Assembly (NCBI RefSeq): GCF_000265205.3
Contig: NC_018000.1
Span: 5,453,001 to 5,517,000 of the forward strand
Reading direction: 5' to 3'
Source of the DNA: Sinorhizobium fredii USDA 257
GTDB lineage: Bacteria; Pseudomonadota; Alphaproteobacteria; Rhizobiales; Rhizobiaceae
DNA: 64,000 nucleotides
Part shown: piece after piece, positions 1-64,000 of the stretch
Numbering within the stretch: the stretch's first letter is position 1
Layout: each line of letters starts with the position of its first letter
Made by a program: the position numbers and the translations under genes
Notes under the pieces: generated by a model
Seen by the model: only the letters and a program-made list of their open reading frames with translations
Database searches by the model: none
Told to the model about the DNA's origin: nothing

Positions 1-29
1 GGCGGGCTTTTTCGTGTCCGGAGACGAGC

Positions 30-1871
30 TCAGTTGGTACTGAACTTCTTCACTTCCATGAAGTTCACGGCATTGCCGCTGAAGCGAGCCGTGTCGACCG
101 CGGTTCCCGCATTGCTGTTGAAGCCGGCCGCATAGACGGTCGTCGGCGCGGCCCTGAGCGAGCTGCTGACGAAACGCGGTGCCTTGACGGGCTTCGACAG
201 CGTGGCGACGCGACCGGTCGAGAGCGCCCATTCGGAAATGATCTTCTTCGTCAGCTTCGGCTCCGTCCGGACGGAGGAGCGGCTTGCCGCCTCCGCATCC
301 TGCCTCCTCGGACGGGCGCCCTTCGAAGGCAAGTCTGCCTCGGTGTCGAAGGCGCTGTCGAAGATCGCGGCCCGTGAATTGGTGTCGGACTGCGGCGCAT
401 AGGCGGCCATCTGGATCACCGGCTCAGGACGCTCGCCGACGGTCGGAGCCGCGAGTGCGACACGCGTCCCCGCCGGCCGGCCCATGTCAATCGTCTCGGC
501 AACGGATGCCGCTGCAGCCGGGCGCTCCGGAACGAGCGGGCCGGTGACCTTGGCTTCGGCGACGGCGGCCAGCGCCGCTTCCCCGGCCGGACGCATTCCC
601 GGCACCGGCACGAAGCCGAGTTCAGACGTCTGGCCGTTGGCAGAGGCCACCAGTGTTTCGCCGCCCATCAGCGGGTTCATGTCACCCCGCTCCAACATTT
701 GCGGAACCGGCACCTTGAGCGAGCCGAGATCCGCAAACTCGGATGGCGTTTCCGCCGTCTGCGGCATGGCGGCCGCCAAGGCCTCCTGGGCACTGTTCTT
801 TTCCGGTGCAACGAGCGCCACGGCTACGCCGGCTTCGGCCGGTGCATTCTTGAAGGCCGGGCGCACGGCGGGTACCGGCGCGTTGATATCCTGCTGTTCG
901 TCCGCCGGCGCACCGGCGACCGAACCTGCGACGCCGGGCAGCGCCTCCTGATCTGCCGCAGCCGACGCGGTCTGAACCTTGGCAGGGGCTTCCTCGTCGC
1001 CGCCGGCGCCGGCAGCGATCGCCGTCGGTTCTTCGTCCTCATCCCCACCGCCGCCGAAGAGCGCGGCGAAGAGGTTGCGGCGCTTGCCGCCAACGTCGCC
1101 CGGTCCCTTGGCGCCACCGCCGGCGACCTCGATCGCCGACGCGCCGACGCGCCGCTTGTAGTCAGCAACAGCCTGCTGGAAGCCCGGTAGCGGCTTGCCG
1201 TCGGCTGGGATGTGCATCGTCTTGCCGTCGGGGAAGAGCCGCGCCAGCTCGTTGCGGGTCATGCGCGGCCAGGCGCGCACGCCACCGACGTCCATGTGCA
1301 CGAAGGGCGATCCCGAGGTCGGATAATAGCCGACGCCGCCGACCTGGAACTTCATGCCGATCTCGCGCAGCGTCTTGAGCCTCACGTCGGGCAGATAGAA
1401 GTCCATCGCCTTGCCGAGCATATGCTGGCTCTTCTTGGCGACGCCCTTCGAACGGGACCGCAGCATGCCGTTGGTGGCGGGCGAGCGATAGGCAGAGACG
1501 ACGTGGATGTAATCGCGCGATCCGCTCTTCTGGTAGACTTCCCAGATAAGGTCCAGGAGACGCGGGTCCATCTTGGTCGGCTCGTTCCGCCGCCAGTCAC
1601 GCAGGAGCCGGTTGATCTGCTGCAAGCCTTTGGAGTCGTAGCGACCGTTGCGCTTGAAGGTGATCTGCGCCTTCTCCTTGGTATGGATGAAGTAGAGCTT
1701 CAATGTCCGGGTCTGGCCGGCGGCCTCGACCGGCGGCGCCATTCCAGGCGTGACGAGGGACGCCGCCAAAGCGATGGAGGCAAGAACCTGCGGCGCCTTG
1801 CGGGCAATCGCCGAACAGACTCTGCGCGTTAGGGAACCGATAGGTTCCTCCAAACCGAACAAATTTGGCAT
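30..1871 (-). CDS. DUF882 / M15-like peptidase-fold exported protein
   Basis: 613 aa. The N-terminus has a basic stretch followed by a hydrophobic segment (about residues 25-50), which looks like a signal peptide or membrane anchor. Residues about 53-205 form a DUF882 domain, related to M15 D-Ala-D-Ala carboxypeptidases. The metal-site pattern is visible: S148-Q-H150, G153 and D157, then H192-M-D194. Family knowledge suggests a role at the peptidoglycan, but the reaction is unproven. Residues about 250-613 are Ala/Pro/Glu-rich and low in complexity, probably a disordered tail, so the protein is far longer than the catalytic core. The ATG follows a GGACGGGG-type ribosome site. Confidence 0.85.
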   Translation of the reverse strand: MPNLFGLEEPIGSLTRRVCSAIARKAPQVLASIALAASLVTPGMAPPVEAAGQTRTLKLYFIHTKEKAQITFKRNGRYDSKGLQQINRLLRDWRRNEPTKMDPRLLDLIWEVYQKSGSRDYIHVVSAYRSPATNGMLRSRSKGVAKKSQHMLGKAMDFYLPDVRLKTLREIGMKFQVGGVGYYPTSGSPFVHMDVGGVRAWPRMTRNELARLFPDGKTMHIPADGKPLPGFQQAVADYKRRVGASAIEVAGGGAKGPGDVGGKRRNLFAALFGGGGDEDEEPTAIAAGAGGDEEAPAKVQTASAAADQEALPGVAGSVAGAPADEQQDINAPVPAVRPAFKNAPAEAGVAVALVAPEKNSAQEALAAAMPQTAETPSEFADLGSLKVPVPQMLERGDMNPLMGGETLVASANGQTSELGFVPVPGMRPAGEAALAAVAEAKVTGPLVPERPAAAASVAETIDMGRPAGTRVALAAPTVGERPEPVIQMAAYAPQSDTNSRAAIFDSAFDTEADLPSKGARPRRQDAEAASRSSVRTEPKLTKKIISEWALSTGRVATLSKPVKAPRFVSSSLRAAPTTVYAAGFNSNAGTAVDTARFSGNAVNFMEVKKFSTN

Positions 1872-2051
1872 TCAATCCCCGTCCGACGGACAACCGTGCT
1901 TTGCTGTCTCAGATGACTGTCAAATAAGGTGACAGCATGGCAATTATGCCACAGTAGTCACCGCCCCTTATAATATAGTGAACAGTTTCCTAACAAGGTC
2001 TAAACAGCGGTGACCGAATTGCACGGCAAATGAGGTGTGAATGCGTCGATT

Positions 2052-3599
2052 TTATGCCGCTTCGCGCAGTGGATTGTCCGGATCGATGCCGTAATCCTTG
2101 AGCTTTCGATAGAGCGTGGAGCGTCCAATACCCAGTTTGCGGGCCACCTGGCTCATCTGGCCCCGATAGAACTTCAGCGCAAAACGAATCAGTTCCTCCT
2201 CGACCTCGGCAAGTTTGCGCACTTCGCCGCCCTCGTCGACGCTGGCGATGGCATTGTCGAACCGTCCGTCGGGCACCGGTTCCCAGGGCACGGACCTTTC
2301 CGGAATGTCGGCGCGCGAGGGGAGAACGATCGCAGCGGCGGCAGCCACCGGGCGGCGGCCTTCCGGCCCCGTCTCGCCCCAGGAGTACCCGCTGCGGTCG
2401 GCAACGACGTAACCCGGTATCTGAGTGGCGATTTGCGGAAAGTCCTTGACCGTGAGTTCGCCGCCTTCGGCAAGCACGACAGCGCGGAAGATGGCGTTTT
2501 CAAGCTGGCGAATATTCCCGGGCCAGTCATAGGCGGTCAGCAACGCCATCGCCCCGCTCGAAACCGCCACAGGGTGGTTGAGCCTCTGCTCTGCGGTGAA
2601 GCGCTCGACGAAGGCGCGCACCAGCACGGGAATGTCCTCCTTGCGCCGGCGCAGGGCGGGAATGGTGATCGGGAAGACGTTGAGGCGGTAGTAGAGGTCT
2701 TCGCGGAAGCGCCCTTCGCGCACCTCGTTGATCAGATCCTTGTTGGTGGCCGAGATCAGCCGCACGTTCACCCGCTGCGGCTGGCGTGCACCGACGGTCT
2801 CGATCTCGCCCTGCTGGACGGCCCGCAGCAGCTTCACCTGAACCTCGAGCGGCAGATCACCGATCTCGTCGAGGAAGAGCGTGCCGCCGTCGGCGTCGAC
2901 GAACTTGCCGCTGTGCTTTTCGGTCGCGCCGGTAAAGGCGCCCTTCTCGTGGCCGAAGAGGATGCTCTCGACGAGGTTGTGCGGGATGGCACCGCAGTTG
3001 ACGGTAATGAAGGGCTTGCTTGCCCGGTCGCTTGCCGCCTGGATCGCCCGTGCCACCATCTCCTTGCCGACCCCGGACTCACCCTCGAGCACGATCGGGA
3101 TGTTCGATTGCGCGGCCCGCCGCGCCAGATCGAGGACGCGGATCATCGCCGGGCTTGCCGAAACGATATCGTCGAAGCCGACGGCGCCACCGCGCGGCCG
3201 GCGAGCGGTTTTGACCCGCCCGTCGCGGCTAGCCATCTTCAGCGCGTTGCCGATGGCGATCGACAGCCGCTCCGGAGAGACCGGCTTGACGAGGAAATCG
3301 AAGGCGCCCGCCTGCATCGCCTGCACCACCGTCTCGATGCCGCCCTGTCCTGTCTGGACGATGACGGGCGTGTCGATACCCCGTTCGGCAAGCGCCTCGA
3401 GAAAGCCGTGACCGTTCATCTCCGGCATCAAGAGGTCGAGCAGGATGACATTGATCATGCCGCCCCTGCGCTCGAGCATTTCGAGTCCGCTGCGCCCGTT
3501 GTCGGCGTGATGCGCGACATGGCCGAGCCGCTCGATCATGTTCGTCAGCAAACGGCGCTGCACCGGATCGTCATCGATGACAAGAATATGGGATGTCAC
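2052..3599 (-). CDS. tacA: Sigma-54-dependent response regulator, TacA-like
   Basis: 515 aa with classic NtrC-type architecture. The receiver domain (1-120) has acidic pocket D9/D10, phospho-acceptor D55 and K105. The AAA+ sigma-54 activator domain (about 143-375) has Walker A GESGVGKE at 173-180 and the sigma-54 loop GAFTGA at 220-225. A Fis-type helix-turn-helix lies at the C-terminus (QVARKLGIGRSTLYRKL). It would remodel RNA polymerase-sigma-54 when phosphorylated. No histidine kinase lies beside it. The start is GTG, preceded by AGGAGG at good spacing. The symbol rests on similarity and remembered gene order in Sinorhizobium; the regulator class itself is certain. Confidence 0.9.
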   Translation of the reverse strand: MTSHILVIDDDPVQRRLLTNMIERLGHVAHHADNGRSGLEMLERRGGMINVILLDLLMPEMNGHGFLEALAERGIDTPVIVQTGQGGIETVVQAMQAGAFDFLVKPVSPERLSIAIGNALKMASRDGRVKTARRPRGGAVGFDDIVSASPAMIRVLDLARRAAQSNIPIVLEGESGVGKEMVARAIQAASDRASKPFITVNCGAIPHNLVESILFGHEKGAFTGATEKHSGKFVDADGGTLFLDEIGDLPLEVQVKLLRAVQQGEIETVGARQPQRVNVRLISATNKDLINEVREGRFREDLYYRLNVFPITIPALRRRKEDIPVLVRAFVERFTAEQRLNHPVAVSSGAMALLTAYDWPGNIRQLENAIFRAVVLAEGGELTVKDFPQIATQIPGYVVADRSGYSWGETGPEGRRPVAAAAAIVLPSRADIPERSVPWEPVPDGRFDNAIASVDEGGEVRKLAEVEEELIRFALKFYRGQMSQVARKLGIGRSTLYRKLKDYGIDPDNPLREAA

Positions 3600-3766
3600 G
3601 AAAGCCTCCTGCTCTGGACACGCGGTACTCTTTGGCCAGTCTCATGTGCCAAATCATGCCAGCCATTCGTGCCATAAAGGGCTGAACATCGTGTTTTGAG
3701 AAATGCTTGCATTTTAGCCATTGCGGGCGATAGCAATGCGCCCCATATCGCTTGCCTGCCTTCACC

Positions 3767-3868
3767 GCATAATTCCCGAGATCGCATTCGATCTCGGGAC
3801 AAAATTATGCAGCGATTCAAACTGCTACAGCGACCTTTGCGCGTCCGATAAGACGCGCGGCGCTGTAG
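3767..3868. repeat. Two tandem palindromes upstream of pepF
   Basis: Palindrome 1 (3767-3810): arms GCATAATT+CCCGAGATCG, loop CATT, then CGATCTCGGG, a 4-nt bulge and AATTATGC. Palindrome 2 (3825-3868): CTACAGCG pairs with CGCTGTAG, and inside it GCGCGTC pairs with GACGCGC. The second resembles an interspersed intergenic palindrome that I recall from many rhizobial genomes. They lie in the divergent tacA/pepF spacer, ending 20 bp before the pepF start. Function is unknown; possibly RNA hairpins or a mobile palindromic repeat. Confidence 0.7.
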
Positions 3869-3888
3869 TCAAAACGAGAGAACCGCCG

Positions 3889-5757
3889 ATGAGACTCGCT
3901 CAGCCCCTCCTCGCCGCCTTCGGCCCCTCTGCAGTGCGTGCGCAGGCCGGGCAGGCGGCCAGTTCGGCCGCGAATCTCGGCGAGCTGCCCACCTGGCGGC
4001 TCGAAGATCTCTATGCCTCAGCCGCCTCCTATGAATTCCGCGCCGACGTTGCTAAGGCGGAAGCCGACGCGCTCGCCTTCGAAAAGGAGTGGAAGGGGAA
4101 ACTGGCAGAAGCCGCCGCCAAGACGGGAGATCAGGGTATCGGCGCCGCCGTCAAGGCGTTCGAGGCGCTCGAGGACCTGATGGGCCGCATCGCCTCTTTC
4201 GCCGGCCTCACCTATTTCTCCGACACGTCCAATCCGGCGAACGGCAAGCTTTACGGCGACGTGCAATCGAAGCTCACCGACATATCGGCGCATCTCTTGT
4301 TCTTCTCGCTGGAGCTCAACCGGATCGACGACAAGGTGATCGATACCGCACTCGAAGCGGATAGCCTGGCCGCCTACTACAAGCCCTGGATTCTCGACCT
4401 GCGCAAGGACAAGCCCTACCAGCTCGACGACAAGCTGGAGCAGCTCTTCCTCGAAAAATCGATGACCGGGGCGAACGCCTTCAACCGGCTTTTCGACGAA
4501 ACGATTGCGTCGCTCACGTTCTCGGTCGACGGGGAAGCGCTACCGCTCGAGGTGACGCTGAACCTCTTGCAGGATGCGTCCTCGGAAAACCGGAAGAAGG
4601 CCGCCATGGCGCTTGCCGAGACCTTCAAGGCGAACATCCGCACCTTCACGCTCGTCACCAATACGCTGGCTAAGGACAAGGAAATCTCCGACCGCTGGCG
4701 CGGCTTCGAGGATATCGCCGACAGCCGCCATCTCGCCAACCGCGTCGAGCGCGAAGTGGTGGACGCGCTCGCCTCGGCGGTCAAGGCTGCCTATCCGCGT
4801 CTCTCGCATCGCTATTATGCGCTGAAAGCCAAGTGGCTCGGCATGGAGCAGATGGAGTTCTGGGACCGCAACGCACCGTTGCCGGAGACGCCGAACGCGC
4901 TGATCCCCTGGGGCGAGGCGAAGGACACGGTTCTATCCGCCTATCATGGCTTCGCGCCGGAAATGGCGGCGATCGCCCGGCGTTTCTTCGACGACCGCTG
5001 GATCGACGCACCGGTCCGCCCGGGCAAGGCGCCCGGCGCCTTCGCCCATCCGACGGTCCCCTCCGTGCACCCATACGTGCTCGTCAACTATATGGGCAAG
5101 CCGCGCGACGTGATGACGCTCGCCCATGAACTCGGGCATGGCGTCCATCAGGTGCTCGCCGGCGGGCAGGGCGCGCTGATGGCGTCCACCCCGCTGACGC
5201 TCGCCGAAACCGCCTCCGTCTTCGGCGAGATGCTGACTTTCCGCGCCCTCCTCGACCGGACCAAGGACAAGCGCGAGCGCAAGGCCATGCTCGCCCAGAA
5301 GGTCGAGGACATGATCAACACGGTGGTGCGCCAGATCGCCTTCTACGATTTCGAGCGCAAGGTCCACACCGCGCGCAAGCAGGGCGAACTGACCGCCGAT
5401 GATCTCGGCGAAATCTGGCTCTCGGTGCAGGGCGAAAGCCTCGGTCCGGCCATCCGCATTTCGGAAGGCTACGAGACCTACTGGGCCTATATCCCGCACT
5501 TCATCCACTCCCCCTTCTATGTCTACGCCTATGCCTTTGGCGATTGCCTGGTGAATTCGCTCTATGCCGTCTATCGCAATGCCGAAAGCGGCTTCCAGGA
5601 GAAGTATTTCGACCTCCTGAAGGCCGGCGGAACCAAGCATCATTCCGAACTCCTGGCGCCCTTCGGGCTCGATGCCGCCGATCCGTCGTTCTGGGCACAG
5701 GGCCTGTCGATGATTGAAGGACTGATCGACGAACTGGAGGCGCTTGATAGGACGTGA
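3889..5757 (+). CDS. pepF: Oligoendopeptidase F, M3 family metallopeptidase
   Basis: 622 aa from the chosen ATG. It is a cytoplasmic zinc peptidase cleaving short peptides. The M3 zinc motif HELGH is at residues 413-417, with the downstream Glu-containing helix typical of the family (LAETASVFGEMLTF). The length fits bacterial PepF. The frame stays open to 3721, but that stretch would translate the two palindromes, so the start at 3889 is preferred even though its ribosome site is weak. The next gene, pabB, follows after 47 bp on the same strand. Confidence 0.9.
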   Translation: MRLAQPLLAAFGPSAVRAQAGQAASSAANLGELPTWRLEDLYASAASYEFRADVAKAEADALAFEKEWKGKLAEAAAKTGDQGIGAAVKAFEALEDLMGRIASFAGLTYFSDTSNPANGKLYGDVQSKLTDISAHLLFFSLELNRIDDKVIDTALEADSLAAYYKPWILDLRKDKPYQLDDKLEQLFLEKSMTGANAFNRLFDETIASLTFSVDGEALPLEVTLNLLQDASSENRKKAAMALAETFKANIRTFTLVTNTLAKDKEISDRWRGFEDIADSRHLANRVEREVVDALASAVKAAYPRLSHRYYALKAKWLGMEQMEFWDRNAPLPETPNALIPWGEAKDTVLSAYHGFAPEMAAIARRFFDDRWIDAPVRPGKAPGAFAHPTVPSVHPYVLVNYMGKPRDVMTLAHELGHGVHQVLAGGQGALMASTPLTLAETASVFGEMLTFRALLDRTKDKRERKAMLAQKVEDMINTVVRQIAFYDFERKVHTARKQGELTADDLGEIWLSVQGESLGPAIRISEGYETYWAYIPHFIHSPFYVYAYAFGDCLVNSLYAVYRNAESGFQEKYFDLLKAGGTKHHSELLAPFGLDAADPSFWAQGLSMIEGLIDELEALDRT

Positions 5758-5804
5758 AACGCCCGGCGGGCGGAACGTTGACCGACTGACAGCGACCAGC
5801 CTCG

Positions 5805-6962
5805 ATGATTGAACACGCGCCCTTTGTCCTCTTTCGGGACGACAGCGAAAACCGCACGACGGTCTTCGCCAAGCCTTCGCGCGTGATCACGGCGCGCACG
5901 CGGGCGGAGTTCCTGCGCGGACTTTCCGAACTCGAGGCTGCCCGCCGCGCCGGGAAATGGCTCGCGGGCTACATGGCCTATGAGGCGGGGCATCTCTTCG
6001 AGGCGAAGCTCACTCCCTTTGCCGAAGAGAACCGCGAGACGCCGCTGATGTCCTTCGGTGTCTTCGACGCGCCCGCGGAAGGCCATCCGCTCGCCGAGCC
6101 GCGGCGACGTGTCGAAAACGAACCGCTTCTGTGCGAACCCCGGGCCGGTTGGGATTTTTCTGCCTATCGCCAGCGTTTCGAGCGCCTGCACCAGCACCTG
6201 CGCCAGGGCGATTGCTACCAGGCGAACCTGACGATGCCGATCCATGCGCGCTGGTCTGGCGACGCGCGCACCGCCTTCTGGTCGCTGATCGAACGCCAGC
6301 CGGTCAAATACGGTGCCCTGGTGGCGCTCGACGGACCGATCCTGCTATCGCGATCGCCCGAGCTGTTCTTCCATGTCGATCCGGACGGCTGGATCGAGAC
6401 CCATCCGATGAAAGGCACCGCACCGCGCGGCGCGACCGCCGAGGAGGACGCGGCGATCATCGCGGAGATGCGCGAAGACGAGAAGACACAGGCTGAAAAC
6501 CGGATGATCGTCGACCTGTTGCGCAACGACATCTCCCGCATCACCGAGGTCGGCACGCTGCATGTGCCGAAGCTCTTCGAAATCGAGACGTATCCGACGG
6601 TGCACCAGATGGTGAGCCATGTGCGCGCCAGGCTGCTGCCCGATATTTCGGTCGCCGATATTTTCGCCGCCCTCTTTCCCTGCGGATCGGTGACCGGCGC
6701 GCCGAAAATGCGGGCCATGGAAATTCTCCATGAACTGGAGTCCGGCCCCCGTGACGCCTATTGTGGGGCGATCGGTTTCATCGCACCCGATGGTGTGATG
6801 CGTTTCAGTGTGGCGATCCGGACGATTTCCTTGTTTCCCGATGGCCGCGCCATCTTCAATGTCGGCGGCGGCATCGTCTTCGACTCAAAGGCGGCAGCCG
6901 AATACGACGAGTGCCTGCTGAAGGCCCGCTTCGCCGTCGGCGACGCCGAGATCGCCCGATGA
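5805..6962 (+). CDS. pabB: Aminodeoxychorismate synthase component I
   Basis: 385 aa, chorismate-binding family. With a glutamine amidotransferase partner it converts chorismate to 4-amino-4-deoxychorismate, a folate precursor. The C-terminal catalytic half has the conserved PMKGTAPRG and GSVTGAPKM motifs. No PabA amidotransferase is fused or adjacent, so ammonia transfer depends on a partner elsewhere. Its stop overlaps the next start as ATGA, indicating translational coupling with the lyase gene. Confidence 0.92.
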   Translation: MIEHAPFVLFRDDSENRTTVFAKPSRVITARTRAEFLRGLSELEAARRAGKWLAGYMAYEAGHLFEAKLTPFAEENRETPLMSFGVFDAPAEGHPLAEPRRRVENEPLLCEPRAGWDFSAYRQRFERLHQHLRQGDCYQANLTMPIHARWSGDARTAFWSLIERQPVKYGALVALDGPILLSRSPELFFHVDPDGWIETHPMKGTAPRGATAEEDAAIIAEMREDEKTQAENRMIVDLLRNDISRITEVGTLHVPKLFEIETYPTVHQMVSHVRARLLPDISVADIFAALFPCGSVTGAPKMRAMEILHELESGPRDAYCGAIGFIAPDGVMRFSVAIRTISLFPDGRAIFNVGGGIVFDSKAAAEYDECLLKARFAVGDAEIAR

Positions 6963-7585
6963 CGGATTTCTCGCTGATCGAGACGCTGCGCTATGAGCCG
7001 GAGGCCGGCCTCGTCCGGCTCAGACTACACCTTGCACGTTTGACGCGCTCCGCCCGCCGCCTCGGTTTTGCCGGAGCGGCGGCGGCCGAGGCGCAGCTCA
7101 GAGAGGCGGTTCGCGACGCGGAAAGCGCCGTGCGCGTGCGCCTCACGCTCGATCGTCAAGGCGCTCTAGCGGTCACAACCGCGCCGTTCACACCGCTTCC
7201 TGCCGATGCACTGTGGCGCGTCCGGATCGCTTCGACACGGCTCGATTCTGCCGATCGGCTGCTTCGGATGAAGACGACGCGGCGCGGCGTCTACGAGACG
7301 GCACGCAACGAGTTTTTCGCGGCCGAGGCCGACGAAGTCCTCCTCCTCAACGAGAGGGGCGAGGTCTGCGAGGGCACAATAACCTCGATCTTCCTCGACG
7401 ATGGCCACGGCGCGCTGAAGACGCCGCCGATCTCCTGCGGCCTCCTCGCCGGCGTTCTGCGGACGGAACTCATTTGCCAGCGGCGCGCGAGGGTCGCGCG
7501 ACTGTCGCCCGCCGACCTTCACAGAGGTCATCTCTATGTCGGCAATTCCCTAAGAGGTCTGATCCGGGCGGAACTCGTGGTCTGA
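6959..7585 (+). CDS. pabC: Aminodeoxychorismate lyase-like class IV aminotransferase
   Basis: 208 aa PLP-fold type IV protein. The motif region EVCEGTITSIFL and the C-terminal GLLAGVLR segment are typical of 4-amino-4-deoxychorismate lyase, which makes p-aminobenzoate. The ATG overlaps the pabB stop (ATGA), so the two form one translation unit, and the pairing supports the assignment over other class IV enzymes. It is shorter than E. coli PabC. Its 3' end overlaps the convergent GGDEF gene by 36 bp. Confidence 0.85.
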   Translation: MTDFSLIETLRYEPEAGLVRLRLHLARLTRSARRLGFAGAAAAEAQLREAVRDAESAVRVRLTLDRQGALAVTTAPFTPLPADALWRVRIASTRLDSADRLLRMKTTRRGVYETARNEFFAAEADEVLLLNERGEVCEGTITSIFLDDGHGALKTPPISCGLLAGVLRTELICQRRARVARLSPADLHRGHLYVGNSLRGLIRAELVV

Positions 7586-8500
7586 GCCGGGCAGCGTATA
7601 GCGCTTCACCCTGTCGCGGCCCTCGCGCTTCGCCAGATTGAGCGCCTGGGTTGCGCGGGAATAGATGTCACTGACCTTGTCGCCTTCGCGATATTCCGCA
7701 AGGCCGACCGAACAGGTGTAGTAGAACTCAGGAATGTTCGACAGCGGCCTGGCGCCGCGTATTTTTTCCAACAGGCGATCGAGAATGAGGTTCGACTCGC
7801 TGACCGTCGTGTCCGGCAGGATCAGCATGAATGCCTCGCCACCGATGCGCCCGAAGCAGTCGGAGCGGCGCACGAAGCCCTGCATTTGACCTGCGAAATC
7901 GAGCAGGACCTCGTCGGCGCGCTGCGGACCATAGCGGTCGTTGATCGCTTTGAAATAATCGATGTCGACGATCGCCACACAACCCCACATCTGCGGATTC
8001 TCGGCGCAGTCCTGGATGAATTCGGCAAGCTTTCCGAGTGTATGGCGGCGGTCGGGGACGTGGGTCAGTTCCTCCACCGGCGAATCCCGCAAGGCGAAAT
8101 CCCGGTCCTTCCGGTGCTTGCGCTCCTCCTCCCGAATGCCGGTCACGTCGACCGCCATCGACAGCGTCCAGCCCTTTTCATCGACGGTCTCCGTCACGCA
8201 CAGCGAACGGCCGTCGTGCAGTTCGGTTTCCGACGTGCGGGACGGCACGTTGCCGCGCCGCTCGAGGGCCGCGGCGATCCAGGTATCGATGTCGTCGGTC
8301 CCGATTATCACACCCCGGCCCGCCGCATGATTGCGGCGCATGATCTCTTCCCAGGTCGGAGCATCGTTCACGCCGACATGATAGGTGGAACGGAATGCCG
8401 CATTGGCAAAGCGCAGCCGATCATGCTGATCGTAGAGCGAGATCAGCACGGGCGATCGGGCTTGCAAACCCATCAGGGCCTTGAGGTAATCACCGGTCAC
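7550..8500 (-). CDS. PAS-GGDEF domain protein with degenerate signature
   Basis: 316 aa, no membrane segments. Residues about 10-125 look like a PAS sensor; about 150-305 are a GGDEF domain. The nucleotide/metal segment DIDYFKAINDRYG (179-191) is intact, but the active-site signature reads GGEAF (220-224) instead of GG(D/E)EF, so the acidic fourth residue is Ala. Diguanylate cyclase activity is therefore doubtful, and a regulatory or c-di-GMP/GTP-binding role is more likely. The start is GTG with a weak GGAG ten bases upstream. Convergent with pabC. Confidence 0.85.
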   Translation of the reverse strand: MTGDYLKALMGLQARSPVLISLYDQHDRLRFANAAFRSTYHVGVNDAPTWEEIMRRNHAAGRGVIIGTDDIDTWIAAALERRGNVPSRTSETELHDGRSLCVTETVDEKGWTLSMAVDVTGIREEERKHRKDRDFALRDSPVEELTHVPDRRHTLGKLAEFIQDCAENPQMWGCVAIVDIDYFKAINDRYGPQRADEVLLDFAGQMQGFVRRSDCFGRIGGEAFMLILPDTTVSESNLILDRLLEKIRGARPLSNIPEFYYTCSVGLAEYREGDKVSDIYSRATQALNLAKREGRDRVKRYTLPGSDHEFRPDQTS

Positions 8501-8617
8501 GGTTGGTCTGCTCCAGCTTGAACATCAAATCAATCACGGCGCGAAGCGGACGGATCAACTAAAGCTATAGCACGAAAAGCTTGTGGCAAGTCGTACAACA
8601 TGTGTACCGAAGGGAAA

Positions 8618-9529
8618 ATGGTTAAGCCGCAGAAAGTGCCGAATTCGCATATGAAGCACACGCCCTACGACGGCTCGTCGAAGCCCTTCACGATCGGGCT
8701 CACGCAACTCGAACCCGAGCGATGGATCGAGCCGGACGAGGCGCTTGACTTCTATCTCGGTGAAAAGGCCAGGCTGCTGGCGGCAAGTCGCGAAACCGTC
8801 TTCGCGGCTGAATCCGGGACGGAGGCTGCCCAGCGGGAGCTCCTCGATTTTCTGACCGATTATCTCCCGCGCCGCTACCCGCAGGTTTACCGGCGCGAGA
8901 ACGGCGCGATGATCGCCGGCGGCCGCCGTGTGGCGCTCGACGACGACGCCCCTCTGGTAGTCGCCGGGTCGCTGATCCAGGACGATCTGGCGGTCATGGA
9001 GCGCAAAGCGGAAGAGTGGCACCTTACCGCCGCCTATGTCGCCTTTCCATCTTCCTGGTCTCTCGCCGAAAAGTTCGGCCGGTCGATCGACGAGATTCAC
9101 GCGCCGGTGCCGGGCTTCGAAAGGGGAAGCCGCAATGCGGACCTGATCGCCCGCATGTTCGACAATCTCTCTCCAGCCCGCTTCGTCGAGCGCTTCAACT
9201 GGGCCGTCAATGTCGACGGCGCCCTGCATCTGCCGAAGTCGAAGGCGGAAGGCATCGGCGCCGAGCCGGCCCAACTGACCGAGGACGGCACCTTCATCCG
9301 CATCGAAAGACAGACGCTGCGCAAGCTGCCGCGGACCGGCGCAATCGCTTTCACCATCCGCATCTATTCCGATCCGCTTGCCGCACTCAAGAATCGGCCC
9401 GACGCGGCCGCCCTCGCCCGTTCCTTCGTCGGACAATTGAACGAGCTGACGCTGCCGCAGGCAGCCTACAAGGGTCTCGTCAGCAAGCGGGAGGCCCTGA
9501 TCTCGGCCCTGTTATCGATAGCCGGTTAA
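8618..9529 (+). CDS. DUF3445 family, haem-dependent oxidative N-demethylase-like
   Basis: 303 aa. It matches the DUF3445 family (motifs PFTIGLTQLEPERWIEPD near the start, and RIERQTLRKLP with IAFTIRIYSDPL in the C-terminal half), some members of which are haem-dependent oxidative N-demethylases of dimethylamine-type substrates. No partner subunits are nearby, so the substrate is unknown. The start is chosen by AAGGG just upstream; ATGs at 8600 and 8651 lack a ribosome site. Confidence 0.75.
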   Translation: MVKPQKVPNSHMKHTPYDGSSKPFTIGLTQLEPERWIEPDEALDFYLGEKARLLAASRETVFAAESGTEAAQRELLDFLTDYLPRRYPQVYRRENGAMIAGGRRVALDDDAPLVVAGSLIQDDLAVMERKAEEWHLTAAYVAFPSSWSLAEKFGRSIDEIHAPVPGFERGSRNADLIARMFDNLSPARFVERFNWAVNVDGALHLPKSKAEGIGAEPAQLTEDGTFIRIERQTLRKLPRTGAIAFTIRIYSDPLAALKNRPDAAALARSFVGQLNELTLPQAAYKGLVSKREALISALLSIAG

Positions 9530-9674
9530 GCAAAGTCCGAATTCTCGATTGACCCGCCGGCTCTTTATTGTGACACGAAATTATGATCTAGGGCCTCACG
9601 CGAAATTCCCGGGCGCGCTTTTCTGCGCGCGTTCAAGCAGCAATTAGAGACGTTTTGTCAGGAGACACGCAAAA

Positions 9675-11126
9675 ATGGCAGACACCAGCTACCCGGTCTA
9701 TGGCGAGATTACCGGCCCGATCGTCATGATCGGTTTCGGTTCGATCGGCCACGGCACCTTGCCGCTGATCGAGCGCCACTTCAAATTCGACAAGAGCCGG
9801 TTGATCGTGGTGGAGCCCCGTGACGACGCCAAGGACACGGAGATTTTTGCGCGCCACGGCGTGCGCCACGTCCGCGCTGCTGTGACCAAGGACAACTACA
9901 AGGAACTCCTGAAGCCGCTGCTGACCGAAGGCGGCGGCCAGGGCTTCTGCGTCAACCTCTCCGTCGACACCTCCTCGCTCGACATCATCAAGCTCTGCCG
10001 CAAGCTCGACGTGCTTTATATCGACACGGTCGTCGAGCCGTGGCTCGGCTTCTACTTCGACCCGGAAATGGACAATGCCGCGCGTACCAACTACGCGCTT
10101 CGCGAGACGATGCGCCGCGAGAAGGAAAAGAACCCCGGCGGCACGACGGCGGTTTCGACCTGCGGCGCCAATCCGGGAATGGTCTCCTGGTTCGTCAAGA
10201 AGGCGCTGCTCGACCTCGCCGACGACCTCGGCCTGAAATACGAGGAGCCGCATCAGGACGACCGTGAAGGCTGGGCCAAGCTGATGAGGAAGACCGGCGT
10301 CAAGGGCGTCCACATCGCCGAGCGGGACACCCAGCGCACCAAGCACCCAAAGCCGCTCAACGTCTTCTGGAACACCTGGTCGGTCGAAGGCTTCATCTCG
10401 GAAGGCATGCAGCCGGCCGAACTCGGCTGGGGTACCCACGAGGCCTGGATGCCGAAGAACGCCAGGAAGCACAAGAAGGGCTGTCAGGCGGCGATCTATC
10501 TCGAACAGCCGGGCGCGAACACCCGCGTGCGCAGCTGGTGCCCGACGCCGGGTCCGCAATACGGCTTCCTCGTCACCCACAATGAATCGATTTCGATTGC
10601 CGACTTCTTCACCGTCCGTGACAAGAATGGCGACGTCAGCTACCGGCCGACCTGCCACTATGCCTATCACCCGGCCAACGACGCGGTACTGTCGCTGCAC
10701 GAGATGTTCGGCAACGGCGGCACGCCGCAACCGGTGCATCACGTCCTGGACGAGACGGAACTGGAGGACGGCATCGACGAACTCGGCGTGCTGCTCTACG
10801 GCCACGACAAGAACGCCTATTGGTACGGCTCGCGCCTTTCGCTGGAAGAAACCCGCCGCATCGCTCCCTATCAGAACGCAACCGGCCTGCAGGTGACGAG
10901 CGCCGTTCTCGCCGGCATGGTCTGGGCGCTGGAGAATCCGAAAGCCGGCATCGTCGAGGCCGACGAGATGGACTACAAGCGCTGCCTCGAAGTGCAGCTC
11001 CCCTATCTCGGTCCGGTCGAAGGCCACTATACCGACTGGACGCCGCTTGACGGTCGTCCCGGTCTCTTCCCCGAAGACATCGACACCAAGGATCCTTGGC
11101 AGTTCAAGAACATCCTTGTCCGCTAA
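9675..11126 (+). CDS. hss: Homospermidine synthase
   Basis: 483 aa. An NAD-dependent enzyme that makes sym-homospermidine from two putrescines, a dominant polyamine in rhizobia. The N-terminal Rossmann segment GFGSIGHGTLPLIERH is visible, followed by the conserved VNLSVDTSSLDI and CGANPGMVSWFV motifs of the saccharopine-dehydrogenase-like Hss family. A strong AGGAG lies before the ATG. It is probably monocistronic: a GC-rich hairpin follows the stop. Confidence 0.95.
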   Translation: MADTSYPVYGEITGPIVMIGFGSIGHGTLPLIERHFKFDKSRLIVVEPRDDAKDTEIFARHGVRHVRAAVTKDNYKELLKPLLTEGGGQGFCVNLSVDTSSLDIIKLCRKLDVLYIDTVVEPWLGFYFDPEMDNAARTNYALRETMRREKEKNPGGTTAVSTCGANPGMVSWFVKKALLDLADDLGLKYEEPHQDDREGWAKLMRKTGVKGVHIAERDTQRTKHPKPLNVFWNTWSVEGFISEGMQPAELGWGTHEAWMPKNARKHKKGCQAAIYLEQPGANTRVRSWCPTPGPQYGFLVTHNESISIADFFTVRDKNGDVSYRPTCHYAYHPANDAVLSLHEMFGNGGTPQPVHHVLDETELEDGIDELGVLLYGHDKNAYWYGSRLSLEETRRIAPYQNATGLQVTSAVLAGMVWALENPKAGIVEADEMDYKRCLEVQLPYLGPVEGHYTDWTPLDGRPGLFPEDIDTKDPWQFKNILVR

Positions 11127-11133
11127 GTCGATC

Positions 11134-11161
11134 GCGCCCGGAGCTCTCTGGTTCCGGGCGC
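11134..11161 (+). terminator. Hairpin after hss
   Basis: GCGCCCGGA pairs perfectly with TCCGGGCGC around an 10-nt loop, starting 8 bases after the hss stop. There is no T-run, so it is a weak or factor-assisted terminator, or an mRNA-stabilising hairpin. Confidence 0.5.
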
Positions 11162-11430
11162 CTCTACCGCGATATTCGCGCCGCGGTCGCCGCTTCCTGC
11201 TCTTGCCTGCAACCTAGGATCGGGACTTGTCTTTCTCGAAAACGAATGCCTCTGCGGCTTGAGTGCAACGCCGGGCGCACAAAGTCGCCCCAGAACGTTG
11301 CTCCGCTGCTCAATTTGCCGTTAAGCCGGTTCCGGCGGAACGAATTATGGGGTAGAGCGGGGACGAGCAGAAGTCTGTAGCGGTATTGCGTTTGCATCCC
11401 GCTTCAACTCGTGACGCGGGAGAAACGCCG
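11162..11430. other. Intergenic stretch before omp10
   Basis: The gap between hss and omp10 is about 300 bp including the hairpin. I see no credible gene, repeat or recognised RNA here; presumably it holds the omp10 promoter. Confidence 0.4.
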
Positions 11431-11793
11431 ATGAAGCCACTCGCCATAATGATCGTCCTGGCAACCGCCACGGCGCTTGCATCATGTCAGTCGTCCCCAC
11501 AGATCCGGCAAGCACCGCAGGCCCGGGCGGGCGGCGTGGAAGGATCCTGGGTGGATCCGAACGGCATTGTCTCCACCTTCGCCGGAGGCACCTTCTCGAC
11601 GCGCACCACCGACACCAACCAGCTTCTCGCTTCCGGCACCTATGTGAATGTCAGCCCGACCCTCGTCGAGATCAACATGACCTCGCTGGTGCGAAACACC
11701 CAGTCCAGGGTCAATTGCGCGATGGTGGCGCCGACGCAGCTGAACTGCACGACCGATGCGGGCGCCCAGTTCTCGCTCGCCCGCCAGGGCTGA
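11431..11793 (+). CDS. omp10: Outer-membrane lipoprotein Omp10-like
   Basis: 120 aa. A lipoprotein signal peptide ends in the lipobox LASC with lipidated Cys at residue 19. The mature part ([35 protein letters not shown]) closely follows Brucella Omp10, a small outer-membrane lipoprotein. It carries the family's conserved Cys pair. An upstream in-frame start at 11386 is rejected because it would bury the signal peptide. A strong terminator follows. Confidence 0.9.
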
Positions 11794-11820
11794 GCAAAGA
11801 TCAGAAAACGACATGCCTTC

Positions 11821-11849
11821 GAAGCCCCCATCCGGGGGCTTCTTTGTTT
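11821..11849 (+). terminator. Rho-independent terminator of omp10
   Basis: GAAGCCCCC pairs with GGGGGCTTC around a 4-nt loop, followed by TTTGTTT. It lies 27 bases after the omp10 stop. Confidence 0.9.
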
Positions 11850-12017
11850 CTGAAGCCGGCTTAACCCTACTTCGAATCCGGCAAAGAAGGCGCGCGTTTA
11901 GCGCTTGAAGTCGGGCGCGACTGATGAAAACATCCGGCCTGCGAAAACCACCTCGACAGGAAAGGTTTCCTTCGAGGCTTGCAATCGGCTGAAGACGACA
12001 GGCAACAGGAGAACATC

Positions 12018-13895
12018 ATGACCAAATACATGCGGACCGGTCTTATCACCGCATCGCTTCTCGCCCTTTCATCGGGCGCCGCCTTCGCCGATTACGAATT
12101 GAACATCCTGCATATCAACGATCTTCACTCGCGCATCGAGTCAATCAACAAATTCGATTCGACCTGCTCGGCCGAGGAGGAGGGCAAGAACGAGTGCTTT
12201 GGCGGCGTCGCCCGCCTGAAGACGCTGATCGACCAGAAGCGCCAGGAACTCACCGGCAAGAACGTGCTTCTGCTCAATGCCGGCGACAACTTTCAAGGAT
12301 CGCTGTTCTTCACGACCTACAAGGGCACCGTCGAAGCGGAATTCCTTAACCTCATGAAGTTCGACGCGATGACCGTTGGCAACCATGAGTTCGACGAAGC
12401 CGAGGACGGACTCGCAAGCTTCCTCGACAAGGTCACCTTCCCCGTCGTGACCGCCAACGTGCTGCCGAGCCACAAGTCGAAGATCGGCGACCGGATCAAG
12501 CCGTCGCTCGTGCTGGACGTCGGCCGCGAGAAGATCGGCATTGTCGGCGCCGTCGCCAACGACACGCCGGAACTCTCTTCGCCTGGGCCCGACATCCTGA
12601 TCGGCGAGGACGTGGCGACGATCACCAGCGCGATCGAGGAGATCAAGAAACAGGGTGTCGACAAGATCATCGCGCTCACCCATGTCGGCTATCCGCGCGA
12701 CCTTGCGGCCATCGCGAAAATCCCGGATGTGGATGTCGTGGTCGGCGGCCATTCCCATAGCCTTCTTTCCAACACCGACGAAAAGGCCGAGGGGCCCTAT
12801 CCGACGATGGTCGACAACCCGGGCGGCTACAAGGTGCCGGTGGTCCAGGCGGGTTCCTACAGCAAGTATCTCGGTGACCTCGTCGTCACCTTCGACGACA
12901 ATGGCGTGGTCAAGGCCGCAAAGGGCGATCCGATCCTTGTCGACTCCTCGATCAAGCCGGACGAAGCCGTGGTCTCGCGCGTCAAGGAGCTTGCCAAGCC
13001 GATCGAGGAGCTGAGGTCCAAGGTCGTCGCCAAGACGGAAGCGCCGATCGACGGATCGCGCGAGAATTGCCGCGCGAAGGAATGCGAAATGGGCAGCCTC
13101 GTCGCCGACGCCATGCTGGATCGCGTCAAGGGCCAGGGTGTGACGATCGCCGTCACCAATGGCGGCGGCCTCAGGGCCTCGATCGACGCCGGCGACGTGA
13201 CGATGGGCGAGGTGATCACGGTGCTGCCCTTCCAGAACACCGTCGCGACGTTTCAGCTGAAAGGCGCCGATATTCGCGCAGCGCTGGAGAACGGCGTGAG
13301 CCAGGTCGAGGAAGGCGGCGGTCGCTTCCCGCAGGTGGCCGGCCTCAAGTTTTCCTTCGATCGTTCGAAGCCGGCCGGCAGCCGGGTGGTTTCGGTCGAA
13401 GTGAAGGAGGGCGACGCCTTCAAGCCGCTCGAGCCGGAAAAGACCTATTCGCTCGTCAGCAACAACTTCATGCGCGGCGGCGGCGACGGTTACGCCGTCT
13501 TCAAGGCCAAGGGCGAAAACGCCTATGACTACGGCCCGGGTCTGGAAACGGTGCTGGCCGACTATCTCGCCGCTCATCAACCATTCAAGCCCTATACGGA
13601 CGATCGCATCTCCGAGGTCGCCGCTGCGGCCGGCACGACGACGTCGGAACCGGTTGCGGAAACCAAGCCGGCCGAGAGCGCTGCCGCCGCACCTGCGCCA
13701 AAGCCCTCGGCCGAAACGGCGACGCCCGCCGGCGGTCCGCAGAAGCACGTGATCGCCAGGGGCGACACGCTCTGGGATCTCGCCGAGTCCTTCTACGGCA
13801 ACGGCTTCGAGTGGAAGAAGATCGCGGCGGCCAACGGTGACCCCGAGCCGCGGGCGCTGCACATCGGGCGGGAACTGGAGATTCCGGCGAAGTAA
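12018..13895 (+). CDS. Periplasmic 5'-nucleotidase/metallophosphatase with C-terminal LysM
   Basis: 625 aa. It begins with a signal peptide (cleavage near AFA, about residue 22). A calcineurin-like phosphatase domain has metal motifs ILHINDLHSR, NAGDNFQGS, GNHEFD and GGHSHS. A 5'-nucleotidase C-terminal domain (GGGLRASIDAG, NNFMRGGGDGY) follows. After an Ala/Pro-rich linker, the last roughly 50 residues are a LysM domain (VIARGDTLWDLAESFYG), expected to bind peptidoglycan. It probably hydrolyses extracellular nucleotides for phosphate or purine salvage while held at the wall. CAGGAGA precedes the ATG. Confidence 0.92.
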   Translation: MTKYMRTGLITASLLALSSGAAFADYELNILHINDLHSRIESINKFDSTCSAEEEGKNECFGGVARLKTLIDQKRQELTGKNVLLLNAGDNFQGSLFFTTYKGTVEAEFLNLMKFDAMTVGNHEFDEAEDGLASFLDKVTFPVVTANVLPSHKSKIGDRIKPSLVLDVGREKIGIVGAVANDTPELSSPGPDILIGEDVATITSAIEEIKKQGVDKIIALTHVGYPRDLAAIAKIPDVDVVVGGHSHSLLSNTDEKAEGPYPTMVDNPGGYKVPVVQAGSYSKYLGDLVVTFDDNGVVKAAKGDPILVDSSIKPDEAVVSRVKELAKPIEELRSKVVAKTEAPIDGSRENCRAKECEMGSLVADAMLDRVKGQGVTIAVTNGGGLRASIDAGDVTMGEVITVLPFQNTVATFQLKGADIRAALENGVSQVEEGGGRFPQVAGLKFSFDRSKPAGSRVVSVEVKEGDAFKPLEPEKTYSLVSNNFMRGGGDGYAVFKAKGENAYDYGPGLETVLADYLAAHQPFKPYTDDRISEVAAAAGTTTSEPVAETKPAESAAAAPAPKPSAETATPAGGPQKHVIARGDTLWDLAESFYGNGFEWKKIAAANGDPEPRALHIGRELEIPAK

Positions 13896-13917
13896 GACAA
13901 TCTGCCTCGCTTGCAAT

Positions 13918-13953
13918 GCCGGTGCGGGCTTTCCCGCGCCGGCTTTTCTTTTT
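13918..13953 (+). terminator. Rho-independent terminator after 5'-nucleotidase gene
   Basis: GCCGGTGCGGG pairs with CCCGCGCCGGC (one T-G pair), followed by TTTTCTTTTT. It ends the nucleotidase transcript just before hemH. Confidence 0.9.
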
Positions 13954-14008
13954 AGAAGGATTTGAAAGTTGAGGCGTCGCTGGACATATAGGCGCCATGA
14001 GGAAGACG

Positions 14009-14056
14009 ATGACAGAAGCAACCGCCGAGCCGACCGCCGCCGCTCACCCCCCGTGA
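14009..14056 (+). other. Short frame ending on the hemH start (possible frameshifted N-terminus)
   Basis: The ATG at 14009 has a good AGGAAG ribosome site and encodes 15 residues (MTEATAEPTAAAHPP) before a TGA at 14054 that overlaps the GTG of hemH (GTGA). The frame passes through a run of six C. A seventh C would join it in frame to hemH. It is either a coupled leader peptide or a true N-terminus lost by a homopolymer indel. Confidence 0.5.
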
Positions 14057-15045
14057 AATCGGGGAAAGTCGGTGTCCTGCTGGTCAATCTCGGCACGCCG
14101 GACGGCACCGATTACACCTCCATGCGCCGCTACCTGCGTGAATTCCTGAGCGACAGGCGCGTCATCGAGTGGTCGCGTCTCTTCTGGTATCCCATCCTCT
14201 ACGGCATCGTCCTCAACACACGGCCGCAGAAGGTCGGCAAGGCCTATGAGCTGATCTGGAACAAGGAACTGAACGAAAGCTGGCTGCGCACCTATACCCG
14301 CAACCAGGCGGCGCTGATGGCTGAGACGTTTGCCGGTCATCCGCACGTCATCGTCGATTGGGCGATGCGCTACGGCCAGCCGTCGATTGCCTCGCGCATG
14401 GAGGCGCTGCAAAAACAAGGCTGCGACCGCATCCTCGTATTTCCGCTCTACCCGCAATATGCGGCGGCGACGACCGCCACGGTCAACGACAAGGCCTTCG
14501 AGGCCCTGTTGAAGATGCGCTGGCAGCCGGCGCTGCGAACCGCTCCGCCCTATCACGACGATCCGGTCTATATCGATGCGCTCGCCGCCTCGATCGAGCG
14601 CCACCTGGCGACCCTCGACTGGCGGCCGGACGTGGTCCTGGCGTCGTTCCACGGCATCCCGAAGAGCTATTTCGAGCTCGGCGATCCCTATTATTGCCAG
14701 TGCCAGAAGACGGCGCGGCTGCTGCGCGACAAGCTCGGCTGGTCGAAGGAGAGGCTGCAGGTGACGTTCCAGTCCCGCTTCGGCCCGGAGGAATGGCTGC
14801 AGCCCTATACGGACGCGACGGTCGAGAAGCTCGCCAAGGAGGGCGTCAAACGCATCGCCGTCATCAATCCCGGCTTCGTTTCCGACTGTCTGGAAACGCT
14901 CGAGGAGATCGCCGGCCAGGCAGCCGAAAGCTTCCACCACAATGGTGGAGAGAAATTCACCCACATCCCCTGCCTGAACGACGGCCCCGAGGGCATGGCA
15001 GTGCTGAACCACGTCGTGCGCCGCGAACTCGAGGGCTGGTTGTAG
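14053..15045 (+). CDS. hemH: Ferrochelatase
   Basis: 330 aa from the GTG at 14053. It inserts Fe2+ into protoporphyrin IX, the last step of haem synthesis. Conserved VGVLLVNLGTPDG, the catalytic-His region VLASFHGIPKSYFELGDPY and VTFQSRFGPEEWLQPYT are intact. The GTG has no ribosome site of its own; the well-placed site belongs to the ATG at 14009 in another frame. The true start therefore may need translational coupling, or the sequence may carry a one-base deletion in the C run at 14047-14052. Confidence 0.9.
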   Translation: MKSGKVGVLLVNLGTPDGTDYTSMRRYLREFLSDRRVIEWSRLFWYPILYGIVLNTRPQKVGKAYELIWNKELNESWLRTYTRNQAALMAETFAGHPHVIVDWAMRYGQPSIASRMEALQKQGCDRILVFPLYPQYAAATTATVNDKAFEALLKMRWQPALRTAPPYHDDPVYIDALAASIERHLATLDWRPDVVLASFHGIPKSYFELGDPYYCQCQKTARLLRDKLGWSKERLQVTFQSRFGPEEWLQPYTDATVEKLAKEGVKRIAVINPGFVSDCLETLEEIAGQAAESFHHNGGEKFTHIPCLNDGPEGMAVLNHVVRRELEGWL

Positions 15046-15134
15046 CGTATTGCTTGCACGGGTCTTCTGAGGTAGGATGCACCGCAAAGTTGAACGTAGC
15101 GTGACCTTGGCCGCCCAGTCGTTGAGGAAGGCAC

Positions 15135-15584
15135 ATGGAGCTACTGGACCCCTTCTTTGACCCTCAGAGCTCCTATGTCTCGACAGGGAGCCTTCCGCCG
15201 TCCGATCACGTCGCACGTCTGGTAACGCAAGCCCACGAACGCTTCGGGTCAGTCACTCTGGGGCAGAACTCCCAAGTGTATCCGGCGCTTGCCCGCGTTC
15301 CGAACAATCTGTTCGGAATTTGCGTCGTGAGCGTGGATGGGCGCGTGTTTGCGGTCGGAGATGCGGAACACGAATTCACCATCATGATCGTGTCCAAGCC
15401 GTTCATCTTTGCATTGATCTGCGATGTGATCGGCGCAACCGGCGCGCGTGAGCGGATTGGCGTCAATGCGACCGGCTACGCATTCAACTCTATTGCCGGC
15501 ATCGAGCGCAACGCGGAAGGACGCAGCAATCCGATGGTCAATGTCTGCGCTCGAGCTCCAGATGCTGCGTCGTCAGCACGATGA
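15135..15584 (+). pseudogene. Truncated glutaminase
   Basis: About 136 N-terminal residues match glutaminase (QVYPALARVP, LFGICVVSVDGRVFAVGDA, IGVNATGYAFNS, NPMVN), then homology stops near 15540 and the frame runs 13 junk residues into a stop. More than half of a normal glutaminase is missing. The catalytic SxxK motif is also damaged: the first Ser of the usual S-V-S-K is Ile85 (I-V-S-K). A GAGGAAGG ribosome site remains. It is a dead gene remnant. Confidence 0.8.
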
Positions 15585-16125
15585 AACCGCAGACGATGAT
15601 CGCCGCCCAGTTCATCCCAGCCATCGGCAGGCCGAGCGCCGTCCAGGCATGAACCTTCGACAGGGTGGGCAGCACCGCCATCAGCACGGTCAGGAGACTG
15701 CCCACCGCCGTGCCGAGCACGATGACGTGCAGAAGCCCCGGCGATCTCTTCTTCATGATGAGATTGACGCTCAGGCCCATGCCGGTGACGGCCACGATCG
15801 CCACCACTCGATCGGTAGCGGCAATGCCGCCGAGCCCCACACGGAAAATACTCGCTAGAGGTGCGCTGAGCGCCGCGGCGATCGGTCCGCCGAACATGCC
15901 GGCAAGCGCCAGCGGCGCGAAGCGCAGGTCCATATGGATGCCGGGACTGAATTCCACGGCGAGCAGGATCGAGCTGATCGATGCAACGCCCGCCATCAGC
16001 CCGAACAGGACCTTCTCATGCCCGACAAAGCGCCGCCGCAGTCAGATCGACAGATGCGCCCAGACCGAGATTGCCAGGCTCACAAATGCCAGATCGTCAA
16101 CAAATTGCCCCCAGATGCCATTCAT
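15538..16125 (-). pseudogene. Truncated 5TM-receptor (LytS/YhcK-type) GGDEF-protein remnant
   Basis: Reading from an ATG at 16125, the frame encodes a first transmembrane helix (DDLAFVSLAISVWAHLSI), meets an in-frame TGA at 16044-16042, and continues in the same frame as a multi-helix membrane domain with the 5TM-5TMR signature (GIHMDLRFAPLALAGMFGGP). It ends just after the last helix, where signalling domains such as GGDEF normally follow; none is present. So it has both a nonsense codon and a missing 3' end. It could start at the internal ATG 15996, but that loses helix 1. Confidence 0.75.
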
Positions 16126-16333
16126 CGCGCTGCGTTCGGCCTTTCACTACATTCAGAAGATCGATGTTAGACGACAACTGGTTTGAGCTCTATTAAGTCC
16201 GAACCGCCGCCAGCCGGCCTGAATACGCCGACAGGGCAATGTCGGCATGCCGCTTGAAATATTTCCGCGAATCGCCACGTGATATCGCGGGCAGCACTCC
16301 AAATCCTGGAGTTGCAAAGAGGGAGGGTTATCC

Positions 16334-17326
16334 GTGGGCGGCTTGGATTACGCGGTCATTGCGCTTGTCGTACTTGTCTTCTTCACGCTTTTCGCCGGCG
16401 TCAAGACCGTCCCGCAGGGCTACCGCTACACGATCGAGCGCTTCGGCCGCTACATCAGGACCATAGACCCCGGATTGAACTTCATCATTCCCTATTTCGA
16501 TCGCATCGGCGCCAAGATGAACGTGATGGAGCAGGTGCTCGACGTGCCGACCCAGGAGGTCATCACCAAGGACAATGCCAGCGTATCGGCTGACGCCGTC
16601 GCCTTCTATCAGGTGCTGAACCCCGCCCAGGCCGCCTATCAGGTCTCCAATCTCGAGAACGCCCTTCTCAACCTGACAATGACCAATATCCGCTCGGTCA
16701 TGGGGTCGATGGATCTCGACGAATTGCTCTCCAACCGCGATACGATCAACGACCGGCTGCTCCGCGTCGTCGACGAGGCCGCCAATCCATGGGGCATCAA
16801 GATCACCCGTGTCGAGATCAAGGATATCGCCCCGCCGACCGACTTGGTCGAGGCCATGGCCCGGCAGATGAAGGCCGAGCGCGAGAAACGCGCACAGGTG
16901 CTCGAAGCCGAAGGCAGCCGGAATGCGCAGATCCTGCGCGCCGAAGGCGCGAAGCAGTCGGCGATACTCGAGGCGGAGGGCCAACGGGAAGCGGCGTATC
17001 GCGAGGCGGAAGCGCGTGAGCGACTGGCGGAAGCGGAGGCCAAGGCGACCCGGGTCGTCTCGGAAGCAATCGCCGCAGGCGACGTGCAGGCCATCAACTA
17101 TTTCGTCGCGCAGAAATACACCGAGGCTTTGGCCTCTATCGGTACCGCGAACAACCAGAAGATCGTGCTGATGCCGATGGAGGCATCCTCGCTGATCGGC
17201 TCGCTCGGCGGCATCGGTGCGATCGCCAGGGAAGTGTTCGGCGACGGTCAGGCGCCCGGCCCCTCCCGCCCCCGTCAGTCGACGCCGCGCACTGGCCCCG
17301 CGTCCGGCCCCGTCGAGAACGCATGA
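16334..17326 (+). CDS. qmcA: SPFH/band 7 membrane protein, QmcA-like
   Basis: 330 aa. One N-terminal membrane helix (about residues 5-25), then a band 7/SPFH domain ([28 protein letters not shown]) and a long Ala/Glu-rich coiled coil (about 170-250). It is a stomatin-family scaffold at the inner membrane. The start is GTG after GAGGGAGGG. The nfeD-like gene follows after 10 bp, the typical stomatin operon pairing. Confidence 0.9.
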
Positions 17327-17336
17327 GGATCGTTCG

Positions 17337-17792
17337 ATGATCCAGCGCATCGCCCTCGAGCTCGGCCCCTGGAGCTGGTGGGCCCTGGGCCTCCTGCTGC
17401 TGGCGGCGGAGGTGATCCTACCAGGGGTCTTCCTGGTGTGGATCGCGTTGGCGGCGCTCCTCACCGGCGCCCTGTCGCTCGTCTTATGGGACATGGGCTT
17501 CTGGGTATGGGAGGTGCAACTCGTCGTCTTCTCGCTGCTCGCGCTCGTCTCGGTGATAATCGGGCGGCGCTTCGTCGTCTCTTCGTCGGAAAGCGACGAG
17601 GCCTTGCTCAACAAGCGCGGCGAGAGCCTCATCGGCCGCACCGCCGTGCTCGAGCAGCCGATCGCCGAGGGCCGAGGGCGCGTCCGCCTCGACGACACGA
17701 CCTGGGCCGTCGAGGGGCCGGACCTGCCCGCCGGCACCCGCGTGCGCATCGTCGCCAGCAGCGGCCGACAGCTGACCGTCGAGCCGGCCTGA
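17337..17792 (+). CDS. nfeD: NfeD-like membrane protein
   Basis: 151 aa. Two to three hydrophobic helices (about residues 10-75) precede a small C-terminal OB-fold domain (GESLIGRTAVLEQPI, RVRLDDTTWAVEG), the short NfeD1b form without protease domain. It acts with the upstream SPFH protein, as this pair is co-inherited widely. GAGGAT lies just before the ATG. Confidence 0.9.
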   Translation: MIQRIALELGPWSWWALGLLLLAAEVILPGVFLVWIALAALLTGALSLVLWDMGFWVWEVQLVVFSLLALVSVIIGRRFVVSSSESDEALLNKRGESLIGRTAVLEQPIAEGRGRVRLDDTTWAVEGPDLPAGTRVRIVASSGRQLTVEPA

Positions 17793-17896
17793 CGCTGGTA
17801 TTGTCCCGCAGCCGATTTCCCTTAAGAAACGATTGCTTAACCACGTGCCTTTACGATTGCGAAACGATTGTAATCAGGTTCGCGGACAGACGGTAG

Positions 17897-19339
17897 ATGG
17901 CGCCCAGTTTTTCACGCTCGATCACGGCGGGCGCATTGCTTGCGAGAAAGCGACTCTGGCTTCTGGCGAGCTATGCCTTTCTTGCCGCGAGCCCGGCGGC
18001 TACGCAGAGCCTTGATGTGTCGGGAGCCAAGGACGCCGCGGTGACGGGCATTGCGACTGAGGCGGTGGCCTTTCCGGCTATCACCGATCCTCAAACGACA
18101 GCCGCCGTTGCGGCCGCTGACCTCCCACCGGCGCTGGACGAGGATTTCAACCGCCTCAACCGGCGCGAGGAGACGCTCGACGGTCTTCGCGCGCGCATCG
18201 ATCCGGACGCCGGTCAGGCGCAAGGCATCCGCATCGGCACATTCGTGCTGAAGCCGGCACTCAGCGAAACCTTCAACCATGAACGGCAGAAGAACGGCAG
18301 GACGAGCCAGAGCCGAAGCTTTCTCGAGACCGGCCTCAAAGGGTCGCTCATATCGGACTGGTCGCGCCACCAACTGAGCGTGACCGGCGAAGGTGTGCTG
18401 CAGGAGAACATATCGGGCGAAGGCGAGGAAGAGCCGCGCGCCGACGTCGATGCGGAATTGCGTCTCGACCTGAGCAACGAAACAATTGCCAGACTGAGCG
18501 CGGGCTACAGTTTCGAGCGCGAGGACGCCAATGATCCAAACGCCATAGCCAATGCCGAGGAGCAATCGGCAGTCGACACCTATCGGCTGGGCGCTGCGGT
18601 CGAGCGCGACCTAGGCCTCATTCGCGGCTCCGTCGGCCTCGATTTCGAGCGGCAGACCTATGGCGATGTCGAGCTCGACAACGGAACGACGCTGTCGCAG
18701 GAGGACCGCAACCGCAATACCGGCACGCTCACCGGCCGCCTCGGTTACGAGCTTTCGCCGGCACTTATCCCCTTCCTCGAGGCCTCGGTCGGCAACTCCA
18801 TCTACGATCTGCGGCGCGATACGCTCGGCTTCGAGCGCTCTTACGTGAGCTATGCGGGCCGCGGCGGCATGGAGGTCGACCTCGGCGAGAAGCTCAATGG
18901 CGAGCTGGCGATGGGATACGAAACGTTTCGTTTTGACGATAAGCGGCTCGGCGACCTCAGCGGCCTTTCGGTCGACGGGCGGATCAACTGGTCGCCGCAG
19001 CGCGGCACCGACGTGCTCTTCGGTCTCTTGACCTACCTCGACCCGTCCACGACAGCAGGCAACCCGGGATCGATCAACTACGAGCTGACGAATATCATCA
19101 CCCACCAGCTGCGTTCGACGCTGGTCGCGACACTGTCGAACAGCCTGACATTGCGCGATTTTCCCGCGGATGCCGCCGCCGCCGACGAGGCCACCTGGCG
19201 GACCGGCGCCGGTCTGACGTGGGATATGAGCCGCTATCTCGCCCTGACCGGTGACGTCAGCTACGAGCGCACGAACAGGGATGTCGGCCCTGCGAGCGAC
19301 ACGACCCGCGTCGGCGTCGGCTTGACTTTGCGGCGCTGA
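17897..19339 (+). CDS. Outer-membrane beta-barrel protein
   Basis: 480 aa. An N-terminal signal sequence (hydrophobic about 13-36) precedes a roughly 100-residue linker. The rest is built of alternating amphipathic strands (for example GYELSPALIPFLEASVG, LGEKLNGELAMGYETF) and ends in GVGLTLRR, typical of an 18-strand-class barrel of the BBP2-like outer-membrane family. The function is unknown; the convergent neighbour galU suggests, but does not show, a link to surface polysaccharide. Confidence 0.75.
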   Translation: MAPSFSRSITAGALLARKRLWLLASYAFLAASPAATQSLDVSGAKDAAVTGIATEAVAFPAITDPQTTAAVAAADLPPALDEDFNRLNRREETLDGLRARIDPDAGQAQGIRIGTFVLKPALSETFNHERQKNGRTSQSRSFLETGLKGSLISDWSRHQLSVTGEGVLQENISGEGEEEPRADVDAELRLDLSNETIARLSAGYSFEREDANDPNAIANAEEQSAVDTYRLGAAVERDLGLIRGSVGLDFERQTYGDVELDNGTTLSQEDRNRNTGTLTGRLGYELSPALIPFLEASVGNSIYDLRRDTLGFERSYVSYAGRGGMEVDLGEKLNGELAMGYETFRFDDKRLGDLSGLSVDGRINWSPQRGTDVLFGLLTYLDPSTTAGNPGSINYELTNIITHQLRSTLVATLSNSLTLRDFPADAAAADEATWRTGAGLTWDMSRYLALTGDVSYERTNRDVGPASDTTRVGVGLTLRR

Positions 19340-19359
19340 GGAAAGCGGGAGTCCTCCTT

Positions 19360-19393
19360 CAGAAGAAGAAAGGCCGCGGCTGAGGACGCGGCC
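19360..19393 (-). terminator. Terminator of galU
   Basis: On the minus strand GGCCGCG pairs with CGCGGCC and is followed by TTTCTTCTTCT. It lies about 35 bp after the galU stop. Confidence 0.65.
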
Positions 19394-19429
19394 AGTCTCG
19401 ATCGTTCGAATTTCGCCTGAGCAAAAAGC

Positions 19430-20317
19430 TCACTTCAATCCTTGTAGCAGCGACCTGAGCGGCCCTTCGACCGTGGGACGAATATCGGCGCGCTCGAGCG
19501 CGAAGGCGACATTGGCGAGGATAAAGCCGTCTTTCGCCCCGCAGTCGAAAGTCTCGCCGCGGAAATGATAGGCGGCGAAAGGCTGCGCCTCGGCAAGCTT
19601 CACCATGCCGTCGGTCAACTGGATCTCGTTGCCGGCGCCGCGTTCCTGCCGCTCGAGAATCGGGAAGATTTCCGGCTGCAGGATATAGCGGCCGTTGATG
19701 AAGAAGTTGGACGGCGCCGTGCCGGGGGCCGGCTTCTCGACCATTTTGGTAATCTTGAAACCGTCGCCGACCGTGTCGCCGACGCCGACGATGCCGTATT
19801 TGTGCGCCTGGTCGGGGGCGCACTCCTCGACGGCGATGACATTGCCGCCGCTGTGCTCGTAAAGCTCGACCATGCCCTTGAGGCAACCCTTCTCGCCCTT
19901 CATGATCATGTCGGGCAGAAGCAGCGCGAAAGGCTCGTTGCCGACGAGTTCACGCGCGCACCATACCGCGTGGCCGAGGCCGAGCGGCGCCTGCTGGCGG
20001 GTGAAGCTCGTTGTGCCGGCCTGCGGCAGCATGGCTTCGAGCAGCTCGATCTCCGCCTTCTTGTTGCGCTCGCGCAGCGTCTGGTCGAGCTCGACCTGGA
20101 TGTCGAAATAATCCTCGATGACCGCCTTGCTGCGACCGGTCACGAAGATCAGATGCTCGATCCCCGCTTCCAGTGCTTCGTCGACGACATACTGGATGAC
20201 CGGCTTGTCCACCACCGTCAGCATTTCCTTCGGCACCGCCTTGGTGGCGGGAAGAAAACGCGTCCCCAGGCCTGCAACGGGGAACACGGCTTTGCGGACT
20301 TTACGCTTCTCGGTCAT
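19430..20317 (-). CDS. galU: UTP-glucose-1-phosphate uridylyltransferase
   Basis: 295 aa. It makes UDP-glucose for exopolysaccharide, LPS and cyclic glucan synthesis. The nucleotidyltransferase signature [17 protein letters not shown] is at residues 16-32, with LPDMIM, EKP and GETFDCG motifs further on. The ATG at 20317 follows AGGAGG by five bases; a GTG two codons earlier overlaps that site and is not used. Sinorhizobium has an exo-cluster paralogue (exoN); this is the chromosomal housekeeping type. Confidence 0.93.
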
Positions 20318-20618
20318 GAACACCTCCTCGGAGTGGACCTCGGTCTAGCCTGAAACAGGCGAATTGGAATCGAAATTAGCCGTCATTTGCCATTTTTTGC
20401 GAAGGAAGACGACTCAGGAATTTCATGGTAAAGACTTTGTTGACTTCGTTTCTGTAGGCTTCTCACTGACCCGAAACGGCTGCTGCCGCTCGGCCTCACG
20501 AAGGACCGCATGCTGCCCCTCAAGCGGCCCGCTGCGGGCAACATTTGCAAAACCCGGAGTAATCCGTCCGGCATGAACGCTGGCTGAATGCTCCGCCGAG
20601 AAACGGAACCGACAGCAG
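20318..20618. other. Divergent galU/transglycosylase spacer
   Basis: About 300 bp between the divergent starts. I see no additional gene or clear repeat; it must hold both promoters. Confidence 0.4.
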
Positions 20619-21836
20619 ATGATCAGAAACCGCAGGACGTTCTTCCGACATATCGCCGCCGCTCTCGTCGTTGTCGCCGCGCTTGGTCCCTCGGCCGCGC
20701 GCGCGGATCAAGGTTTTCAGAACTGGATCAACAACTTCTACTCAACGGCGGCCAAGAGCGGGATCACCCAGGCGACCTACCGTAAGGCTTTCGCCGGCGT
20801 GAAGACCCCCGACCCGGCCGTCATTGAAAAAGCCAACTTCCAGCCCGAGTTCAAGCACAAGATTTGGGAATATATCGACTCGCGTGTCAATCCGTATACC
20901 AGGCGCATTGGCCAGGAGATGGCAGCCAAGCACGCGCGCACGCTCGACTCGCTCGAACGGCATTTTGGCGTCGACAGGACCATCCTGCTGGCGATCTGGT
21001 CGATGGAGTCGAACTACGGCGCTGTCCTCCAGAAGGACGATCGGCTGCACTATGTGCCGCGCGCGCTCGCAACGCTTGCCTATGCCGATCCGAAGCGGGC
21101 GAAATTTGCCAGGACTCAGCTGATCGCGGCCTTGAAGATCCTGCAGAGCGGCGACATCACCCCGCGCGAGCTGACCGGCTCCTGGGCCGGCGCCATGGGG
21201 CATACGCAGTTCATCCCGACCAGCTACCTGCTCTACGCGGTCGACGCCGACGGCAACGGCCATCGCGACATCTGGAATTCGGTTCCCGATGCGCTGGCCA
21301 CGGCTGCGAACCTCTTGAAGAAGAACGGCTGGCAGGCCGGGCAGACCTGGGGCTACGAGGTCGTGGCGCCAGCCAATGCGGCGAAATATTCGGGCCAGAC
21401 GAAAACGCTCGGCCAATGGGCCGCGCTTGGCTTCCTCCGCCCGAACGGCAAGGGTTTCAGCACTTCCAAGACGCGAGCCGAACTCAAGCTGCCGGGCGGC
21501 GGCCGGGGCCCGGCCTTCCTGATGACGAAGAACTTCTTTGTCATCAAGCGCTACAACGCGTCGGACTCCTATGCGCTTGGCGTCGGGCTGCTCGCCGACC
21601 AGATCGCCGGCTATGCCGGCATGCAGCAGCGTTGGCCGCGGCCCGACGGTTCGCTCGACATCAGCGAGAAGTTCGAACTGCAGAACAGGCTCAAGGAACT
21701 TGGCTACTACGACGGCGAGGTGGACGGCAATTTCGGCTCCGGCTCGAAAGCCGCGATCCAGGCCTTCCAGGCGCAGAACGGCCTGCCCACCGACGGTGAA
21801 CCGACGCAGAATCTGCTGCGCGCCTTGCGCAAGTGA
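20619..21836 (+). CDS. Lytic murein transglycosylase, MltB family, with peptidoglycan-binding domain
   Basis: 405 aa. A signal peptide (about 1-29) precedes a GH103 MltB domain with catalytic Glu130 in the motif SMESNYG and the GSWAGAMGHTQFIP segment. A C-terminal PG-binding domain (about 345-405; LQNRLKELGYYDGEVDGNFG) follows. It cleaves glycan strands to 1,6-anhydro-muropeptides in the periplasm. There is no lipobox, so it is a soluble form rather than lipid-anchored MltB. Confidence 0.92.
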   Translation: MIRNRRTFFRHIAAALVVVAALGPSAARADQGFQNWINNFYSTAAKSGITQATYRKAFAGVKTPDPAVIEKANFQPEFKHKIWEYIDSRVNPYTRRIGQEMAAKHARTLDSLERHFGVDRTILLAIWSMESNYGAVLQKDDRLHYVPRALATLAYADPKRAKFARTQLIAALKILQSGDITPRELTGSWAGAMGHTQFIPTSYLLYAVDADGNGHRDIWNSVPDALATAANLLKKNGWQAGQTWGYEVVAPANAAKYSGQTKTLGQWAALGFLRPNGKGFSTSKTRAELKLPGGGRGPAFLMTKNFFVIKRYNASDSYALGVGLLADQIAGYAGMQQRWPRPDGSLDISEKFELQNRLKELGYYDGEVDGNFGSGSKAAIQAFQAQNGLPTDGEPTQNLLRALRK

Positions 21837-21940
21837 CCGCTCTGCAGCCAATCTCCCACGGCGATTTTCGATCATTCGATCCCAAGTCGCCGTGAATTGG
21901 CGTATGATGAAAGCGCCTGCCATTCGACGGTGATGTAATC

Positions 21941-23197
21941 ATGTTGATAACCAGAGATGCCGGGAAAGGGTCGCTTCTCCTGCGTTTGGCGCCGGTCTTC
22001 GCGGCTGCGGCGGCGATGCTGGTCACCGGCTTCTTTGCCACCATGGCCGAGGCGCAAGAACCGGTCCCGCGTCGCACCCTGTTGCAACGGCTCTTCGGCG
22101 GCTTCGCCCCACAGCGGCGGACATATTACGAGGATCCAAACCAGTATCCGACCCAGCCGCGGCCGCGACGCATACAAAGGCGGCGGCAGCAGCCGGCCGA
22201 GCAGCAGCGGCCGCGACAGCAGCGCGCCAAGCCGCGCGTCGCCGATGCACCCCCGCCGGCGGCCGTGGTCGAGAAATCGCCGGATGCGAAAAAGGTGCTC
22301 GTCGTCGGCGACTTCGTTGCCGGAAGTCTCGGCGACGGCCTGAAGGCCGCGTTCGAAATGACGCCGGGCGTCGTTGTCGAAACGCGCGCCAACGGCTCGT
22401 CTGGCCTTGTCCGCGACGACTACTTCAATTGGCCGGACAGCCTGCCGGGCTATATGGCGGAGCTCAAGCCCTCGGTCATCGTCGTCAGTCTAGGCGCCAA
22501 TGACCGGCAGATGATGCGGATCGGCGAGACCAAGGAGACGTTGCGCACCGACCTCTGGACGGCGGAATACCGCAAGCGCGTCAACGCCCTTGCCGCTCTC
22601 GCTCGAAAGGACAATCTGCCGCTTCTCTGGGTCGGCATGCCGCCCTTCCAATCGACCGCCATGACCGCCGACATGGTCACCTTCAACGGCATTTACCGCG
22701 AAGAGGTGGAGAAGGTCGGCGGGCAGTTCATCGACATCTGGGACGGCTTCGTCGACGAGGGAGGCAAGTTCGTCCTGACAGGTTCCGACATCAACGGCCA
22801 GCAGGTCCGCCTGCGCGGCTCCGACGGCATCAACCTGACCAAGGCGGGCAAGCGCAAGCTCGCCTTCTACGTCGAGAAGGACATCCGCAAGCTGCTCGGC
22901 GAGGCCGCCGCCGATGCGGACGTGCCGGGCGCCGAGGGCCTCAAGGATCTCGTGGTCACGGCCCCGCTTGCCAACGAGGATATCGTCAAGACGCCGCCGA
23001 TCGGCGTGACCGATCCGGCGCTCGACGGCGCAACCGCACTTCTGGGCGCAGGCGCGCCGCAGAAGGGGACCGGCAAGAGCCCGAGAGACCTGCTCGTTGA
23101 AAAGGGCGAGGTTCCGGCCGCACCGGTCGGACGCGTCGACGACTTCCGGCTTGCGAAACCGGCAACCGTGATCAGCAATCCGCTGTTGCGGGACTGA
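21941..23197 (+). CDS. DUF459 SGNH-like exported protein
   Basis: 418 aa. An N-terminal signal or anchor helix (about 14-38) is followed by a basic Pro/Gln/Arg-rich linker, then a DUF459 SGNH-hydrolase-type domain (about 115-315). The usual catalytic landmarks are altered: block I reads GDF (Phe125 in place of Ser) and block V reads DGIN (Asn298 in place of His). The block III-like GANDRQ is kept. From memory, similar substitutions recur in rhizobial relatives. It may be a non-hydrolytic envelope protein; its place beside a transglycosylase fits wall or polysaccharide work. Confidence 0.75.
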   Translation: MLITRDAGKGSLLLRLAPVFAAAAAMLVTGFFATMAEAQEPVPRRTLLQRLFGGFAPQRRTYYEDPNQYPTQPRPRRIQRRRQQPAEQQRPRQQRAKPRVADAPPPAAVVEKSPDAKKVLVVGDFVAGSLGDGLKAAFEMTPGVVVETRANGSSGLVRDDYFNWPDSLPGYMAELKPSVIVVSLGANDRQMMRIGETKETLRTDLWTAEYRKRVNALAALARKDNLPLLWVGMPPFQSTAMTADMVTFNGIYREEVEKVGGQFIDIWDGFVDEGGKFVLTGSDINGQQVRLRGSDGINLTKAGKRKLAFYVEKDIRKLLGEAAADADVPGAEGLKDLVVTAPLANEDIVKTPPIGVTDPALDGATALLGAGAPQKGTGKSPRDLLVEKGEVPAAPVGRVDDFRLAKPATVISNPLLRD

Positions 23198-23285
23198 GTG
23201 TTAGACGTTTCCTGTCGGCAGAGGGGCCTGCCGCGACGCCGTAAGCTCACGATCGGAACATTGTTGCTTGCCATACCTCAAGGGT

Positions 23286-23413
23286 CGTCATCCTCGGCCT
23301 TGATCCGAGGCTCCATGCCCCAGGATTCCCCATTACGCATGCTCGTGACATTTCGGAGCGAACCTTGCGCAGCCCCTTGTGTTTGGATCCTCGGGTCAAG
23401 CCCGAGGATGACG
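23286..23413. repeat. Intergenic inverted-repeat element
   Basis: Imperfect 25-nt inverted arms at 23286-23310 (begins CGTCATCCTCGG) and 23389-23413 (ends CCGAGGATGACG), separated by 78 bp. Such GTCATCCTCGG-ended palindromes are, from memory, a common interspersed repeat in rhizobial intergenic DNA. It sits between two convergent genes and encodes nothing visible. Confidence 0.7.
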
Positions 23414-23486
23414 GCGGTTAGAGAGGTGCGGCAACTTAGACGCAGGGCCCGCAATTTGCGAGACCCGCATGGAGCGTTTAAGCCGA

Positions 23487-24944
23487 CTACCGCGGCAGCA
23501 GCGTCGATCCCATCAGGGCCTCGTCGATCGCTCGCGCCGCCTGGCGGCCTTCCCGGATCGCCCAGACGACGAGCGACTGGCCGCGGCGGACGTCGCCGGC
23601 GGTCCAGAGTTTGTCGAGCGAGGTCCTGTAGTCCCGCTCGTTCGCCACGACGTTGGTCGAGCCGCGCCGGTCGGTGTTAAGCGAGAGCTTGTCGCCGAGG
23701 TCCTTGAGCACGCTGTCGGTGAAGGGACCGCGGAAGCCGATGGCGATGAAGGCGAGGTCCGCCTTGATGATGAACTCGGTACCGGCGATCGGCTTGCGGC
23801 GATCGTCGACCTGGCAGCACTTGACGCCGGTCAGGTTGCCATCCTCGTCGCCGACGAATTCGAGCGTCGCAACCTGGAATTCGCGGACCGCGCCCTCGGC
23901 CTGGCTGGAGGAGGTGCGCATCTTCGTCGCCCAGAACGGCCAGACGGCGAGTTTGTCTTCCTTCTCGGGCGGCTGCGGGCGGATGTCGAGCTGCGTCACC
24001 TTGACGGCACCCTGGCGGAAGGCGGTCCCTACGCAGTCGGAGGCCGTGTCGCCGCCGCCGACGACCACAACATGCTTGCCGCCGGCAAGGATCGGCTCGG
24101 AGGGCCAGCCGACGCTGTCGATGTTCTCGCGGCCGACGCGGCGGTTCTGCTGCACCAGATAGGGCATGGCGTCGTGCACGCCGATGAATTCGACGCCTGG
24201 AATTCCGGCATCGCGCGGAGTCTCGGAGCCGCCGCAATAGAGCACCGCGTCATTGTCATCGAGAAGCGTCTGCACCGCCACGTCGACGCCGACATTGACG
24301 CCGCAATGGAAGGTCACGCCTTCGCCCTTCATCTGCTCGACGCGGCGGTCGATGAAGTTCTTCTCCATCTTGAAATCCGGGATGCCGTAGCGCAGCAGAC
24401 CGCCTGGCTTCGATTCGCGCTCGTAGACATGGACCTCGTGTCCGGCGCGGGCGAGCTGCTGGGCGGCCGCCATGCCAGCAGGGCCGGAGCCGATGACCGC
24501 CACCTTCTTGCCGGTCTTGGTCACGGCCGGCTGCGGCACGATGTAGCCCATCTCATAGGCCTTGTCGGCAATCGCCTGCTCGACAGTCTTGATCGCCACC
24601 GGCACGTCTTCGAGGTTCAGCGTACAGGCTTCCTCGCACGGCGCCGGGCAGACGCGGCCGGTGAACTCCGGGAAGTTGTTGGTCGAATGCAGGTTGCGGA
24701 TCGCCTCGTCCCAATTGCCGTTATAGACGAGATCGTTCCAATCCGGGATCTGATTGTGTACCGGACACCCGGTCGGCCCATGGCAGTAAGGAATGCCGCA
24801 GTCCATGCAGCGAGCGGCCTGCTTCTGCACTTCCTGCTCGGACATCGGAATGGTGAATTCACGGAAATGGCGGATGCGGTCGGACGCCGGCTGGTACTTC
24901 GCTACCTGCCGGTCGATCTCGAGAAATCCAGTAACCTTGCCCAT
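23487..24944 (-). CDS. gltD: Glutamate synthase (NADPH) small subunit
   Basis: 485 aa. It supplies electrons from NADPH to the large subunit. N-terminal Cys clusters ([29 protein letters not shown]) bind 4Fe-4S centres. An FAD Rossmann motif [12 protein letters not shown] and an NADPH-binding [11 protein letters not shown] follow. Length is normal. It lies 100 bp downstream of gltB on the same strand, so gltBD is one operon. Confidence 0.96.
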
Positions 24945-25044
24945 CTTACGATCCTGATAATTTCAATCTGAACAGGCGCGCCTCGGCGCGCGCGTGATGA
25001 CCCCCGCACCGGAACCGGATCGGGGGCCGCTCTTTCAGAGCCGG

Positions 25045-28000
25045 TTACTCGGCCGCTTCAGCCATTTTCATGCGCTCCATGTCCTCTAGCGCACGGCGGT
25101 ATTCGACCGGCATGACCTTGCGGAATTTCGGCCGGTAATCCGCCCAGTGTTCGAGGATCTCCTTGGCACGCGGCGAACCGGTGAAGTGCAGGTGGTTGGA
25201 GATGAGCTGATAAAGCCGCTCCTCGTCATGGCGCGTCATGTCGCCCGAGACGTCCACCCGTCCCTTGTACATCAGGTCGCCGCCGTGATGGTGCAGCTTC
25301 TCCAGCATGTCGTCCTCCTCCGGCACCGGCTGCAGCTCGACCATGGCCATGTTGCAGCGGCGGGCGAAGTCACCTTCCTCGTCGAGAACATAGGCGACGC
25401 CACCGGACATGCCGGCCGCGAAGTTGCGCCCCGTACTGCCGAGCACGACGACCACACCGCCCGTCATGTATTCGCAGCCGTGGTCGCCGACGCCCTCGAC
25501 GACCGCCACCGCGCCGGAGTTGCGCACTGCGAAGCGTTCGCCGGCGACGCCGTTGAAGTAGCACTCGCCCGAGATCGCCCCGTAGAGCAGGGTGTTGCCG
25601 ACGATGATCGATTGGTGCGGCACGATCCTGGTGTTTTCCGGCGGCCGGACGATGATGCGCCCGCCGGAAAGGCCCTTGCCGACATAGTCGTTGCCGTCGC
25701 CGACGAGATCGAAGGTGATGCCGCGCGCCAGGAACGCCCCGAAGGACTGGCCAGCCGTGCCCTTGAGGGTCACATGGATCGTGTCGTCCTTCAGGCCCTT
25801 GTGGCCCCAACGCTTGGCGAGCGCACCGGAAAGCATGGCGCCGGCCGAACGGTCGACGTTCTTGATCTCCGCCTCGAATGCCACCGGCACCTTGGTCTCG
25901 AGCGCGAGCTTGGCCTTCTCGATCAGCCTGCGGTCGAGAATGTCGTCGATCGGATGGTTCTGACGGGCCGTCCAGTAGGTCGCTTCCTTCGGCGCTTCCA
26001 CCTTGTGGAAGATCTTCGAGAAGTCGAGGCCCTTGGCCTTCCAATGTTCGATCATTCGGTCGCGCTCGAGCAGCTCCGAAGCGCCGATGATGTCGTCGAG
26101 TTTGCGGACCCCGAGCGAGGCGAGGATTTCCCGCACCTCTTCGGCCACGAAGAAGAAGTAGTTGATGACGTGTTCCGGCGTACCCTTGAAACGCTTCCGA
26201 AGCACCGGATCCTGGGTGGCAACGCCGACCGGACAGGTGTTCAGGTGGCACTTGCGCATCATGATGCAGCCGGCCGCGATCAGCGGAGCGGTGGCAAAGC
26301 CGAACTCGTCCGCGCCGAGCAGCGCGCCGATGACGACGTCACGGCCGGTCTTCAGGCCGCCGTCGACCTGCAGCGCGACGCGCGAGCGCAAGCCGTTCAG
26401 CACCAGCGTCTGCTGGGTTTCGGCAAGGCCGATTTCCCAGGGGCTGCCGGCGTGCTTCAGCGAGGTGAGCGGCGAAGCCCCGGTGCCGCCGTCGAAACCG
26501 GCGATGGTGATGTGGTCGGCGCGCGCCTTGGCGACACCGGCCGCGACCGTGCCGACCCCGACTTCCGATACCAGCTTGACCGAGACATCGGCCTCAGGAT
26601 TGACGTTCTTCAGATCGTAGATCAGCTGCGCCAGATCTTCGATCGAATAGATGTCATGATGCGGCGGCGGCGAGATGAGGCCGACGCCCGGCGTCGAGTG
26701 ACGCGTCTTGGCGACGGTCGCATCCACCTTGTGGCCGGGCAGCTGCCCGCCCTCACCGGGCTTCGCCCCCTGCGCCACTTTGATCTGCAGGACGTCGGCA
26801 TTGACCAGATATTCGGTGGTGACGCCGAAGCGGCCGGAGGCGATCTGCTTGATCGCCGAACGCTCCGGATTCATCGAGCCATCCGGCAGCGGCAGGTAGC
26901 GATCGCTTTCCTCGCCGCCCTCGCCGGTGTTCGACTTGCCGCCGATCCGGTTCATCGCCTTAGCGAGCGTCGTATGCGCCTCGCGGCTGATCGAGCCGAA
27001 GGACATCGCCCCGGTCGAGAAGCGCTTGACGATCTCGACTGCCGGCTCGACCTCGTCGACCGGGACCGGCTGGCGGCCGGCGGCCTCGGCGCTCTTGAGG
27101 GTGAAGAGGCCGCGGATGGTGTTCATGCGCAGCGCCGATGCGTTCACCATCTCGGCGAATTCGCGGTAGCGATCCTCGGCATTGCCGCGCACCGCATGCT
27201 GCAGCGAAGCAATCGCGTCCGGCGTCCAGGCATGGCTCTCGCCGCGCATGCGGAAGGCGTATTCGCCGCCGATGTCGAGCGTGTTGGCCAGCACCGGATC
27301 GACGCCGAAGGCAGCCTTGTGACGCGCCACCGTCTCGGCGGCGATCTCCTCGAGGCCGATGCCCTCGATGGTCGTCGCCGTGCCGAAGAAATACTTGTCG
27401 ACCAGCTTCGACGAGAGGCCGACGGCGTCGAAGATCTGCGCGCCGCAATAGGACTGGTAGGTCGAGATCCCCATCTTGGACATGACCTTCAGGATGCCCT
27501 TGCCGACCGCCTTGATGTAGCGGTAGACGATCTCGCTGGCGTCGACCTCCTTCGGGAACTCGCCGCGCTTGTGCATGTCGACGAGCGTGTCGAAGGCGAG
27601 ATAGGGGTTGATCGCCTCGGCGCCATAGCCGGCAAGCAGGCAGAAGTGATGCACCTCGCGCGGTTCACCGGATTCCAGCACGATGCCGACCGAGGTGCGC
27701 AGGCCCTTGCGGATCAGGTGGTGATGCACCGCCGCGGTGGCGAGCAGTGCCGGGATCGCGACGCGATCCGGACCGACCTGCCGGTCGGAGAGCACGATGA
27801 TGTTGTAGCCACCCTTGACCGCCGCTTCGGCCCGCTCGCAGAGCCGGTCGAGCATTTCCGGCATGCCTTCGTCGCCGCGCGAAATGTCGTAGGTGAAGTC
27901 GAGCGTCTTCGTGTCGAAGCGGTCTTCCGTGTGGCCGATCGAGCGGATCTTCTCGAGGTCGCCGTTCGTCAGGATCGGCTGGCGGACTTCCAGCCGCTTG

Positions 28001-29769
28001 GCATGCGCCATGCCGGCGTGGTCGAGGATGTTCGGCCGCGGGCCGATGAACGAGACGAGGCTCATCACCAGTTCCTCGCGGATCGGGTCGATCGGCGGGT
28101 TGGTGACCTGGGCGAAGTTCTGCTTGAAATAGGTGTAGAGCAGCTTCGGCTTGTCGGACATCGCCGAGATCGGCGTGTCGGTGCCCATCGAGCCGATCGC
28201 TTCCTGACCGGTCGTCGCCATCGGCGACATCAGCAGCTTCGTGTCTTCCTGGGTGTAGCCGAAGGCCTGCTGGCGATCGACAAGCGATACGTCGCGGCGC
28301 AGCGCCCGCGGCTCGACCGGCTTCAGGTCTTCGAGGATAAGCTGGGTATCGTCGAGCCACTGGCGGTAGGGATGCTTGCCGGCAAGCGACGACTTCACCT
28401 CCTCGTCGGAGATGATACGGCCCTCTTCCATGTCGATCAGCAGCATCTTGCCCGGCTGCAGGCGCCACTTCTTGACGATCTTGTCTTCATCGACCGGCAG
28501 CACGCCGGCTTCAGATGCCATGATGACGCGGTCGTCGCTGGTGACGATGTAGCGCGCCGGGCGTAGACCGTTGCGGTCGAGCGTGGCGCCGATCTGGCGG
28601 CCGTCGGTGAAGGCAACCGCCGCCGGTCCGTCCCACGGCTCCATGAGCGCCGCGTGATACTCGTAGAACGCCTTGCGCTCCGGCGACATCAGCTGGTTGC
28701 CGGCCCAGGCCTCCGGGATCAGCATCATCACCGCATGCGCCAACGAATAGCCGCCCTGCACCAGGAACTCCAGCGCGTTGTCGAAGCAGGCGGTGTCGGA
28801 CTGGCCCTCGTAGGAGATCGGCCAGAGCTTCGAGATATCGTCGCCGAATAGCGGCGAGGAAACCGACGCTTGCCGCGCCGCCATCCAGTTGACGTTGCCG
28901 CGCAGCGTGTTGATCTCACCGTTGTGGGCGACCATGCGGTAGGGATGCGCCAGCTTCCAGGACGGGAAGGTGTTCGTCGAGAATCGCTGGTGAACCAGCG
29001 CTACGGCCGACTGGAACCGCTCGTCGGCGAGGTCCTTGTAGTAGGCGCCGACCTGGTAGGCGAGGAACATGCCTTTGTAGACGATGGTCGAGGTCGACAG
29101 CGACACGACATAGAAGCCGAGATCGCCACCATCCGCCTCCGCATAGATGCGGTTGGAGATCACCTTGCGCAGCGTGAACAGGCGCCGCTCGAATTCCGCG
29201 TTGGTGGCGGCGTCGCGGCCGGCGCCGATGAAGACTTGCACGTGGTGCGGCTCTGTGGCAGCGATGTCGGGCGCCTTGGAGAGCGATGAATTGTCGACCG
29301 GAACGTCGCGGAAGCCGAGCAGGTGTTGACCTTCCTCGGCGACCACTTCGCTGATCACCTCCTTGAAATGGGCGATCAGCTTGTCGTCGCGCGGCATAAA
29401 GAGATAGCCGACGGCATATTCGCCGGCCTTGGGCAGGGTAACCCCCTGGCCGGCCATCTCCTCGCGAAAGAAGCGGTCGGGAATCTGCACGAGAATGCCC
29501 GCGCCGTCGCCCATCAGCGGGTCGGCGCCGACCGCACCGCGATGCGTCAGGTTTTCGAGCATGAAGAGGCCGTCGCGCACGATCTGGTGCGACTTCTCCC
29601 CTTTCATATGCGCGACGAAGCCGACGCCGCAGGCGTCGTGTTCGTTGCGCGGATCATAAAGGCCCTGTTTTCGCGGCAGACCGGAGGGGAATGCGGGCGT
29701 TTTCACAGCCGTCGCAGCATTCTGCGCGAGGTTGAGCCCAATCTGTTGTGATGGCGAATGATCCGTCAT
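25045..29769 (-). CDS. gltB: Glutamate synthase (NADPH) large subunit
   Basis: 1574 aa. It converts glutamine plus 2-oxoglutarate to two glutamates. The N-terminal class II amidotransferase becomes active after propeptide removal at Cys47 (HDACGVGF). A central domain and an FMN/2-oxoglutarate synthase domain follow, with 3Fe-4S cysteines in [12 protein letters not shown]-terminal GXGXG beta-helix domain ([31 protein letters not shown]) ends the protein. The start at 29769 is set by AGGAGGGAAGACG; an open frame to 29853 has no such site. Confidence 0.96.
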
Positions 29770-30322
29770 CGTCTTCCCTCCTGTTGCACCCGGAATTCCG
29801 GGCATGCCGCGGCCCGCGCGCCTATCGCCGTCCTGCGTTTCGCATCGCGGCAAGCCGGGGCATTATCGTCGCATGATCCTGATCAGGTCGCAAATGAAGC
29901 GCGGCTGCATCAGGCACGAATGTCCACGACCATCCTGATGGCAGGCGTCACGACCGAATGAAATCCGGCCAAACCCCTTGCGCTCTCCGCCCGATGCCGC
30001 TTTTCGCTGGCCTTCCGGCGATTGTTCCGGTCCCTAGACCGAAATAGGACAGCAAACCTGTCCTATTTCATGCGCTCTATGCCAGAAAGCGCCCCCCTTC
30101 GCAAGGGGCATCGCCGCAAATAATAGAGGAGATTTTGCCGAACATTGCCGTAAATTGTGCAGTTTTGAAATTAAATTACGCCCCTGGCCCACATTCTTCG
30201 CTTTGGTTTCAAACTGGTCTCCTGATGGCATTGCGCCGGAGCCAAAGCATTGCCTGACAGGCGAACTCGGCTATGGTCTCGCCGAAGCATCCGCCAGGGG
30301 CTGACAGACAGGGTGATGTGCA
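29770..30322. other. gltB/aldolase divergent spacer
   Basis: A 553-bp gap between divergent genes holding the promoters of gltB and the aldolase gene. A perfect 12+5+12 palindrome lies at 30041-30069 and a second GC-rich hairpin (CCCCC/GGGG arms) just to its right at about 30088-30107. No protein gene was found. Confidence 0.5.
30041..30069. promoter_or_regulatory. Perfect palindrome upstream of gltB
   Basis: GAAATAGGACAG, spacer CAAAC, CTGTCCTATTTC: a perfect 12-bp inverted repeat about 270 bp upstream of the gltB start. It has no T-run, so it reads better as an operator for a dimeric regulator than as a terminator. I do not recognise the regulator. Confidence 0.6.
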
Positions 30323-31369
30323 ATGATATTTGCCTCCGACAACTGGGCCGGTGCCCATCCGGCAATTGCCGATAACCTCGTCGCGCATGCCCAGGGCTAT
30401 GTCTCCGCCTATGGGACGAGCGATCTCGACCGGTCGGTGGAAAGACGCCTGTCGGAGATTTTCGAGAGGGAGGTCGCGGTGTTTTTCGTCGGCACCGGAA
30501 CGGCCGCCAATTCGCTGGCACTGGCGAGCGCCAATAGGGCGGGGGGCGTCGTCTTCTGCCACCGCGAGGCACATGTGAATGTCGACGAATGCGGGGCGCC
30601 GGAGTTTTTCTCGCATGGCGCCAGGCTGAGCCCGGTCGACGGCGAGCATGGCAAGATGGCAGCAGCCCGGCTCAAGGCCGAAATCCGCCGGTTTCCGCCG
30701 GAATTCGTCCATGGCGGCCAACCGATGGCAGTAACCCTGACGCAGGCGACCGAAAGCGGTAGCGTCTATTCGCTCGAGGAGATCGAAACGCTCGCCTCGA
30801 TCGCTCAATCCCACAAGCTGCCGTTGCACATGGACGGCGCACGCTTCGCGAATGCCCTGGTCAGCCTCGACGTCACGCCGGCCGAGATGACCTGGAAGCG
30901 CGGCGTCGACCTTCTGTCCTTCGGCGGCACGAAGAACGGCTGCTGGTGCGCCGAGGCCCTTATTCTCTTCGACCTCTCCAAGGCGCACGAAATGCACTTC
31001 CTGCGCAAGCGTGCGGCGCAGCTCTTCTCGAAGTCGCGCTTTATCGCAGCCCAGTTCGAAGCCTATCTCGCCGGCGACCTGTGGCTCGAACTCGCCCGCC
31101 ATGCAAACGCCATGGCCCGTCGCCTGGCGGAGGGAATCTCGGCTTCGGCCGAGAGCCGGCTGGCCTGGGCGCCGGAAGCCAACGAGGTTTTCGTGATCCT
31201 GAAGCGTGAGTTGGCCGCACGGCTGCAGCAGCAGGGGGCGGTCTTCTACGACTGGCCCGTGCCGCACCATCTCGCCGGCAGCCTCACCGAGAATGAAGGC
31301 CTCTATCGCCTCGTCACTAGCTTCGCCACGCAGGCCGAAGATGTCGACCGGTTCGTCGCTGCCTGCTGA
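30323..31369 (+). CDS. ltaE: Low-specificity L-threonine aldolase
   Basis: 348 aa PLP enzyme of the beta-eliminating lyase family. It splits L-threonine or allo-threonine to glycine and acetaldehyde. N-terminal SDNWAGAHP, the PLP-contact MDGARFANA, and the Schiff-base Lys204 in SFGGTKNG are present. The ribosome site GGTGATG precedes the ATG. Single gene, divergent from gltB. Confidence 0.88.
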   Translation: MIFASDNWAGAHPAIADNLVAHAQGYVSAYGTSDLDRSVERRLSEIFEREVAVFFVGTGTAANSLALASANRAGGVVFCHREAHVNVDECGAPEFFSHGARLSPVDGEHGKMAAARLKAEIRRFPPEFVHGGQPMAVTLTQATESGSVYSLEEIETLASIAQSHKLPLHMDGARFANALVSLDVTPAEMTWKRGVDLLSFGGTKNGCWCAEALILFDLSKAHEMHFLRKRAAQLFSKSRFIAAQFEAYLAGDLWLELARHANAMARRLAEGISASAESRLAWAPEANEVFVILKRELAARLQQQGAVFYDWPVPHHLAGSLTENEGLYRLVTSFATQAEDVDRFVAAC

Positions 31370-31404
31370 AGACCACCGCCGCGGCGGAAATGCCCCATGA
31401 AAAA

Positions 31405-31427
31405 ACGGCGCCCCCGAGGGGCGCCGT
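31405..31427 (-). terminator. Terminator between aldolase gene and ibpA
   Basis: ACGGCGCCCC pairs with GGGGCGCCGT around a 3-nt loop; on the minus strand it is followed by a T-run (plus-strand A-run at 31400-31405). It terminates ibpA and may also stop aldolase transcripts. Confidence 0.85.
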
Positions 31428-31450
31428 CCTAATAGGCCTGACCGTTGAAG

Positions 31451-31912
31451 TTAGGCGTTCTGCGCCTCGATCTGCTTCGGCTGAGAGGAGACCGAAGTGA
31501 TCTCGATGCGGCGCGGTTTGGCTGCTTCGGGGATCTCGCGCAAGAGATCGACATGAAGCAGGCCGTTCTTCAGCGAGGCGGCTCTGATCTCGACATGGTC
31601 GGCAAGCTGGAAGCGCCGCTCGAAGGCGCGCTTGGCGATGCCGCGATGGAGAAACTGGGTTTCCTCACCCTTCTCCTCGCTCTTTTCGCCCTTGATCGTC
31701 AGCGTGTTTTCACGCGCTTCGACCGAAAGCTCGGTCTCGTCGAAGCCGGCAACGGCCATGGTGATGCGATAGGCGTTTTCGCCGGTCCGCTCGATGTTGT
31801 AGGGCGGATAGGTCTGCGCCTGATCGGGCTGGCCAAGGCTGTCAAGCATGGTGAACAGGCGATCGAAGCCGACGGTGGAGCGGTAGAGGGGGGAAAAATC
31901 AACGTGGCGCAT
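31451..31912 (-). CDS. ibpA: Small heat-shock protein (Hsp20/IbpA class)
   Basis: 153 aa. An alpha-crystallin domain (about 40-130; AYRITMAVAGFDETELSVEA, LHRGIAKRAFERRFQLAD) marks it as an IbpA-class holdase that binds unfolding proteins. The start at 31912 follows AAGGAGGACACC; an open frame to 32074 would run through the thermometer and promoter. Regulation is visible: an RpoH-type promoter and a ROSE-like 5' leader. Confidence 0.95.
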   Translation of the reverse strand: MRHVDFSPLYRSTVGFDRLFTMLDSLGQPDQAQTYPPYNIERTGENAYRITMAVAGFDETELSVEARENTLTIKGEKSEEKGEETQFLHRGIAKRAFERRFQLADHVEIRAASLKNGLLHVDLLREIPEAAKPRRIEITSVSSQPKQIEAQNA

Positions 31913-32008
31913 GGTGTCCTCCTTCAAGAGCAACGGTTTGCGATGTCTGGCCTGCCACCCCATTTGGCTGTGGCATGACCGGTGAACGGACCCGTCTACG
32001 GCGTCCGC
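31913..32008 (-). promoter_or_regulatory. ROSE-type RNA thermometer in the ibpA leader
   Basis: The leader just before the ATG reads (minus strand) TTGCTCTTGAAGGAGGA. UUGCUCU can pair with the AGGAGGA Shine-Dalgarno with one G left over, the U-U/C-G-C-U signature of ROSE elements that melts on heating. An upstream hairpin TGCCAC/GTGGCA is also present. The leader is about 95 nt from the predicted start site, the usual ROSE size. Confidence 0.8.
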
Positions 32009-32015
32009 AAGCAAG

Positions 32016-32044
32016 ACATGGGAATGCCTTCGCATGAGTTCAAG
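32016..32044 (-). promoter_or_regulatory. RpoH (sigma-32) promoter of ibpA
   Basis: On the minus strand CTTGAA (32044-32039), a 17-bp spacer, then CCATGT (32021-32016). This matches the rhizobial RpoH consensus CTTGAA-N17-CCATNT. Transcription would begin near 32008. Confidence 0.85.
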
Positions 32045-32123
32045 GGGCCGTCTGGCAGCGTTGGTGAACGGCATATGAACGACCGGTTCGGTCGCCGTTC
32101 AGCCATGCGGGTATAAAACAAAC

Positions 32124-32226
32124 ACACTGGGTGAAAGCGCCCAGGGCTGAAGTGACATGTCCCTTCTCCTTCAGCGGCCGGAAGCGGTGATCGTCCGGAT
32201 TTCATCCGCCGCTTCCGGCTTTTTTC
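32124..32226 (+). ncRNA. Candidate small RNA upstream of the hydrolase gene
   Basis: Roughly 100 nt with three stem-loops: CTGGG/CCCAG, GCTGAAG/CTTCAGC, and a strong terminator at 32177-32226. No plus-strand gene precedes this terminator, so it must end an independent RNA (or attenuate the hydrolase). A TATAAA lies at 32112-32117 but no convincing -35 is seen. The 5' end is a guess. Confidence 0.5.
32177..32226 (+). terminator. Orphan rho-independent terminator
   Basis: GCCGGAAGCGG pairs with CCGCTTCCGGC, followed by six T. It belongs to no annotated plus-strand gene upstream. Confidence 0.9.
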
Positions 32227-32227
32227 T

Positions 32228-32256
32228 TTGACGCAGGCGAGACCGCCGCCTATCCC
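32228..32256 (+). promoter_or_regulatory. Possible promoter of the hydrolase gene
   Basis: TTGACG at 32228-32233, 17-bp spacer, TATCCC at 32251-32256, just after the orphan terminator and 39 bp before the ATG. It would allow independent transcription of the hydrolase. Confidence 0.4.
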
Positions 32257-32294
32257 TGATGATCTCGACTTCGTTCTAATCGGCCGACGCCTTC

Positions 32295-33278
32295 ATGACG
32301 ACGATCCTTCAATCCACGCCGGACAATCCGATACCGGGAAAGCCCCAGGTGGGCTTTTTCGACGGCGCCGGCGATCGCAAGATTCGTTATGCGGTGTTCA
32401 AGGCGAACGCGCCGGTCACGCGCGGCACGATCGTGCTGCTGCAGGGGCGCAACGAGTCGATCGAGAAATACTTCGAAACGATCGGCGACCTCATGGCGGC
32501 AGGATTTTGGGTCGCCACTTTCGACTGGCGCGGCCAGGGTGGGTCCGAACGGCTGTTGCCACAGCTGGGCCGTGGCCACGTGGAGCATTTTGCCGATTAC
32601 GAGCGCGACCTCACGATATTCCTCGAGCAGATCGTCCTGCCTGACACGCGCCTGCCCTTCTCCATCGTCGCCCATTCAATGGGGGCGCTCGTCGCCCTGT
32701 CGCTGGCGCCGATGCTGGCAAGCCGCATCGACCGCATGGTGCTGCTCGCCCCCTTCCTGGGCTTGAGGGGCCAGGCGATCGGCGAGCACGGCATCGTGGC
32801 GATCGCCACCGCCATGCGCTGGTTCGGCCTCGGCAGCCTGCCGGTGCGCGGCGACACCGAGGGTCGGACGCCGTTCGACAACAATCCGCTGACCACCGAC
32901 AGCCGACGCTATGCGCGCAACCTGGCTTTGATCGACGCCCATCCTCATTTGCGGATCGGACCACCGACGGGCCGGTGGCTCAGCGAGTCGTTCCGGGTGA
33001 TCAGGCGCGCCATGCGCCGCGAACACCTGACGAAGATCATCGTCCCGACCGTCATCCTGGCGCCGACGGCCGACGCTCTCGTGCCCTATCTCGCGATGGA
33101 GTTCCTCGCCAGCAATTTCCGGGCCGGCCACCTGATACCGATCGACGGCGCGCGCCACGAGCTCTTCCAGGAGGCCGACCGCTACCGCGCTCAGGCACTC
33201 GCCGCAATTCTGGCCTTCCTGCCGGAGGCGAATGACGAGGACGCCGATCCTTCGCCGCGCACCATGGAGGATGCGTGA
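32295..33278 (+). CDS. Alpha/beta hydrolase, lysophospholipase-like
   Basis: 327 aa, serine hydrolase of the PldB/monoglyceride-lipase group. Nucleophile S128 lies in AHSMGA, with the FDWRGQGGSER loop upstream, an acid in the APTADALVP strand and His in DGARHELFQE. It would act on lysophospholipids or other esters; the substrate is not shown by sequence. There is no signal peptide and no obvious ribosome site. It ends one base from the convergent hisN. Confidence 0.85.
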   Translation: MTTILQSTPDNPIPGKPQVGFFDGAGDRKIRYAVFKANAPVTRGTIVLLQGRNESIEKYFETIGDLMAAGFWVATFDWRGQGGSERLLPQLGRGHVEHFADYERDLTIFLEQIVLPDTRLPFSIVAHSMGALVALSLAPMLASRIDRMVLLAPFLGLRGQAIGEHGIVAIATAMRWFGLGSLPVRGDTEGRTPFDNNPLTTDSRRYARNLALIDAHPHLRIGPPTGRWLSESFRVIRRAMRREHLTKIIVPTVILAPTADALVPYLAMEFLASNFRAGHLIPIDGARHELFQEADRYRAQALAAILAFLPEANDEDADPSPRTMEDA

Positions 33279-33279
33279 G

Positions 33280-34056
33280 TCAGCGTGATCGCAACATCTC
33301 CAGCGCCTGCGCATGCAGTTCCGGGCTGCCGGCGGCGATGATCTCGCCGCCCATTTCCGCCGGCCCGCCCTGCCAGTCGGTGATGACGCCGCCCGCCTGC
33401 TCGATCAGCGGAATGAGCCCGCCGACATCATAGGGCTTCAGGCCGCATTCGATGACGAGGTCGACATGGCCGGCCGCCAGCAGCGCGAAAGCGTAGCAAT
33501 CGCACCCGTAGCGGAAGAGCCGCACCTTCGCCTGCAGCGCCTCGAAGCGCTCCTTGAGTTCGCCCGTGTAGAGATGCGGCGAGGTGGTGAACAGAACAGC
33601 GTCCGAGAGCGCACCGCAGGGACGCGTTGACAGCACCTTCTCGCCGCCGGGGCCGCGATAGGTCGCTTTCTGGCCGTCGGCGAAATAGCGCTCGCCGGTG
33701 AAGGGCTGGTCCATCAGTCCCATGATCGCCCTGCCGTTGCGGTAGAGCCCGATCAGAGTTCCCCAGACCGGCAGGCCGGAGATGAAGGCACGGGTCCCGT
33801 CGATCGGATCGATGACCCAGACATGTTCGCGATCGAGGCCGATATTGCCGTGCTCCTCGCCGAGGATGCCGTGCTCGGGAAACGCGCCTTCGATCAACAG
33901 CCGGATCGCCGCTTCCGCCGACTGGTCGGCTTCCGTGACGGGGTCGAAACCGCCCTCGAGCTTGTTGACGACGCTCGTGCCTGTGCGGAAGCGCGGCAGG
34001 GTTTCCGCCTTGGCGGCATCGGCGAGGCGGTCGAAGAAGGAACGATCGGGCAGCAT
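33280..34056 (-). CDS. hisN: Inositol-monophosphatase-family histidinol-phosphatase
   Basis: 258 aa. Metal and catalytic motifs of the IMPase fold are present: E67-E in GILGEEHG, D83-P-I-D86-G-T, and the C-terminal KPYDVGGLIPLIEQAGG. That GGLIP variant is typical of HisN-type phosphatases that dephosphorylate L-histidinol-phosphate. A SuhB-type activity cannot be excluded. The start at 34056 follows GAGAG; the longer frame to 34161 is not supported. The adjacent small RNA was first named suhB after a neighbour of this type. Confidence 0.8.
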   Translation of the reverse strand: MLPDRSFFDRLADAAKAETLPRFRTGTSVVNKLEGGFDPVTEADQSAEAAIRLLIEGAFPEHGILGEEHGNIGLDREHVWVIDPIDGTRAFISGLPVWGTLIGLYRNGRAIMGLMDQPFTGERYFADGQKATYRGPGGEKVLSTRPCGALSDAVLFTTSPHLYTGELKERFEALQAKVRLFRYGCDCYAFALLAAGHVDLVIECGLKPYDVGGLIPLIEQAGGVITDWQGGPAEMGGEIIAAGSPELHAQALEMLRSR

Positions 34057-34215
34057 GTCACTCTCTTGAGCGGAGGAACGAAGTTCCTTCTGAATAGAGG
34101 AAATTTGTCGAAAGGCAACGACGGCACCGGTCGGCGCCGGTTCGGGAACAGCTGCGTCCACGTCCGGATCGCTGCATTGGTTTTGCCGCGACGCAAAAGA
34201 CTGCCCCCTTGAAAC

Positions 34216-34244
34216 TTGACAATTGTGCAGTGCAATATTAAAGT
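34216..34244 (+). promoter_or_regulatory. Promoter of the mmgR sRNA
   Basis: TTGACA (34216-34221), 17-bp spacer, TAAAGT (34239-34244). This gives a start near 34251, fitting the expected 5' end of the sRNA. Confidence 0.7.
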
Positions 34245-34250
34245 TTCCAG

Positions 34251-34329
34251 GCAGTCACGCGTGGCTGCAAATACCCTCCTTGGGTGTTTCCTCCCTAGAC
34301 TTGACCGCGCCGCTGGCGCGGTTCTTTTT
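34251..34329 (+). ncRNA. mmgR: MmgR small RNA (alpha-r8 / suhB family)
   Basis: About 79 nt. Stem 1 GCAGTCA/TGGCTGC with loop CGCG; then ACCC/GGGT; then the exposed TTTCCTCCCT motif known for this family; then terminator ACCGCGCC/GGCGCGGT plus TCTTTTT. Size (about 77 nt known in S. meliloti), motif and position between the IMPase-family and N-formylglutamate amidohydrolase genes all fit. In S. meliloti it limits polyhydroxybutyrate accumulation with Hfq. Confidence 0.85.
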
Positions 34330-34345
34330 GAGCGCGAGGGGGATC

Positions 34346-35227
34346 TTACTCCGCAGCAAGCGGCAGATAGGCGCCGTACTCCTCCACATGGCGCGCCAGC
34401 GCCGCGACGAAGGTCGCAAGATCGGTCGCCAGGGCGGCAAAGCCCGGCTTTCTGACCAGTGTCGCCTCGTCGATATAGAGGCTGCGGTTGATCTCGATCT
34501 GAAGCGCGTGAAGACCGCGCGTCGGCCGACCGTAGTGCTCGGTGATGAAGCCGCCGGCATAGGGCTTGTTGCGGGTCACTGCATAGCCGAGCTGCTCCAG
34601 GAGTTCGACCGCAACGCGTGACAGTTCCGCGGCGGCACTCGTTCCATAACGGTCGCCGATGATGAAATCCGGGCGCTGGCCGCTACCTGCCAGGTGAACG
34701 TTTCCGGGCATCGAATGGCAGTCGATGAGCACCGCCATCCCGAACTGGACATGGGTGCGGGCAATCAGCTTCCTGAGTGTCGCATGGTAGGGTTTGTATA
34801 TCGCCTCGATGCGCGCCAGCGCCTCCTCGACCGGGAAACGGCTGCGATAAATCTCCATGTTCTCGGCCACCAGCCGCGGCACCGTCCCCAGCCCGCCGGC
34901 AACCCGCATCGAGCTGATATTGGCGTGGGCCGGCAGCGGCCCCTCGAACATGCGCGGATCGAGCTCGTAGGGTTCTCGGTTGACGTCGAGAAAAGCGCGC
35001 GGGAAATGGGCCCGCAGCAGCGGCGCTCCGAGAAGTGTCGCGCTTTGGAAGAGCTCGTCGACGAAGTGATCCTCGGACCGGCGGATCGAATGCGAATCAA
35101 GCCGCGACTGATCCAGAAAAGACTGGGGATAAGTGCGCCCGCTATGCGGGGAGTTGAACACGAAGGGGATCCGCTGGCTCGCGGGTTCCAGAACCTCGAA
35201 CACGTCCCACTCGGCCACTTCCCCCAT
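34346..35227 (-). CDS. N-formylglutamate amidohydrolase family protein
   Basis: 293 aa zinc amidohydrolase fold. Motifs FNSPHSGRTYP, RSEDHFVDEL, DVNREPYELDPRMF and LIDCHSMPG carry the likely metal ligands. HutG-type enzymes release glutamate from N-formylglutamate in histidine degradation, but no hut genes are adjacent, so the substrate is open. The ATG at 35227 follows AAAGGG; the extension to 35269 lacks a site. Its 3' end lies 17 bp from the end of mmgR, converging with it. Confidence 0.85.
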   Translation of the reverse strand: MGEVAEWDVFEVLEPASQRIPFVFNSPHSGRTYPQSFLDQSRLDSHSIRRSEDHFVDELFQSATLLGAPLLRAHFPRAFLDVNREPYELDPRMFEGPLPAHANISSMRVAGGLGTVPRLVAENMEIYRSRFPVEEALARIEAIYKPYHATLRKLIARTHVQFGMAVLIDCHSMPGNVHLAGSGQRPDFIIGDRYGTSAAAELSRVAVELLEQLGYAVTRNKPYAGGFITEHYGRPTRGLHALQIEINRSLYIDEATLVRKPGFAALATDLATFVAALARHVEEYGAYLPLAAE

Positions 35228-35416
35228 CGGAACCCTTTTACTATATGCGCATCTTGGTGTTTGGATCATGTTGCCAGCTGGCCGCCTCTGTGTCCATAGT
35301 GGCCTCCCGCCGGTTCAGGGGGTTGACGCCTTCCGTTCACCGGATATTTACGCTGTTGCGGTTTGCTAGGCTGCCGCATCCCAGAAGCATTGAAAAGAAA
35401 TAGCCACGGCCGATTC

Positions 35417-35779
35417 ATGACTGCGAAAATCCTCCTTGCCGAAGACGACAACGACATGCGCCGCTTCCTCGTGAAGGCGTTGGAAAAGGCTGGCTACAAG
35501 GTCCTGTCCTACGACAATGGCGCCAGCGCCTACGACCGGCTTCGCGAAGAGCCCTTTTCGCTCCTCCTGACCGACATCGTCATGCCAGAGATGGACGGCA
35601 TCGAGCTTGCCCGCCGGGCAACCGAGCTCGATCCGGACCTGAAGGTGATGTTCATCACCGGGTTTGCCGCCGTCGCGCTGAACCCGGACTCGAAGGCTCC
35701 GAAGGACGCCAAGGTGCTCTCCAAGCCCTTCCACCTTCGCGACCTCGTCAACGAGGTCAACAAGATGCTGGCCGCCTGA
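35417..35779 (+). CDS. cpdR: Single-domain response regulator CpdR1
   Basis: 120 aa, only a receiver domain: acidic pocket E9/D10/D11, phospho-acceptor D53, K103. The sequence follows Caulobacter CpdR, which in its unphosphorylated form delivers CtrA and other substrates to ClpXP; in S. meliloti CpdR1 is needed for cell-cycle control and bacteroid formation. It is phosphorylated through the CckA-ChpT relay. The ATG at 35417 starts the canonical MTAKILLAEDD; an upstream in-frame start is unsupported. Confidence 0.93.
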   Translation: MTAKILLAEDDNDMRRFLVKALEKAGYKVLSYDNGASAYDRLREEPFSLLLTDIVMPEMDGIELARRATELDPDLKVMFITGFAAVALNPDSKAPKDAKVLSKPFHLRDLVNEVNKMLAA

Positions 35780-35880
35780 AACAGCCCCGCCGGCGCCCGG
35801 CGCTGTGACAACCGTCGATCGCTCGATCTGAACGAATAAATTGCCCTCGATTCCCGTACGCAAGGGCGCGGGGTCGTTCT

Positions 35881-35912
35881 GCCGCTGCACGTTCATCCGG
35901 CAGCGGCTTTTT
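35881..35912 (+). terminator. Rho-independent terminator downstream of cpdR
   Basis: GCCGCTGC pairs with GCAGCGGC, followed by TTTTT. It lies about 100 bp after the cpdR stop, so either the mRNA has a long 3' tail or a short RNA lies between. Confidence 0.85.
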
Positions 35913-36078
35913 GTTATTTCAATCATTTAGTCTGCTCAATGCGCCTGCAGCGAGCAAAAGACGGAACGCGAGCCATAGCAATTCCGCCGCGCCGACGCCT
36001 TCGAATTTTCTGTCAAAAAACCTTCGAAAAGCCTATTGACGCCGACGCCGGTTTTATGGTCTATGCGCCGCATCGGAT

Positions 36079-36153
<75 letters not shown>

Positions 36154-36171
36154 TCCAAGTTTCTGATTTAG

Positions 36172-36202
36172 AAGGCCTTTCGAGAGATCGAAGGGCCTTT
36201 TG
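36172..36202 (+). terminator. Terminator of tRNA-Val
   Basis: AAGGCC-TTTCGA pairs with TCGAA-GGGCCTT around GAGA, followed by TTTT. It lies 18 bp after the tRNA. Confidence 0.8.
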
Positions 36203-36435
36203 CGTAGTTTCCCTCGGGTTCACTGAACCCGGTAGGAAGGGATTCGGCATGAGCCGGGCCGCTTTCCGCCAAAGCCGATCTCGAGCGTATCTCGCGCGCC
36301 GCGCGCCGGACCGGTGCGACAGTTCAAGTCGACCTGCGGAGCCTCGTCGCCGCGGTCATGCCGGCCGCTTCTTCCGAAGACGTTGGGACACTGCGATCGA
36401 CGGTTTGGGAAAGAGAATTGAGACGACGACTAATC

Positions 36436-36540
36436 GTCACGCAATCGACACGATCGGCGGTTACACAGATCCATCTCGTCATTGACCACGGATGTACTGG
36501 CAATGGCTGCAGGAAGGTCGGGTTCACCCCGGCTTTTTTG
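36436..36540 (+). ncRNA. Copy 1 of a three-copy structured sRNA-like repeat
   Basis: Shares with 37987-38101 and 38864-38979 a leading GTCA..GTCA/GACA-CGATCGGCGG block, a central hairpin and a terminator. Here the hairpin is CATTGACCA / TGGCAATG with loop CGGATGTAC, and the terminator is GGTCGGG/CCCGGC then six T. Relative to the other copies one stem pair changed on both sides (A-T here, T-A there), which argues for a selected RNA structure. I do not recognise the family. Confidence 0.7.
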
Positions 36541-36558
36541 TTGCCAGCTGCTCGTGAG

Positions 36559-36699
36559 ATGAGAGCCAGGAAGGTCGTGGCAACTGCAAAGGGCGTGATT
36601 GAATTTCAGATGAGCATCGAGGCGATCGATCGAGCCATAGACGACGAAAAAAGGCTACACCGGGCTTCAGAAGCGCCACTGGGCGCCCCTCCGGTTTAA
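36559..36699 (+). CDS. Possible 46-aa small protein after repeat copy 1
   Basis: ATG at 36559 to TAA at 36699. It is charged with no membrane segment (contains VIEFQMSIEAIDRAIDDEKR). It begins just 19 bp after the terminator of repeat copy 1. A related ATG-(A/C)GAGCC-(A/G)GG start follows copy 3. The ribosome site is weak and its end overlaps the convergent gene by 4 bp. It could be a real mini-gene or chance. Confidence 0.3.
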   Translation: MRARKVVATAKGVIEFQMSIEAIDRAIDDEKRLHRASEAPLGAPPV

Positions 36700-37169
36700 C
36701 GCTTCCCCAGCCTCCGCAGGTGCCTTTTGTAGCTTCCCGGGAACCGCTTTAGCTTCCCTGCACCGGGTCTGTTCGCCTGTTCTACCAGGTGAGAAAATTC
36801 CGGATACTCCGCTTTCAGCCGCCTTATCTGGCGACCCTGATGGAGGATGGGCACGAGTTCGACAATCGACCGGTACTTGATGAGGAAAGGCAGAAGATCG
36901 CCTCCATCCACCGGTATTTGCCCCACGGCAGAGGCCATCGTCGGCGAAGATTCTTTTCGGGGAACACCGAGCTCTGCCCATGTCTTCACGATGGGCATCC
37001 ACATCGCGAAGCTTGTGGGGATTTCTTCACTGGGGTAGCTGGCACCCTCCTTAACTTCCCCATGCCTCAGAAGCCATTTTAAAGGTGTGCCGGGCTGCAG
37101 AGTGACGGAAAGACGCCACCCCGAGATAAGCCCGGGATTTTGTTTCGCGAGTTCCTGCATACTCGACAT
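36696..37169 (-). CDS. Hypothetical protein (157 aa)
   Basis: I do not recognise it. It is a mixed hydrophilic protein with a predicted helical C-terminal half (LLPFLIKYRSIVELVPILHQGRQI, then a basic tail). It has no signal peptide or membrane span. A GGGGTGG stretch precedes the ATG. GC and codon use look less biased than the neighbouring core genes, consistent with an accessory gene downstream of the tRNA. Confidence 0.55.
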   Translation of the reverse strand: MSSMQELAKQNPGLISGWRLSVTLQPGTPLKWLLRHGEVKEGASYPSEEIPTSFAMWMPIVKTWAELGVPRKESSPTMASAVGQIPVDGGDLLPFLIKYRSIVELVPILHQGRQIRRLKAEYPEFSHLVEQANRPGAGKLKRFPGSYKRHLRRLGKR

Positions 37170-37456
37170 GGTCCACCCCCGGCGTAAAAAATGCTTCGCG
37201 ATGCGGGACCTGTCTAGTTACACATTTGGGTAGGTAAGCCATCGAAAAACAATCCTGAAGCGAGTTTGGGAACCCGCCATCAACCGCACCTCGGCTACGG
37301 CCGAGCGGAGCTCTGCTAGGACCTTGGTCCAACAATAAATGGGCCAGAGGTCTTAGCCCAACTTGTTATTATCCCATTGATATTGCTTGTAATCCTTGAC
37401 TCACACGTGGCCTGTGCGACCCTCGGACTCCTGGTTGTACCCCGGGGAGGCAGGCA

Positions 37457-37654
37457 ATGAGACTCATGAAAGTGAAGAAGAAGTATCTCCGAAAGACCCA
37501 CGAGCCGGGTGTAACCGAACGCCTTGTTGATGGAAGCATCGGCATTCGGGGTGCAGCCCCTGGTTTCTCGTACCGCGCGGAATGGACTCACAATGGGCGT
37601 CCGGGCACTTTCGAGGCGTGGCTGATAAGCAAGGGCGTCATGCCCAAGCAGTAG
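37457..37654 (+). CDS. Hypothetical small basic protein (65 aa)
   Basis: Not recognised. It is short, with a basic N-terminus (KVKKKYLRKTHEPG) and no membrane segment. The ATG follows GGGGAGGCAGGC, a good ribosome site, which is the main support. A second in-frame ATG lies three codons in. It sits alone in the accessory region. Confidence 0.45.
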   Translation: MRLMKVKKKYLRKTHEPGVTERLVDGSIGIRGAAPGFSYRAEWTHNGRPGTFEAWLISKGVMPKQ

Positions 37655-37986
37655 ACTCACAGCGGCCGATCGCTCCTGCTGATCTGCTTCCTGGGCGAGA
37701 CGCATGTAGCGGTGCGCAGCTTCGCTAAGAGAAATCAGGTTCGCGCTTCAGCCATCCCTGAATTCGCCATGCGGATGAGCGGCCTTTCCTCGAGGGTCGA
37801 TCCGGGCTTTCCTCGCGAAGGTCAAGGCATGCGCTGACCGGCTTTCATCCGGCCCTGCGGAATTCGTCCGCCATGGCTTGGCGCGACTTCACCCTCTATT
37901 TCGTTGATATTTTCGACGTTCTTGGGCCGGTAGAGGTATTTCCCATAGGCCGATCGCAGCTGGCCCAGCCGCTTTTTCGGCTGCGG
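37655..37986. other. Non-coding stretch between small gene and repeat copy 2
   Basis: About 330 bp without a supported gene. A minus-strand open stretch at 37822-37995 has protein-like composition (AYGKYLYRPKNVENINEIEGEV) but no start codon, and may be a gene remnant. Confidence 0.35.
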
Positions 37987-38101
37987 GTCACGCGATTGTC
38001 ACGATCGGCGGCTAGGAAAGACCCACTTCGCCTTTGACCACGGATGGACTGGCAAAGGGGAAGATGATGAGGAAGGTCGGATCAGCCCGGCCTTTTTTGT
38101 T
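37987..38101 (+). ncRNA. Copy 2 of the structured sRNA-like repeat
   Basis: Nearly identical to copy 3. Hairpin CCTTTGACCA (38031-38040), loop CGGATGGAC, TGGCAAAGG (38050-38058); purine-rich linker GGAAGATGATGAGGAA; terminator GGTCGG/CCGGCC then six T. The terminator overlaps the 3' end of the convergent gene on the minus strand. Confidence 0.75.
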
Positions 38102-38396
38102 GGGCGAGGTTTCGCGACTGAAGCTCGAGTGGGAGACCTTGGATTGCGTAGCGCGCCAGGCATGTTCCTGACGGTTGCCTGTGCTTGCCGGCAGTGCCCA
38201 ATTGATACTCGAGCTTCGCTGCAAGGCCCATTCGGGACGTCTCACCCGCCAGGAACAGCTTGGTCACAAGCAATGCGGCCGTGTTGAAAAGCCGCTGATC
38301 CGCGACAAGGAGGCTGGCGTCATAGCCGGCCTCGTCCAAGACGGACCGGATCATGTCCAAATCGGAATTCGAGAAATTGTCTACGGTGGAAGACAT
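38082..38396 (-). CDS. Hypothetical protein (104 aa), rhizobial family
   Basis: Start ATG at 38396 after AAAGGAGGACGTC, an excellent ribosome site. The N-terminal half (SNSDLDMIRSVLDEAGYDA, LLVTKLFLAGETSRMGLAAKLE) resembles small conserved hypothetical proteins I recall from Rhizobiales; function unknown, cytoplasmic, mostly helical. Its last codons (about 38082-38101) run through the terminator of repeat copy 2 in antisense, so the C-terminus may have been altered by the repeat. Confidence 0.7.
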   Translation of the reverse strand: MSSTVDNFSNSDLDMIRSVLDEAGYDASLLVADQRLFNTAALLVTKLFLAGETSRMGLAAKLEYQLGTAGKHRQPSGTCLARYAIQGLPLELQSRNLAQQKRPG

Positions 38397-38547
38397 GACG
38401 TCCTCCTTTCGTTGGGGGCCAGGGTAGTCAGCCCTCAAGCAGTAGCGCCCGTAATATTGCTACTGAAGGTTGGACACTGCGCCTTTGCGATCGCAATGGC
38501 AACCGCCCCAAGGTTTTATTTAGATCGCCGCTCGGACATGGCCGACT

Positions 38548-38715
38548 CTAGAGCCTGACGATATCGCCGACCCAATATTCCACCCGATACCGAACCGAGT
38601 TGGCTTGTTCTTTCGCTTCGCGCCAAGTCGCGCGGCTATACCGGCCGTCGCAGGCGATCTGATCGATCGCCATAAGGCCAGCCAATGCAACAATGAAGAG
38701 TAGCGAGCCGCGCAT
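38548..38715 (-). CDS. Possible 55-aa small exported or membrane protein
   Basis: ATG at 38715 to TAG at 38548. It starts MRGSLLFIVALAGLMAID, a short hydrophobic segment typical of a signal peptide or single membrane anchor, followed by a polar part with YSRATWREAKEQA and VRYRVEYWVGDIV. The ribosome site is weak (AAGATG). Not recognised. Confidence 0.4.
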   Translation of the reverse strand: MRGSLLFIVALAGLMAIDQIACDGRYSRATWREAKEQANSVRYRVEYWVGDIVRL

Positions 38716-39058
38716 ATCGACATCTTGTCGATGAATTATTTAGAAAGATCTAACGCGCGACCTCGCCGGTCTTTCGATTTCTGCCGGTCGATACTTGCGA
38801 CGCTCTCGGAGAGGCCCGCATATTCACCGCCGATGCAATCGATCCGTGCTTCTTCGATTGCTTGTCATCCGGTTGTCATGATCGGCGGCTAGGAAAGACC
38901 CATCTCGCCTTTGACCACGGATGGACTGGCAAAGGGGAAGGTGATGAGGAAGGTCGGGTCTACCCCGGCCTTTTTTGTTTGTCCGCAGTGATCGCGAAAA
39001 TGCGAGCCGGGCACAGTCTGCCGACGCGCCGGAGGAAGGCGCCCCTGGCCGCCAGCTT
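38716..39058. other. Accessory spacer holding repeat copy 3
   Basis: About 340 bp whose only recognisable content is repeat copy 3. Just after it, an ATG at about 39001 opens a 21-codon frame that looks like a decayed form of the mini-gene found after copy 1. Confidence 0.4.
38864..38979 (+). ncRNA. Copy 3 of the structured sRNA-like repeat
   Basis: Hairpin CCTTTGACCA / TGGCAAAGG with loop CGGATGGAC as in copy 2, linker GGAAGGTGATGAGGAA, terminator GGTCGGG/CCCCGGCC followed by six T. Upstream GTCAT..TTGTCATGATCGGCGG matches the other copies. All three copies are on the plus strand. Confidence 0.75.
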
Positions 39059-39739
39059 TCAGTGAGCGACCTGCGACGCTGCCGACATCACTTCGTCCGG
39101 AGAAGGCGCACGAAACATGTTGCGGCCGTCCGGCGCAGCTTCGGTAAAGGACCACCGCACAACACCGTCCCGGTCGAGCAGGAACTCACCGACGAGTTGC
39201 GCCATCGCCGCGGCCTCCATCCGACGGTCGTCGTCCGTCATCTCGTAGGCGTCGGCCTTCTGGAGATAATTCGACGCGGCGACCGGATCCATCGGTTCCG
39301 GCAATACGCCAGGCATGTCGATGCGCATCGACATCACCGTCTGCATGCCCATCTTGCGCGGCCAATCGTCCTCGTCTTCGGTGAATTCGAGATTCGGCAA
39401 GCCGAAGGCTCGATGCGAAATCCGGTCGGGATCCGCCGCGGCGAGCAAATTCGGCAAGGGATGGTAGCGGAAATAGAGGCGCGCTCGCTCGATCGGCGTG
39501 TTCACGACGGTCAGGGTCTCGACGCCCTTTTCGCTCAGAGCAGCCTTGAGCTGCGCCATCGTGGCGATCTGCCGGCGGCAGAATGGGCATTGCAGCCCCC
39601 TGAACAGACCCACCAAAACAGGTTTGTATCCCCGAAAATCATCGAGGGCGATCTTGCCCTCCTGGGTGATCGCGTCGAGCACCACGTTCGGCGCCCGGTC
39701 GCCCGGCTGCAATGGCCCGGAGCTGCGATTTTCCGCCAT
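39059..39739 (-). CDS. Peroxiredoxin-like (AhpC/TSA) protein
   Basis: 226 aa thioredoxin-fold protein. It has an N-terminal PGDRAPNVVLDAI strand typical of AhpC/TSA proteins and a CxxC at C51-P-F-C54 (LQCPFCRRQ), which is unlike the single peroxidatic Cys of classical peroxiredoxins. Probably cytoplasmic, thiol redox or peroxide related. No partner reductase is adjacent. The ATG follows GGGAGGAGAACAGCC. Confidence 0.8.
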   Translation of the reverse strand: MAENRSSGPLQPGDRAPNVVLDAITQEGKIALDDFRGYKPVLVGLFRGLQCPFCRRQIATMAQLKAALSEKGVETLTVVNTPIERARLYFRYHPLPNLLAAADPDRISHRAFGLPNLEFTEDEDDWPRKMGMQTVMSMRIDMPGVLPEPMDPVAASNYLQKADAYEMTDDDRRMEAAAMAQLVGEFLLDRDGVVRWSFTEAAPDGRNMFRAPSPDEVMSAASQVAH

Positions 39740-39829
39740 GGCTGTTCTCCTCCCTCGTGCAGCCCCGGGGCCTCGTTTAGGCGTGCGAGGCTGCTTCTCT
39801 CCGCGCCTTTGCCTGGTATGAAGGACCGT

Positions 39830-42800
39830 TCAGTCGAGGAACGGCAGTATCACCAAGGCTTCCGGGTCGAGATCGTGGCTTTCGCAGATGTCGTGAGCCA
39901 AACGGAACTGGCGTTCGGCCTCGGCGAGTTCGCCTTCATCGAGGCAAAGTGTCGCCAAGCCATCATAGCACGGAAACAGCACCTGCGCCTCGCCGGTTTC
40001 GCCGGCAAGGTCGAGCGCTTCGCCGTAGAGCTGGCGCGCATCAGCTGGCCTGCCGTGGCACTGGTAGATCTGCCCCAGCACGAGCAGCGATACCGGCAAA
40101 TGGTCGCGCTGATCGAGCGCCCGGTCGATTTCGATCGCCCTTTGCGCCGCCGGCACGCCTTCGGTCGCGCAGCGGTCGGTGAAAGTGCAACAGGCGACCG
40201 CGAGATTGGCGAGCAGCCGAGCCTGAAAGCCGAGATCGCCGATGCGGTGGGCCATGTCGAGGCCGCGCCGGCAGATGTCGATCGCAAGCTTCGGGTCGAC
40301 GATCGTATAGAGCACGCCGAGATTCGTGTAGCCGCGGCAGGCCGCGTGCATCAGGGCAGCTGCTTCGGCGACGGCAACGCTCGTCTCCACAGCCTCGATC
40401 GCCTCTCGCGTGCGGCCGCTTCGCGCGAGAGCCACCCCCTTGGTATTCAATGCCTCGGCGGTGACAAGGGCCACCTCCCGCCGGGTCTCGTCGCTCACGT
40501 CTGGACCAAGCGCCTTGACCCGCTCCAAAGCTTCCTCCGCCCATTGGGAGGCAGCAAGATAGTCGCCCATGCGGAAGGCGAGATGCCCCCGCTCCTGCAA
40601 CAGCGACGCGCTTTCGACCGGTGCCTCGGCGCGTTCGAGGAGGCCCGACGCTTCCGTGAATCTCGCCTGCGCTTGATCGCGCTTGCCGGCCTCCCAGAGA
40701 AGATGGCCGAGCTTGCGGAGGATTCGTGCAGAAGCAACTGGGTCTGCCGATACGCGATGAGAGCCAAGCAGGGCGCGGTAGTGCTCCTCGGCTTGCGCGC
40801 GCTCGCCGAACGGCACCAGGAGATCGGCAATCCGCTCGCGAGCGACGAACCAGTCCGGCCGCTCTTCGCCAAGCGTGGCAAGGGCGGCCATCGCCTGCCG
40901 ATAGAAGCGGATGGCGTCCTCGTTGGCGTAGAGCTGGCTTGCCCGGTCTCCTGCGGCCATCAGGTAGTGTGCGCCCCTGGCCCGATCGGCGGACTGACTG
41001 TAGTGATGCCCGAGGACAGCCAGATCCTCGAAGCGCTCCGGATTCTCCCCATGGCGGCGCTCCAGAGCGTTCGCGATGGCCGCATGAATCTCCGTGCGCC
41101 GCTTGACGAGGAGATTGTTGTAGACCACCTCGTGCAGCAGGGACTGCACGAAGCGATAGCCTTGCGGTGCCTGCGTACCGCCCCTGGCACTCTCTTCGAT
41201 GATCTCGGCGTCGCAAAGCAACTCCAGACCCGATGCGACATCGCTGGGCTGGATGACGGCGAGCAACTCGGCGTCGAAGCGCGGGCCGATGACGGCCGCA
41301 CCATGGACGAGACGGCGCACCTCCTGCGGCAACCGATCGATCCGCGCCAGCAGCATCGCCTCGATACCCGCGGGAATGTCGACTCGCGCTTCGCCGTCGG
41401 CGACGTGCCATTCGGAGCCATCGCGCCGCAGCGTTTCGAGCTCGATGAGGCCCCGGACGATTTCCTCGATGAACAGTGGGTTGCCGCCGGCACGCGCGAG
41501 GATTTGCTGGCGCAGGCTTCCAGGGAGGCAAGCCTCTCCGAAGAAACCGGCAAGAAGCCGCTGTCCGTCGGCGGGAGAGAGCGGCCCGAGGCGCAGTGCG
41601 GTGACGCCCGTGCGACCGGGGGCCAGACGCTCCGGGCCGGCGTCGGGTCGCTGCGTGGTGATCAGCATCAAAGGACGACGATCCAGCCGGTCGAGCACGA
41701 AGCGCAAGGCCTCCAGCGAAGCGGAATCCGCCCAGTGCAGATCTTCAAGGACGATGAGCAACGGCGTCCGTTCGAGCCGCCGCTCGAACAGGGTGCGGAT
41801 GACGGAGAGGAGTTGGCGCCGGATCTGGTCGGGAGCAACGTGCTGCAGGGCACCTTCGCGATCTCCTATCCCCAGGATATGGAAGAGAAGCGGCATCAAC
41901 TCGCCGAGCTCGTCGGCGCTAAAGCCGATTTCGGCAAGACCGGACGCCAGCCGCTCCTGCGTTTCCTCCGCCGTCCCGCCGGGCGGTATGCCATATGCAC
42001 TGCTCAGCACGGTGGCGAGCGTCCCGTAGGACGGCTCGCCGAGCGGAGAACAGGCCGCACGCCTGACGGCCACATGCGCAAAGCGCGGATCCTCGCCGAG
42101 GGTCGCCAGAAACTCGCTCACCAGACGCGACTTGCCGATGCCGGCTTCCCCGGTCAGCCGCACGACCTGCGCGGTGCCGGCGCAGGCGAGCACCAGGCAA
42201 TCGCGCATGCGGGCGACCTCGGCGTCGCGTCCGATGAGCGGCGCACTGAGACCGAGGGCGTCCAGGCCCCTTGCCGGGCGCGGCGCCTCGAGCGCGCCGC
42301 CCACGCGATGGACCTGAAGGCTGCCGGTCTTGCCGCGCAGGGCAACGGCGCCGAGCGTTTCATAGGCGAAGGCATGCCGGGTGAGCTTGTAAGTAACCGG
42401 CCCCGCAAGGATTTCATCCGGGCCCGCCAGCGCCTGCAGGCGCTGCGCCGTGTTTACAGTGTCGCCGGTGACCGAATAGGACTTCGTGTCGCCCGCCCCG
42501 AAGCCGCCGGTGACGACCGGGCCGGTGTTGACGCCGATATGGAGGCTGAGCGGCAGGCCGATGCGCCTGTGCCAGCGGTCACTCACCTGCGCGGCCCGAT
42601 CGCGCATCTCCAATGCGGCCCGAAGAGCCCTCTCCGGATCGTCCTCATGGGCCACCGGGGCGCCGAAGAGCGCAAGCAGCGCATCGCCGATGAACTTGTC
42701 GACGAAGCCGCCGAACGTCTCGACGGCGCTCGTCAATTCCTCGAAGAGCTCGTTCTGCAGCGCCTGGAGAATTTCCGGATCGATCTGCTCGCTAAGGCCG

Positions 42801-43090
42801 GTGAAGCCGCAAAGATCGGCAAACAGGACCGTAACTGTGCGCCGGTCGGCCCCGATATCCTGTGCCGACGGTGCTGCAGGCGCCTGTGGCACAGGCGCCA
42901 TCGTGATCGGCTTCGGAGCCGGTCGGGCTTCCGCGGGCGCTCCGAGCCGGGCGCCGCAACTGGGGCAGAAGGCGAAATGCGGCGCGCAGCGGTAGCCGCA
43001 AGCTGGGCACGAACTCTGCTGTTTGGCGCCGCATTTCGGGCAAAACGCGAAGCCGCTCTCTATCTCGCTACCGCATTCATGGCAGTTCAT
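39830..43090 (-). CDS. Zinc-ribbon adenylate cyclase-type regulator with AAA ATPase and TPR domains
   Basis: 1086 aa. Two tandem zinc ribbons (C3xxC6/C17xxC20 and C28xxC31/C42xxC45) lead a Pro-rich linker. A class III nucleotide cyclase domain (about 82-250) has metal residues D92 (FADLCGFT) and D136 (KFIGDALLALFG). A STAND-like ATPase follows with P-loop GEAGIGKSR at about 313-321 and LIVLEDLHWAD. About 450 residues of TPR-like helices (about 600-1086) end the protein. Sinorhizobium encodes many such cyclases; this is a soluble sensor-like form. Likely makes cAMP, product unproven. Confidence 0.88.
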   Translation of the reverse strand: MNCHECGSEIESGFAFCPKCGAKQQSSCPACGYRCAPHFAFCPSCGARLGAPAEARPAPKPITMAPVPQAPAAPSAQDIGADRRTVTVLFADLCGFTGLSEQIDPEILQALQNELFEELTSAVETFGGFVDKFIGDALLALFGAPVAHEDDPERALRAALEMRDRAAQVSDRWHRRIGLPLSLHIGVNTGPVVTGGFGAGDTKSYSVTGDTVNTAQRLQALAGPDEILAGPVTYKLTRHAFAYETLGAVALRGKTGSLQVHRVGGALEAPRPARGLDALGLSAPLIGRDAEVARMRDCLVLACAGTAQVVRLTGEAGIGKSRLVSEFLATLGEDPRFAHVAVRRAACSPLGEPSYGTLATVLSSAYGIPPGGTAEETQERLASGLAEIGFSADELGELMPLLFHILGIGDREGALQHVAPDQIRRQLLSVIRTLFERRLERTPLLIVLEDLHWADSASLEALRFVLDRLDRRPLMLITTQRPDAGPERLAPGRTGVTALRLGPLSPADGQRLLAGFFGEACLPGSLRQQILARAGGNPLFIEEIVRGLIELETLRRDGSEWHVADGEARVDIPAGIEAMLLARIDRLPQEVRRLVHGAAVIGPRFDAELLAVIQPSDVASGLELLCDAEIIEESARGGTQAPQGYRFVQSLLHEVVYNNLLVKRRTEIHAAIANALERRHGENPERFEDLAVLGHHYSQSADRARGAHYLMAAGDRASQLYANEDAIRFYRQAMAALATLGEERPDWFVARERIADLLVPFGERAQAEEHYRALLGSHRVSADPVASARILRKLGHLLWEAGKRDQAQARFTEASGLLERAEAPVESASLLQERGHLAFRMGDYLAASQWAEEALERVKALGPDVSDETRREVALVTAEALNTKGVALARSGRTREAIEAVETSVAVAEAAALMHAACRGYTNLGVLYTIVDPKLAIDICRRGLDMAHRIGDLGFQARLLANLAVACCTFTDRCATEGVPAAQRAIEIDRALDQRDHLPVSLLVLGQIYQCHGRPADARQLYGEALDLAGETGEAQVLFPCYDGLATLCLDEGELAEAERQFRLAHDICESHDLDPEALVILPFLD

Positions 43091-43437
43091 CGCGGACGAA
43101 CCTCAATACGCACCCGGCGGCGAAGAGTCCGCGGCACAGGCGTGAATGCTGCAAAAGAATGGACTTGTTGATCCGGCTTGGCAAGCAAGGCGCCATTCAG
43201 GCGGACATCGAGGAATAGGTCGGCACATAGCCCAACCGCTCCGGATCGAATGCCGTGCAAGGCAACTGCGACCGGCCAGACTTCGCTCTCAAGGCCTGCG
43301 CGCCTGTCCGCCCCGGCAGGCGGAAATAATCTGACGCGAAAGATGACGCGCGCGCAATTTTGCGCTAGTACCCCTGCACCGGCGCTCAAGGATCGCCATA
43401 TTCGCGTATCGACATTCGTCCGTGAAGGAAACCGTTC
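43091..43437. other. Cyclase/ilvD divergent spacer
   Basis: About 350 bp. I searched for an Ile/Val/Leu-rich leader peptide and terminator upstream of ilvD and saw none; no gene is supported. Confidence 0.4.
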
Positions 43438-45276
43438 ATGCCTGCCTATCGCTCCCGCACCACCACTCACGGCCGCAACATGGCCGGCGCCCGCGGCCTC
43501 TGGCGCGCGACGGGCATGAAGGACAGCGACTTCGGCAAGCCGATCATTGCGGTGGTGAACTCCTTCACCCAATTCGTGCCCGGTCACGTGCATCTCAAGG
43601 ACCTCGGCCAGCTCGTCGCCCGCGAGATCGAGGCGGCGGGCGGCGTCGCCAAGGAATTCAACACCATCGCAGTCGACGACGGCATTGCCATGGGCCATGA
43701 CGGCATGCTTTATTCGCTGCCGTCGCGCGAAATCATCGCCGACAGCGTCGAATACATGGTCAACGCCCATTGCGCCGACGCCATGGTCTGCATCTCCAAC
43801 TGCGACAAGATCACCCCCGGCATGCTGATGGCGGCCTTGCGCCTCAACATCCCCGCCGTCTTCGTCTCCGGCGGGCCGATGGAGGCGGGCAAGGTCGTGC
43901 TGCACGGCAAGACGCACGCGCTCGACCTCGTCGACGCCATGGTCGCGGCCGCCGACGACAGTGTTTCCGACGAGGACGTCAAGGTCATCGAGCGGTCCGC
44001 CTGTCCGACCTGCGGCTCCTGCTCCGGCATGTTCACGGCCAACTCGATGAACTGTCTGACCGAGGCGCTCGGCCTGTCGCTGCCCGGCAACGGCTCGACG
44101 CTCGCCACCCATGCGGACCGCAAGCGCCTCTTCGTCGAGGCCGGCCATCTCGTCGTCGACCTGGCGCGGCGCTATTACGAGCAGGACGACGACCGTATCC
44201 TGCCGCGCTCGGTCGCGAGCAAGAAGGCCTTCGAGAACGCCATGGCGCTCGACATCGCCATGGGCGGCTCGACCAACACCGTCCTGCACATCCTCGCCGC
44301 CGCCTATGAAGGCGAGGTCGACTTCACCATGGACGACATCGACCGGCTGTCGCGCAAGGTTCCCTGCCTGTCGAAGGTAGCACCGGCAAAAGCCGACGTG
44401 CACATGGAAGACGTGCATCGCGCCGGCGGCATCATGTCGATCCTCGGTGAACTGGAAAAAGGCGGCCTCATCAACCGCGAGTGCCCGACCGTGCACAGCG
44501 AGACGATCGGCGACGCCATCGATCGCTGGGACATCACCCGCACGTCGAGCGAAACGGTCCGCAACTTCTTCCGCGCCGCCCCCGGCGGCATCCCGACCCA
44601 GGTCGCCTTCAGCCAGGCGGCGCGCTGGGACGAACTCGACACCGACCGCGAGAAGGGCGTCATCCGCTCGGTCGAACATCCCTTCTCCAAGGACGGCGGC
44701 CTCGCCGTCCTGAAGGGCAATATCGCGCTCGACGGCTGCATCGTGAAGACGGCCGGCGTCGACGAGAGCATCTTGAAGTTCTCCGGTCCGGCCCGGGTCT
44801 TCGAGAGCCAGGACGCCTCCGTCAAGGCGATCCTCGGCAACGAGATCAAGGCCGGCGACGTGGTCGTCATCCGCTATGAAGGTCCGAAGGGCGGACCCGG
44901 CATGCAGGAAATGCTCTATCCGACGAGCTACCTGAAGTCGAAGGGCCTCGGCAAGGCCTGCGCGCTGATCACCGACGGCCGCTTCTCCGGCGGTACCTCC
45001 GGTCTCTCGATCGGCCACGTCTCGCCCGAGGCGGCGAATGGCGGCACGATCGGGCTCGTCCGCGAAGGCGACATCATCGATATCGATATCCCCAACCGCA
45101 CCATCAGCCTGCGCGTCGAGGAAGCCGAGCTTGCCAGCCGCCGCGCGGAGCAGGACGCCAAGGGATGGAAGCCGGCCGAACAGCGCAAGCGTCGGGTGAC
45201 GACGGCGCTCAAGGCCTATGCCGCCTTCGCGACCTCCGCCGACCGCGGGGCTGTCCGGGACCTGGGCGACCGCTAA
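43438..45276 (+). CDS. ilvD: Dihydroxy-acid dehydratase
   Basis: 612 aa, full length. It dehydrates 2,3-dihydroxy-isovalerate and -methylvalerate in valine and isoleucine synthesis, using an Fe-S cluster. Signature [11 protein letters not shown] and [19 protein letters not shown] hold cluster cysteines; [19 protein letters not shown] is the second family signature. GAAGGAAA precedes the ATG. Confidence 0.96.
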
Positions 45277-45402
45277 GCCATCGGATCGCCGCGGCTGCAA
45301 AAGGTTATGTCAGACCGGATGAGCTTCATCTCCTCATCCGGCTCCAGTTTGTCGAGAACGCAAGTCCGATCCAACCACATCGTCGGGCGGGACTGGGAAC
45401 TT

Positions 45403-45978
45403 ATGGCGAAGAAAGTCTACCTGGCCGGACCCGAGGTCTTCCTGCCCAATGCGCGCGAAATGCTCGATCAAAAGGCGTCGCTGACGCGTGCCGCCGGATT
45501 GATCCCCCTGTCGCCGGGCGACCTGAAAATTCCGCCAACCAATTCGAAGCGGGATCGTGCGGCAGCGATCAGCGCCGTGGACGAACAGATGATGCTCGAG
45601 GCGGACGCGATCATCGCAAACCTGACGCCCTTTCGCGGCATCGCCGCCGACACCGGGACCACGTTCGAGCTCGGCTTCATGTGCGCGCTCGGCAAGCCGG
45701 TCTTTGCCTATACCAATGTGGCGCGCGACCACACCGACCGCGTTGTCGAACACTTCAAGGGCGCCGTCGCGCCTGATGCGGAAGGCCGGTTGCGCGACCC
45801 CGACGGGTTGTCGGTCGAGGATTTCGGCCTGATCGACAACCTCATGCTGCATTCCGGCATCGAACGCCGCGGCGGCATCATCATAGTCGGCGATGCAGCG
45901 AGGGACGCGGTCTACACCGACCTCGCGGCGTTCGAGAAATGCCTGGCCGCCGCGGCCCGCAAGCTCAGCGAAACGTGA
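45403..45978 (+). CDS. Nucleoside 2-deoxyribosyltransferase family protein
   Basis: 191 aa. VYLAGPEVFLPNA at the N-terminus and DADAIIANL..PFRGIAADTGTTFELGFM..LGKPVFAYTN mark the NDT fold (the D-x-G-T-x-x-E segment carries the catalytic Glu). It would exchange bases between deoxynucleosides or hydrolyse nucleotides. The ATG at 45403 follows GGGAAC; an earlier in-frame ATG at 45307 has no site. Convergent with the GFA gene. Confidence 0.85.
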   Translation: MAKKVYLAGPEVFLPNAREMLDQKASLTRAAGLIPLSPGDLKIPPTNSKRDRAAAISAVDEQMMLEADAIIANLTPFRGIAADTGTTFELGFMCALGKPVFAYTNVARDHTDRVVEHFKGAVAPDAEGRLRDPDGLSVEDFGLIDNLMLHSGIERRGGIIIVGDAARDAVYTDLAAFEKCLAAAARKLSET

Positions 45979-45982
45979 TCCC

Positions 45983-46387
45983 TCACATGTATTTCGTCTC
46001 GGCCGGCGCATTCCACCAGTTGTTGTGCAGCCCGTCCATATACTGGATCGGCAGGGCCGCAAGCACCCCCGGATCGATATCGTCGAGGCACGAAATATTG
46101 ATGGAGACGAAGGCGCCGCCGATCTCTTCGACATAGCCGTGGCCGTAGGGCGCGGCACCGCATGTCATGCAGAACCGGTGATGGCCGCTCATCGTGGCGA
46201 ACTGATAGTCTCCGATACCGGTCTCTTCGCACAGGAGCCGAAAATTCTCCGGCTTCACGCTCGCGCCCCAATAGCGCAGTTTCGAGCAGTACGAACAATT
46301 GCATCGACTGGTCCCGGCGTTAAGGTCGACATCGACCTCGTACCGAATCCGTCCACAATGGCAGCTACCCTTGTAGGTCGTCTTCAT
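45983..46387 (-). CDS. GFA-family zinc protein
   Basis: 134 aa. Cysteine pattern of the glutathione-dependent formaldehyde-activating (GFA/CENP-V) fold: C9-H-C11, C29-N-C31..C34, C73-M-T-C76. Many members have no proven role in formaldehyde chemistry; a thiol-adduct function is inferred only. The start at 46387 follows GGGAGGAACGCTG. Divergent from a MarR gene whose operators lie in the shared 87-bp spacer, so it is probably that repressor's target. Confidence 0.85.
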   Translation of the reverse strand: MKTTYKGSCHCGRIRYEVDVDLNAGTSRCNCSYCSKLRYWGASVKPENFRLLCEETGIGDYQFATMSGHHRFCMTCGAAPYGHGYVEEIGGAFVSINISCLDDIDPGVLAALPIQYMDGLHNNWWNAPAETKYM

Positions 46388-46430
46388 CAGCGTTCCTCCC
46401 ATTCAAAGCTTGTAAAGCCGACACGAATAC

Positions 46431-46473
46431 GACAACATATTGTCAACATCCACTTTTGACAGCATGTTGTCAA
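46431..46473. promoter_or_regulatory. Paired palindromic operators for the MarR regulator
   Basis: GACAACATATTGTC at 46431-46444 is a perfect palindrome, and TTGACAGCATGTTGTCAA at 46456-46473 repeats the same GACA/TGTC half-sites 25 bp along. They lie between the GFA gene and marR; the second ends one base before the marR start. Likely autoregulatory sites. Confidence 0.7.
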
Positions 46474-46474
46474 T

Positions 46475-46936
46475 ATGAGCTTTCCCACGCGCACGCCCGC
46501 CGGCGATGCCTTTGCCGAATTGGCAATCTCCGTGCTTCGTCTCGCCGGTCACCTGAACTCGGAAGGAGATAGGCTTGCGGAGCCGTCCGGCCAGAGCAGT
46601 GCGCGATGGCAGGTGCTGGCGGCAGCCGGCCATGCGCCCATGTCCGTGGCGGAAACAGCCCGATTGCTGGGATTGGCCCGGCAAGGGGTGCAGCGCATCG
46701 CCGATCTTCTCGATGCCGAGGGATTGATCGCCTATCGGAGCAATCCGGTCCATCAGCGCGCCAAGTTGATGGCGCTAACCGAGAAAGGGGAGGCGGCGCT
46801 CGCCGACATCGCCGGCCGGCAGGCCATCTGGGCGAATGCGCTCGGAGCTGACTTAGGGGAAGAGAGGCTGCGGCAGGCAACGGCGCTGATCACGGAGATT
46901 GTCGCGCTTCTCGGCGAAAGGCGCACTCCATCCTGA
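46475..46936 (+). CDS. MarR-family regulator
   Basis: 153 aa winged-helix protein (SARWQVLAAAGHAPMSVAETARLLGLARQGVQRIADLLDAEGLI, wing with HQRAKLMALTEKG). The first ATG directly abuts an operator palindrome with no ribosome site, suggesting a leaderless or very short leader transcript. It probably represses itself and the divergent GFA gene in response to a small molecule. Confidence 0.88.
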   Translation: MSFPTRTPAGDAFAELAISVLRLAGHLNSEGDRLAEPSGQSSARWQVLAAAGHAPMSVAETARLLGLARQGVQRIADLLDAEGLIAYRSNPVHQRAKLMALTEKGEAALADIAGRQAIWANALGADLGEERLRQATALITEIVALLGERRTPS

Positions 46937-46947
46937 TCATGCGGCGC

Positions 46948-47394
46948 CTATGTAAGAGCGAGGAGGTCGGCCCGCAGCCGCTCGGGGCCGGCGTCGCCGA
47001 GTTGCGCATCGATCGCCTCATGCGTTCGCTTCCAGATTGGCACGGCTTCAGCCAGCAGCCGCTCGCCCGCTTCCGTCAGTCGCAGGCGCCGCAGTCGTCT
47101 GTCCTGCGGATCCACGAAGGTCTCCAGAAGACTGCGACGCTCCAGCGGCTTCAGCGCTGCAGTCAGCGTCGTTCGATCCATGGCCAGGAGCGACGCGACC
47201 GCGCTCATGCTCGGCGGCTCCGGCCTATTGAGCGACATCATCAGCGAGAACTGTCCATTGGTGATGTCGAGCGGCCTGAGCGCATCGTCGAAACGGCGGG
47301 CCAGCGCCCGGGCGGCGCGCTGGACATGCAGGCACAGGCAGGTATCCCTGACGAAGATCGTGGTCGAGAAAGGGATGAGCGGCGACTTTGACAT
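46948..47394 (-). CDS. MarR-family regulator
   Basis: 148 aa winged-helix protein (LDITNGQFSLMMSLNRPEPPSMSAVASLLAMDRTTLTAALKPLERRSLL, wing with DPQDRRLRRLRLTEAG). An N-terminal extension contains two Cys (CLCLHVQRAARALARRF), common in this subgroup. Convergent with the first MarR gene and divergent from the DUF899 gene; a perfect palindrome sits in the spacer. Confidence 0.9.
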   Translation of the reverse strand: MSKSPLIPFSTTIFVRDTCLCLHVQRAARALARRFDDALRPLDITNGQFSLMMSLNRPEPPSMSAVASLLAMDRTTLTAALKPLERRSLLETFVDPQDRRLRRLRLTEAGERLLAEAVPIWKRTHEAIDAQLGDAGPERLRADLLALT

Positions 47395-47405
47395 GTCCGA
47401 CTAAT

Positions 47406-47417
47406 GTTGATATCAAC
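47406..47417. promoter_or_regulatory. Operator-like palindrome GTTGATATCAAC
   Basis: Perfect 12-bp palindrome 12 bp upstream of the second marR start and 128 bp upstream of the DUF899 gene. TTGATATCAA is a typical MarR-type half-site arrangement, so autoregulation and control of the divergent gene are likely. Confidence 0.6.
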
Positions 47418-47544
47418 CTAAATAGTCAAGCACAAATGGCAATGCCTCCACCGTTCGACGTGCTCACCGCAAGTCTCGAGCTGCGTTATAATCGGTGCTC
47501 CAACGAGAATTCGATCGAAGCCCTGTACTGGAGGAGGAACGGAT

Positions 47545-48276
47545 ATGGGACCGAACCACGCCGTCGTATCTCAGGAGGAATGGCTGCAGGCACGCAGATC
47601 GCTGCTGGCGCTGGAGAAGGAACATAGTCGGCTGCGGGACAAGATAAACACCCAACGTCAGGCATTGCCTTGGGTGCGGCTGGAGAAATCCTACACCTTC
47701 GATACACCGGAAGGCCCAAGAACGTTGGCGGAGCTCTTCGACGGACGTGGCCAGCTTCTCGTCTACCACTTTATGTTCGGCGAGAGCTGGGACGCCGGTT
47801 GCCCAAGCTGCTCCTTCCTTGTCGACCATTTCGATGGCGCCCTGCCGCATCTCAACCATCACGACGTCACGCTGGTTGCCGCATCTACCGCCCCGCTCGA
47901 GAAGATCGAGGCCTATCGACAGCGAATGGGCTGGGATTTCCCCTGGGTTTCCGCCTCGGGCGATTTCAACGGCGACTTCCACGTGTCCTTCACGCCCAGC
48001 GAAATGGCGAAGGACAAGGTCGTGTACAACTTCACCGAAATCGATCCTAAGGACGCCTTCGAGGAACTCCCTGGCCTCAGCGCCTTCTACAAAGACGAGG
48101 ATGGGACCGTCTATCACACCTATTCGACCTATGCCCGTGGGCTGGAGGAAATGGCCGGCACCCTGATGCTTCTCGATCGCGCTCCCAGGGGGCGCAATGA
48201 ACGCACGAATATGGATTTCGTCCGTCGTCATGATGAATACGAGGACACACCGAAGCGGCACGCCTGCTGCGACTGA
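47545..48276 (+). CDS. DUF899 thioredoxin-like protein
   Basis: 243 aa. Thioredoxin-fold family with motif FGESWDAGCPSCSFLVDHFDG, giving a C86-P-S-C89 pair, and a Cys-Cys at the C-terminus (HACCD). The biochemical role is unknown; family members are often under MarR or ArsR control. GGAGGAACGGAT precedes the ATG. The DUF1579 gene follows on the same strand, so they probably form an operon. Confidence 0.88.
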   Translation: MGPNHAVVSQEEWLQARRSLLALEKEHSRLRDKINTQRQALPWVRLEKSYTFDTPEGPRTLAELFDGRGQLLVYHFMFGESWDAGCPSCSFLVDHFDGALPHLNHHDVTLVAASTAPLEKIEAYRQRMGWDFPWVSASGDFNGDFHVSFTPSEMAKDKVVYNFTEIDPKDAFEELPGLSAFYKDEDGTVYHTYSTYARGLEEMAGTLMLLDRAPRGRNERTNMDFVRRHDEYEDTPKRHACCD

Positions 48277-48393
48277 ATGGACTTAGCGGCCACTGGCCCT
48301 ATGTCTCGCGGCATCGGGGGCACAAACTACGGCTATGCAATCGAAAGAGCCCGAAGTCGGGTAAACGACCATGCGCGAAACAAGGAGGAAAAA

Positions 48394-48861
48394 GTGAAAG
48401 CAGAGCCTCAGGAAGAACACCGTTGGCTGGAACAACTGCTCGGCGAATGGACGTCCGAACATTCGACCGGAAGCGCCGAGGCGAGTGGCCCATGGGTGGA
48501 GAATGTCCGCTCGATGCAAGGCCTCTGGGTGGTTTGTGAAGGGCAAGGCACTATGCCGGACGGGAATCCCGGCCAGACCCTGATGACGCTTGGGTTCAAT
48601 CCGCTGACCGGTCGCTATGTCGGCACATGGGTCGGCTCCATGATGACCCATATGTGGGTCTATGACGGTGAGATCGAAGACGACGGCAAGACGCTTGCAC
48701 TGAATTGCGAAGGCCCGGACTTTGAAAATCCCGGCAGATCGGCCAGATACCAGGACAGAATAACGCTGATCGATGCGAACCGCAGGACACTGACGGCCCG
48801 CGTCCAGGCCGAAGACGGAAGCTGGAAGGAAATGATGCAGGCGGAGTATCGCCGCCGATAG
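48394..48861 (+). CDS. DUF1579 family protein
   Basis: 155 aa, start GTG after AAGGAGGAAAAA. A lipocalin-like beta-barrel family (WLEQLLGEWTSE, GFNPLTGRYVGTWVGSMMTHMW, YEDRITLID-type strands). No catalytic residues are recognisable; possible small-molecule binder. It follows the DUF899 gene and precedes a VOC-fold gene, a grouping that recurs in rhizobia as far as I recall. Confidence 0.85.
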   Translation: MKAEPQEEHRWLEQLLGEWTSEHSTGSAEASGPWVENVRSMQGLWVVCEGQGTMPDGNPGQTLMTLGFNPLTGRYVGTWVGSMMTHMWVYDGEIEDDGKTLALNCEGPDFENPGRSARYQDRITLIDANRRTLTARVQAEDGSWKEMMQAEYRRR

Positions 48862-48907
48862 CTGATGCCACGGCGACCGTTGCGTCGCCCCACCCGGAGG
48901 ATCGACA

Positions 48908-49672
48908 ATGCATGGGAAATTCATCTGGTACGAACTGATGACGACGGACACGAAGGCTGCGGAGGCCTTCTACAAGAGCGTCGTCGGCTGGTCCGCCCGC
49001 AATGCGGACATGCCTGGCATGGACTACACGCTATTCTCCATGGGCGACCACCAGGTGGCCGGTCTGATGACCATGCCCGACGGGGCGCTCGAGATGAAGG
49101 TGCCGCCGGCCTGGCTCGGCTATGTCGCGGTCGATGACGTCGACGCGGCCGCCGACAAGCTCGCCGCCGCGGGCGGCACCGTCCACCGCGCGCCGGACGA
49201 CATTCCCGGCGTCGGCCGCTTCGCGATCGTCACCGACCCCCATGGCGCGGCCTTTGCCCTCTTCAAGGGCGATGGCGAGCCGCCGCCCCCCATGGACCAG
49301 ATGGCCGCCGGCAATGTGGGCTGGCATGAACTGATGGCCGGCGACCTCGACACGGCCTTCGACTTCTATTCGAAACTGTTCGGCTGGACCAAGGACCAGG
49401 CGATGGATATGGGCGAGATGGGCGTTTACCAGATCTTCGCCTTCAACGGCCAGCCGATCGGCGGCATGATGACCAAGCCGAAGGAAATCCCCGCGCCCCC
49501 CTACTGGCTCTATTACTTCAACGTCGAGGCGCTGGATGCAGCGATCGATCGGGCCAAGTCCGGCGGTGCGAAGATCATTCAGGAGCCAATGGAAGTGCCC
49601 GGCGGCGCCTGGATCGTCCAATGCACCGATCCGCAGGGTGCGCTTTTCGCGCTCGTCGCACCGAAGCGCTGA
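48908..49672 (+). CDS. Two-domain VOC (glyoxalase/bleomycin-resistance) protein
   Basis: 254 aa made of two tandem VOC domains (about 1-120 and 130-254): FIWYELMTTDTKAAEAFYKSVVGW and GWHELMAGDLDTAFDFYSKLFGW. Each begins with an aromatic-rich strand and ends with DPHGAAFALF or DPQGALFALV. Probably metal-dependent, substrate unknown. GGAGGATCGACA precedes the ATG. Confidence 0.9.
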   Translation: MHGKFIWYELMTTDTKAAEAFYKSVVGWSARNADMPGMDYTLFSMGDHQVAGLMTMPDGALEMKVPPAWLGYVAVDDVDAAADKLAAAGGTVHRAPDDIPGVGRFAIVTDPHGAAFALFKGDGEPPPPMDQMAAGNVGWHELMAGDLDTAFDFYSKLFGWTKDQAMDMGEMGVYQIFAFNGQPIGGMMTKPKEIPAPPYWLYYFNVEALDAAIDRAKSGGAKIIQEPMEVPGGAWIVQCTDPQGALFALVAPKR

Positions 49673-49694
49673 CACGAACGTCGACAGAAGAGAG

Positions 49695-49720
49695 GGCTCG
49701 CGGTACCCGCGAGCCTTTGT
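49695..49720 (+). terminator. Terminator after the VOC gene
   Basis: GGCTCGCGG pairs with CCGCGAGCC around TAC, followed by TTTGT. It lies between convergent VOC and LysR genes. Confidence 0.65.
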
Positions 49721-49722
49721 CC

Positions 49723-50676
49723 CTATGCCGACGCCTGCGCTGCCTGACGGTTGAAGCCATTGGGCAACACCGGCGTGACGCGGGCATGGCTGGCAAGAAA
49801 GTCGAGAACCGCGCGCACGCGGGAAGGGAGAGCCCCGCCCTGCCCCAGAAAGACGGCGTGAATTTCCTCGAGATCGCCCGGATTCAACTCCTCGAGCACC
49901 GGCAGCAGCCGGCCGGCGCGAAGGTCCTCGCGCACGGCGAACTCGGCGAGGCGGGCCAGCCCGGCGCCGGCAAGGGCGAGCTGCCGCAGTCCCTCGCCAT
50001 CGCTGACCTGCACGCCCCCCGAAGCGGCAAGTACGATCGTTTCGCCCGCATCCCTGAGAGGCCAGCCGTCGACCGCGCGGGCATAGCAGAAGCCAAGCCG
50101 GTCATGGGTCCGCAGTTCATCTAGGCTCCTGGGGATGCCTCTTCGTTCCACATAGGAAGGCGCCGCAACGATCATCATCCGCGTCGCGCCGAGCTTGCGG
50201 GCGATCAGTGTCGAGCTCTTGAGCGGTCCTGCCCGGACCGCCACATCGGCGCGCGCCTCCATCAGGTCGACGACCGCATCGGTCTGGACGATATCGAGCG
50301 TGACGGCCGGAAAGCGGACGCGGAATTCAGGGACCAGCGGCATCAGGATATGAGTGCCGAAGGACGCATTGACATTCAGCCGCACGCGGCCGGTCGGGCT
50401 TTCACCGGCCGAGGCGCAACGCTCCGCCTCGTCGATGTCGGCGAGGACCCGCGTCGTGCGTTCGTAGAAAGCATGCCCCTCCGGCGTAAGCTGCAGCTTA
50501 CGCGTTGACCGGTTTACCAGCCGGACGCCGAGCCGCTCTTCGAGACGCAGCACGAGCTTGCTGACCGCCGAAGGCGTCATGCGAAAGTGGCGGGCCGCGG
50601 CGGAAAAGCCGCCGAGTTCCACTGCCTTGGCGAAGACTTCCATTTCGCCCGAGCGGTTGACCGAGGGTCGCGACAT
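49723..50676 (-). CDS. LysR-family transcription regulator
   Basis: 317 aa. N-terminal winged helix-turn-helix (MEVFAKAVELGGFSAAARHFRMTPSAVSKLVLRLEERLGVRLVNRSTR) and a C-terminal effector domain. Divergent from the aldo/keto reductase gene (106-bp spacer), the usual sign that it controls that gene. The effector is unknown. Confidence 0.93.
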   Translation of the reverse strand: MSRPSVNRSGEMEVFAKAVELGGFSAAARHFRMTPSAVSKLVLRLEERLGVRLVNRSTRKLQLTPEGHAFYERTTRVLADIDEAERCASAGESPTGRVRLNVNASFGTHILMPLVPEFRVRFPAVTLDIVQTDAVVDLMEARADVAVRAGPLKSSTLIARKLGATRMMIVAAPSYVERRGIPRSLDELRTHDRLGFCYARAVDGWPLRDAGETIVLAASGGVQVSDGEGLRQLALAGAGLARLAEFAVREDLRAGRLLPVLEELNPGDLEEIHAVFLGQGGALPSRVRAVLDFLASHARVTPVLPNGFNRQAAQASA

Positions 50677-50782
50677 GTGAATTCAACTCACAGATAATGT
50701 TCCCGCCGGCAGTCTATATCCAAATCGCCGTCCGCTCCATCCTTCTCGTCGCAAGAATGGCATGAGCACGAAGGAGTTCAAG

Positions 50783-51817
50783 ATGGAATACCGACGGCTT
50801 GGTTCGTCCGGATTGAAGGTGCCGGCGCTCAGCTTCGGCGCGGGCACATTCGGTGGCAAGGGTCCGCTTTTCAGCGCCTGGGGCACCACCGTCGAAGCGG
50901 AGGCCCGCCGCCTGATCGACATCTGCCTAGAGGCGGGCGTCAATCTTTTCGACACGGCCGACGTCTACTCCGACGGGGACTCCGAGGTCATCCTCGGAGC
51001 GGCGGTCAAGGGACGGCGCGACGAGGTGCTCCTGTCGACGAAGATGTCGCTGCCCGTCGGCAACGGACCGAACGATGCCGGCTCGTCCCGCGCGCGCCTC
51101 GTCAAAGGCGTCGACGCCGCCCTGAAGCGGCTCGGCATGGACTATATCGACCTGATGCAATTGCACGCCTTCGATGCCGGAACGCCGGTCGAGGAAGTGC
51201 TGACGACCCTCGACATGCTCGTGCGCTCCGGCAAGCTGCGCTATGTCGGCGTTTCCAATTTCTCCGGCTGGCAATTGATGAAATCGCTCGCCGCCGCCGA
51301 CCGGCACGGCTATCCGCGTTACGTCGCCAATCAGGTCTACTACTCTCTCGTCGGTCGGGACTACGAATGGGAACTGATGCCGCTCGGCCTCGACCAGGGG
51401 GTCGGCGCGCTTGTCTGGAGCCCACTCGGCTGGGGTCGGCTGACCGGCAGGATACGCCGTGGCGAGCCGTGGCCGGAGGGAAGCCGACTGCACGACACCG
51501 CCGCTTTCGGCCCGCCCGTCGACGACGAAAGGCTCTACGACATCGTCGACGTGCTGGAAGGGATCTCGGAGGAAACCGGCAGGACTGTGCCGCAAATTGC
51601 CATCAACTGGCTCCTGCAGCGCCCGACCGTCTCGAGCGTCATTATCGGGGCGCGCAACGAGGAACAATTGCGCCAGAACCTCGGCGCCGTTGGCTGGTCG
51701 CTATCGGCCGACCAGGTCGCCCGCCTCGACGCCGCGAGCGCGACGACGGCGCCCTACCCCCACTTCCCCTACTACCGGCAGGAGGGCTTTGCCCGGCTCA
51801 ATCCACCGCCGGTCTGA
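50783..51817 (+). CDS. Aldo/keto reductase
   Basis: 344 aa NADPH-dependent TIM barrel. Family motifs [34 protein letters not shown] (catalytic Asp/Tyr), STK (Lys), DLMQLHAFD (His), and C-terminal [14 protein letters not shown]. Substrate unknown. The start at 50783 has AAGGAG six bases upstream; an ATG seven codons earlier overlaps no site. Confidence 0.92.
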
Positions 51818-51853
51818 GACCAGGATCGCGCCGCTGCCGAAGGCGCAAGGCCC

Positions 51854-51890
51854 GCCGAAACCATCCCGGTTTCGGCTTGCTTTCTTTGTT
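51854..51890 (+). terminator. Weak terminator after the aldo/keto reductase gene
   Basis: GCCGAAACC pairs with GGTTTCGGC around ATCCC, followed by a T-rich CTTGCTTTCTTTG. It separates this gene from the transglutaminase operon. Confidence 0.55.
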
Positions 51891-51954
51891 CGCATTGCAC
51901 AAAGTCCTTGCGAATGGCGGGCGAAGGACCCGCCATCGAGGGGAAAAACGCTGT

Positions 51955-54900
51955 ATGTCGATCAAGGCCAGTATCTATCACCTGACCCATTACAAATATG
52001 ACCGGCCGATAAGGCTCTCGCCGCAGATCATCAGGTTGAAACCGGCCGCTCATTCGAAGACGAAGGTCATCAGCCATTCGCTGAAAGTCTCGCCGGAAAA
52101 CCATTTCGTCAATCTGCAGCAGGACCCCTACGGAAACTATCTCGCCCGTTACGTCTTTCCCGATCCGGTCACCGAACTGAAGGTCGAAGTCGATCTCGTT
52201 GCCGACATGACCGTCTATAATCCCTTCGACTTTTTCGTCGAGGAGGAATCCGAGCACTGGCCGTTCTGCTACCCTGAAGACCTCAGCGAGGATCTGAAGA
52301 TCTACATGACGCCGGAGCCGATGGGCGAAAGGCTTTCGGCGTTCATGGCAGGCGTGGACCGCTCGCGCCAGCGCACCGTCGACATGGTGGTCGGCCTCAA
52401 TGCGCGGCTGCAGAAGGAGATCGGCTATGTCATCCGCATGGAGCCGGGCGTGCAGTCGCCGGAGGAGACGCTCGGTGTGGCCAGGGGCTCCTGCCGCGAC
52501 TCGAGCTGGCTGCTGGTGCAGATCCTGCGCAATCTCGGCTATGCCGCGCGCTTCGTCTCCGGCTATCTCATCCAGCTGACGCCCGACCTGAAGGCGCTCG
52601 ATGGCCCCTCCGGCACCGAGCACGACTTCACCGACCTTCACGCCTGGGCCGAGGTCTACCTCCCCGGGGCCGGCTGGGTCGGGCTCGATCCGACCTCCGG
52701 CCTGCTTACCGGCGAGAGCCACATTCCGCTCGCCGCTACCCCGCACTTCCGGAACGCCGCGCCGATCTCCGGCGGCTTCTTCGGCGATCCGGACACGCAG
52801 TCGGATTTCGCCTTCGACATGAAGGTCGCGCGCGTCGCCGAACATCCGCGCATCACCAAGCCTTTTTCCGACGAAAGCTGGGAGGCGCTGAACGCCCTCG
52901 GCATCGAGGTCGACCGGGTGCTGGCCGACAACGACGTGCGCCTGACCATGGGCGGCGAGCCGACCTTCGTATCGATCGACGACTTCGAATCCGACGAATG
53001 GAACACGGCCGCCGTCGGCCCGACCAAGCGCGAAAAGGCCGACACGCTCATTCGCCGCCTGCGCGAGCGTTTCGCGCCGGGCGGCTTCCTGCACTACGGG
53101 CAGGGCAAGTGGTATCCCGGCGAAAGTCTGCCGCGCTGGACCTTCTCGCTCTATTGGCGCCGGGACGGCCTGCCGATCTGGCAGCGACCGGATCTGATTG
53201 CCGAGGAACGCGGCAAGCAAGATGTGAGTGAGCGCGACGCCGAGCGCCTGCTGGTCGCCATCGCCGGCGAGCTCGACCTCGCCGCCGACATGGTCGTACC
53301 TGCCTATGAGGATCCGGCCGAATGGATCATCAAGGAAGCGAACCTGCCGAACAATGTCGACCCGTCCAACTCGAAGCTGAAGGATCCGGAGGAGCGCAGC
53401 CGCCTCGCCCGCGTCTTCGAGCGCGGCCTGACGACGCCAACAGGCTACGCGCTGCCGGTACAGGCCTGGAATTCCCGGGCTACCGGCCGGAAATGGACGA
53501 GCGAGAAATGGAAGACCCGGCGCGGCCGTATCTTCCTTGTGCCCGGTGACAGCCCGGTCGGCTACCGCCTGCCGCTCGGTGCCCTGCCCTATATTTCCCC
53601 CTCCGCTTATCCCTATATCAATCCTGTCGACCCAACCGTTCCGCGCACGGACCTGCCGAACTTCACCGAAGAGAAGGGTCGCGCCCAACGGTCACGCTTC
53701 CAACCGGCCGAGGAGCCGCAAACGCCACTGCCCGCCGCACGCGACGAGATCGACGGCTCCGTGCGCACCGCGATCACCGTCGAACCGCGCGAAGGCCGGC
53801 TCAGTGTATTCATGCCGCCGACCACGGAAATCGAGGAGTATCTGGATCTCATCGCCTCGACCGAACGGGCCGCGGCGGCGCTCGGCCTGACCGTCCATAT
53901 CGAAGGCTATCCGCCGCCGCAGGACGAGCGCATCAACGTCATCCGGGTCGCACCCGACCCGGGCGTGATCGAAGTCAATATCCACCCGGCTTCGACCTGG
54001 GGGGAATGCGTCGATATCACCACGGCGATCTACGAGGAGGCGCGCCAGAGCCGGCTCGGTGCCGATAAGTTCATGATCGACGGCCGCCATACGGGAACCG
54101 GCGGAGGCAACCACGTGGTGGTCGGCGGCCGCAGCCCCAATGACAGCCCCTTTTTGCGCCGGCCGGATCTTCTGAAGAGCATCGTGCTGCACTGGCAGCG
54201 GCATCCCTCTCTCTCCTATCTCTTTTCCGGCCTGTTCATCGGACCAACCAGCCAGGCGCCGCGCATCGACGAGGCACGCCATGACTCCCTTTACGAGCTG
54301 GAAATCGCCCTTGCCCAGGTGCCGGTGCCCGGCGCGGGCCGCGTGCCGCCGCTGCCATGGCTTGTCGATCGACTGTTCCGCAATCTGCTCGTCGACGTCA
54401 CCGGCAATACGCACCGCTCGGAGATCTGCATCGACAAGCTCTTCTCGCCCGACGGTCCGACGGGGCGCCTCGGCCTCATCGAGTTCCGCGGCTTCGAGAT
54501 GCCGCCGAACGCCCGCATGTCGCTCGCCCAGCAATTGCTGGTCCGCGCCCTCATCGCCCGTTTCTGGAAAAACCCGGTCGAAGGCGGTTTCGTGCGCTGG
54601 GGCACGGCGCTTCACGACCGCTTCATGCTGCCACACCATGTCTGGCAGGATTTCCTCGATGTTCTCGCTGACCTGAGGGCGCATGGCTTCGACTTCTGGC
54701 CGGAATGGTTCGAGGCGCAGCTCGAATTCCGCTTCCCCTTCTGTGGCGAGGTCGAATACGAGGAAGCGAAGCTCGAAATCCGCCAGGCGCTCGAACCTTG
54801 GCACGTGATGGGCGAGCAGGGCGCGATCGGCGGCACGGTGCGCTATGTCGATTCGTCAGTCGAGCGTCTCCAGGTGAAGCTCGCAACCGGCAATCCCGAT

Positions 54901-55281
54901 CGCTACATCGTCACCTGCAACGGCCGGCCGGTGCCGCTGTCGAAAACCGGTACGAACGGCATCGCCGTCGCCGGCGTGCGCTACAAGGCCTGGCAGCCGG
55001 CAGCCGGCCTGCACCCCGTCTTGCCGGTGAACACTCCCCTTACATTCGACGTTTATGATACATGGTCGAATCGGGCGATCGGCGGCTGCGTCTATCACGT
55101 TGCGCATCCCGGCGGGCGTCACTATGAGACCTTTCCGGTCAACGGCAACGAGGCGGAGGCACGCCGGCTGGCGCGCTTCGAACCCTGGGGCCACACGACC
55201 GGCATGTATCGGCTGCGACCCGAGACCCCATCGGCGGAGTTTCCCCTGACGCTCGACTTGAGGCGTCCGGCAGGAGTGTAA
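51955..55281 (+). CDS. Transglutaminase-like protein with DUF2126
   Basis: 1108 aa. N-terminal transglutaminase-N and papain-like transglutaminase domain with catalytic triad C180 (GSCRDSS), H229 (LHAWAEV) and D245 (DPTSG). After this, about 310-1108 is DUF2126, a large domain proposed in comparative work to belong with peptide-bond or amide-forming enzymes ([50 protein letters not shown]). No signal peptide. GAGGGGAAAA precedes the ATG. First gene of a tight three-gene operon. Substrate unknown. Confidence 0.9.
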
Positions 55282-57690
55282 ATGGCGAAGAAACTGGCGG
55301 CAGAGGCAATAGGCAACGGGCGTCTCGATGGCGACCCGGCGTTCGGCTATCGCGCCCTGCCGGGCGTCGCCGACGAGATGCTCGACCCGCAGGGCAACGT
55401 CCGGCCGGTCTGGCAGCGGCTGCTTGCCGCGCTCGGCCGAATGGACGAAACGGAGCTCGCCAACCGCTTCGCGCGCGCCGACCGCTATCTGCGCGACGCC
55501 GGCGTGTTCTATCGCGCCTACGGCAAGGAAGGCACCGAACGAAGCTGGCCGCTGTCACACATTCCGGTGCTGATCGACGAAGCCGAATGGGCCGCCGTTT
55601 CCGAGGGGTTGATCCAGCGCGCCGAGCTCCTGGAGAAGGTGGTTGCGGATATCTATGGCGAGAACCGCCTTGTCCGCGAAGGCCTGCTGCCGCCGGCGCT
55701 CGTCGCCTCCAATCCGCAGTTCCTGCGCCCGCTTGTCGGCGTCGAGCCGGCTGGCGGACATTTCCTGCACTTCTGTACCTTCGAGATCGGGCGTGGCCCC
55801 GACGGTAACTGGTGGGTTCTTTCCGACCGGACCGAAGCGCCGTCCGGCGCAGGCTTTGCGCTTGAAAACCGCGTGGCGACGACGCGCGCCTTTTCCAACC
55901 TGTACGCCGAAACCCACGTCCACCGCCTGGCGAGCTTCTTCGGAGCGTTCCGCGATACCCTCCAAGCTCAAAAGCTGCATCCGGACGACCGCATTGCCGT
56001 TCTCTCGCCGGGCATCGCCAACGAAACCTATTTCGAGCACGCCTATATCGCCCGCTACCTCGGCTTTATGCTGCTCGAAGGCGAAGACCTGACCGTCGTC
56101 GGCAGTCGCGTGATGGTGCGCACCGTCGCCGGCCTGAAGCCGATCGGCGTCCTGTGGCGCCGCCTCGACGCCTCGTTCGCCGATCCGCTGGAACTCGATC
56201 AATCCTCCCATATCGGCACGCCCGGCCTCGTCGAAGCGCTCCGCGCCGGCTCCGTCTCGATCGTCAACGCAATCGGCTCCGGCATTCTCGAGACGCGTGC
56301 TTTCCTCGCCTTCATGCCGACGCTGTGTCGCCATCTGCTCGGAGAAGAGCAGAAGCTGCCGTCGATCGCCACCTGGTGGTGCGGGCAGCAGCCGGAACGC
56401 CAGCAGGTCGCGGGCAACATCGAGGGCATGGTCATCGGCCCGGCCTATTCGACGCGCCCCTTTTTCGACGACAACGGGCAATCGGTGCTCGGTGCCTCAC
56501 TCCGCGACACCGCCAAGGCCTCGGTCGCCGAATGGCTGGCGACAGACGGCGGCAAGCTCGTCGGCCAGGAGGTGGTGACGCTGTCGACGACGCCGGCCTG
56601 GGTGCGCGGCAAACTGACACCGCGTCCGATGAGCCTAAGGGTCTTTGCTGCGCGCACCCGCGACGGTTGGCAGATCATGCCGGGCGGCTTCGCCCGCATC
56701 GGCTCGGGCGATGACGTGGCGGCAATCGCCATGCAGGCGGGCGGCACGGCCGCCGATGTCTGGATCGTCAGCGACAGGCCGGTCGAGCGCACGACGCTGC
56801 TCCCGGCCGAGGAGAGTTTTACCCGCAACCTGCCGGGCAGCCTGCCCAGCCGTGCGGCGGACAATCTCTTCTGGCTCGGCCGCTATATCGAGAGGGCCGA
56901 GGGGGCGCTGCGAATCCTGCGCGCCTGGCACAGCCGCTTTGCGGAAGCGGCAGATCCGAACATGCCGCTCCTGAAGGATGTCAGCAGCTATCTCGCCGCC
57001 CTCGACATCCGCACGCGCCAGCCGGTGCCCGACAGCCTGCTTGCCAATATCGAAAGCGCGCTCTTCAGCGCCGGCAACATCCGCGACCGGTTCTCTCCCG
57101 ACGGCTGGCTTGCCCTGAACGACCTGTCGAAGACGGCACGCAAATTCCATGCGACCGTGACGGCCGGCGACGACGCGACCCATGCGATGACCATTCTGCT
57201 GCGCAAGCTTGCGGGTTTTGCCGGTCTCGTCCACGAAAACATGTACCGCTTTACTGGCTGGCGGTTCCTGTCGATCGGGCGCTATCTCGAACGCGGTCTG
57301 CACATGACGAGGCTGCTCGGGCACATGTCCGGACCGGAGGCTCCGGACGGCGCCTATGACATGCTGCTCGAGATCGGCGACAGCGTCATGACCCATCGCC
57401 GGCGCTACAACGTCAATACGGCCGCCTTGACCGTCACCGACCTTTTGGCGCTCGACCCGCTCAACCCACGCTCCGTCCTTTTTCAATTGAACGAGATCAA
57501 GACGGAGGTCGAACTGCTGCCGAACGCCTTCGCCAACGGCCAGATGTCGCCCTTCTACCGGGAGACGATGCGGCTTCACTCCGGCCTAGCGGTGATGACG
57601 CCGGAAGCCATGACCGCGCCGGTCTACAAGCGGCTCGAGCAGGATCTCGAAAGACTTTCGGACCTGCTCGCACAAACCTATCTCGGCTGA
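55282..57690 (+). CDS. Circularly permuted ATP-grasp / alpha-E fusion protein
   Basis: 802 aa. The ATG is fused to the preceding stop (TAAATG), so the genes are translationally coupled. Residues about 60-490 are the circularly permuted ATP-grasp domain (DUF404/407: HIPVLIDEAEWAAVSEGLIQRA, LSPGIANETYFEHAYIARYLG). Residues about 520-800 are the all-helical alpha-E domain (DUF403: ADNLFWLGRYIERAEGALRIL). In other genomes these are often separate genes. ATP-grasp enzymes form amide or peptide bonds with ATP; the substrate here is unknown. Confidence 0.92.
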   Translation: MAKKLAAEAIGNGRLDGDPAFGYRALPGVADEMLDPQGNVRPVWQRLLAALGRMDETELANRFARADRYLRDAGVFYRAYGKEGTERSWPLSHIPVLIDEAEWAAVSEGLIQRAELLEKVVADIYGENRLVREGLLPPALVASNPQFLRPLVGVEPAGGHFLHFCTFEIGRGPDGNWWVLSDRTEAPSGAGFALENRVATTRAFSNLYAETHVHRLASFFGAFRDTLQAQKLHPDDRIAVLSPGIANETYFEHAYIARYLGFMLLEGEDLTVVGSRVMVRTVAGLKPIGVLWRRLDASFADPLELDQSSHIGTPGLVEALRAGSVSIVNAIGSGILETRAFLAFMPTLCRHLLGEEQKLPSIATWWCGQQPERQQVAGNIEGMVIGPAYSTRPFFDDNGQSVLGASLRDTAKASVAEWLATDGGKLVGQEVVTLSTTPAWVRGKLTPRPMSLRVFAARTRDGWQIMPGGFARIGSGDDVAAIAMQAGGTAADVWIVSDRPVERTTLLPAEESFTRNLPGSLPSRAADNLFWLGRYIERAEGALRILRAWHSRFAEAADPNMPLLKDVSSYLAALDIRTRQPVPDSLLANIESALFSAGNIRDRFSPDGWLALNDLSKTARKFHATVTAGDDATHAMTILLRKLAGFAGLVHENMYRFTGWRFLSIGRYLERGLHMTRLLGHMSGPEAPDGAYDMLLEIGDSVMTHRRRYNVNTAALTVTDLLALDPLNPRSVLFQLNEIKTEVELLPNAFANGQMSPFYRETMRLHSGLAVMTPEAMTAPVYKRLEQDLERLSDLLAQTYLG

Positions 57691-57708
57691 CGGAGAGCGA
57701 CTGCTCCG

Positions 57709-58587
57709 ATGCTCTATGACATCAACCTGAAGATCACCTACGGTTACGAAGTTCCGGTGAGCGGCGGGCGCCATCTCGTGCGCGTCTTGCCCGCCTCGAT
57801 CGCGGGCCGCCAGCGTCTGATCGCGGGCTCCCTCACGTTCCAGCCGACGCCCGGCGAGCGGTCCGAAAGCGTCGATTTCTTCGCCAACGCCACCACCTCC
57901 ATCCTGTTCCGCTCCGTACACGAGAACCTCGTCATTCGCATGCAGGCGCGCGTGCAGGCCGAAGCGATCGCGCTCACCGCCGATTTCTCGCCGCCACTGG
58001 CCGGCCTGCCCTCGCAACTCGCCTCCTGCTGGTCGGCCGACGCCGACTCGCCGCACCATTTCATTGGCCCGAGTCCGCTGCTGCCCGAGACGCCGGACAT
58101 CGCCGCCTATGCGCGCGAAATTGCCGGGGAGGACATGACTGTGCGTCAGATCGGCGTCGCCGTCTGCGAACGCATCCACCGCGATTTCGCCTACGATGCC
58201 GAAGCGACCACCGTGACCACGACGCCCGGCGAGGCCTTCAAGCTGAAGCGCGGCGTCTGTCAGGATTTCACGCATGTGATGATCGTGGCGCTGCGCAGCC
58301 TCGGCATTCCGGCCGGCTATGTCAGCGGCTTTCTGAGGACCCTGCCGCCGCCCGGCAAGGAGCGGCTCGAAGGCGCCGACGCGATGCATGCCTGGGTCCG
58401 CTTCTGGTGCGGCACAACCGGCGGCTGGATGGAACTCGACCCGACCAACAATATTCCGGCAGGCACCGACCATATCGTCGTCGGCCATGGACGCGACTAT
58501 GGCGACGTGGCGCCGGTCATCGGCGTGCTGAAAAGCTACGGCAGCCACACAACGGAACAGGCCGTCGACGTCATTCCGGTAGGATGA
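57709..58587 (+). CDS. Transglutaminase family protein
   Basis: 292 aa. Transglutaminase-N beta domain (about 1-85) followed by a papain-like domain with catalytic C184 (GVCQDFTHVM), H227 (AMHAWVRF) and D244 (LDPTN). It starts 18 bp after the ATP-grasp/alpha-E gene. Bacterial members may be peptidases or amide-cleaving enzymes rather than cross-linkers. It completes the ligase/peptidase-like operon; no proteasome-like Anbu gene, often found in such clusters, follows here. Confidence 0.92.
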   Translation: MLYDINLKITYGYEVPVSGGRHLVRVLPASIAGRQRLIAGSLTFQPTPGERSESVDFFANATTSILFRSVHENLVIRMQARVQAEAIALTADFSPPLAGLPSQLASCWSADADSPHHFIGPSPLLPETPDIAAYAREIAGEDMTVRQIGVAVCERIHRDFAYDAEATTVTTTPGEAFKLKRGVCQDFTHVMIVALRSLGIPAGYVSGFLRTLPPPGKERLEGADAMHAWVRFWCGTTGGWMELDPTNNIPAGTDHIVVGHGRDYGDVAPVIGVLKSYGSHTTEQAVDVIPVG

Positions 58588-58763
58588 CTGGAACTGGCAC
58601 AGTTCGCACCATTTTCCGGCAGACCCACCCCCGACGGCGCCCCGCAGAATACATGGGCTTTCTAGCGGTTCGTTAAGATTGCAGCGATTGCATGAACCGC
58701 ACGGTAACGCATCATCCACTAGTGTCATAGGCGAGAGGGCACAACGTGTGGGGGTGCACACAT

Positions 58764-60005
58764 ATGGGAAGACGGTCCACTATAGGCCAATCCTTCATCC
58801 GAATGCTGAAGGATCGGAGCGGCAATTTCGGAATGATGACGGCGGTCGCTGCGCCGCTGCTTTTCGCAGCCGGCGGCGTGTCCATCGACATGGCCAACAT
58901 GCTGATGACGAAGAACCAGCTCCAGGACGCGACCGACGCGGCCGCTCTGGCGGCGGCTTCAGCGCTTGTTTCCGACGACCAGCCGGATATCGCGGCGGCC
59001 AAGGAGCTTGCTCGCAAATTCCTGAAGACCCAGGCCGGCGGCACCACAACGCCCGATGCACCGGCCGACGGCGAAGATGGAGCCTCCTCCGGCGCTGCCT
59101 CGTCGACACCCACGTGGGACGACGTCAACACGGCTGAGGTGAACATCACCGAGACGCCGAACGGCGCGAAGGGAAAGATCTTCCAGGTCACCGTCGTCAA
59201 CAAGCGCGTCATCGAGTTCAACGCCATGACGCGACTGCTCGGCACGGATTCGATCGAGCTTGAAGCCAGCTCCACGGCGGAAAGCGCCACCGAGACCAAA
59301 AACGCGCTGTCGATGTATCTCGTCCTCGACCGGTCCGGCTCGATGGCATGGAAGACGAACACGATCAACACGACAAAAAAGAGCTGCCCCAACTATACGG
59401 AGTCAAACTGGAGCAGGTACCCCAATCTGTGGGCGAGCAGCCCCTGCTACGTCACCAAGATCGACGCCCTGAAGACCGCCGTCCGCGACCTGCTGGCGCA
59501 ATTGCTGGTCGCGGATCCGGATCAGATCTATGTCCGCACCGCGGCGGTCTCCTACAATGCTTCGCAGGATGCGGCGGGAACGCTCGCCTGGGGAACGAGT
59601 AACACGGCGAGCTATGTCAATGCGCTGGTTGCGATCGGTGGCACCGCCTCGGGCAGCGCCTTTAAGACGGCCTACCAGAAGGTCAGTGCGGACACGGAAA
59701 ACACGGCCCATGCCGCCAAGAACGGCCAGGTGCCGACGAAATACATCGTCTTCATGACCGATGGCGAGAACAACTACGCCAATGACGACACGGTTACCAA
59801 GCAATGGTGCGACACGGCCAAGGCCAATAAGGTCGAGATCTACAGCGTCGCGTTCATGGCGCCGCAGCGCGGCCAGGAGCTGCTGAGGTATTGCGCCTCC
59901 TCGTCCTCGCATTATTACGAGGCCGAGGAAACCGCCGAGCTAGTCGCGGCCTTCAAGGCCATTGGCGAACGCGCCTCGGCCATGATTTCCCGCCTGACGA
60001 AATAA
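58764..60005 (+). CDS. TadG-like protein with von Willebrand A domain
   Basis: 413 aa. N-terminal TadE/TadG-type hydrophobic segment (GNFGMMTAVAAPLLFAAGGVSIDMANM) followed by DATDAAALAAA, then a VWA domain with metal-site motif LDRSGSM and MTDGEN. Probably a membrane-anchored, surface or periplasmic protein. No other tad or pilus genes are adjacent, so it is an orphan. A GTG at 58746 with GAGAGGG upstream is an alternative start six codons earlier. Confidence 0.85.
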   Translation: MGRRSTIGQSFIRMLKDRSGNFGMMTAVAAPLLFAAGGVSIDMANMLMTKNQLQDATDAAALAAASALVSDDQPDIAAAKELARKFLKTQAGGTTTPDAPADGEDGASSGAASSTPTWDDVNTAEVNITETPNGAKGKIFQVTVVNKRVIEFNAMTRLLGTDSIELEASSTAESATETKNALSMYLVLDRSGSMAWKTNTINTTKKSCPNYTESNWSRYPNLWASSPCYVTKIDALKTAVRDLLAQLLVADPDQIYVRTAAVSYNASQDAAGTLAWGTSNTASYVNALVAIGGTASGSAFKTAYQKVSADTENTAHAAKNGQVPTKYIVFMTDGENNYANDDTVTKQWCDTAKANKVEIYSVAFMAPQRGQELLRYCASSSSHYYEAEETAELVAAFKAIGERASAMISRLTK

Positions 60006-60082
60006 CCTGAGTCGAAGGAGAGACGCTTATGGATCCTGGGTCGCTTCGGCCCGAAATCATCGCACTCCGGGTAATTTTGCCA

Positions 60083-60113
60083 TGCCGTTCGGCCTTTGCC
60101 GGGCGGCATTTTT
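60083..60113 (+). terminator. Terminator after the TadG-like gene
   Basis: TGCCG..GGC pairs with GCC..CGGCA, followed by TTTTT. It lies about 80 bp after the stop codon, before glgP. Confidence 0.7.
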
Positions 60114-60286
60114 CTTGCTCCGAAGGTATTGAAATAGCAGCCTAAGTACGTCCTCGAGTCCCGTTGGCGTTTTCTAATCCATTTAAAACACCTGTTGCAA
60201 GCGCTTCGGATCGATGCATAAATGCCCTGTTCCCGGCCGGTTCGGTCTGCGGTTTTCTGAAATGCAACAAGGGTTTGACAGGTCTC

Positions 60287-62752
60287 ATGATGAATCGGCT
60301 CTCCACCAACGAACTGCCGCAGCCGGCCCTGAGATCCTCCGAACCCGGCCAGCTTGCCGTCGAGATTCTTGAACGCCTCAAATACCGCATCGGCAAGGAC
60401 CCGAAGGTCGCAAAACCGCACGACTGGCTGACTGCCGCCATTCTGGTCGCCCGCGACCGGATCACCGACAAGTGGATGGAGTCGACGCGCAAGACCTATG
60501 CGACCGGGGCGAAGCGGGTCTACTACCTTTCACTCGAATTCCTCATCGGCCGCATGATGCGCGACGCGATGACGAATATCGGCCTTATGGACGAGATGCG
60601 TGACGCGCTTGCCTCGCTCGGCGTCGATATCGACGTGGTCGGGCAGCTGGAGCCCGACGCCGCTCTCGGCAATGGCGGCCTCGGGCGCCTTGCCGCCTGT
60701 TTCATGGAGTCGATGGCAACCGTCGACGTTCCCGCCTATGGCTACGGCATCCGCTACATGCACGGCCTGTTCCGCCAGCAGATGGCCGATGGCTGGCAGG
60801 TCGAACTGCCGGAAACCTGGCTTGCCCATGGCAATCCGTGGGAATTCGAGCGGCGGGAGAGCTCCTACGAGATCGGTTTCGGCGGCGGTGTCGAAACGGT
60901 CAATATCGACGAGGAAGTCCAGCGCTACGTCTGGAAGCCGGCGGAGCGGGTAATCGCCACCGCCTTCGACACGCCGGCCGTCGGCTGGCGGGCAAAGCGG
61001 GTCAACACGCTGCGTCTCTGGGCTGCGCAGCCGATCGACCCGATCCTGCTCGACGCCTTCAATGCCGGCGACCATATCGGTGCGCTGCGCGAGAGCAACA
61101 AGGCGGAGAGCCTGACACGCGTGCTCTATCCGGCCGACGCCACGCCGGCCGGCCAAGAACTGCGCCTCCGGCAGGAATATTTCTTCTCCTCCGCTTCGCT
61201 GCAGGACATTCTGCGCCGGCATCTGCAGCAATATCCGGACTTCACCTCACTGCCGGATGCGGTTGCCATCCAGCTCAACGATACCCATCCGGCCGTGTCC
61301 GTCGCGGAGCTGGTGCGGCTGCTGACCGACGTCCACGGGCTCGGTTTCGAGGAAGCCTGGGACATCACCCGGCGGACCTTCGCCTACACCAACCACACGC
61401 TGCTGCCGGAAGCGCTCGAGAGCTGGCCGGTACCGCTTTTCGAGCGGTTGTTGCCGCGCCACATGCAGATCGTCTACGCGATCAATGCCAAGGTCCTCAT
61501 CGAGGCGCGCAGGCAGAAGCATGCGACCGACGAGGAGATCCGCAGCATCTCGCTGATTGACGAGACTGGCGAGCGGCGGGTGCGCATGGGCAACCTCGCC
61601 TTTGTCGGCTCCCATTCGATCAACGGCGTCTCGGCGCTGCACACCGACCTGATGAAGGAAACGGTGTTTGCCAACCTGCACCGCCTTTACCCGGACCGCA
61701 TCAACAACAAAACCAACGGCATCACGCCGCGCCGCTGGCTGATGCAGTGCAATCCCGGCCTTTTCGCGTTGATCCGTGACGCGATCGGCGACGAGTTCAT
61801 CGACAATACCGAGGCGCTGCAGGCCCTCGACGCCTTTGCCGACAAGCCGGACTTCCAGGAACACTTCGCCGCCGTCAAGCGCGCCAACAAGGTGAGGCTG
61901 GCGAAGCTGGTCCAGGCGAGCCTCGGCATCAGGCTTGATCCCTCGGCGATGTTCGACATCCAGATCAAGCGCATCCACGAATACAAGCGGCAATTGCTCA
62001 ACATCATCGAGGCGGTGGCGCTCTACGATCAGATTCGCTCGCATCCGGAACTCGACTGGGTGCCGCGCGTCAAGCTCTTCGCCGGCAAGGCGGCGCCGAG
62101 CTACCACCACGCCAAGCTGATCATCAAGCTTGCCAACGACGTCGCTCGCGTCATCAACAACGACCCGGCGGTGCGTGGTCTTTTGAAGATCATCTTCGTC
62201 CCCAACTACAACGTCTCGCTCGCCGAGGTGATGGTGCCTGCCGCCGATCTCTCGGAGCAGATCTCGACCGCCGGCATGGAGGCGTCCGGCACCGGCAACA
62301 TGAAGTTCGGCCTCAACGGCGCCCTGACCATCGGCACGCTCGACGGCGCCAATGTGGAGATGCGCGACTGGGTCGGCGAGGAAAATATCCAGATCTTCGG
62401 CATGACCGCCGAGGAGGTGGCGAAGGCACGGGCCGAGGGGCACAACCCGCGTGCCGTCATCGAGAGCTCGCGCGAGCTGTCGCAGGCGCTCCAGGCAATC
62501 GCCTCCGGAGTCTTCTCGCCGGACGATCGCAACCGCTTCGCGGGCCTTGTCGACGGGCTCTACAACCATGACTGGTTCATGGTAGCCGCCGATTTCGAAG
62601 CCTACGCCAAGGCACAGCGCGAGGTTGACAAACTCTGGGCCACCCCATCCGACTGGTATTCGAAGACCATCCGGAACACGGCGCGCATGGGCTGGTTCTC
62701 CTCAGACCGCACGATCCGGCAATATGCCGGTGAAATCTGGAGAGCTGGATGA
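60287..62752 (+). CDS. glgP: Glycogen phosphorylase
   Basis: 821 aa. It phosphorolyses glycogen to glucose-1-phosphate using PLP. Family motifs: YYLSLEFLIGRMM, NGGLGRLAACFMESMAT, GYGIRYMHGLF, QLNDTHPA, FAYTNHTLLPEALE, and the PLP region EASGTGNMKFGLNGALTIGTLDGANVE. Start at 60287 (ATGATG after AGGTCTC); an open frame to 60164 is not supported. The stop overlaps the glgB start as ATGA. Confidence 0.95.
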   Translation: MMNRLSTNELPQPALRSSEPGQLAVEILERLKYRIGKDPKVAKPHDWLTAAILVARDRITDKWMESTRKTYATGAKRVYYLSLEFLIGRMMRDAMTNIGLMDEMRDALASLGVDIDVVGQLEPDAALGNGGLGRLAACFMESMATVDVPAYGYGIRYMHGLFRQQMADGWQVELPETWLAHGNPWEFERRESSYEIGFGGGVETVNIDEEVQRYVWKPAERVIATAFDTPAVGWRAKRVNTLRLWAAQPIDPILLDAFNAGDHIGALRESNKAESLTRVLYPADATPAGQELRLRQEYFFSSASLQDILRRHLQQYPDFTSLPDAVAIQLNDTHPAVSVAELVRLLTDVHGLGFEEAWDITRRTFAYTNHTLLPEALESWPVPLFERLLPRHMQIVYAINAKVLIEARRQKHATDEEIRSISLIDETGERRVRMGNLAFVGSHSINGVSALHTDLMKETVFANLHRLYPDRINNKTNGITPRRWLMQCNPGLFALIRDAIGDEFIDNTEALQALDAFADKPDFQEHFAAVKRANKVRLAKLVQASLGIRLDPSAMFDIQIKRIHEYKRQLLNIIEAVALYDQIRSHPELDWVPRVKLFAGKAAPSYHHAKLIIKLANDVARVINNDPAVRGLLKIIFVPNYNVSLAEVMVPAADLSEQISTAGMEASGTGNMKFGLNGALTIGTLDGANVEMRDWVGEENIQIFGMTAEEVAKARAEGHNPRAVIESSRELSQALQAIASGVFSPDDRNRFAGLVDGLYNHDWFMVAADFEAYAKAQREVDKLWATPSDWYSKTIRNTARMGWFSSDRTIRQYAGEIWRAG

Positions 62753-64000
62753 CGTCACCGCCTGGCAAGGACGAAACGCCCGCTGCGTCAGGCTTTCTGC
62801 CGGCGCAGGAGATTGAGGCAATACTTTCCGGCACCCACAGCGACCCCTTTGCCGTTCTCGGCGTGCACGCCTCCGGCAAGACCTACGTCGCGCGCTGCTT
62901 CATTCCCGGCGCGGGAACTGTTGTCGCGGAGACCCTATCCGGCAACGACATCGGAGCACTCGAACGGCGCCACGACGCCGGCTTTTTCGAAGGCCCCGTC
63001 TTGCTCCGCAAGGGGCAGCCGATCCGCTACCGGGCCCGCAACGAGGGCGGCGAATGGATCGTGCTCGATTCATACAGTTTCGGTCCCGTCCTTGGCCCCA
63101 TGGACGACTATTACATCCGCGAAGGCTCGCACCTGAGGCTCTTCGACAAGATGGGTGCCCACCCGATCTCGCACGAGGGTGCCGAAGGCTTTCACTTCGC
63201 CGTCTGGGCGCCGAACGCGCGGCGCGTTTCGGTCGTCGGCAACTTCAACGATTGGGATGGCCGTCGCCACGTCATGCGGCTGCGCGCCGACACGGGCATC
63301 TGGGAGATCTTCATCCCCGGCGTGCCGATCGGCGCCCCTTACAAATACGAGATTCTCGGCAAGGACGGCACGCTGCTGCCGCTGAAGGCCGATCCTTTCG
63401 CCCGGCGCTCGGAGCTCCGCCCCGACACCGCATCGGTAACCACGGGCGAAATCGCCCAGGTCTGGGACGACGAGGCGCACCGGCGGCACTGGGAAGAGAT
63501 CGATCCGCGCCGGCAGCCGATTTCCATCTACGAGGTCCATGCCAGTTCGTGGCAGCGCCGCGACAACGGCGATATGCTGACCTGGGACGAACTGGCCGAG
63601 CGGCTGATCCCCTATTGCGTCGACATGGGCTTCACCCATATCGAGTTCCTGCCGATCTCCGAATTCCCCTACGATCCGTCATGGGGCTATCAGACCACCG
63701 GTCTTTATTCGCCGACCGCGCGCTTCGGCGAGCCGGAAGGTTTTGCCCGCTTCGTCAATGGCTGCCACAAGGTCGGCATCGGCGTCATTCTCGACTGGGT
63801 GCCGGCGCATTTTCCGACCGACGAGCATGGCTTGCGCTGGTTCGACGGTACGGCGCTCTACGAACACGAGGATCCGCGCCAGGGCTTCCATCCCGACTGG
63901 AACACGGCGATCTACAATTTCGGCCGCGAGGAGGTCGCCGCCTACCTCGTCAACAACGCCCTCTACTGGGCCGAGAAGTTCCATGTCGACGGCCTCCGCG
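62749..64000 (+). CDS. glgB: 1,4-alpha-glucan branching enzyme (5' part)
   Basis: 417 codons are visible; the gene runs off the window. N-terminal CBM48-type domains (DPFAVLGVHASG, HFAVWAPNARRVSVVGNFNDW) precede the GH13 barrel start (PISIYEVHASSWQRR, GFTHIEFLPISEFPYDPSWGYQ, GVILDWVPAHFP). It makes alpha-1,6 branches in glycogen. ATGA overlap with glgP shows coupling; the remaining glg genes probably follow beyond the window. Confidence 0.95.
   Translation, partial: MTSPPGKDETPAASGFLPAQEIEAILSGTHSDPFAVLGVHASGKTYVARCFIPGAGTVVAETLSGNDIGALERRHDAGFFEGPVLLRKGQPIRYRARNEGGEWIVLDSYSFGPVLGPMDDYYIREGSHLRLFDKMGAHPISHEGAEGFHFAVWAPNARRVSVVGNFNDWDGRRHVMRLRADTGIWEIFIPGVPIGAPYKYEILGKDGTLLPLKADPFARRSELRPDTASVTTGEIAQVWDDEAHRRHWEEIDPRRQPISIYEVHASSWQRRDNGDMLTWDELAERLIPYCVDMGFTHIEFLPISEFPYDPSWGYQTTGLYSPTARFGEPEGFARFVNGCHKVGIGVILDWVPAHFPTDEHGLRWFDGTALYEHEDPRQGFHPDWNTAIYNFGREEVAAYLVNNALYWAEKFHVDGLR

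What the first reader, a model, noticed from the sequence alone, without database searches (positions are those of the whole stretch)
36436..38979. Three-copy, same-strand structured RNA element downstream of tRNA-Val
Copies at 36436-36540, 37987-38101 and 38864-38979 share a leading GTCA...GATCGGCGG block, a central hairpin with a 9-nt loop CGGATG(G/T)AC, a purine-rich linker (GATGAGGAAGG) and a terminator with six T. All are on the plus strand within 2.6 kb and none belongs to a protein gene on that strand. This is the layout of a tandem sRNA family, like multicopy Qrr or AbcR sets, but I cannot match it to a named rhizobial family.
Basis: partly seen in the sequence, partly recalled or inferred. 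Interest (0 to 1): 0.78.

Follow-up and report, generated by a model that had tools for sequence, protein, structure and literature searches.

The report
Three copies of a known sRNA

Summary
In detail: three same-strand copies lie where stated, with a near-identical hairpin, a U-tailed terminator and a shared upstream block. They are not a new family. Rfam RF02346 (ar35) matches copies 2 and 3 above its gathering score and copy 1 below it. The locus is syntenic with SmelC691 of Sinorhizobium meliloti, detected by deep sequencing. Published work already puts SmelC691, SmelB050 and SmrB35 in one multicopy family sharing its central hairpin and terminator with 3'UTRs of cold-shock genes. One correction: the leading GTCA...GATCGGCGG block lies upstream of the 5' end transferred from SmelC691. 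It is a conserved 11-bp direct repeat plus a -10-like TA. It fits the published S. meliloti PhoB strings better than CenR, RpoN or RpoD, but is degenerate in copy 1. The 18-nt hairpin core occurs nine times exactly in this genome, never at 1-2 mismatches. In 23 of 30 loci examined from other families it follows a cold-shock gene. Favoured reading: separately promoted sRNAs that mimic a csp 3'UTR hairpin and titrate its binder; base-pairing remains a close rival. Known kind; the possible phosphate link is the new lead.

The parts
36435..36451 (+). Copy 1: degenerate 11-bp direct-repeat operator (CGTCA N6 CGACA)
   Evidence: 7 of 14 matches to CTGTCAT-N4-CTGTCAT
36461..36466 (+). Copy 1: -10-like element TTACAC
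   Evidence: TA at this place in 26 of 27 aligned sequences
36467..36539 (+). Copy 1: predicted sRNA, about 73 nt, divergent ar35
   Evidence: 5' end transferred from SmelC691 by synteny; ar35 31.3 bits, below the gathering score of 45; fold z -1.98
36484..36501 (+). Copy 1: 18-nt hairpin core GACCACGGATGTACTGGC (bulged A, 9-nt loop)
36511..36539 (+). Copy 1: terminator hairpin and T-run
   Evidence: Fold; not among the sites of the simple scan
37985..38002 (+). Copy 2: direct-repeat operator (GGTCA N6 TGTCA)
   Evidence: 9 of 14 matches to CTGTCAT-N4-CTGTCAT, 10 of 13 to TGWCAM-N4-CYKTCAK
38013..38018 (+). Copy 2: -10-like element TAGGAA
   Evidence: the TA
38019..38098 (+). Copy 2: predicted sRNA, about 80 nt, ar35
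   Evidence: 51.9 bits for the Rfam match 37974-38101; 46.4 bits for the transcript part alone, scored as cut off at the 5' end; fold z -4.04
38036..38053 (+). Copy 2: hairpin core with GGATGGA loop
38069..38098 (+). Copy 2: terminator hairpin and T-run
   Evidence: Fold; not among the sites of the simple scan
38862..38879 (+). Copy 3: PhoB-box-like operator TTGTCATCCGGTTGTCAT
   Evidence: 12 of 14 matches; one of 29 sites in the genome at 2 mismatches or fewer, against 12 for the reversed pattern
38890..38895 (+). Copy 3: -10-like element TAGGAA
   Evidence: the TA
38896..38976 (+). Copy 3: predicted sRNA, about 81 nt, ar35
   Evidence: 49.2 bits for the Rfam match 38858-38979; 46.0 bits for the transcript part alone, scored as cut off at the 5' end; fold z -3.38
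38913..38930 (+). Copy 3: hairpin core with GGATGGA loop
38946..38976 (+). Copy 3: terminator hairpin and T-run
36079..36153 (+). tRNA-Val(GAC): landmark of the conserved locus
   Evidence: same order in S. meliloti Ak57
35420..35779 (+). cpdR1-like response regulator: landmark
   Evidence: Pfam PF00072; annotated cpdR1 at the syntenic place in Ak57
34266..34336 (+). MmgR/suhB sRNA: landmark used to place SmelC691
   Evidence: RF00519, 60.8 bits

Best explanation
Three copies of the ar35 (RFMSmelB053) sRNA family, of the short SmelC691 form. Each has its own promoter, carrying an 11-bp direct repeat of the OmpR/PhoB response-regulator type and most like a PhoB box. The RNAs, about 73-81 nt, consist of a hairpin with a bulged-A stem and a nearly unchanging loop, followed by a terminator. 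The same hairpin core sits at the 3' end of cold-shock mRNAs. The sRNAs most likely act as mimics that bind and titrate the factor, protein or RNase complex, that recognises that csp 3'UTR hairpin, so that stress signals raising the sRNAs change the fate of csp transcripts and others. Shown here: family, synteny with a detected transcript, upstream position of the repeat relative to that transcript's mapped end, near-invariance of the core, csp linkage. Inferred: response-regulator control (about 0.75), PhoB in particular (about 0.5), decoy action (about 0.4; the idea is that of PMC3927594).
For: Family: Rfam RF02346 at 51.9, 49.2 and 31.3 bits; the transcript part alone 46.4, 46.0 and 29.5. 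Expression of the ortholog: SmelC691, 83 nt, by deep sequencing in S. meliloti 1021. In strain Ak57 the distance from the MmgR 3' end to the ar35 3' end is 2114 against 2115 in 1021, which puts the 5' end 17 nt upstream of the core. Operator: over 27 distinct sequences the first GTCA is invariant and the second is 21, 26, 27 and 26 of 27, while columns 13 to 40 upstream of the box each carry under 0.5 bit. The PhoB string TGWCAM-N4-CYKTCAK averages 11.04 of 13 over 28 sequences against 8.76 (sd 0.14) in shuffles; CenR, RpoN and RpoD stand out less or not at all. The same kind of scan of the genome finds sites before a PstS-like gene and a PhoX gene. Decoy: the same core in csp 3'UTRs and sRNAs, nine exact copies and none at 1-2 mismatches in this genome. 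A csp gene lies upstream in 16 of 38 genus, 14 of 30 family and 23 of 30 other-family loci. Outside the core, pairing exceeds all 200 column shuffles at 7 of 10 pair positions in 130 distinct hairpins.
Against: No binding partner is known or was found. The operator is degenerate in copy 1 (7 of 14) and moderate in copy 2 (9 of 14). Relatedness of the rows inflates the shuffle z-scores, and CenR and RpoN strings also exceed shuffles at the same place (z 7.2 and 5.1). Five rows without the box were dropped. The -10-like box lies closer to the mapped 5' end than usual for sigma-70, and no sigma-70 promoter was found at the copies. Paralogs elsewhere in the genome have other promoters, and a review lists RpoD and RpoH1/2 for SmrB35, so the phosphate link would not apply to all. 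Inner-stem bases can change: GACTACGGATGGACTAGC, a compensating swap, recurs in three listed genus genomes and a near-identical form in a fourth, which fits structure more than strict sequence recognition. In one search pairing with partners slid by 1-2 bases beats the true register at four of ten positions (2, 5, 9, 10). Seven of 30 other-family and nine of 30 family hairpins lack a T-run. SmrB35 gave no Hfq signal, which is neutral for a decoy.
Confidence: 0.45

Rival explanations
1. Ordinary trans-acting base-pairing sRNAs of the ar35 family: the loop GGAUG(U/G)A or the purine-rich linker AGGAAGG pairs with target mRNAs, with several copies raising dosage as in Qrr or AbcR sets.
For: The family is described as trans-encoded sRNA and putative riboregulator in the literature. 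The loop and part of the linker are exposed in the predicted fold. Copies 2 and 3 share a changed loop base, which could shift target choice. The recurring inner-stem swap with an unchanged GGATG loop fits a seed held in a loop.
Against: In this genome the closing stem and bulged A are kept along with the loop, more than a seed needs. The three 7-mers complementary to the loop were absent from 65 csp gene regions, where same-composition control 7-mers averaged 2.2 regions each. SmrB35 was not detected with Hfq. No genome-wide target search was made here.
Confidence: 0.35
2. CsrA/RsmA sponge: GGA in a hairpin loop titrates CsrA, as in CsrB and RsmZ.
For: The loop ACGGAUGU resembles the CsrA binding consensus (recalled). 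Weak sub-threshold Rfam hits to PrrB_RsmZ: 17 bits, 16.4 and 11.6, against a gathering score of 44.
Against: CsrA (PF02599) found in 0 of 40 genomes, own genome included, while 3 of 14 control genomes gave hits.
Confidence: 0.02
3. Relics: former 3'UTR ends scattered by duplication, without function of their own.
For: The module is shared with csp 3'UTRs. Copy number near cpdR1 and tRNA-Val varies from 0 to 3 between genus genomes in the stretches read.
Against: The promoter element is conserved. The ortholog is transcribed. No core copy at 1-2 mismatches is found in this genome, whereas drifting relics should give some.
Confidence: 0.06
4. The direct repeat serves another response regulator (for example CenR or ChvI) and the sRNAs report envelope stress, not phosphate.
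For: Half-sites resemble the S. meliloti CenR repeat AgTCAC; CenR string z 7.2.
Against: CenR sites are inverted, not direct, repeats. The ChvI consensus quoted for S. meliloti is N-GCC-N8-GCC, which this box does not show; the original paper was not held. PhoB fits better.
Confidence: 0.25

Closest known systems
ar35 sRNA family (Rfam RF02346; RFMSmelB053; SmrB35 and SmelB050 on S. meliloti pSymB)
   Same: Central hairpin with GGAUGUA loop, terminator, several copies per genome; SmelB050 and SmrB35 lie about 3 kb apart on one strand of pSymB
   Different: Window copies lack the roughly 50-nt 5' stem-loop of SmrB35, have a different promoter, and form a triplet; copies 2 and 3 have GGATGGA
SmelC691 (S. 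meliloti 1021, 3048822-3048904)
   Same: Same place after MmgR, cpdR1 and tRNA-Val; lacks the first stem-loop; about 80 nt
   Different: One exact core in the 12-kb Ak57 stretch read, three here
Conserved 3'UTR hairpin of rhizobial cold-shock genes
   Same: Identical 18-nt core, often followed by a T-run (82 of 98 core loci of all contexts)
   Different: Part of an mRNA, 17-27 nt after the stop codon in 37 of 53 csp-linked loci, not an independent gene
Qrr / AbcR tandem sRNAs
   Same: Layout only: similar sRNAs in several copies under separate promoters (recalled)
   Different: No Rfam match to either in the window at the gathering score
CsrB/RsmZ decoy RNAs
   Same: Proposed way of working: titration by hairpin loops (recalled)
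   Different: No CsrA found in 40 genomes of the genus and order; one core hairpin per RNA

Membership tests
ar35 (RF02346) | Covariance-model score at or above the gathering score (45 bits) | tested here: met
   Copies 2 and 3: 51.9 and 49.2 bits; transcript part alone 46.4 and 46.0, scored as cut off at the 5' end. Copy 1: 31.3 and 29.5, not met
ar35 (RF02346) | Second hairpin with conserved loop GGAUGUA | tested here: met
   Copy 1 exact; copies 2 and 3 GGAUGGA, one base changed
ar35 (RF02346) | Rho-independent terminator as last hairpin | tested here: met
   the simple scan sees only copy 3's
ar35 (RF02346) | First 5' stem-loop (three stem-loops in all) | tested here: not met
   The sequence at that place is upstream of the mapped 5' end. 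[quoted passage not shown]
ar35 (RF02346) | Transcript detected | not testable with these tools
   Only the S. meliloti ortholog is known to be transcribed
Qrr sRNAs | Match to a Qrr family model (that Rfam holds one is recalled) | tested here: not met
   Four matches at the gathering score in the window, none Qrr
AbcR sRNAs | Match to the family model (that Rfam holds one is recalled) | tested here: not met
   Four matches at the gathering score in the window, none AbcR
CsrB/RsmZ sponge RNAs | CsrA/RsmA present in the host | tested here: not met
   PF02599 in 0 of 40 genomes, own included
PhoB regulon | Direct-repeat box CTGTCAT-N4-CTGTCAT upstream | tested here: inconclusive
   Copy 3 12 of 14, copy 2 9 of 14, copy 1 7 of 14
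PhoB regulon | PhoB-dependent induction in low phosphate | not testable with these tools

The most novel reading that the evidence does not exclude
A phosphate-starvation (PhoB) signal drives a locally multiplied set of sRNAs that copy the 3'UTR hairpin of cold-shock mRNAs and soak up an unidentified alphaproteobacterial RNA-binding factor, linking phosphate status to csp mRNA fate through an RNA mimic.
Probability: 0.18. Interest if true: 0.72.

Novelty: new member of a known kind. Interest (0 to 1): 0.38.

Why it matters
It identifies the triplet as a locally expanded ar35/SmelC691 locus and not a new family, and moves the conserved upstream block from RNA to promoter. SmrB35 has been in print since 2007, and the 2011 study calls the function of the family unclear. 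A near-invariant hairpin shared with cold-shock mRNAs, plus a response-regulator-type box, turns that into two simple tests: phosphate induction, and protein pull-down with the 18-nt hairpin.

Tried and rejected
CsrA sponge: attractive because of the GGAUGU loop, rejected because CsrA was found in 0 of 40 genomes. RepABC antisense RNA: RF00489 appears only at 14.4 bits against 50 in the terminator of copy 3. Base-pairing of the loop with csp genes themselves: none of three complementary 7-mers in 65 csp regions. Sigma-70 promoter by simple consensus: none at the copies, and the RpoD string no better than shuffles. ORFs beside or over the copies: of nine proteins scanned only the AhpC/TSA-type protein and the response regulator have a Pfam match above cut-off. 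The first paper search was swamped by unrelated hits to the term ar35. A search for papers joining cold shock, 3 UTR, sRNA, Rhizobiales and hairpin since 2012 gave none.

Not in print, as far as searched: (12 of 12 papers listed; 20 of 129 listed, most of them for the motif GGAUGUA in other fields; 3 of 3 listed) look for these RNAs by name. In the passages I saw of PMC2780559, PMC2573895, PMC2848018, PMC2873474, PMC3927594 and PMC7143759 no PhoB box is given for SmelC691 or its paralogs; I did not read those papers whole, and PMC3616915 holds none of the five names I looked for. Most subscription papers are not held and supplements could not be read.
Full report
What is there. Three + strand copies lie between tRNA-Val (36079-36153) and an AhpC/TSA-type gene (39059-39739, -). 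They align with 80% mean column identity over 182 columns, flanks included. Each has a block GTCA...GATCGGCGG, a hairpin with loop CGGATG(T/G)AC, and a terminator hairpin with six T. The linker GATGAGGAAGG is present in copies 2 and 3 only. A simple consensus scan found no promoter at the copies and only copy 3's terminator.

Which family. Rfam RF02346 (ar35) matches copies 2 and 3 at 51.9 and 49.2 bits (gathering score 45) and copy 1 at 31.3. The window's own genome has five matches above the gathering score and ten with E below 0.01, one of them partial; 150 of 841 first-look candidates were scored. In a set of 40 relatives, all 24 genomes of the genus (own included) have 3-9 matches at E 0.001 or better, and 0 of 16 genomes of other families do.

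Literature. SmrB35 was found in S. meliloti with a transcript of 139 nt, raised about 4-fold by luteolin and not detected in nodules (PMC2780559, passages). A second copy 3 kb upstream was noted in 2008 (PMC2573895, passages). SmrB35 gave no signal in Hfq co-precipitates (PMC2848018, passages). A 2020 review lists SmelB053/SmrB35 with RpoD and RpoH1/2 (PMC7143759, passages). SmelB050, SmelB053 and SmelC691 were put into one multicopy model, RFMSmelB053, with loop GGAUGUA; its second and third stem-loops are shared with 3'UTRs, 29 of 33 of them of cold-shock genes, and an interceptor role was suggested (PMC3927594, passages). So the decoy idea is published; it is adopted here, not invented.

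Locus identity. In S. meliloti Ak57 the order hisN, N-formylglutamate amidohydrolase, cpdR1, tRNA-Val, ar35, ilvD is found, with MmgR upstream as in the window. SmelC691 of strain 1021 is at 3048822-3048904 (PMC2873474, passages); MmgR (SmelC689) ends at 3046789. The 3'-end distance is 2115 there and 2114 in Ak57, which identifies the Ak57 element as SmelC691 and puts its 5' end 17 nt upstream of the hairpin core. Transferred to the window, the RNAs are about 36467-36539, 38019-38098 and 38896-38976; none of these transcripts has been observed in this organism.

The leading block is not RNA. Around cpdR1 and tRNA-Val I took 31 stretches of 3.3-12.4 kb from genus genomes, plus one more from G042. 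Of the 31, 23 have at least one core match at 2 mismatches or fewer on the + strand, 4 of these have two, and 8 have none within the stretch; the window alone has three. Of 33 upstream sequences in hand (3 window, 29 from the 32 stretches, 1 Ak57), 5 lack the repeat and were set aside, and one was a duplicate. In the remaining 27 the first GTCA is invariant and a second, 11 bp on, is kept at 21, 26, 27 and 26 of 27, followed by TA at the -10 place in 26 of 27. Columns 13-40 upstream of the box carry under 0.5 bit each; nearer columns and some spacer columns are also conserved. Five published strings were tried (PMC2573895, passages; PMC9561847, passages). The PhoB form TGWCAM-N4-CYKTCAK scores 11.04 of 13 on average over 28 sequences against 8.76 in shuffles (z 16); CTGTCAT-N4-CTGTCAT z 12; CenR 7.2; RpoN 5.1; RpoD -0.8. 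Relatedness of the rows inflates these contrasts. CTGTCAT-N4-CTGTCAT has 29 sites at up to 2 mismatches in the genome against 12 for its reverse. Copy 3 is one of them, and so are sites before a PstS-like and a PhoX gene, though two others lie in transposase-like repeats. Copies 2 and 1 match 9 and 7 of 14, so the case is good for copy 3 and weak for copy 1.

The core. GACCACGGATGNACTGGC occurs nine times exactly in this genome and never with one or two mismatches. Three of the nine follow cold-shock genes and six do not, the three of the window among them. Matches are present in 33 of 33 genus genomes (up to 2 mismatches), 149 of 199 family genomes (up to 1) and 64 of 297 genomes drawn from the order, the own family included (exact). 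Other genus genomes do hold imperfect copies; GACTACGGATGGACTAGC, with a compensating swap in the inner stem, is listed in three genomes and a near-identical form in a fourth (list cut off), so the stem is selected as structure too. By a regular-expression test for a cold-shock protein upstream, 16 of 38 genus loci, 14 of 30 family loci and 23 of 30 loci of other families are csp-linked. These are loci that the searches returned, not a random sample, and a few distant calls are doubtful. A T-run follows within 90 nt in 38 of 38, 21 of 30 and 23 of 30. In 130 distinct hairpins collected by the pattern, the first outer pair holds in 130 of 130 as TA, CG or TG, and pairing exceeds all 200 column shuffles at 7 of 10 positions; but a partner slid by 1-2 bases pairs more often than the true one at positions 2, 5, 9 and 10, so the outer stem is uneven. 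That csp linkage prevails outside the family suggests that the csp 3'UTR is the older setting; this is inference.

The three copies. In a tree of 27 rows copy 1 groups with copies of five other genomes (support 89/93), and copies 2 and 3 fall with four G-loop copies and then two T-loop ones in an open, weakly supported clade; copy 2's nearest row is copy 3 (82%), copy 3's is one of G023 (89%). So the window joins two subtypes at one locus; whether copy 2 arose by a recent doubling of copy 3 is not resolved. Two standalone paralogs elsewhere in the genome have a TTGATT-N17-TACATT promoter instead (read by eye), and SmrB35 has its own promoter and an extra 5' stem-loop that the window copies lack. 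So one RNA core is placed under several promoters.

Function. A base-pairing seed would need mainly the loop to be kept; a protein site would need loop, bulge and stem shape. CsrA was not found, so the partner is unknown. I favour titration of a csp 3'UTR-binding factor at about 0.4, with base-pairing close behind. The phosphate link rests on the box alone: PMC8829014 reports 45 sRNAs changed by nitrogen or phosphate limitation, but the text I saw does not name ar35 members (passages, section).

Noticed in passing
34266-34336 (+): MmgR/suhB sRNA (RF00519), 60.8 bits, upstream of cpdR1 as in S. meliloti Ak57.
   Followed up: partly
   Followed up: no
L002, L004 (own genome 5689 kb and 5234 kb); L186:2504; L215:896; L217:3344: A second promoter class of ar35 copies, TTGATT-N17-TACATT in the two own copies, with an inverted repeat TGATT...AATCA that recalls the LysR-type motif noted for SmrB35.
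   Followed up: no
G041:C7:210428, G007:C1:1488605, G019:C1:3703692, G002:C1:1968091: A paralog core GACTACGGATG(G/A)ACTAGC with a C-G to T-A swap in the inner stem recurs in these genus genomes.
   Followed up: no
L230, L246: csp-linked core hairpins with no T-run within 90 nt, so the hairpin is not merely part of a terminator.
   Followed up: no
L218-L220, L222: Core without a recognised csp gene, followed about 35 nt on by a CCCCGG stretch, in one other family of the order (f27).
   Followed up: no
L184 (CP090106.1): A record named S. meliloti Ak57 plasmid pSymB is 3.72 Mb and carries the cpdR1-tRNA-Val-ilvD region, whose sRNAs have chromosomal (SmelC) names in strain 1021; the label looks wrong.
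   Followed up: no
38862-39065 (+): A 67-aa mechanical ORF runs over copy 3; no family search was made for it.
   Followed up: no
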